Below are positions 1 to 20,263 of a stretch of 20,263 nt of DNA, piece by piece. The translations under genes and the position numbers were made by a program. The notes below the pieces were generated by a model, which worked only from the letters and a program-made list of their open reading frames with translations, did not search any database and was not told where the DNA came from. The first letter of the stretch is position 1, and each line of letters begins with the position of its first letter. Origin of the DNA: a virus. The stretch spans positions 1 through 20,263 of IMG/VR virus record IMGVR_UViG_3300012212_000033. The stretch is one strand, 5' to 3'.

Positions 1-1212
1 CTCGTAAGGTTTGCCAACCGGGATGTCTATGTAGTCGCTCCTTCACTAGATCAGGCCCGAATTATCTATGATGAGGTAATTTGGCAGTTCGAGAATACCA
101 CTTTAAAGGTGCTAGTGAAGGGCAACCCCGTAGACTTCCCGTTTCCTCACCTTGCGATTATAAATGGGTCTCACCTACGTGGGCGCGGTGCAAACTCCCC
201 GAAATACCTTCGTGGTAAAAAGGTACACCTGCTAATAGAGGATGAGGCGGCATTTTTCAAAGACGGAATACATAGTCACACCATAGAGCCTATGTTTACA
301 GTCTCCAGTAACATGGACTACACTGGCATAATTCGAGTAAGTACCCCATTTGGCGAGGGAGATTTCGCAGACGGGGTAGCGGCGGCAAAGAAAGATAAGA
401 CCGGGGGGAGCAAATACCTCCACTTTACCAGCTTTGATAATCCATTTGCCAATAGGAAGAAGTTAGAGGCTATACGGGAAAGGTATGGGGAAGACTCTCT
501 CCTGTGGCGTACGGAGTATATGGCTGAGTCTGTAGGCAATGAGCTAGCTGTGTTTGCGGCTGACGATATTAAGTGGGCCTATGAGAACTATCCACATGTC
601 ACAGAGCACGGAAAAATACAGTACCCCGTTCCAGTAGAGAAGGACCATACATATGCTCAAGGAGTTGACCTCGCTAATAGAAGAGATTACTTCGTCTCTA
701 CTATGCTTGATACCACCAATGCTCTTGCAGTCCAGGTCAGACATGATAGGCTACAGCGTAGAGGATATGGCACGTATAAGCAGATCGTTCGTAACAACCA
801 CTATAGGTACAACAGTGCCAGAACACTTATTGATGCAACCTCTCTTGGTGAGTCCGTTGTTGAAGACCTCGTGGATATTCGAGCAGAAGGTTTCAGGTTT
901 AGCGGAACCACAGCCAAGTACGACCTTGTTCACGGGCTTGTTAGAGCGCTCAATGAGAATAGAGTAGCAATCCCTATGATCCCCGAACTCATTAGCGAGT
1001 TACGAAACTACCAATACGAGATGTCACAGAATAAAACACTCAAGATGGAAGCGAAAGAGGGTCATGACGACTATGTGATGTCCTTAGCTCTTGCAGTAGA
1101 CCTCGCATCTAGAGCTACATTTACTGGCTTCTTCTTAGGGGGATTTAGAGGGTTTCAAGGGGCTGCCCCAGACCCAAACGTGAGTGATCCGTTTGCAGAG
1201 ATTTTTAAATAG
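1..1212 (+). CDS. terL: Terminase large subunit (TerL), 5'-truncated by window edge
   Basis: DNA-packaging motor: an ATPase that pumps DNA into the procapsid plus a nuclease that cuts the concatemer. Frame 1 is open from base 1, so the N-terminus with Walker A lies outside the window; 403 residues remain. Visible landmarks in order are VYVVAPSLDQARIIYDEV (bases 25-78), typical of the segment after Walker A; a Walker B motif HLLIEDEA with Asp-Glu at 241-246; and a coupling-type motif VSTPFGEGD near 334-363. The RNase H-like nuclease domain follows, with acidic residues in GVDLANRRD (Asp at 667), TLIDATSLG (Asp at 832) and GHDDYVMS (Asp-Asp at 1066-1071). A GTG at 109 is an internal codon, not the start. 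The stop overlaps the portal start by one base. Family assignment is very secure; the packaging type (cos or pac) cannot be told. Confidence 0.95.
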   Translation, partial: LVRFANRDVYVVAPSLDQARIIYDEVIWQFENTTLKVLVKGNPVDFPFPHLAIINGSHLRGRGANSPKYLRGKKVHLLIEDEAAFFKDGIHSHTIEPMFTVSSNMDYTGIIRVSTPFGEGDFADGVAAAKKDKTGGSKYLHFTSFDNPFANRKKLEAIRERYGEDSLLWRTEYMAESVGNELAVFAADDIKWAYENYPHVTEHGKIQYPVPVEKDHTYAQGVDLANRRDYFVSTMLDTTNALAVQVRHDRLQRRGYGTYKQIVRNNHYRYNSARTLIDATSLGESVVEDLVDIRAEGFRFSGTTAKYDLVHGLVRALNENRVAIPMIPELISELRNYQYEMSQNKTLKMEAKEGHDDYVMSLALAVDLASRATFTGFFLGGFRGFQGAAPDPNVSDPFAEIFK

Positions 1213-2903
1213 TGAGAGATGAAATATTGGCGAAAGATAATTTCCTGGTAAAGGCCATTAGAGGAATGCTCCCCAAGCAGGACCCCAAGCCCGCAAGAGG
1301 CACTGTCTCCGGGTATACTATGGGTGTCTCTCCTCTGTTCGGTCAGCCGTACCCAGAGCAGGTTGACAAGACCGGAGATGCAGCTTCTCTTATTAGTCGC
1401 GAAAGAATGAGAGAGGTAGTTCTGCGTACCCCAACGGCTGCGGCATGCCTCAACGCTATTTTGGACTTCAGTGGAGGGGTAAAAATAGGGGTACGGAATA
1501 CAGACCCAACAAAGAAGCCCCCCAAGCGCGAGGCCATGCGCGTGAAAAAGATCCTTGCCAAGCCCAATGCGAACCAAACAAAGAGACAGTTCCTACTAAC
1601 GCTCATGCGCGACATAGTAACATTTGGATATGCAGCAGTTGAGATTGTTAATACCGGAGACCCTGATAGACCTGTGGACTTGTGGGTGATGGACAGTGCC
1701 AGGCTAAAGATAGACTTTGATGAGCATGGGCTTATAAAAGGGTACGACATGCTCAATGCTAGAGGCGTGCCAATTATAGAACCCCATAAACAGGGAGCAG
1801 GGGGAGGGGACAGCATCTCGTATGATTTCCCTCGTGGCCCTGGTATCGGCTTTACTGGTCAGCGATCCTTTCTAAACGATCAGGCGAGTGTAAACGATAA
1901 TTTTGGTACGGACTTGCACGGTTGGGAGCCGAATGAAGTTATCTTCTTTAGCTTGAACCCTATAAGTGAGTCGGTCTACCCTCATAGCCGTATTGTACAG
2001 CTTTTTACGGCAGCACTACTCGAAGACTTGATGATCCAATTTATAAGCGAGCGGTTCACGGACTCCAATATTCCGTTCGGTATCTTCGATCTAGGAGACG
2101 TAAGCGATACAGAGTTACGCATAGCTATCGACAATTGGAATACCCAGGGGCAGACGGGCAATAGAATTCTCATGACGGGTAGTAGGGGATCTGGTAGTAA
2201 GTGGATACCGTTTGGATACCACTTAAAAGACCTGGAAGCAACACAACTACTTAGTGAGTTCCGCATGAAGATTATGGGTATCATGGGAGTTACCATGCAG
2301 GAGCTTGGGGAGTCCCAGGACGTATCTAAATCGAATGGGTATAACCTCAGCTTCACCTTCAAAAAACGGGCTGTTGGTCCGTTATTAGATGAGATAACGG
2401 AGACCTTGACCCGGAGACTCCTGTGGGAAACGTTGGGCATGGAGGATCTAGAATTTTACTACGATGAGATTGATTCTCGTGATGACTTCCTGATGAGTCA
2501 GATTGACACGAACTACCAGAAGTTGGGTATCATGACCCCCAATGAAATACGTAATCGCAAGGGTCTACCCAATCAGGAGGGTGGAGACGATGCTCTCGTG
2601 TTTACAGGAAATTCTTGGATACCACTGAGTATGGTACACGAATTAGCGAAGACTATCCTAACCATAGAGCAGCAAACGAACTCTCTTGGTGCCTCAGGGG
2701 CGGAGGGGTTACGTGTGAGACAGAACTTGCCTGGAGGAACCAATGGAGCACCGGGTCAACCAGGGGTGGCGGCGGGTGGTAAGCCAGTTGGTGGGGGGAG
2801 ACCTAACGGACATGATAGAGGAGCCTCCAGTGAGATGAGTAGACAGTTAACAGGTAAGGCAGCAGAGAATCTATACAAGCTATTGCTAGAGGATGACACA
2901 TAA
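1212..2903 (+). CDS. Portal protein
   Basis: Twelve-subunit ring at the capsid vertex through which DNA enters and leaves and on which TerL and the connector dock. The 563 residues are in the normal size range. The stretches LKIDFDEHGLIKGYDML and EVIFFSLNPISESVYPHSRI, followed by a long helix and, near residues 440-460, TPNEIRNRKGLPNQEGGDD (the NE-R---GL-P---GD signature), are characteristic of portal proteins of the HK97/PBSX type. The C-terminus (about residues 500-545) is a Gly/Pro/Asn-rich, probably disordered tail. The start is GTG, sharing its G with the TerL stop TAG, so translation is probably coupled; the upstream Shine-Dalgarno site is weak. Position directly after TerL and before the protease matches the standard head-gene order. 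Confidence 0.93.
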   Translation: MRDEILAKDNFLVKAIRGMLPKQDPKPARGTVSGYTMGVSPLFGQPYPEQVDKTGDAASLISRERMREVVLRTPTAAACLNAILDFSGGVKIGVRNTDPTKKPPKREAMRVKKILAKPNANQTKRQFLLTLMRDIVTFGYAAVEIVNTGDPDRPVDLWVMDSARLKIDFDEHGLIKGYDMLNARGVPIIEPHKQGAGGGDSISYDFPRGPGIGFTGQRSFLNDQASVNDNFGTDLHGWEPNEVIFFSLNPISESVYPHSRIVQLFTAALLEDLMIQFISERFTDSNIPFGIFDLGDVSDTELRIAIDNWNTQGQTGNRILMTGSRGSGSKWIPFGYHLKDLEATQLLSEFRMKIMGIMGVTMQELGESQDVSKSNGYNLSFTFKKRAVGPLLDEITETLTRRLLWETLGMEDLEFYYDEIDSRDDFLMSQIDTNYQKLGIMTPNEIRNRKGLPNQEGGDDALVFTGNSWIPLSMVHELAKTILTIEQQTNSLGASGAEGLRVRQNLPGGTNGAPGQPGVAAGGKPVGGGRPNGHDRGASSEMSRQLTGKAAENLYKLLLEDDT

Positions 2904-3214
2904 TGTCAGAGCTATACATAAATAAGGTGCTGGAGCTTCGTACGGCGTTCAAACAACCAGGGCCATACTGGAAATCCATCTCTGCTGAGCAAAGGCGCAC
3001 GGCATCTACGCACTGTGGCCCTGATGAGAGTTACCCCCTTGGTCCTGGGTGCGCACATGTCAGTGCTGCGTTTAAACTTGCGCTAAGTGGTCATGGGAAA
3101 CCTAGCCTGTCCTGCATAAGGAATTACGCTCGCAAGCACGGTTGTAGTATGCCTCCTTCACAGAAAGCTATCCTGTGGATAGAATCAGGAAGAATGGAGC
3201 TAAACCCTTGGTAG
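2903..3214 (+). CDS. Small conserved phage protein (103 aa), unknown function
   Basis: A 103-residue basic protein between portal and protease. The start ATG overlaps the portal stop (TAATG), with AGAGGA nine bases upstream. The core ESYPLGPGCAHVSAAFKL, then a kinked region and SCIRNYARKHGCSM, resembles a short motif seen in phage head-region and prohead-protease-associated proteins: a YPI/L-P---HV--A segment followed by R-I---A-K-G. I recall this as a DUF6582-like motif but am not certain. No catalytic residues can be assigned. Its 3' end overlaps the protease reading frame by 40 bases if the protease starts at 3175. It could be a head-assembly accessory factor, or the detached N-terminal domain of a protease known elsewhere as a fusion; both are inference. 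Confidence 0.7.
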   Translation: MSELYINKVLELRTAFKQPGPYWKSISAEQRRTASTHCGPDESYPLGPGCAHVSAAFKLALSGHGKPSLSCIRNYARKHGCSMPPSQKAILWIESGRMELNPW

Positions 3215-3969
3215 GGAGTTATAAATTTGCAAGTGCTGAAGAGGCGGTAGCCTATGTGCTTAATGGGTCAATAAAGCAGCCTCTAGGAAAGAACTTTGCA
3301 ATTCAGAAATCGTATATACGCGCTGATGGCAGCCTTGCTGTGGAGGGCTGGATATCAACCCCCCAAAAGGACATAGAAAAGGATGTCATAGAGCCAGAGG
3401 CATTTTCTGGTGCGCCTTTACATGACTACATGGAGCGCGGAGCACCAATTAGCGTAGAGCATGCCCTCAAAACCTACCCAGTGGGGTACTTGCAAAAGGC
3501 TAGACTGGTGAGGGATAACACAATACTTCAAGAAGAGTACAACCCTAAGCACCCTAAAGAAGAGTTTCGCTATTATAATGGAGGCACAGGCTGGTATGGT
3601 CTGGGAACCATTTTTGATAAACAGGCAGCTTTGGGTGTGGCGAAGGGTGTCGTAGGTTCCTTTTCCTGGTTGGGTATGCCAGTAGATTGGGAGCAGTTCC
3701 CCGATGGTGGTAAGCATTTTAGTAAGCCTGGCAGTATTAGTCCTGTTCTTGAGGTGACTGTTACTGCCTATCCTGTAAATACCTCTGCTACCATGCGTAT
3801 TGCAAAAGCGCGGGGGTACATACCCAAGATTGATAGACAAAGAGTAGCCGAGTTACTAGCCAATCCGCTAGTGGTGGAAGCTATTATTGACATCCTCGTG
3901 CCGCCTGGTACTGCCAGTGCCGTTATAGAGGAGCAGTTAAGAAAGCACCGTTTCGGTGTGAAAGGCTAA
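3175..3969 (+). CDS. Prohead (head maturation) protease, S78-like
   Basis: Serine protease that digests scaffold or capsid extensions during procapsid maturation. From the GTG at 3175 (264 residues) the order is: LAVEGWIS...KDIEKDVIEPEAF (about 54-77), the usual N-terminal strand with D---D-I-P-AF; PISVEHALKTYPVGYL with His96, the expected catalytic His; GVVGSFSWLG (158-167) with Ser164 in the place of the catalytic Ser; and SPVLEVTVTAYPVNTSATM (189-207), matching the family EVS-V--P-N--A strand with Glu193. The start is uncertain. A TTG at 3208 has GGAG (3196-3199) eight bases upstream, whereas the GTG at 3175 has no clear ribosome site. An in-frame stop at 3145 limits extension. Placement before scaffold and capsid genes supports the call. 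Confidence 0.88.
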   Translation: MDRIRKNGAKPLVGSYKFASAEEAVAYVLNGSIKQPLGKNFAIQKSYIRADGSLAVEGWISTPQKDIEKDVIEPEAFSGAPLHDYMERGAPISVEHALKTYPVGYLQKARLVRDNTILQEEYNPKHPKEEFRYYNGGTGWYGLGTIFDKQAALGVAKGVVGSFSWLGMPVDWEQFPDGGKHFSKPGSISPVLEVTVTAYPVNTSATMRIAKARGYIPKIDRQRVAELLANPLVVEAIIDILVPPGTASAVIEEQLRKHRFGVKG

Positions 3970-3975
3970 AAGAAG

Positions 3976-4419
3976 ATGCCAGAAGACTTGCTGCCGCCAG
4001 AAAATCAGCCATTACATGGAGATCTGCTTGAGCAGCTACTTGTAGTCGCGGCTGAAAAGGCAGCGAAGCAGGAAGCACAGGACGCGCTCAGAAAAGGCTT
4101 CGTCACTCGTGAACAGATTAATTCCGCTCTCGCTGCGTTTGGTGAGAGTTTAAAAACCGATATTGTAGCAGAGATCCAACAGGCAGTAATGCCCCAGGTA
4201 AACCAGACCGTTCAGAAGGCTATGGATGCAGGCACACGCAAGAGTACTATCCTGACACCCGAAGACGAACTGGAAGCTGACCCTATTAAGTTTATCCTCA
4301 AGAAGGGTAAAGAGCAGGGACCAGAAAGCTATACTGATGATGAGAAGCGTATCATTTGGGCCTTGACCTATAAGGGTCTTGCAAAAGGTCTCTCGGATAG
4401 TGGGGAGGAGGACGAGTAA
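3976..4419 (+). CDS. Candidate head scaffolding protein
   Basis: A 147-residue, charged, mostly helical protein lying exactly where a scaffold is expected, between protease and major capsid protein. The region of about residues 15-85 (LLEQLLVVAAEKAAKQEAQ, later EIQQAVMPQVNQTVQKAM) has the heptad-like Ala/Leu/Gln pattern of a coiled coil. The C-terminus ends in a strongly acidic run (SDSGEEDE). Scaffolds diverge quickly, so this rests on position, size and composition, not on a recognised family signature. The capsid protein shows no obvious long cleavable N-terminal delta domain, which fits a separate scaffold cut by the protease. The ribosome site is weak (AAAGAAG just upstream). The final codons carry the capsid gene's strong Shine-Dalgarno site. 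Confidence 0.6.
   Translation: MPEDLLPPENQPLHGDLLEQLLVVAAEKAAKQEAQDALRKGFVTREQINSALAAFGESLKTDIVAEIQQAVMPQVNQTVQKAMDAGTRKSTILTPEDELEADPIKFILKKGKEQGPESYTDDEKRIIWALTYKGLAKGLSDSGEEDE
4402..4418 (+). promoter_or_regulatory. Strong ribosome binding site for the major capsid gene
   Basis: GGGGAGGAGG at 4402-4411, then a seven-base spacer, precedes the ATG at 4419. The site is built into the Gly-Glu-Glu-Asp-Glu codons ending the upstream gene. The purine-rich acidic tail of the scaffold candidate thus doubles as the initiation signal for the most abundant virion protein. Confidence 0.8.
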
Positions 4420-5417
4420 TGCTTGCATCTGATCGCCTCATTCAGAAAGCCCTGACACAACAGACAAACCTCCAGGCCTTGATCCCGCAAATTTGGGCAT
4501 CTCTCATGGAACTTAACCTTCGACGCCGCGCAGTGTTGGAACAGAGTTTGTTAGTGAATAGTGACCTTACCGTACCTAATAGTGGGGACAAGGTTTACAT
4601 TCCTGCTCTTCCTGATATTGTAGCAGCAACGGCCTTGACAGAGGGAACCCCCTTGTCTGCGGTTACTCTTTCCAATGCCGCCAGCGTGAGCTTAACCCCT
4701 GCCGAGTATGGGCAGATGGTGAGCATAACTCGCAAGGCCCTGGATCGTATTAAGTACGATGGTATGGCTGCTGTAGTTGATCGTCTTGCATATTCCATGA
4801 GTATCGCAATTGAGCAGAAAATCGCAGCCCTTTATAACGCCACCGCAAATGCTGCCCTGCCTAACTCGCAGGTTCCATTTGGTGGAAGTACCTTAACCAC
4901 AATCCCTTCTCTCTATCCTAACGGCCATACCTCTGCCAATGTGGCAACTACTGATGTGCTTTCTGCCTCTGTGTTATCCACTGCGGTAGCTAAGATGCAG
5001 CAGTATGACAATGTGCCATTCCCAGATGGTAATTATTGGCTATTCACGACTCCAGACGCCTTTCAGGCCTTGATTATGGACGCCAATATTCGTCAGGACT
5101 TGCGATACGCGGCCCCAGAGCGCCTGCTTAATGGTGACCAGGGCGTGCTATATGGTATGCGTATTATCCTGAGTAACTACCTTCCTGGTGCATCTGGTAA
5201 TGCTGCACTTACTGAGAACTCCATAAGCGTCACAAAATCCCTACTGGTTGCGCCTCGATGGGCAGCGGTAGCTTACAAGCGCCGACCGGAAGTCATTATT
5301 GACCCGACTCTTTACGACTTGGGAAGATACAGACAGTTCGGGGTTCTTGCAGATTTTGATATCCAATTACTTCACCCGGAGCGTGCGGTAGTTGTAACCA
5401 CTGCAAAGAGCTTCTAG
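4419..5417 (+). CDS. Major capsid protein, HK97 fold
   Basis: Main shell protein, 332 residues. Recognisable segments are DKVYIPALPDIVAATALTEG (about 52-71), typical of the N-arm/E-loop region; LTPAEYGQMVSITRKAL (about 88-104); and the spine helix DGMAAVVDRLAYSMSIAIEQ. Then comes NYWLFTTPDAFQALIMDANI, followed by GVLYGMRIILSNYLP (about 245-260), the P-domain/A-loop pattern of N4-gp56-like and related HK97-fold capsid proteins. The C-terminal segment RQFGVLADFDIQLLHPERAVVV is a typical closing strand. The start ATG overlaps the upstream stop (TAATG). No long delta-like N-terminal extension is visible, so scaffolding is probably supplied by the preceding gene. A hairpin follows the stop. Confidence 0.9.
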   Translation: MLASDRLIQKALTQQTNLQALIPQIWASLMELNLRRRAVLEQSLLVNSDLTVPNSGDKVYIPALPDIVAATALTEGTPLSAVTLSNAASVSLTPAEYGQMVSITRKALDRIKYDGMAAVVDRLAYSMSIAIEQKIAALYNATANAALPNSQVPFGGSTLTTIPSLYPNGHTSANVATTDVLSASVLSTAVAKMQQYDNVPFPDGNYWLFTTPDAFQALIMDANIRQDLRYAAPERLLNGDQGVLYGMRIILSNYLPGASGNAALTENSISVTKSLLVAPRWAAVAYKRRPEVIIDPTLYDLGRYRQFGVLADFDIQLLHPERAVVVTTAKSF

Positions 5418-5433
5418 TTCTAGCCGTTACGGG

Positions 5434-5457
5434 GTGTCTCTCCTGGGGAGGGTACAC
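5434..5457 (+). terminator. Hairpin between capsid and connector genes (partial terminator or processing site)
   Basis: GTGTCTCTCC pairs with GGAGGG-T-ACAC around a TGG loop: ten pairs (one G-T) with one bulged T at 5453. No T-run follows (next bases are TTAAACG), so it is not a textbook Rho-independent terminator. It may attenuate transcription, protect the 3' end of the abundant capsid mRNA, or be an RNase site. It lies in the only gap of about 90 bases in this otherwise tightly packed block. Confidence 0.55.
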
Positions 5458-5508
5458 TTAAACGAAGCATCCCTATTGTTTGCCCGTAGCGTTTCTTGGG
5501 AGGCATGC

Positions 5509-6186
5509 TTGGCTTTTACGAATACCCCTTACACAACCCTGGCATCAGTAAAGCTTGCTCTTGACCCTACTATGGGTACAGATGATGATGCCTTTATAAG
5601 TAGCCAAATAATCAACGCACAGTCCGATTTGGATGCGCAGATAGGGTTTTCTTTCCAGCAAGACGGCACAGCTATGTCTCCTGCCTCGCGTATTTATGAT
5701 GGAACGGGAGCGCCTTTTCTCATGATTGACAACTTGGTCTCTCTTTCTTCTGTAGTAGAGGTCATACGGTTCAGCTACCAGGGAATAAACGGAGTGTGGC
5801 TTTCTGGGGTGAGTACTACAAATACCATTACAGCAGATGTCGTCTGCAAACCAAACAATTTTGCGTCTAAGGGACTGCCAGCCTACAAGCTTGTACGTAC
5901 TTCTGGCAATACCTTTGCAGCGGGAACACTGAACTACACTGTCTCCGGGGTCTTTGGCATGCCTATAGTTGCTAATCAGGTTACTCCTGGTGTGCCTAAC
6001 GATATTAGTAGAGCGTGCCTTCGTTTAGCCATACATTACTTTAAGATGAGAGATACTGCTTATGCTGATATGGTACAGGCACAGGGTGGTATACGAGAAA
6101 AGTACATGAAGGGCTGGCCCGAAGACGTGAAGGATACTGTGCGTAACCATCAGAGAACACGTTTTTTCAACCATATAGATGAGTAA
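5509..6186 (+). CDS. Head-tail connector protein, HK97 gp6-like
   Basis: Adaptor that binds under the portal ring. The opening YTTLASVKLAL, then TDDDAFISSQIINAQSDLDAQIGFSF, is the helical pattern that begins gp6-like connectors. The C-terminal half has VPNDISRACLRLAIHYFKMRD and a PEDV---VRNHQRTRFF ending, also typical. I set the start at TTG 5509, which has GGGAGG (5498-5503) five bases upstream and places the conserved domain right at the N-terminus (225 residues). The frame stays open back to a GTG at 5434, but that codon lies at the base of a hairpin, lacks a good ribosome site, and would add 25 residues without family resemblance. The middle (about residues 60-150) is beta-rich and longer than in minimal gp6 proteins. 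Confidence 0.8.
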   Translation: MAFTNTPYTTLASVKLALDPTMGTDDDAFISSQIINAQSDLDAQIGFSFQQDGTAMSPASRIYDGTGAPFLMIDNLVSLSSVVEVIRFSYQGINGVWLSGVSTTNTITADVVCKPNNFASKGLPAYKLVRTSGNTFAAGTLNYTVSGVFGMPIVANQVTPGVPNDISRACLRLAIHYFKMRDTAYADMVQAQGGIREKYMKGWPEDVKDTVRNHQRTRFFNHIDE

Positions 6187-6189
6187 AGT

Positions 6190-6651
6190 ATGAATATAGG
6201 GAACATTTCCATAATAGCTGGTACTGGGATGGTGATAGGGGTGGATATCTGGGGGACTATGGATGAGCAGCTACATGCACACTCACCGGAATTGGGAGAG
6301 ATACTTCGAGAGCTTGTGAGAGAGAAGACCCCAGTACTTACCGGTGCTCTACTCCTAGACATGTCTTACGAGGCCTATCCAGATCCAGCGGGTTTTGATG
6401 CAGGGGAAAGTGACTTGGTGTGGATATACTCAGAAGATCTCGCACAAGAGGCATTTTGGCAAAGAGTTTACGTACAATACCAGGAAGGTCAGCCACTTGG
6501 ACTTCATACCTTTACAAACGACGCTCGTGAAATGTTTTATAGTACTTCTATTACTGACGGACTTGCAGCTACAGAGGTATGGGCGCTTAAAGTGGTCTTT
6601 ATGGCGAATGAGTTAATAGTTTCAGGAGCGGGATTGCCCTGGAAAGGATAA
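6190..6651 (+). CDS. Neck / head-tail joining protein, HK97 gp10-like
   Basis: A 153-residue protein just after the connector. The central motif ILRELVREKTPVLTGALL (TP-LTGAL after a helix) is the hallmark of the HK97-gp10-like neck or tail-completion family, which joins the filled head to the tail. The rest alternates short strands and acidic loops. The start is uncertain. ATG 6190 is three bases after the previous stop but has no clear ribosome site. An in-frame ATG at 6259 is preceded by GGGGGACT and would give a 130-residue product beginning MDEQLHAHSPELG, so the first 23 hydrophobic residues may not be translated. Gene order supports the assignment. Confidence 0.7.
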   Translation: MNIGNISIIAGTGMVIGVDIWGTMDEQLHAHSPELGEILRELVREKTPVLTGALLLDMSYEAYPDPAGFDAGESDLVWIYSEDLAQEAFWQRVYVQYQEGQPLGLHTFTNDAREMFYSTSITDGLAATEVWALKVVFMANELIVSGAGLPWKG

Positions 6652-6655
6652 AACA

Positions 6656-6880
6656 ATGCCCAACTGCGCATCTTGTGGGGTGTCAATGACTGTTTCAGAA
6701 GTTACCGCTAGACCATACGATGGAGTAGCTGGTAACTATCATAGAGACTGTGCATATATTGCCTATATGCTCGCCAGTGGTCCTATGAACTGCGGAAATA
6801 CCTTACACAAAGCAGAGATCACCAAGTTGCAAACAAAGCTCAACAACAAGCATTCGGCAACTGTGACAGATTTCCCGTAA
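6656..6880 (+). CDS. Small putative zinc-binding protein (74 aa)
   Basis: A 74-residue protein with Cys4-x2-Cys7 and, after a 21-residue spacer, His29-x2-Cys32 (NYHRDC). This CxxC...HxxC arrangement is typical of a structural zinc site (LIM- or treble-clef-like half finger). Cys46 is an additional unpaired Cys. The C-terminal half (KAEITKLQTKLNNKH) looks like a short helix. ATG 6656 follows GGAAAGGAT and lies four bases after the neck gene stop. It may be a small virion or assembly factor, or a morphon carried in the neck operon; function is unknown. Coding status is supported by packing between genes, the ribosome site and the ordered Cys/His pattern. Confidence 0.65.
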   Translation: MPNCASCGVSMTVSEVTARPYDGVAGNYHRDCAYIAYMLASGPMNCGNTLHKAEITKLQTKLNNKHSATVTDFP

Positions 6881-6895
6881 TAGGGGGTAGAAGTA

Positions 6896-7345
6896 GTGGC
6901 AGGACCATATGCACCAAGCGATGATATCATAGGTCCCATTATACATGAGATTGCTCTGATTATCCAGACTGGTATACCTTCCATAGAATACGTCCATGAA
7001 AGAGTTCCTGATAGAGCACCAGCAAACAACCATGTGCTTCTTCCTATCTTGAAAATACACCAGCTAGATGACACAAATGGGAAGCTAAAAATACGCATAA
7101 CCATAGGTGCCAGGCATGTATTCAGGAGAACAGAGCTAGATGCAGGCATTACAAAGATGTACACATATATTATGCCATGGCTATTCTTAATAGCTGCGTG
7201 GCCTAATCAAACTTTGAATGGAAGAGCTATCCAGATGGAAATATCTGATGTTATACCTACAAGGATTATGGAGTCTGGACAGGCGTACATTGCGCTCGCC
7301 ATCAACTTCGATGTGCTAACCGAGTTTAATATACCACTGGTTTAA
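6896..7345 (+). CDS. Probable tail terminator / tail completion protein
   Basis: A 149-residue protein in the slot normally held by the tail terminator, which caps the tail tube and joins it to the neck. GTG 6896 has GGGGG (6883-6887) eight bases upstream. The protein begins with helices (IIGPIIHEIALIIQTGIPS), has a mixed centre, and ends in a strand, YIALAINFDVLTEFNIPLV, reminiscent of the last strand of gpU-like or minor tail proteins. I see no diagnostic motif, so the assignment rests mainly on gene order (connector, neck, this gene, tail tube) and on size. Confidence 0.55.
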   Translation: MAGPYAPSDDIIGPIIHEIALIIQTGIPSIEYVHERVPDRAPANNHVLLPILKIHQLDDTNGKLKIRITIGARHVFRRTELDAGITKMYTYIMPWLFLIAAWPNQTLNGRAIQMEISDVIPTRIMESGQAYIALAINFDVLTEFNIPLV

Positions 7346-7357
7346 GAAAGAAGCAAC

Positions 7358-7759
7358 ATGCTAACAAGACAAGAGCAAATTCTGACGCATCAGGTGCTTA
7401 CCCCCTCCTTAACGGGTCTTGGCACTACATATACGAGTAAGCCTATCCCTTGGGGCTCGGAGCCTGGGTGGTTGCTCGTTATTAGAAACGGTGCAGCAGT
7501 AACCGGCACAACCCCCGGTGCTATATGGGAGCTTGATGTAAGCGATAACGGTGGGGCCTACACACGTGTGGGTGGCGCTATTGCCTCACAAATCACTACA
7601 GTTCCTCTTTCCGTACTCTACTTTACAGGTACTACACAGGGCGCAGTAGTCCCCTCACCTACCGCAGGGCATACCTACTTTATGCAGGTGAAGTGTGTTA
7701 TTGCGAACGCTGACAATGTGCTTAGTGATGTCACTGTTGATCTTATAGCATTGAACTAG
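7358..7759 (+). CDS. Small beta-rich structural protein A (133 aa), unknown
   Basis: A 133-residue Thr/Gly/Val-rich protein predicted to be nearly all beta strand. The core GWLLVIRNGAAVTGTTPGAI, then WELDVSDNGGAYTRVGG and a C-terminal YFMQVKCVIANADNVLSDV, matches in order the core of the next gene: a W-LL---GA-T-TP opening, an S-DG--YT centre and a Y-QV closing strand. It probably contributes to the virion, for example as a head or tail decoration or an Ig-like accessory, but no family is firmly recognised. ATG 7358 is twelve bases after the previous stop, with a weak AAGAAAGAAG upstream. Confidence 0.6.
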   Translation: MLTRQEQILTHQVLTPSLTGLGTTYTSKPIPWGSEPGWLLVIRNGAAVTGTTPGAIWELDVSDNGGAYTRVGGAIASQITTVPLSVLYFTGTTQGAVVPSPTAGHTYFMQVKCVIANADNVLSDVTVDLIALN

Positions 7760-7766
7760 GGGTGTT

Positions 7767-8129
7767 ATGGCAGGCATTAGACAAGAAACCATCATTAACA
7801 ACGCCTCATTCACTACCACTGTGACATCTCCAGCCTTACCAAATGACGGTCGTGCTTCCTGGGTACTCCTTTCTAAAGTGGGAGCTATAACAACCACCCC
7901 TACCATGACCGTATCCATTTTGGGTAGTTTGGATGGCACCAATTTCTACACCATAGACACTCAAACCGTTATTAATACCGCCAATGCCACGCAGCGCACC
8001 GTCTACGGGTCTTCAACTACAAAGGGTCCTATACTTGAACCATACATACAAGTCGTAGCAACCTTTGGTGGTGTGGGGAACTTCGCGAACACTATCGTGG
8101 CACTGTTTGGTGGCGGCTATCAGTACTAA
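7767..8129 (+). CDS. Small beta-rich structural protein B (120 aa), unknown
   Basis: A 120-residue beta-rich protein seven bases after protein A, started by ATG 7767 behind GGGGTG. The pattern ASWVLLSKVGAITTTPTMTV, then SLDGTNFYTIDTQTV and YIQVVATFGGVGNFANTIV, parallels protein A, suggesting divergent duplication. The TPT-TV-I-GS-DGTNFY stretch is the kind of beta-sandwich repeat found in small phage structural proteins. It ends in a Gly/aromatic tail (FGGGYQY). Its place between terminator and tail tube suggests a virion component. Function is not known. Confidence 0.6.
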   Translation: MAGIRQETIINNASFTTTVTSPALPNDGRASWVLLSKVGAITTTPTMTVSILGSLDGTNFYTIDTQTVINTANATQRTVYGSSTTKGPILEPYIQVVATFGGVGNFANTIVALFGGGYQY

Positions 8130-8133
8130 CCTC

Positions 8134-8147
8134 GGAGGTGTACTATC
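8134..8147 (+). promoter_or_regulatory. Strong ribosome site in front of an ATC start codon
   Basis: GGAGGTG at 8134-8140 is an almost ideal Shine-Dalgarno sequence. No ATG, GTG, TTG or CTG in the tail-tube frame lies between the previous stop (8127-8129) and 8208. The codon at optimal distance (six bases after GGAGG) is ATC at 8145. A GTG at 8138 overlaps the site itself and reads only six codons to a stop. This site decides the tail-tube start. Confidence 0.65.
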
Positions 8148-9101
8148 GCAATTTCTAAAAAGGCCTGGTTTGGCACTGCCAAGGAGGTTACCCCCGGTAC
8201 GTCGGTAGTGCCTTCTACGAAGTACTGGCCTACAAAAGCAACATTTAAGGGTGGTAAGAAGAGGGAGTATCTCAACGAAGAGCGTGGAGACCGTAACGCA
8301 AACTATGGCGTTGTGGACTCCGTGAGACAAACAGCAATGGACACGAAAGGCCCGTATTATCCAGACGTGTCTCCTATTGCTCTATGGGCTGGGTTTGGCC
8401 TGCCTACGTCTACGCAACCTTCCGCTGGTCCTGATCCTACTGTTTGGAAACATACATTTAATCTGGTAGACGTGCCACCATCCTACACCCTAAATAGGAG
8501 CATAGATGCGAAGACGTATACTGTGCCTTATGGGGTGTTGGAAAAATGGTCTTTACACTTCGCAGCAGACGGAAAGCTTCTTGAGATGGATAGTAGCTGG
8601 CTTGGTCTTTTCGCCAGCATTTACGCATCTCCTCCTAGCCCTACCTATAGCACGGTACTTCCTATGGCAGGGTATGCTCCTATTATTAAGTTTATTGACG
8701 GGGCTACCTCTACAGACGTGATGGATATGCAGATTGACTATGCACAAAAAATCACGTTATGGTATCCCGCAAATGGCGCACCGGACTTTGTTACCGTCTA
8801 CTTTGGAGAACGTACTCTCAAGGTAGATATGACTGCCAGATTCGATAATGACGTGCTGTATCAGCGCTGGAGAACGAACACCTTGGACTCTCTGAACTTT
8901 GATATCCAGGGAAGTATTATATCCAATGCACTTGCACATGAATTGAATATACAGATACCTAACCTGTCTTGGGATACTATGGAGCATGACATGTCTAAGG
9001 ACAACGTGCTTATCAAGGCAAAGGGAACTGCTATTGTTCCTTCTGGGGCGTCTTTAGTCACGGGCTTTGTACAGAACACCGTAGCCTCCTATACAACGTA
9101 A
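8145..9101 (+). CDS. Major tail tube protein, apparent ATC start
   Basis: Subunit of the tail tube, 318 residues with the ATC start. The N-terminus reads (M)AISKKAWFGTAKEVTPGTS, the classic tail-tube opening (AW-G-E-TPGT), followed by PTKATFKGGKKREYLNEERG and later EKWSLHFAADGKLLEMDSSW, also family-like. Starting at the first standard codon, GTG 8208, would delete this N-terminus; AAGGAGG at 8181-8187 lies 20 bases before that GTG, too far to serve it well. ATC 8145 is six bases after GGAGG, so I infer a rare AUC start (or a base error for ATG). The end overlaps the next ATG (TAATG). It lies upstream of the chaperone pair and tape measure gene, the canonical order. Confidence 0.8.
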   Translation: MAISKKAWFGTAKEVTPGTSVVPSTKYWPTKATFKGGKKREYLNEERGDRNANYGVVDSVRQTAMDTKGPYYPDVSPIALWAGFGLPTSTQPSAGPDPTVWKHTFNLVDVPPSYTLNRSIDAKTYTVPYGVLEKWSLHFAADGKLLEMDSSWLGLFASIYASPPSPTYSTVLPMAGYAPIIKFIDGATSTDVMDMQIDYAQKITLWYPANGAPDFVTVYFGERTLKVDMTARFDNDVLYQRWRTNTLDSLNFDIQGSIISNALAHELNIQIPNLSWDTMEHDMSKDNVLIKAKGTAIVPSGASLVTGFVQNTVASYTT

Positions 9102-9304
9102 TGCAAGAGTTACTAAACAGAGAAGCACGCAGGATAGAGAGAGTAAATAACCTACCTGAGGGGTGTGTATCTGGGGTATACGAGCAGGGAGAAATCCGTT
9201 TTTATAGAAGTGGTATAGTCATGGGAAGAGTGCCGCAATGGTGGTCCTCCCTTATCTTACAATCGAGGGGAATATACACATGGGAAGCACACAAGAACCT
9301 TTAG
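9101..9304 (+). CDS. Small unknown protein (67 aa)
   Basis: A 67-residue basic protein with an N-terminal charged helix (LLNREARRIERVNNLP) followed by short strands and a Trp pair (PQWWSS). The ATG overlaps the tail-tube stop (TAATG), implying coupled translation. Its 3' end overlaps the chaperone gene by 25 bases (or 67 if that gene starts at 9238). I do not recognise a family. It is probably real, because the stop-start coupling on both sides is tight, but it may be a linker ORF with little function. Confidence 0.5.
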   Translation: MQELLNREARRIERVNNLPEGCVSGVYEQGEIRFYRSGIVMGRVPQWWSSLILQSRGIYTWEAHKNL

Positions 9305-9723
9305 AAGATACTCAGGAGCCTCTCTTATTCGAGGATTACTTTAATAGCCCGGAGGCTCCGGGTGTAGAAATAGAGGTAATGCATAAAGGGAAGGTAGTGA
9401 GGCTGAGGGTAAAGAAGTCGCTTACCCTGGATGAGATGCAGCAAGCTACTGACGCAGGGGTTGCTATCGCACTCGACAAAGAGGGTAATCCTACTATTAC
9501 GAAGATGAATCAGGGAGCATATAGTAAGGCTATTGTGCTGGCCGGAGTGCGCTCTTGGCCGTTTACCAACCCTGATGGAAGTCCTGTACCCTTTACTAAG
9601 GCGAACGTAAACATTATGGATGGTGTGCTAGCAGAGAAGATTGCAACTGCTATTCTAGGCAATAGGGCGGTGCAGCAGCAGGCTATTGTCCCTTTCGCAG
9701 AGAAGTTAAAAGAGGACTCCTAG
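9280..9723 (+). CDS. Tail assembly chaperone, G-type product
   Basis: Counterpart of lambda gpG: a non-structural chaperone that coats the tape measure protein before tube polymerisation. It has an acidic N-terminus, a small beta domain (VEIEVMHKGKVVRLRVKKSL), then LTLDEMQQATDAGVAI and a helical end with VRSWPFTNPDGSPVPFTKAN and QQAIVPFAEKLKEDS, the usual pattern for these proteins. ATG 9280 has GAGGGG (9265-9270) nine bases upstream, giving 147 residues. An in-frame ATG at 9238 would add fourteen hydrophobic residues. Its last codons overlap a long open -1 frame carrying the T extension. Confidence 0.8.
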   Translation: MGSTQEPLEDTQEPLLFEDYFNSPEAPGVEIEVMHKGKVVRLRVKKSLTLDEMQQATDAGVAIALDKEGNPTITKMNQGAYSKAIVLAGVRSWPFTNPDGSPVPFTKANVNIMDGVLAEKIATAILGNRAVQQQAIVPFAEKLKEDS

Positions 9724-10028
9724 CGGGTGGATCGGCAAACCCAAGAATTGCAGTAGGGACATTTGGATTTCGCTATGCCTGCTATAAGGAATTTGGCTGG
9801 ACACCGGAGACAGTGGCAGGGCTTCCTGAGAGTGAGGCTAGAAAAATTGCAGTCACCTTGGAGGAGTCCTGGGGCTATGAGTATCGTGAGCAGAGGAAGC
9901 AAAGGAACGAGTCAGACTACCCTTCTGGATTACGTGAAGGATTTGAAGAGGATTTTGTCTTCGGGGACGACGACGATGCTGATTACTGGGATAGACCAGA
10001 CATTTTAGAGGGGAGACCAATAGAATAG
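9280..10028 (+). CDS. Tail assembly chaperone, GT-type frameshift product
   Basis: Predicted fusion made by -1 frameshifting near the end of the G gene. The -1 frame is open from 9666 to the stop at 10026-10028, overlapping the last 55 or so bases of G. If the slip occurs after the AAA codon at 9709-9711, translation continues at 9711 as RGLLAGGSANPRIAVGTFGF and then KEFGWTPETVAGLPESEARK; the product is about 249 residues (144 + 105). The T segment has the usual W-P--V--LP--E---I helical pattern and ends in an acidic tail (DDDDADYWDRPD). In lambda the T domain binds tube subunits while G binds the tape measure. The T segment lacks its own well-placed ribosome site; a GTG at 9813 is internal. 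Confidence 0.75.
9705..9711 (+). other. Candidate -1 ribosomal slippery heptamer GTTAAAA
   Basis: In the G frame the bases read G-TTA-AAA. After a one-base backward slip the codons are GTT-AAA, with perfect re-pairing in the A site and partial re-pairing in the P site. A related GTTAAAC heptamer is a known nidovirus shift site. The G stop lies nine bases downstream (9721). Any 3' stimulator is weak: GGGT (9725-9728) could pair with ACCC (9739-9742). No better heptamer is apparent in the overlap 9666-9720. Confidence 0.6.
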
Positions 10029-10186
10029 TGCATATTGACTTTTCGCAGGCTACGCTTATAATTGCTACTCTTTTTAGCATATACATGGCCATATCTCAAT
10101 TCGTTGCAAATAAGGTAGTATGGGGCGTACTCTTTAGTATTGCCTCAGTTCTTGGTATCCTTGTACTTTTTGGTGTGGGGGTGTAG
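10028..10186 (+). CDS. Small two-helix membrane protein (52 aa)
   Basis: GTG 10028 shares its G with the GT stop (TAGTG), and the stop at 10184-10186 directly abuts the tape measure GTG. The 52 residues contain two hydrophobic helices, about residues 9-25 (TLIIATLFSIYMAISQF) and 32-51 (WGVLFSIASVLGILVLFGVG), joined by a short VANKV turn with a Lys, so a hairpin topology is likely. No ribosome site is obvious, so it probably relies on coupling to the frameshifted upstream reading. The role is unknown: a holin-like or injection-related membrane protein are possibilities. It is not a usual member of the chaperone-tape measure junction. Confidence 0.6.
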   Translation: MHIDFSQATLIIATLFSIYMAISQFVANKVVWGVLFSIASVLGILVLFGVGV

Positions 10187-13075
10187 GTGGCAACAGATAG
10201 CAGTGCAAATATAGGCATTCGGGTCTTTCTGGATGATGCAGCTTCTAGAGGACTCTATGCCATTAATAGTGAGCTAGGCAACGTTGGAACGTTAGCAAAG
10301 CGCGCAGGTCTAGGATTTGGCGAGATGACTGCTGGTATGGTAGGTCTCGCAGCTTTAACAGGACTTGTAGCGACTATGGTAGGATTTGGTGGTGCAGTAG
10401 TACTTGCCACAAAAGATGCTATAGAATTTAACACGCTTCTCATACGTATCCAAAGAGCTACAAATGGAACTGATGCAGAAATGAAGGGCATGCAAAAAAC
10501 CCTCATGGATATCGGTGGTAAGTCCATCTTTAGTTTGGAGGAGCTAGCTGACGGATTTGTACTGCTTGGACAGAGGGGGGTATCCGCTGCTGACATTATA
10601 AAAACGGTAGGGCAGGCCGGAGTATATCTTGCCGAGTCTATTGGTTCTACCCCTGTGCAGGCTATGGGTCTGCTTGGGAGTACTATGGCTGCGTTTAACC
10701 TCCCTGCTTCCGAAGCCGCTAAGGTTGCCGATCTCCTACAGTATGCCTTTGAGCATGGAGTGCCAAACGTTACTCAACTGGGAACAGCTATGGCAAAGCT
10801 GGGGAGTATCGCCTCTTTACTTCGCATCCCCCTAGATCAAATAATTCCTGCATTAGATGTGACTTCACGTGCTATGGGGAGTGGATCTACTGCTGCTACA
10901 GGGCTTTATTACTTCTTAAATCAAATATCTAATGGTACTCCTAAGTTTAAAGCGGAGATAGAGAAGCTTGGTATATCTTTCTATGATGCTAATGGGAATT
11001 TCATAGGGCTTAATCAATCTCTGCAAGTACTCTACACGACCTTAAAGGATAAGTCCCCCAAAGAGGCAGCAGACATAATGGGTCAGCTTTTTGCAGTTCG
11101 TAGTGGAGTGAGCATTCAAATACTCCTACAAGATTTAGCAAAGCTGAAAGGCCTTACCAAAGAGCTTGCAGCCTCTCATGATAACTTGAATGCTGCTATG
11201 GACAGGGCAAGACAGGCTGAAGATAGTGCTGCGGGTGCCTGGCATGGATTTATGTCTAATGTTCAAGATGCATTGACTCTCATGGGAGGACCATTCCTGG
11301 CAGTCATTCAACCTATGATCCTAAACCTAAGAGGTATGGCGGCGAGCATACGAGACTTTGCAGCCGTAAATCCACAGGTCATGGCTACCTTTGCAAGTCT
11401 AGCTGCGGCTATATCTCTTGCTGGACTCTTGATCCTGGCAACACTTAGTCCTATCGGTATATTCGTTCTTGTCATGACGGGAGTAATGATTGCCGTTGCA
11501 GGAGTCACCGCAGGAATACTCTATCTTAAAACTAACTGGCAATCCATAGTACCTGTGTTGCAACAGGTATGGGGGGTAACCCAGCAAGTACTTGCTGTAT
11601 TACTCACAGTGGGTGGAGCTATCGTAGGTATAAAGGTTGCCATGCTTACCGCGCAATTCGCTGCCCTTATTCCTGGCATTATCACTGTTATACAGCTACT
11701 CTTTAGTATGGCTGGCGCACTTATAGTGAACGCGGCTCAGATGGTTGCTTATGGTATTCGTGTAGCTCTTGTAACTATAGAAATGACCGCAGCAATGTTA
11801 CCCGCTATACTAGCCACTACAGTAGCCTGGATTGCGAATGCCATTGCGAGCATGATAGCTATGGCCCCCTATATCCTTATCGCTGCTGTTATTGCGGGTA
11901 TGATTATTGGTCTTGTTTTACTGGTACAGCATCTTGGAGGACTCAACGCAATACTAGCTATAGGGAAAGCTGCTTGGAATGCAATATGGCCATCTATACA
12001 GCAAGCAGGAGATGCAATAAAGGGAGCGTTCCTTGAGTCGGTAAAGCAGTTGCAGCCCGTGTGGAACCAGCTTGTTGCGGCCTTTAATCAGGCGAAGCCC
12101 GCGCTTATGGCTCTTGGGGCGGTGCTAGGGGGTATCCTAGCAGTAGCAATAGGGATTCTTATAGGTCTTATACGTGGTGCGGTTAATGTCATAGCCTCCA
12201 TCATAGTAACCGTTATGCACGTTGTATCAGGAATTATACAAATATTCGCGGGTCTTATACAATTCTTCTTGGGATTCTTTGCAGCAATACGTGGCCTATT
12301 TGTAGGTATAGCGACGGGAAACTGGAAGCAGTTTCAAGATGGAATTCACCAGATGGCTTCCGGGGTTATGAATATCTTCAAAGGCCTGTGGACTGCTGTT
12401 TCTTCCATGTTCATCGGCGCGTTCAACTCCATCAAGGGCTTTGTCTCCGGGTTCATTGCAGGCATTATAGGGTTCTTCACTGGCCTGTGGGATAAGCTTA
12501 CCAGGCATAGTATTATTCCTGACATGCTCGGACAAATGTTGAGTATGTTCCTGGGTATTGGTCCGAAGGTTTGGAATGCTTTTGGGAACATGGTAAGTAA
12601 TCTCGTGCATAAGGCTGGAGAAATAGGGCCTGCCATTCTTAAAGCGCTCGGTAACCTTGGTGGCTTACTTGTAGATGCCGGTAAAAATATAGTGCAAGGG
12701 CTTATCAACGGTCTTATGGGGATGCTTGGTAATCTTAAAAATGCGGCGGGGAATCTTCTTGATGCGATTCGTAACTTCTTCCCCCACTCACCTGTCAAAG
12801 AGGGACCTTTAATGGACCTACCACAGTGGATGCCTAATATGGTAAACGTACTTGCGGAGACAGCAGAGAGAAGCGCGCCATCACTTAGAGCAAGCATGAG
12901 CAGAGTGGCAGGGCAAGTACAATCCGGCTTCTTTTCTCCTACGGGTGGTAGTGGAGGTGCTGCGGGTGGAGAGGTATACAATCTGAATATAGACGGTAAA
13001 ACATTCTTATCCTTCTTCCATGATAGAGTATCCGGGGATCTCTCCGCGAATGGGTTGGGGAGGTTACTACGCTAA
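10187..13075 (+). CDS. Tail tape measure protein
   Basis: Sets tail length and travels into the host envelope during DNA ejection. 962 residues is typical; at about 0.15 nm per residue the tail would be near 140 nm (inference). Residues of about 75-330 match the TP901-type core: TLMDIGGKSIFSLEELADGF, AEAMG-like repeats (QAMGLLGSTMAAFNL), then SRAMGSGSTAATGLYYFL and KEAADIMGQLFAVRSGVSIQ. Several long hydrophobic stretches follow (about 395-445, 465-590, 640-715), usual for siphophage tape measures. The C-terminus carries FFPHSPVKEGPLMDLPQWMP, a recurrent tape-measure ending. GTG 10187 starts right after the upstream stop, within GGGGGTGTAGGTG. No lysozyme or peptidase domain is visible. Confidence 0.93.
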   Translation: MATDSSANIGIRVFLDDAASRGLYAINSELGNVGTLAKRAGLGFGEMTAGMVGLAALTGLVATMVGFGGAVVLATKDAIEFNTLLIRIQRATNGTDAEMKGMQKTLMDIGGKSIFSLEELADGFVLLGQRGVSAADIIKTVGQAGVYLAESIGSTPVQAMGLLGSTMAAFNLPASEAAKVADLLQYAFEHGVPNVTQLGTAMAKLGSIASLLRIPLDQIIPALDVTSRAMGSGSTAATGLYYFLNQISNGTPKFKAEIEKLGISFYDANGNFIGLNQSLQVLYTTLKDKSPKEAADIMGQLFAVRSGVSIQILLQDLAKLKGLTKELAASHDNLNAAMDRARQAEDSAAGAWHGFMSNVQDALTLMGGPFLAVIQPMILNLRGMAASIRDFAAVNPQVMATFASLAAAISLAGLLILATLSPIGIFVLVMTGVMIAVAGVTAGILYLKTNWQSIVPVLQQVWGVTQQVLAVLLTVGGAIVGIKVAMLTAQFAALIPGIITVIQLLFSMAGALIVNAAQMVAYGIRVALVTIEMTAAMLPAILATTVAWIANAIASMIAMAPYILIAAVIAGMIIGLVLLVQHLGGLNAILAIGKAAWNAIWPSIQQAGDAIKGAFLESVKQLQPVWNQLVAAFNQAKPALMALGAVLGGILAVAIGILIGLIRGAVNVIASIIVTVMHVVSGIIQIFAGLIQFFLGFFAAIRGLFVGIATGNWKQFQDGIHQMASGVMNIFKGLWTAVSSMFIGAFNSIKGFVSGFIAGIIGFFTGLWDKLTRHSIIPDMLGQMLSMFLGIGPKVWNAFGNMVSNLVHKAGEIGPAILKALGNLGGLLVDAGKNIVQGLINGLMGMLGNLKNAAGNLLDAIRNFFPHSPVKEGPLMDLPQWMPNMVNVLAETAERSAPSLRASMSRVAGQVQSGFFSPTGGSGGAAGGEVYNLNIDGKTFLSFFHDRVSGDLSANGLGRLLR

Positions 13076-15228
13076 TGGCTTATAGTATAACACTAGAAGG
13101 ACAAGACATAACCCTTTATGCGGATGAGCTAAGTCTGAGTATGCAAGATGTGCTGGGGCAGTCTTCCGGGGCAGGCTCTTCCGCGTTGCAACAGGGTCGG
13201 GCAGGAACAATTCAGTTCAATACATCCCTTGGCCCTCTAGGTAACTCACAAGGTGCAGGTGCGGCGCTCTTACCAACAGTCATTGCTACCGATACGTTTG
13301 TAGGTAGGACGGTTGCGTCAGGTTTTGGCACTGCTTCGGATGGCTCCTCTTGGGTAGGTGGTAGTAGTTCTCTGTGCTCTGTGAGTTCTGGGAAAGGGAG
13401 AGTGACCGCACCTTCTGGGTTTCCACTATTCCCTGACCAAACAATAGGCACCAATGCACCCGTAGACGTAGAGATACTATTCCGTGTTTCTCTAGGTGGA
13501 GCTAACACAGCGTACTGCTTTTTTCGTAGCCCTGATACACAATGGCTAGGCAACGGGTACCGTGTCCTTTTCAATACTACCAATTTCAAGCTCCAATCGG
13601 TGGTTGCTTTTACTTCTACAGATATCGTAAATATCTCTATATCTCCTACTGCTGGGCTATCTTATTGGATACGTGCCAGGGCTGTGGGGAATACGCTTTC
13701 TGCAAAGTTTTGGTTAGACGGTACAACGGAGCCTACGCCCTGGAATATCACAGGGACAAGCAGTGCGTATTCTGGGGCAGGGCGTGTTGGGTTCCTTTTC
13801 CGTATTGATGTGACAAACCCTATCCTGGTGGACACCTTTACTGCTACAAACCTTTCACAGCCTGCACTTGTACGCCAGGGAGAGATTATTGTAAAGGATG
13901 CAAGCGGTGAAACAATATGGGGAGGGTTCGCCACAAAATACACGGATACCTCAACGGCCATTCTAGGGCAAACAAGGCAGAACTTTACAACAATAAATGG
14001 GGTAGACTACGAGGCACAGCTTTCTCGTATAATGGTAAATGAGTCCTTTGTTGCTCAAACGGACATACAGATCATTAACTTTGTAGTGGCAAAATACGCT
14101 CCCTGGATAAATAGGTCTCTCCTACCTCCCCTAGGAGTATACACGTTTCCTGTAAAGAACTTTAGAAATGTATCACTTCTCACGGTTATTCAGACCATTG
14201 CAGGTATCACTGGGTACATCGTATGGATAGACTTTTCTAAATTCATTCATTACAACTCCCCAACCACTACGGGAAGCGCACCATTTTCTTTGAGTAGCTC
14301 CCCCGACTTTGTATCTAGCTATCCTCATAACGTACAAGAGTATATCATAGACGATAACTCAGCAATTAATAGAGTAGTGTTCTACGGTGGTAAAAAGCCT
14401 AGTGGGGACTTCACGCAAGATGTTTCGCCACTTGCCAATTCAAACAATACGGTATTCCCAACTGCGTACTACCCACGTGTGACAAGCGATGGAAAGTATC
14501 ATGTACTTGTAAATGGAGTAGAAAAAACAGTAGGGTATTCTACTGGATCACAAATACCTTCTAACACCTTCGTGTCTGCGGGTGGACTTGCACAGGTTCT
14601 TATCAATCCAGATGCCCATAATATCACCTTTGATGTGGCACCCCTAACAGGTCAGACGGTCCTTATTAAATACCAGTACGAGTTTCCTCTTGTCATTTCT
14701 GTGACAGATGAGATTAGCCACTCCTTCTTTGGGGACCCCTATCTTGACGGGTCGATTAGTGACCAAAATGTTTTCGATGTTCCTACTGCAATACAGCGCT
14801 GCAAAGTCCTTTTGGCTCAGCAGAGTTTTGGCTTGACCTCTCTAAAAGTCGATCAATGGAGGCCCGGTATCAAGTCGGGGCAGACCATCCAGATTGTAAA
14901 TAGTTTACGATCGATCAATGGGAGTTACCTTGTACAGGCTGTTGAAACTGCTCCTCTTGGTGCGGGGAATTTCGTCTACCACCTTACGTTAGGGGCGTGG
15001 AACTGGAATATTATTGACATCATAGTAAAACTTGCAGGACAAGCAGCGCTAAGTGACCAGACCAGTGCAGAGGACCCCTCACTCTTACTCATTTTACAAG
15101 TTCTGAACCATGTAGATGTGCAAACGTCCTGGTTAAAGCTGGAAACTGTAGGTCCATATTATGCAAGGAGCGCGACAGTAGGGGACGGGCATGATGCCTT
15201 CCCCGGATTTGCGACGGTATCTACATGA
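13075..15228 (+). CDS. Tail tip protein with inserted lectin-like domain
   Basis: Large (717 aa) tail-tip or baseplate protein after the tape measure. Residues 1-70 and about 262-290 (VRQGEIIVKDASGETIWGGF) look like one N-terminal domain split by an insert. The insert, about 72-259, begins DTFVGRTVASGFGTASDG and closes VGFLFRIDVTNPILVDTFTA, with GYRVLFN and WIRARAVGNTLSAKFWLDGT between: a concanavalin/laminin-G-like beta sandwich typical of carbohydrate binding. The remainder (about 300-700) resembles gp27/Tal-like tail hub proteins, with an immunoglobulin-like stretch near 470-550. It probably joins distal-tail and hub functions and may recognise surface glycans. The ATG overlaps the tape measure stop; GGGGAGG lies eleven bases upstream. 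Confidence 0.75.
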   Translation: MAYSITLEGQDITLYADELSLSMQDVLGQSSGAGSSALQQGRAGTIQFNTSLGPLGNSQGAGAALLPTVIATDTFVGRTVASGFGTASDGSSWVGGSSSLCSVSSGKGRVTAPSGFPLFPDQTIGTNAPVDVEILFRVSLGGANTAYCFFRSPDTQWLGNGYRVLFNTTNFKLQSVVAFTSTDIVNISISPTAGLSYWIRARAVGNTLSAKFWLDGTTEPTPWNITGTSSAYSGAGRVGFLFRIDVTNPILVDTFTATNLSQPALVRQGEIIVKDASGETIWGGFATKYTDTSTAILGQTRQNFTTINGVDYEAQLSRIMVNESFVAQTDIQIINFVVAKYAPWINRSLLPPLGVYTFPVKNFRNVSLLTVIQTIAGITGYIVWIDFSKFIHYNSPTTTGSAPFSLSSSPDFVSSYPHNVQEYIIDDNSAINRVVFYGGKKPSGDFTQDVSPLANSNNTVFPTAYYPRVTSDGKYHVLVNGVEKTVGYSTGSQIPSNTFVSAGGLAQVLINPDAHNITFDVAPLTGQTVLIKYQYEFPLVISVTDEISHSFFGDPYLDGSISDQNVFDVPTAIQRCKVLLAQQSFGLTSLKVDQWRPGIKSGQTIQIVNSLRSINGSYLVQAVETAPLGAGNFVYHLTLGAWNWNIIDIIVKLAGQAALSDQTSAEDPSLLLILQVLNHVDVQTSWLKLETVGPYYARSATVGDGHDAFPGFATVST

Positions 15229-15911
15229 TGAAAGTTCACGTAACGGTTGCCTGGGCAATAAAAGAACGCATAGGAAATGAGTGGGTGACAATACTTGAGA
15301 AGTTCAACCTGCTTACCACGTATGGTCTCACGGCCTTCGCTGCGGCCCCGTCTGGTGGTTACGTCGCTCCGGTGTATCTCATTATAGAGCAGACCAAAAC
15401 GACACTTGTTTCTAGTTACATAGCTGGTGTGTCGTCTATACAGACCGTAGCAGACCCAACCATTGGAGGAGATAACCAACTGGTCCTTGGTGTAGGGCAG
15501 GTAGGTCAGGAAACGGTAACCTACTCTTCTAAAACAGGGAGCGGCCCGTATACATTTACTTTGACTGCCCCTACTATAAACCCCCATACCTCAGGGGACT
15601 TTGTGTGCCGAGCGGTGAGGAGTGCGGATACTCTAGCCAGTGTAGTAAGTGAAGCGCAATATGATCCTACGTATGCTGCGGGTAAAAGAGTAGCACAAAC
15701 AGCCTTCTATTCTCCGGCTACCGGTCAGAATACCATGCAATTCTTCATTGCGGGAATTCAGGCGACGAGTATATACTTTTCTCATGTGGGCCTGGCAGAC
15801 TCTCCAACCATTGGTGCGGGCAACTTACATAATTATGCTGCGTTTGGGTATAACCACAACAATACGAATGACGTGGAAATAGACGTGACGTGGGCGTTGA
15901 CTACGAGTTAG
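15225..15911 (+). CDS. Minor tail / baseplate protein (228 aa)
   Basis: A beta-rich 228-residue protein whose ATG overlaps the previous stop (ATGA); a second in-frame ATG at 15228 is equally usable. The opening KVHVTVAWAIKERIGNEWVT and the later GYVAPVYLIIEQTKTTLVSS are followed by QETVTYSSKTGSGPYTFTLT, a strand-turn-strand pattern found in phage tail proteins. The C-terminal half has GQNTMQFFIAGIQATSIYFS and ends in a strand, DVEIDVTWALTTS. I recognise no specific family. The context between tail tip and fibre genes indicates a tail-tip or upper-fibre component, possibly an adaptor for the next gene product. Confidence 0.65.
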   Translation: MMKVHVTVAWAIKERIGNEWVTILEKFNLLTTYGLTAFAAAPSGGYVAPVYLIIEQTKTTLVSSYIAGVSSIQTVADPTIGGDNQLVLGVGQVGQETVTYSSKTGSGPYTFTLTAPTINPHTSGDFVCRAVRSADTLASVVSEAQYDPTYAAGKRVAQTAFYSPATGQNTMQFFIAGIQATSIYFSHVGLADSPTIGAGNLHNYAAFGYNHNNTNDVEIDVTWALTTS

Positions 15912-15918
15912 GTAAAGC

Positions 15919-16866
15919 ATGCCATTAACAACAAGGACAAACGGGAGTCTTTCCCCGAATATTATTACCTCTGCTTGGTTCAATGATTTCAAAGATCTAT
16001 TGACGGGTGTTATGGTAGACCAGGAAGTATCCATAAAAAACAATCTGGCCATGCTCTCGCTCGGCGCACCCCCCTCTGTTGCCCCGGCAGGTTCTTTAGC
16101 GGCTAGTACGGTTCTTGGAATAGGGCTATACAAATATGTGTATACCTATGTGAGTGCTGATGGAGAAAGTACACCCTCACCCGTGTTCCAAATCACTACA
16201 ACCTCTACCAATCAGAAGGTTAATCTCACCGCAGTTGCCGTAGGACCAACAGGTACCACCGCAAGGAAAGTATACCGAACCATTGTCGCCGGTAGTGTAC
16301 TAAAACTCCTTACAACTATAGGTGATAATACTACCACGACATTCTCTGATGCAATAGCTGACGGGAGCCTTGGGGTTGCTGCCCCTGGATACAACAGCTT
16401 TGGGGGGAGTATTATTACAAAGGACTCAGGAGGGGTCATAAGGGGTGGTCTAACAAGTGATGGCACTATGCTTATGTCTATGTCACCTGTGCTACTTACA
16501 GGAGGTACGGCTGGTACAGCAGAGATGTACCAGTGGATGCAAGGCACGATAAAGACTACTTGGATTGTACTCAACGGCTTTCGTACAGCAGGAGCAGACC
16601 AGTTCTTTACTCTCCCGTCTCCTTACACAAAGGCTGTTCGTATATGGTCTCAGGGGACACTCACATGGGCGGCAATGGCAGGGGGAGCAGCGCAAACCGT
16701 AACTATATACGTAACTGGTGCTGGGGCTGGGGGTGCTACGACAGCCGCAAGTACGAACATCTTTGCAGATAACCAGGGCTTTGTAGCGCAGCCAATAGAT
16801 CAGGTAAGACTCAACTCCGGTTGGGCTTCTAATAAAGACGGCGTAATTATACTAGAAGGAAAATAA
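15919..16866 (+). CDS. Tail fibre-like protein with fibronectin-type repeat
   Basis: A 315-residue Thr/Gly/Ala-rich protein. Residues of about 65-155 form an Ig/fibronectin-like unit: LYKYVYTYVSADGESTPSPV, then VAVGPTGTTARKVYRT and IGDNTTTTFSDAIADGSLG, the GE--PS ... RKVYRT ... DN-TTTF-D signature common in phage fibres. The N-terminal 50 residues (SAWFNDFKDLLTGVM) look like an attachment helix, and the C-terminal 130 residues are beta-rich, ending in DGVIILEGK. It is likely a trimeric receptor-binding or accessory fibre. ATG 15919 lies seven bases after the previous stop with TTAGG upstream. No reverse transcriptase or variable repeat suggestive of a diversity-generating element is near it. 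Confidence 0.75.
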   Translation: MPLTTRTNGSLSPNIITSAWFNDFKDLLTGVMVDQEVSIKNNLAMLSLGAPPSVAPAGSLAASTVLGIGLYKYVYTYVSADGESTPSPVFQITTTSTNQKVNLTAVAVGPTGTTARKVYRTIVAGSVLKLLTTIGDNTTTTFSDAIADGSLGVAAPGYNSFGGSIITKDSGGVIRGGLTSDGTMLMSMSPVLLTGGTAGTAEMYQWMQGTIKTTWIVLNGFRTAGADQFFTLPSPYTKAVRIWSQGTLTWAAMAGGAAQTVTIYVTGAGAGGATTAASTNIFADNQGFVAQPIDQVRLNSGWASNKDGVIILEGK

Positions 16867-16867
16867 C

Positions 16868-17197
16868 ATGGCAGCAGTTTCAGGAGTACACCGAACCATC
16901 GCAATCCCTTATAGTGGTGAAGGACAAGATGGTAGTTTTGATGAATTGGCACTAGTCGCCCTTATCCCTGCCCTGGTAGTAACCCCGGCGAACACGTTGA
17001 CCCCTGCTTTCTCTTTAGACTTTGAGGAGTTCTGGCAGTACTCAGGGGGGTCCTTCCATTTCGCTCGTATTGTCAGGGTTGAATTTCTTCTCACTGTAGC
17101 AGGTGACGCAGTAGTGGCAGGTAATCTTTCAGCTTTTCAGACCTCTCTTGGTAAGACTATTGCCACGTGGTCTGAAACAATTAGTTACGGTTGGTAA
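16868..17197 (+). CDS. Small unknown protein (109 aa), probable tail-associated
   Basis: A 109-residue beta-rich protein two bases after the fibre gene, with AAGGA seven to eight bases before its ATG. It has hydrophobic strands (LALVALIPALVVTP, RVEFLLTVAGDAVVAG), aromatic turns (FEEFWQYSGGSFHFA) and a C-terminal TIATWSETISYGW. There is no signal peptide or clear membrane helix. I do not recognise it. Position suggests a small fibre-tip, fibre-chaperone or virion protein; none of these is shown by sequence. Confidence 0.6.
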   Translation: MAAVSGVHRTIAIPYSGEGQDGSFDELALVALIPALVVTPANTLTPAFSLDFEEFWQYSGGSFHFARIVRVEFLLTVAGDAVVAGNLSAFQTSLGKTIATWSETISYGW

Positions 17198-17212
17198 ATA
17201 GGCTAACATTGT

Positions 17213-17692
17213 ATGACAGATCAATCGAATAACAGTGGAGACCAGGCAGCGCTTCTAGTCCAGCAATTGACTAAGGCGCTGCAAGATACTCGATCGGACG
17301 CAAACAAACAGCTTATTGAGCTAGATCAGAAGCTAGAAAGACTCACCCCTAAGATAGAGCAGGTACAACGTGATCTTCTTCTACTACAAGCAGACATGCG
17401 TACTCAGTTTGTACCCCGCACAGAGTATGAACCAAGACACAAGGTTATTGAGGAGAAGATAGCCTACTACGATCGTATTATACTGGATTCTCGACCACAG
17501 CAAGAGCGGTTCATTCGCATGGAGTCTTCTCTCAACGTACACGACAAGATCTTTAACGATCACGCAAAGTTAATTGAAGAACTTGATGCAAGACAAAGGG
17601 GGGCTGGGGCGAGGATTATACCTATCATAGCTGCCATTGTCTCCGGTCTTGCACTCGCACTTAACTTCCTTTCTCACGTGAATTTCAAGTAG
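17213..17692 (+). CDS. Coiled-coil protein with C-terminal membrane anchor, lysis-associated
   Basis: A 159-residue protein. Residues of about 12-62 and 95-130 have coiled-coil heptads (LIELDQKLERLTPKIEQVQR is clear), with FVPRTEYEPRHKVIEEKI between them. The C-terminus is a single hydrophobic helix (IIPIIAAIVSGLALALNFL, about 136-154) preceded by positive residues, and ends FK. This long-soluble-coil plus tail-anchor build recalls XhlA-type or other phage proteins found beside holin genes. The VPR-EYE motif also recurs in such proteins, as I remember them. It may recruit or regulate the lysin or holin at the membrane. The ribosome site is weak. Confidence 0.65.
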   Translation: MTDQSNNSGDQAALLVQQLTKALQDTRSDANKQLIELDQKLERLTPKIEQVQRDLLLLQADMRTQFVPRTEYEPRHKVIEEKIAYYDRIILDSRPQQERFIRMESSLNVHDKIFNDHAKLIEELDARQRGAGARIIPIIAAIVSGLALALNFLSHVNFK

Positions 17693-17701
17693 GGGGTTAA
17701 G

Positions 17702-17878
17702 ATGGAAATCGTAATACCAGACAGCACGCGAGCGGCCTATGTAGCTATCGTTCTTACTATTAACATGCTCACGAATCTTTATATTGTGTTTAGACTACTC
17801 TACTTAGATTACAGAGACAGGAAGCAAAGAAAGAAAGCACTCCACTCTATAGTGCCTAAGGAAAATGGAACTAGTTGA
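17702..17878 (+). CDS. Small membrane protein (58 aa), holin candidate
   Basis: ATG 17702 is preceded by AGGGGGTTAAG, a good ribosome site. The 58 residues have one hydrophobic helix (about 12-35, YVAIVLTINMLTNLYIVFRL) followed by a basic cytoplasmic-type tail (DYRDRKQRKKALH). Size, single helix and basic tail, immediately upstream of a lysin gene, fit a class III holin, antiholin or lysis accessory. It overlaps the next tiny gene by 14 bases. No family was recognised. Confidence 0.6.
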   Translation: MEIVIPDSTRAAYVAIVLTINMLTNLYIVFRLLYLDYRDRKQRKKALHSIVPKENGTS

Positions 17879-18002
17879 TCTCATAATTATCCTGGTCATA
17901 CTTGCAGTAGATGTTTGTATGCTGGTCATAATGATTAAGGACTACGACCTAAGGTATAAGGCCAGGTATGGAGACAACCCCAGTAAAAGGAGGAAAAAGT
18001 GA
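17865..18002 (+). CDS. Very small membrane protein (45 aa), holin/antiholin candidate
   Basis: ATG 17865 lies inside the preceding gene's end, with AAGGA two bases upstream (short spacing). The 45 residues begin MELVDLIIILVILAVDVCML, a hydrophobic helix reaching about residue 25, and end in a basic tail (PSKRRKK). Its last codons AGT-AAA-AGG-AGG-AAA-AAG contain the lysin Shine-Dalgarno site, and its TGA overlaps the lysin GTG. That nesting strongly suggests coupled expression with the lysin. The role is not established by sequence. Confidence 0.55.
   Translation: MELVDLIIILVILAVDVCMLVIMIKDYDLRYKARYGDNPSKRRKK
17985..17998 (+). promoter_or_regulatory. Consensus ribosome site for the lysin GTG start
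   Basis: AAAAGGAGG at 17985-17993 with an AAAAA spacer precedes GTG 17999. It is encoded inside the Lys/Arg-rich C-terminus of the 45-residue membrane protein, and it supports GTG 17999 as the lysin start. Confidence 0.85.
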
Positions 18003-19816
18003 CACAGGCTCTATATGTGGATATAAGTGAGCATCAGCCGGAACATATTGACTGGAAAGCATATGTAGCGTGGTCAAGACAAGGGGATGGTATTGCCAGG
18101 GTTGCTCTACGATCTAGCTATGGTACTGGATTTGTAGACGCAAAGTATCGAGCGTACTTGGAAGGAGCAAGGGCGGCAGGAGTAGACATGGTTTTCCACT
18201 ACCACTATGCCTATCCACAATATAATCCAAGACCCGAAGACGAGGCAGACTGGCAGTTTTCCATTGTGGGAGATCTCAGTGCTTATCCCAACGACGTATA
18301 CATGCTTGACATGGAAGAGAACGTGGTAGATGGTCAGAGCACAGACAGCGCTTGGGCTTTGGCATGGCTACAGAGGCAAGAGAAAAATACCCGACGCATC
18401 CCTGTTATCTACGCCTCCGCAAGCATGGTAGCCAACCGCCTGCAAAATGGAAACCTTACGCGCTACCCACTAATACTTGCAACCTGGAACTACGACCCCT
18501 CCTCTCCACCTCCTTCTCCGGGTCCTTGGGCAACGTATAGAGCATGGCAATATAGTGATAAGCTTTCCGGGGTTCCTGGTTTTGGATCGGCGGTTGTTGA
18601 TAGTAATGTTTTCTTAGGGGGGCAGCAAATGACTTTTACAAATAATGGTATGGTTATGGATCTCCGCAAGAGCTACCAGTTGACAGACGGAGAATCTCAG
18701 GACAGGTGCGGTCCCTGGTCTGTAGCAGAACTACGCTACGCAGGGCCACCAACAAAGGGTCCTACTGGTAGTTCAGAAGATATACACCGTTGGGCGCATA
18801 TAGAGTACGAGAAGTACATTGGCCCCGATATCACAAGCGATCAAAATGGCAGTAGTGTAGAAAATATGCACCAGTTCATGGCAGATACAAAGCTCCACTA
18901 TTGGGATATAGATGCTATTACTCCTGCAAGTAGCCGCGCTAATGATATTGCCAGGATCAAGAGAGCACTAGATTCGGGCTACCCTGTACTCGTAACCGTG
19001 AATGAGTTATCTGTCATTCGTAAAGATGGCTCTAATCCATATCCCTGGCAACCGGGGCTGGGTCCAGTCAATCACGTATTCACGATTGTAGGGCATACCA
19101 GTGATGGCTTTTTCCTGGTAGCCGATGAGCTTAACCAGAGCGATGCGTGGCCTGATAAGTATAAGCAGTCTGCTCTAGAAATACATTGGGCGAGCGTGGT
19201 TCAGGTAATTGGACCGGATGCTGCGAACCCCTGGTTAAAGACTATTCCCAAGGGTGATCCATTACAATACCCGGCAGGATTTAGCGCACAAACAGATACA
19301 ATGTTAGGAGAAATTATGGGCGCACCAAAAGGATGGAAGCTCTCAGCAGACGGGAAGAAGCTCACTGCTCCGAATGGGGTGGATGTTGTACTAGGCTTCA
19401 AAGATAAGGTTCTTAATTCTACTTGGGATGCGGGGAATGTACCACTGTTTCCACAAAAAGGTGTGCCAAGTGTGCAGTTCCATGCAAGCTTTGGACCCGG
19501 AGACGTGCAGTTCTTTAGGGATGGTATGTTGTGGTATAGCAAGGCTAAAGGGGTTATCTGGGAGAGCCAGTTAGGTGCCGAGATCTACGCACGTACGCAG
19601 GCTATGGACCAACTAGCCACGCAGAGGGATCAGCTACTAGAGCAGGTAGCGACACTCAACCAGACTATTGTAGCGCTCACTGCTCAAGTGGGAAGTGTGG
19701 GGGGAATTACCCCTGAATTACAAGCTGTTATTAATAGTGGTATGGCGACCCTTCAAACTATCGAAGCGACGATTGACGGAATTGAAGCCCTACTACAGCC
19801 ATACGTCAAGGAGTAA
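17999..19816 (+). CDS. Dual-enzyme lysin: GH25 muramidase + C39-like peptidase
   Basis: A 605-residue cell-wall hydrolase. Residues 1-210 form a GH25 lysozyme domain: LYVDISEHQ with Asp8, YMLDMEEN with Asp104/Glu106, RAWQYSD (182-187) and VDSNVF with Asp201, matching the family's acidic active-site residues, which cleave the glycan chain. Residues of about 226-405 resemble a C39 cysteine peptidase: QDRCGPWSVAEL with Cys237, then GPVNHVFTIVGHTSDGFFLV with His359 and Asp376 in VADEL, a plausible Cys-His-Asp set. Residues of about 443-480 (GWKLSADGKKLTAPNG, then VVLGFKDKVL) form a short domain I associate with Ktedonobacteria. A coiled coil (about 532-600) ends the protein. There is no signal peptide, so release should need the neighbouring holin. 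A virion-associated role is less likely from position. Confidence 0.88.
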   Translation: MTQALYVDISEHQPEHIDWKAYVAWSRQGDGIARVALRSSYGTGFVDAKYRAYLEGARAAGVDMVFHYHYAYPQYNPRPEDEADWQFSIVGDLSAYPNDVYMLDMEENVVDGQSTDSAWALAWLQRQEKNTRRIPVIYASASMVANRLQNGNLTRYPLILATWNYDPSSPPPSPGPWATYRAWQYSDKLSGVPGFGSAVVDSNVFLGGQQMTFTNNGMVMDLRKSYQLTDGESQDRCGPWSVAELRYAGPPTKGPTGSSEDIHRWAHIEYEKYIGPDITSDQNGSSVENMHQFMADTKLHYWDIDAITPASSRANDIARIKRALDSGYPVLVTVNELSVIRKDGSNPYPWQPGLGPVNHVFTIVGHTSDGFFLVADELNQSDAWPDKYKQSALEIHWASVVQVIGPDAANPWLKTIPKGDPLQYPAGFSAQTDTMLGEIMGAPKGWKLSADGKKLTAPNGVDVVLGFKDKVLNSTWDAGNVPLFPQKGVPSVQFHASFGPGDVQFFRDGMLWYSKAKGVIWESQLGAEIYARTQAMDQLATQRDQLLEQVATLNQTIVALTAQVGSVGGITPELQAVINSGMATLQTIEATIDGIEALLQPYVKE

Positions 19817-19820
19817 TTAT

Positions 19821-20243
19821 ATGTCTTTTTCTAATGATGTGGCACCAGTGCTATTATCACTCGCCCCTCTCTATGTCCCCGTCCTCTTAGCCTTCCTCAC
19901 AGTCTTTGTCACGAATGTCTTTGCGCGGATGCCTGCCAGTGCCAGGTCCGTGGTTGCAACTATTGTACAGACCGCAGTGAACGCTGTTGAGCAGACCGCA
20001 GCCGGTAAAGGACTCACACCAGAGGAGAAGAAGGCCCTAGCCCTGCAATTCATACACGACCAGCTAGCGCACTTCAAATTGAACGTGCCTGACTCTGTGG
20101 TAATCCCATTGCTTGAAGAGGCGGTACTCATTCTTGATCTTGCTAAGGGGGATGCCCCAGTACAGGTTCCTGTTTCTGCCCAGCGCTCAGGAGGTTCCGC
20201 ACTGAAGGCCGGTGTTGTTTACCCTCTAGAAACCAGCAAGTAA
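19821..20243 (+). CDS. Holin, LL-H-like
   Basis: A 140-residue protein. ATG 19821 has AAGGAG (19808-19813) seven bases upstream. The frame stays open back to 19695, but that would overlap the lysin by over 120 bases without a ribosome site. One membrane helix (about 10-32, VLLSLAPLYVPVLLAFLTVF) is followed by an amphipathic region, SVVATIVQTAVNAVEQTAAG, then EEKKALALQFIHDQL and a C-terminal helix SVVIPLLEEAVLIL. This is the pattern of the phage LL-H holin family: membrane helix, V-AVEQ, then KK--A---I with an I--L-E-AV end. It forms the membrane lesion that frees the lysin. The last 20 residues are Ser/Gly-rich. Only 20 bases follow its stop. Confidence 0.8.
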   Translation: MSFSNDVAPVLLSLAPLYVPVLLAFLTVFVTNVFARMPASARSVVATIVQTAVNAVEQTAAGKGLTPEEKKALALQFIHDQLAHFKLNVPDSVVIPLLEEAVLILDLAKGDAPVQVPVSAQRSGGSALKAGVVYPLETSK

Positions 20244-20263
20244 CAAAAGACCCGGAAGCAAGC

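Follow-up and report, generated by a model that had tools for sequence, protein, structure and literature searches.

Does the tail tube gene of this phage begin at an ATC codon? The window analyzed here, a whole IMG/VR record of 20,263 bases in linear form, carries portal (PF04860), capsid (PF25209), tail, and lysin (PF01183) genes in the order of a siphophage, and we regard its phage as soil-type. An earlier note on this DNA had proposed that the tube gene starts at ATC 8145, behind a near-ideal Shine-Dalgarno (SD) site, with a misread ATG as the main alternative. To our knowledge, AUC starts are known from only a handful of genes, most of them regulatory. The literature that we searched yielded no phage gene with an AUC or AUU start.

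The start region and the product of the tube gene

Direct reading bore out the near-ideal GGAGGTG site. Read from the TAA of the upstream gene, the tube frame runs CCT CGG AGG TGT ACT ATC(8145) GCA ATT TCT AAA AAG and first meets an ATG, GTG, or TTG codon at GTG 8208, and the reading that opens at GTG 8138 ends after six codons (GTG TAC TAT CGC AAT TTC TAA), both as the earlier note had described. The context directly before the ATC is cGGAGGTGTACT-ATC, translation from this codon gives IAISKKAWFGTAKEVTPGTS, and the stop codon of the gene lies at 9099-9101. Among the 947 ATH triplets on the plus strand of the window, three have SD pairing this strong: 8145, 8151, which shares its SD with 8145, and 6245, an internal site. 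Since ATC 8145 also falls exactly on the aligned start of homologues, its placement is unlikely to be due to chance. Searching the window for Rfam families, tRNAs, and repeats gave no matches.

Table 1. Features of the tube start region and of a second tail-module gene in the window
Feature	Position	Strand	Basis or remark
g149, tail-module gene, name unassigned	6896-7345	+	GTG start in window, ATT in L027, ATC in L022
TAA, stop of upstream 120-aa gene (7767-8129), in frame with tube gene	8127-8129	+	Direct reading
GGAGGTG Shine-Dalgarno; GGAGG-to-ATC gap 6 nt; hexamer AGGTGT at 8136-8141	8134-8140	+	Duplex energy -13.4 kcal/mol with 16S tail
ATC, probable start codon of tail tube gene	8145-8147	+	Aligns with homologue ATG/GTG/TTG and with ATC of L026 and L027
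Tail tube protein gene, 318 codons plus stop	8145-9101	+	PF18906, AlphaFold2, fold matches
ATT codon 3, near-cognate alternative start; less likely	8151-8153	+	SD spacing 12 nt; off homologues' aligned starts
GTG, residue 22, first in-frame canonical start; judged a non-start	8208-8210	+	SD -4.6 kcal/mol; loss of conserved residues 1-21

By Pfam and by predicted fold, the product is a siphophage tail tube. It matches PF18906 (Phage_tube_2) with 57.3 bits against a curated cutoff of 27 (E value, 2.4e-15), and an AlphaFold2 model built from a 17-sequence alignment (pLDDT, 87; pTM, 0.84) returned tail tube folds in Foldseek (8xan, TMq 0.70; 8ed0, TMq 0.72; E values below 1e-11), the best structural matches being the tubes of SH-Ab15497, P74-26, and T5. 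The window gene resembles these siphophage tubes in fold and gene order and, at low sequence identity to them, is unusual only in its start codon. The earlier note had also read the N-terminus as the conserved one of tail tube proteins. This holds among the relatives found here, which keep the motif MxISKKxW...A.E.T.GT, but the PF18906 match begins only at residue 10. Toward the C-terminus, tubes of L006, L007, L008, L009, L021, L026, and L027 carry an insertion of ~90 residues, which may be an extra surface domain and which is lacking in those of the window, L004, and L012.

The same N-terminus bears on the possibility that translation begins at GTG 8208, the first canonical codon and the start that the open reading frame (ORF) list assigns, yielding a protein without its first 21 residues. 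Such a protein would lose residues 3 to 19, which are conserved even in relatives at about 40% identity, as well as the first predicted strand of the model (residues 9 to 13). The GTG is preceded by a weak SD, and the first canonical start in L026 falls at a different residue. We therefore regard this start as extremely unlikely.

Start codons of homologous tube genes

Direct searches for close relatives with the tube and the terminase gave no matches; the first relatives came from a portal search, and profile searches with portal, tube, and capsid brought the set to about 20 related contigs, to which a final scan with g149 added no new ones. Related prophages were found in Ktedonobacteria, in 3 of 47 genomes, among them Thermosporothrix. 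The host, which may be a soil bacterium resembling Ktedonobacteria, is inferred from these prophages at about 45 to 51% identity and is uncertain.

Aligning the tube N-termini showed that ATC 8145 coincides with the starts of the homologues. In 15 distinct homologues, ATG, GTG, or TTG stands at the aligned position or one codon away. The aligned codon is ATG in L004, L005, L007, L008, L010, L011, L012, L021, L034, L042, and L077, GTG in L006 and L009, and TTG in L030, while ATG lies one codon earlier in L032 and L033 and, similarly, one to a few codons earlier in L047 and L049. Two separately assembled contigs, L026 and L027, have ATC at this very codon. Their ATC lies behind AGGAGGTG with the spacing found in the window, GGAGG being 6 nt from the ATC in all three; the bases before the start read ctAGGAGGTGTGAT-ATC and the context AGGAGGTGTGAT-ATC.

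L026 and L027 are about 95% identical, yet distinct. Within codons 2 to 22 they differ at 13 codons, of which 12 differences are synonymous (including TCA/AGC for Ser) and 1 is nonsynonymous, whereas the ATC and the 40 nt upstream are unchanged. Synonymous change downstream of an identical ATC and leader indicates that the gene is coding from codon 2 and that the ATC has been retained, and purifying selection acts from codon 2 onward. The tube gene therefore shows what we looked for in an AUH start: no canonical codon at the aligned start, coding constraint right after the AUH, and recurrence in relatives, here as tube ATC in L026 and L027 and as ATT or ATC in g149 of L027 and L022.

In the tube tree, the window groups with L021, an ATG tube (support, 99/97), while L026 and L027 group in another clade with L006 (GTG), L007, and L008 (both ATG; support, 99/99). 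Because the ATC tubes fall in different supported clades, ATC either arose twice or was replaced several times; given the close kinship of L026 and L027, tube ATC counts as two lineages only. The SD and the ATC also stand behind different upstream neighbors, since the 120-aa gene separates g133 from the tube in the window and the tube directly follows g133 in L026 and L027. Between the latter two contigs, around L026 7192-7290 and L027 10302-10400, the 100 bases upstream of the tube are identical, the first 75 tube bases share 72 to 84% identity, and the rest about 92%; a recombination edge at the tube start codon is possible.

These alignments also bear on whether ribosomes enter the tube gene by reading through TAA 8127 or by shifting frame from GTG 8138. 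TAA 8127 does share the tube frame and GTG 8138 does open six codons, but the upstream gene of L026 and L027 ends in another frame, and the GTG corresponding to 8138 in these contigs runs straight into TGA. The +1 shift, which the earlier note had held less likely, is rejected on the latter ground. With a strong SD lying in between and no conserved slippery or readthrough signal, neither route is credible to any appreciable degree. Initiation at codon 3 (ATT 8151 in the window, ATC or ATT in L026 and L027) deserves little more credence. This codon is likewise near-cognate, and all three ATC genes have ATH there; however, its SD spacing is 12 nt rather than 6, the aligned start of the homologues is elsewhere, and Ile is simply conserved at this residue in homologues that start with ATG.

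Shine-Dalgarno strength and a second tail-module gene

Calculated with a generic bacterial 16S tail, SD energies were -13.4 kcal/mol for the window tube and -14.1 and -14.1 kcal/mol for L026 and L027, compared to -5.1 to -8.5 kcal/mol for 12 ATG tubes, with no overlap between ATC and ATG tubes; the value for GTG 8208 was -4.6 kcal/mol. A GTG tube, that of L006, is also strong (-13.7). The chance that both ATC lineages would rank strongest among 14 tubes is ~0.01 if kinship among the ATG tubes is ignored, which is suggestive but not overwhelming. In prokaryotes, the weaker starts GUG and UUG tend to go with stronger SDs (PMC5622118). The pattern here is alike in that a weaker start codon accompanies a stronger SD, but it differs in that the codon is AUC or AUU and in that the gap between ATC and ATG homologues amounts to several kilocalories per mole. 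Judging by the strong SD, the phage makes up, at least in part, for a weak codon.

We compared the N-termini of the window's gene families over 20 contigs. Noncanonical starts appeared only in the tube and in g149, plus an ambiguous case in g153. g149 starts with ATC at L022 12342 and with ATT at L027 8962, while near relatives begin with ATG or GTG; in L027 and L022 no canonical codon precedes them in frame, and the nearest downstream ones lie 47 and 37 codons inside. The g153-family gene at L028 7945 (contig G051) has two candidate starts, an ATC behind GGGAGGTGG and a GTG within that SD; the ATC is ambiguous because the GTG lies three codons upstream. A separate observation concerns the g71 family (window 9723-10028), in which all relatives conserve [AS]CYxEFxW ahead of the first canonical start, a pattern to be expected if g71 were made by ribosomal frameshift from the preceding g161 (a tail assembly chaperone pair); a slip site was not located.

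The hexamer AGGTGT occupies positions -9 to -4 before all five ATY starts (four distinct contexts) but only 1 of 364 canonical starts of called genes in 15 contigs; the ATY starts came from homology before the hexamer was noticed, and this comparison is post hoc. Over the whole DNA, AGGTGT-N3-ATY occurs at 7 sites against about 4 expected from base counts and is not clearly enriched. Scanning 14 contigs for RGGTGT-N3-ATH, together with a codon scan behind strong SDs, revealed no further convincing starts. We also considered a minimal "GTG-stop" ORF, as GTG TGA or GTG TAA lies just ahead of ATY in three of the four contexts. We dropped this idea, as the window has GTG TAC; moreover, the GTG belongs to the SD, and the tally is low and was made after the fact. 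A more far-reaching proposal, which we consider doubtful, is that AGGUGU-N3-AUY is a dedicated initiation context by which this phage group keeps tail-module genes (tube and g149) under constant translational control; the context would be repeatedly gained and lost between relatives, and host IF3 or start-codon strictness would determine how much of the tail subunits is made, or when.

Taken with the tube ATC in two other phage contigs, the ATT and ATC starts of g149 in two contigs make it unlikely that base 8147 was misread in sequencing or assembly from a true ATG. Most homologues have ATG, and base 8147 rests on a single contig. However, this codon is ATC in two other assemblies too, behind an SD of the same geometry, and the window's SD matches those of the other ATC tubes in strength and exceeds all values among the 12 ATG tubes. 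A base error, which the earlier note held to be the main alternative, is now very unlikely.

Probable initiation at AUC and its meaning

We conclude that the tail tube gene is most probably translated from AUC 8145 by fMet-tRNA, aided by a strong SD (probability of about 0.87). This reading agrees with the earlier note, and it is supported by L026 and L027, which carry ATC at this codon behind an SD of the same geometry. Its prior is low, since AUC is not among the start switches listed in a reconstruction from 61,358 ancestral AUG starts (PMC5622118). In the proposed mechanism, GGAGGUG at a favorable distance would hold the 30S subunit, and fMet-tRNA would then start on AUC despite the third-position mismatch, so that the product would begin (f)M-AISKKAWFGTAKEVTPGTS. 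We infer that Met is inserted at the AUC and that initiation from it would be weaker than from AUG.

AUU and AUC starts are repressed by IF3 (PMC5472188), and initiation at AUC 8145 is probably IF3-sensitive. Fidelity mutants of infC are reported to increase noncanonical initiation 3- to 15-fold (PMC5472188). On the basis of this IF3 biology, it is plausible, as the earlier note suggested, that the codon limits tube output or makes it depend on initiation factors (PMC5472188). Known genes offer partial parallels. infC, the IF3 gene, starts at ATT in E. coli and at ATC in Streptomyces and is repressed via IF3 codon discrimination (PMC5472188). It shares a natural AUH start with the tube, but it is a cellular autoregulated factor gene, whereas the tube is a phage structural gene whose link to IF3 is presumed. 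Streptomyces sigR likewise has a noncanonical start, GTC, which sets its ratio to a neighboring gene under IF3 control (PMC5472188); the tube codon is ATC, and the tube has no known stoichiometric partner. A regulatory purpose of the AUC start in tube dose or timing is a guess. The phage may gain from reduced or IF3-tuned tube synthesis, or it may simply have tolerated a mutation thanks to its strong SD.

ORF callers restricted to ATG, GTG, and TTG shorten such proteins by 15 to 47 residues, and standard callers would shorten g149 in L022 and L027 by about 40. AUC starts are already known, as in Streptomyces infC; here the AUC would lie on a major virion protein, with further cases in relatives and in another tail gene. 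As a single codon of one gene family is variously ATG, GTG, TTG, or ATC, these phages provide natural paired contexts in which SD strength can be tested against start-codon identity.
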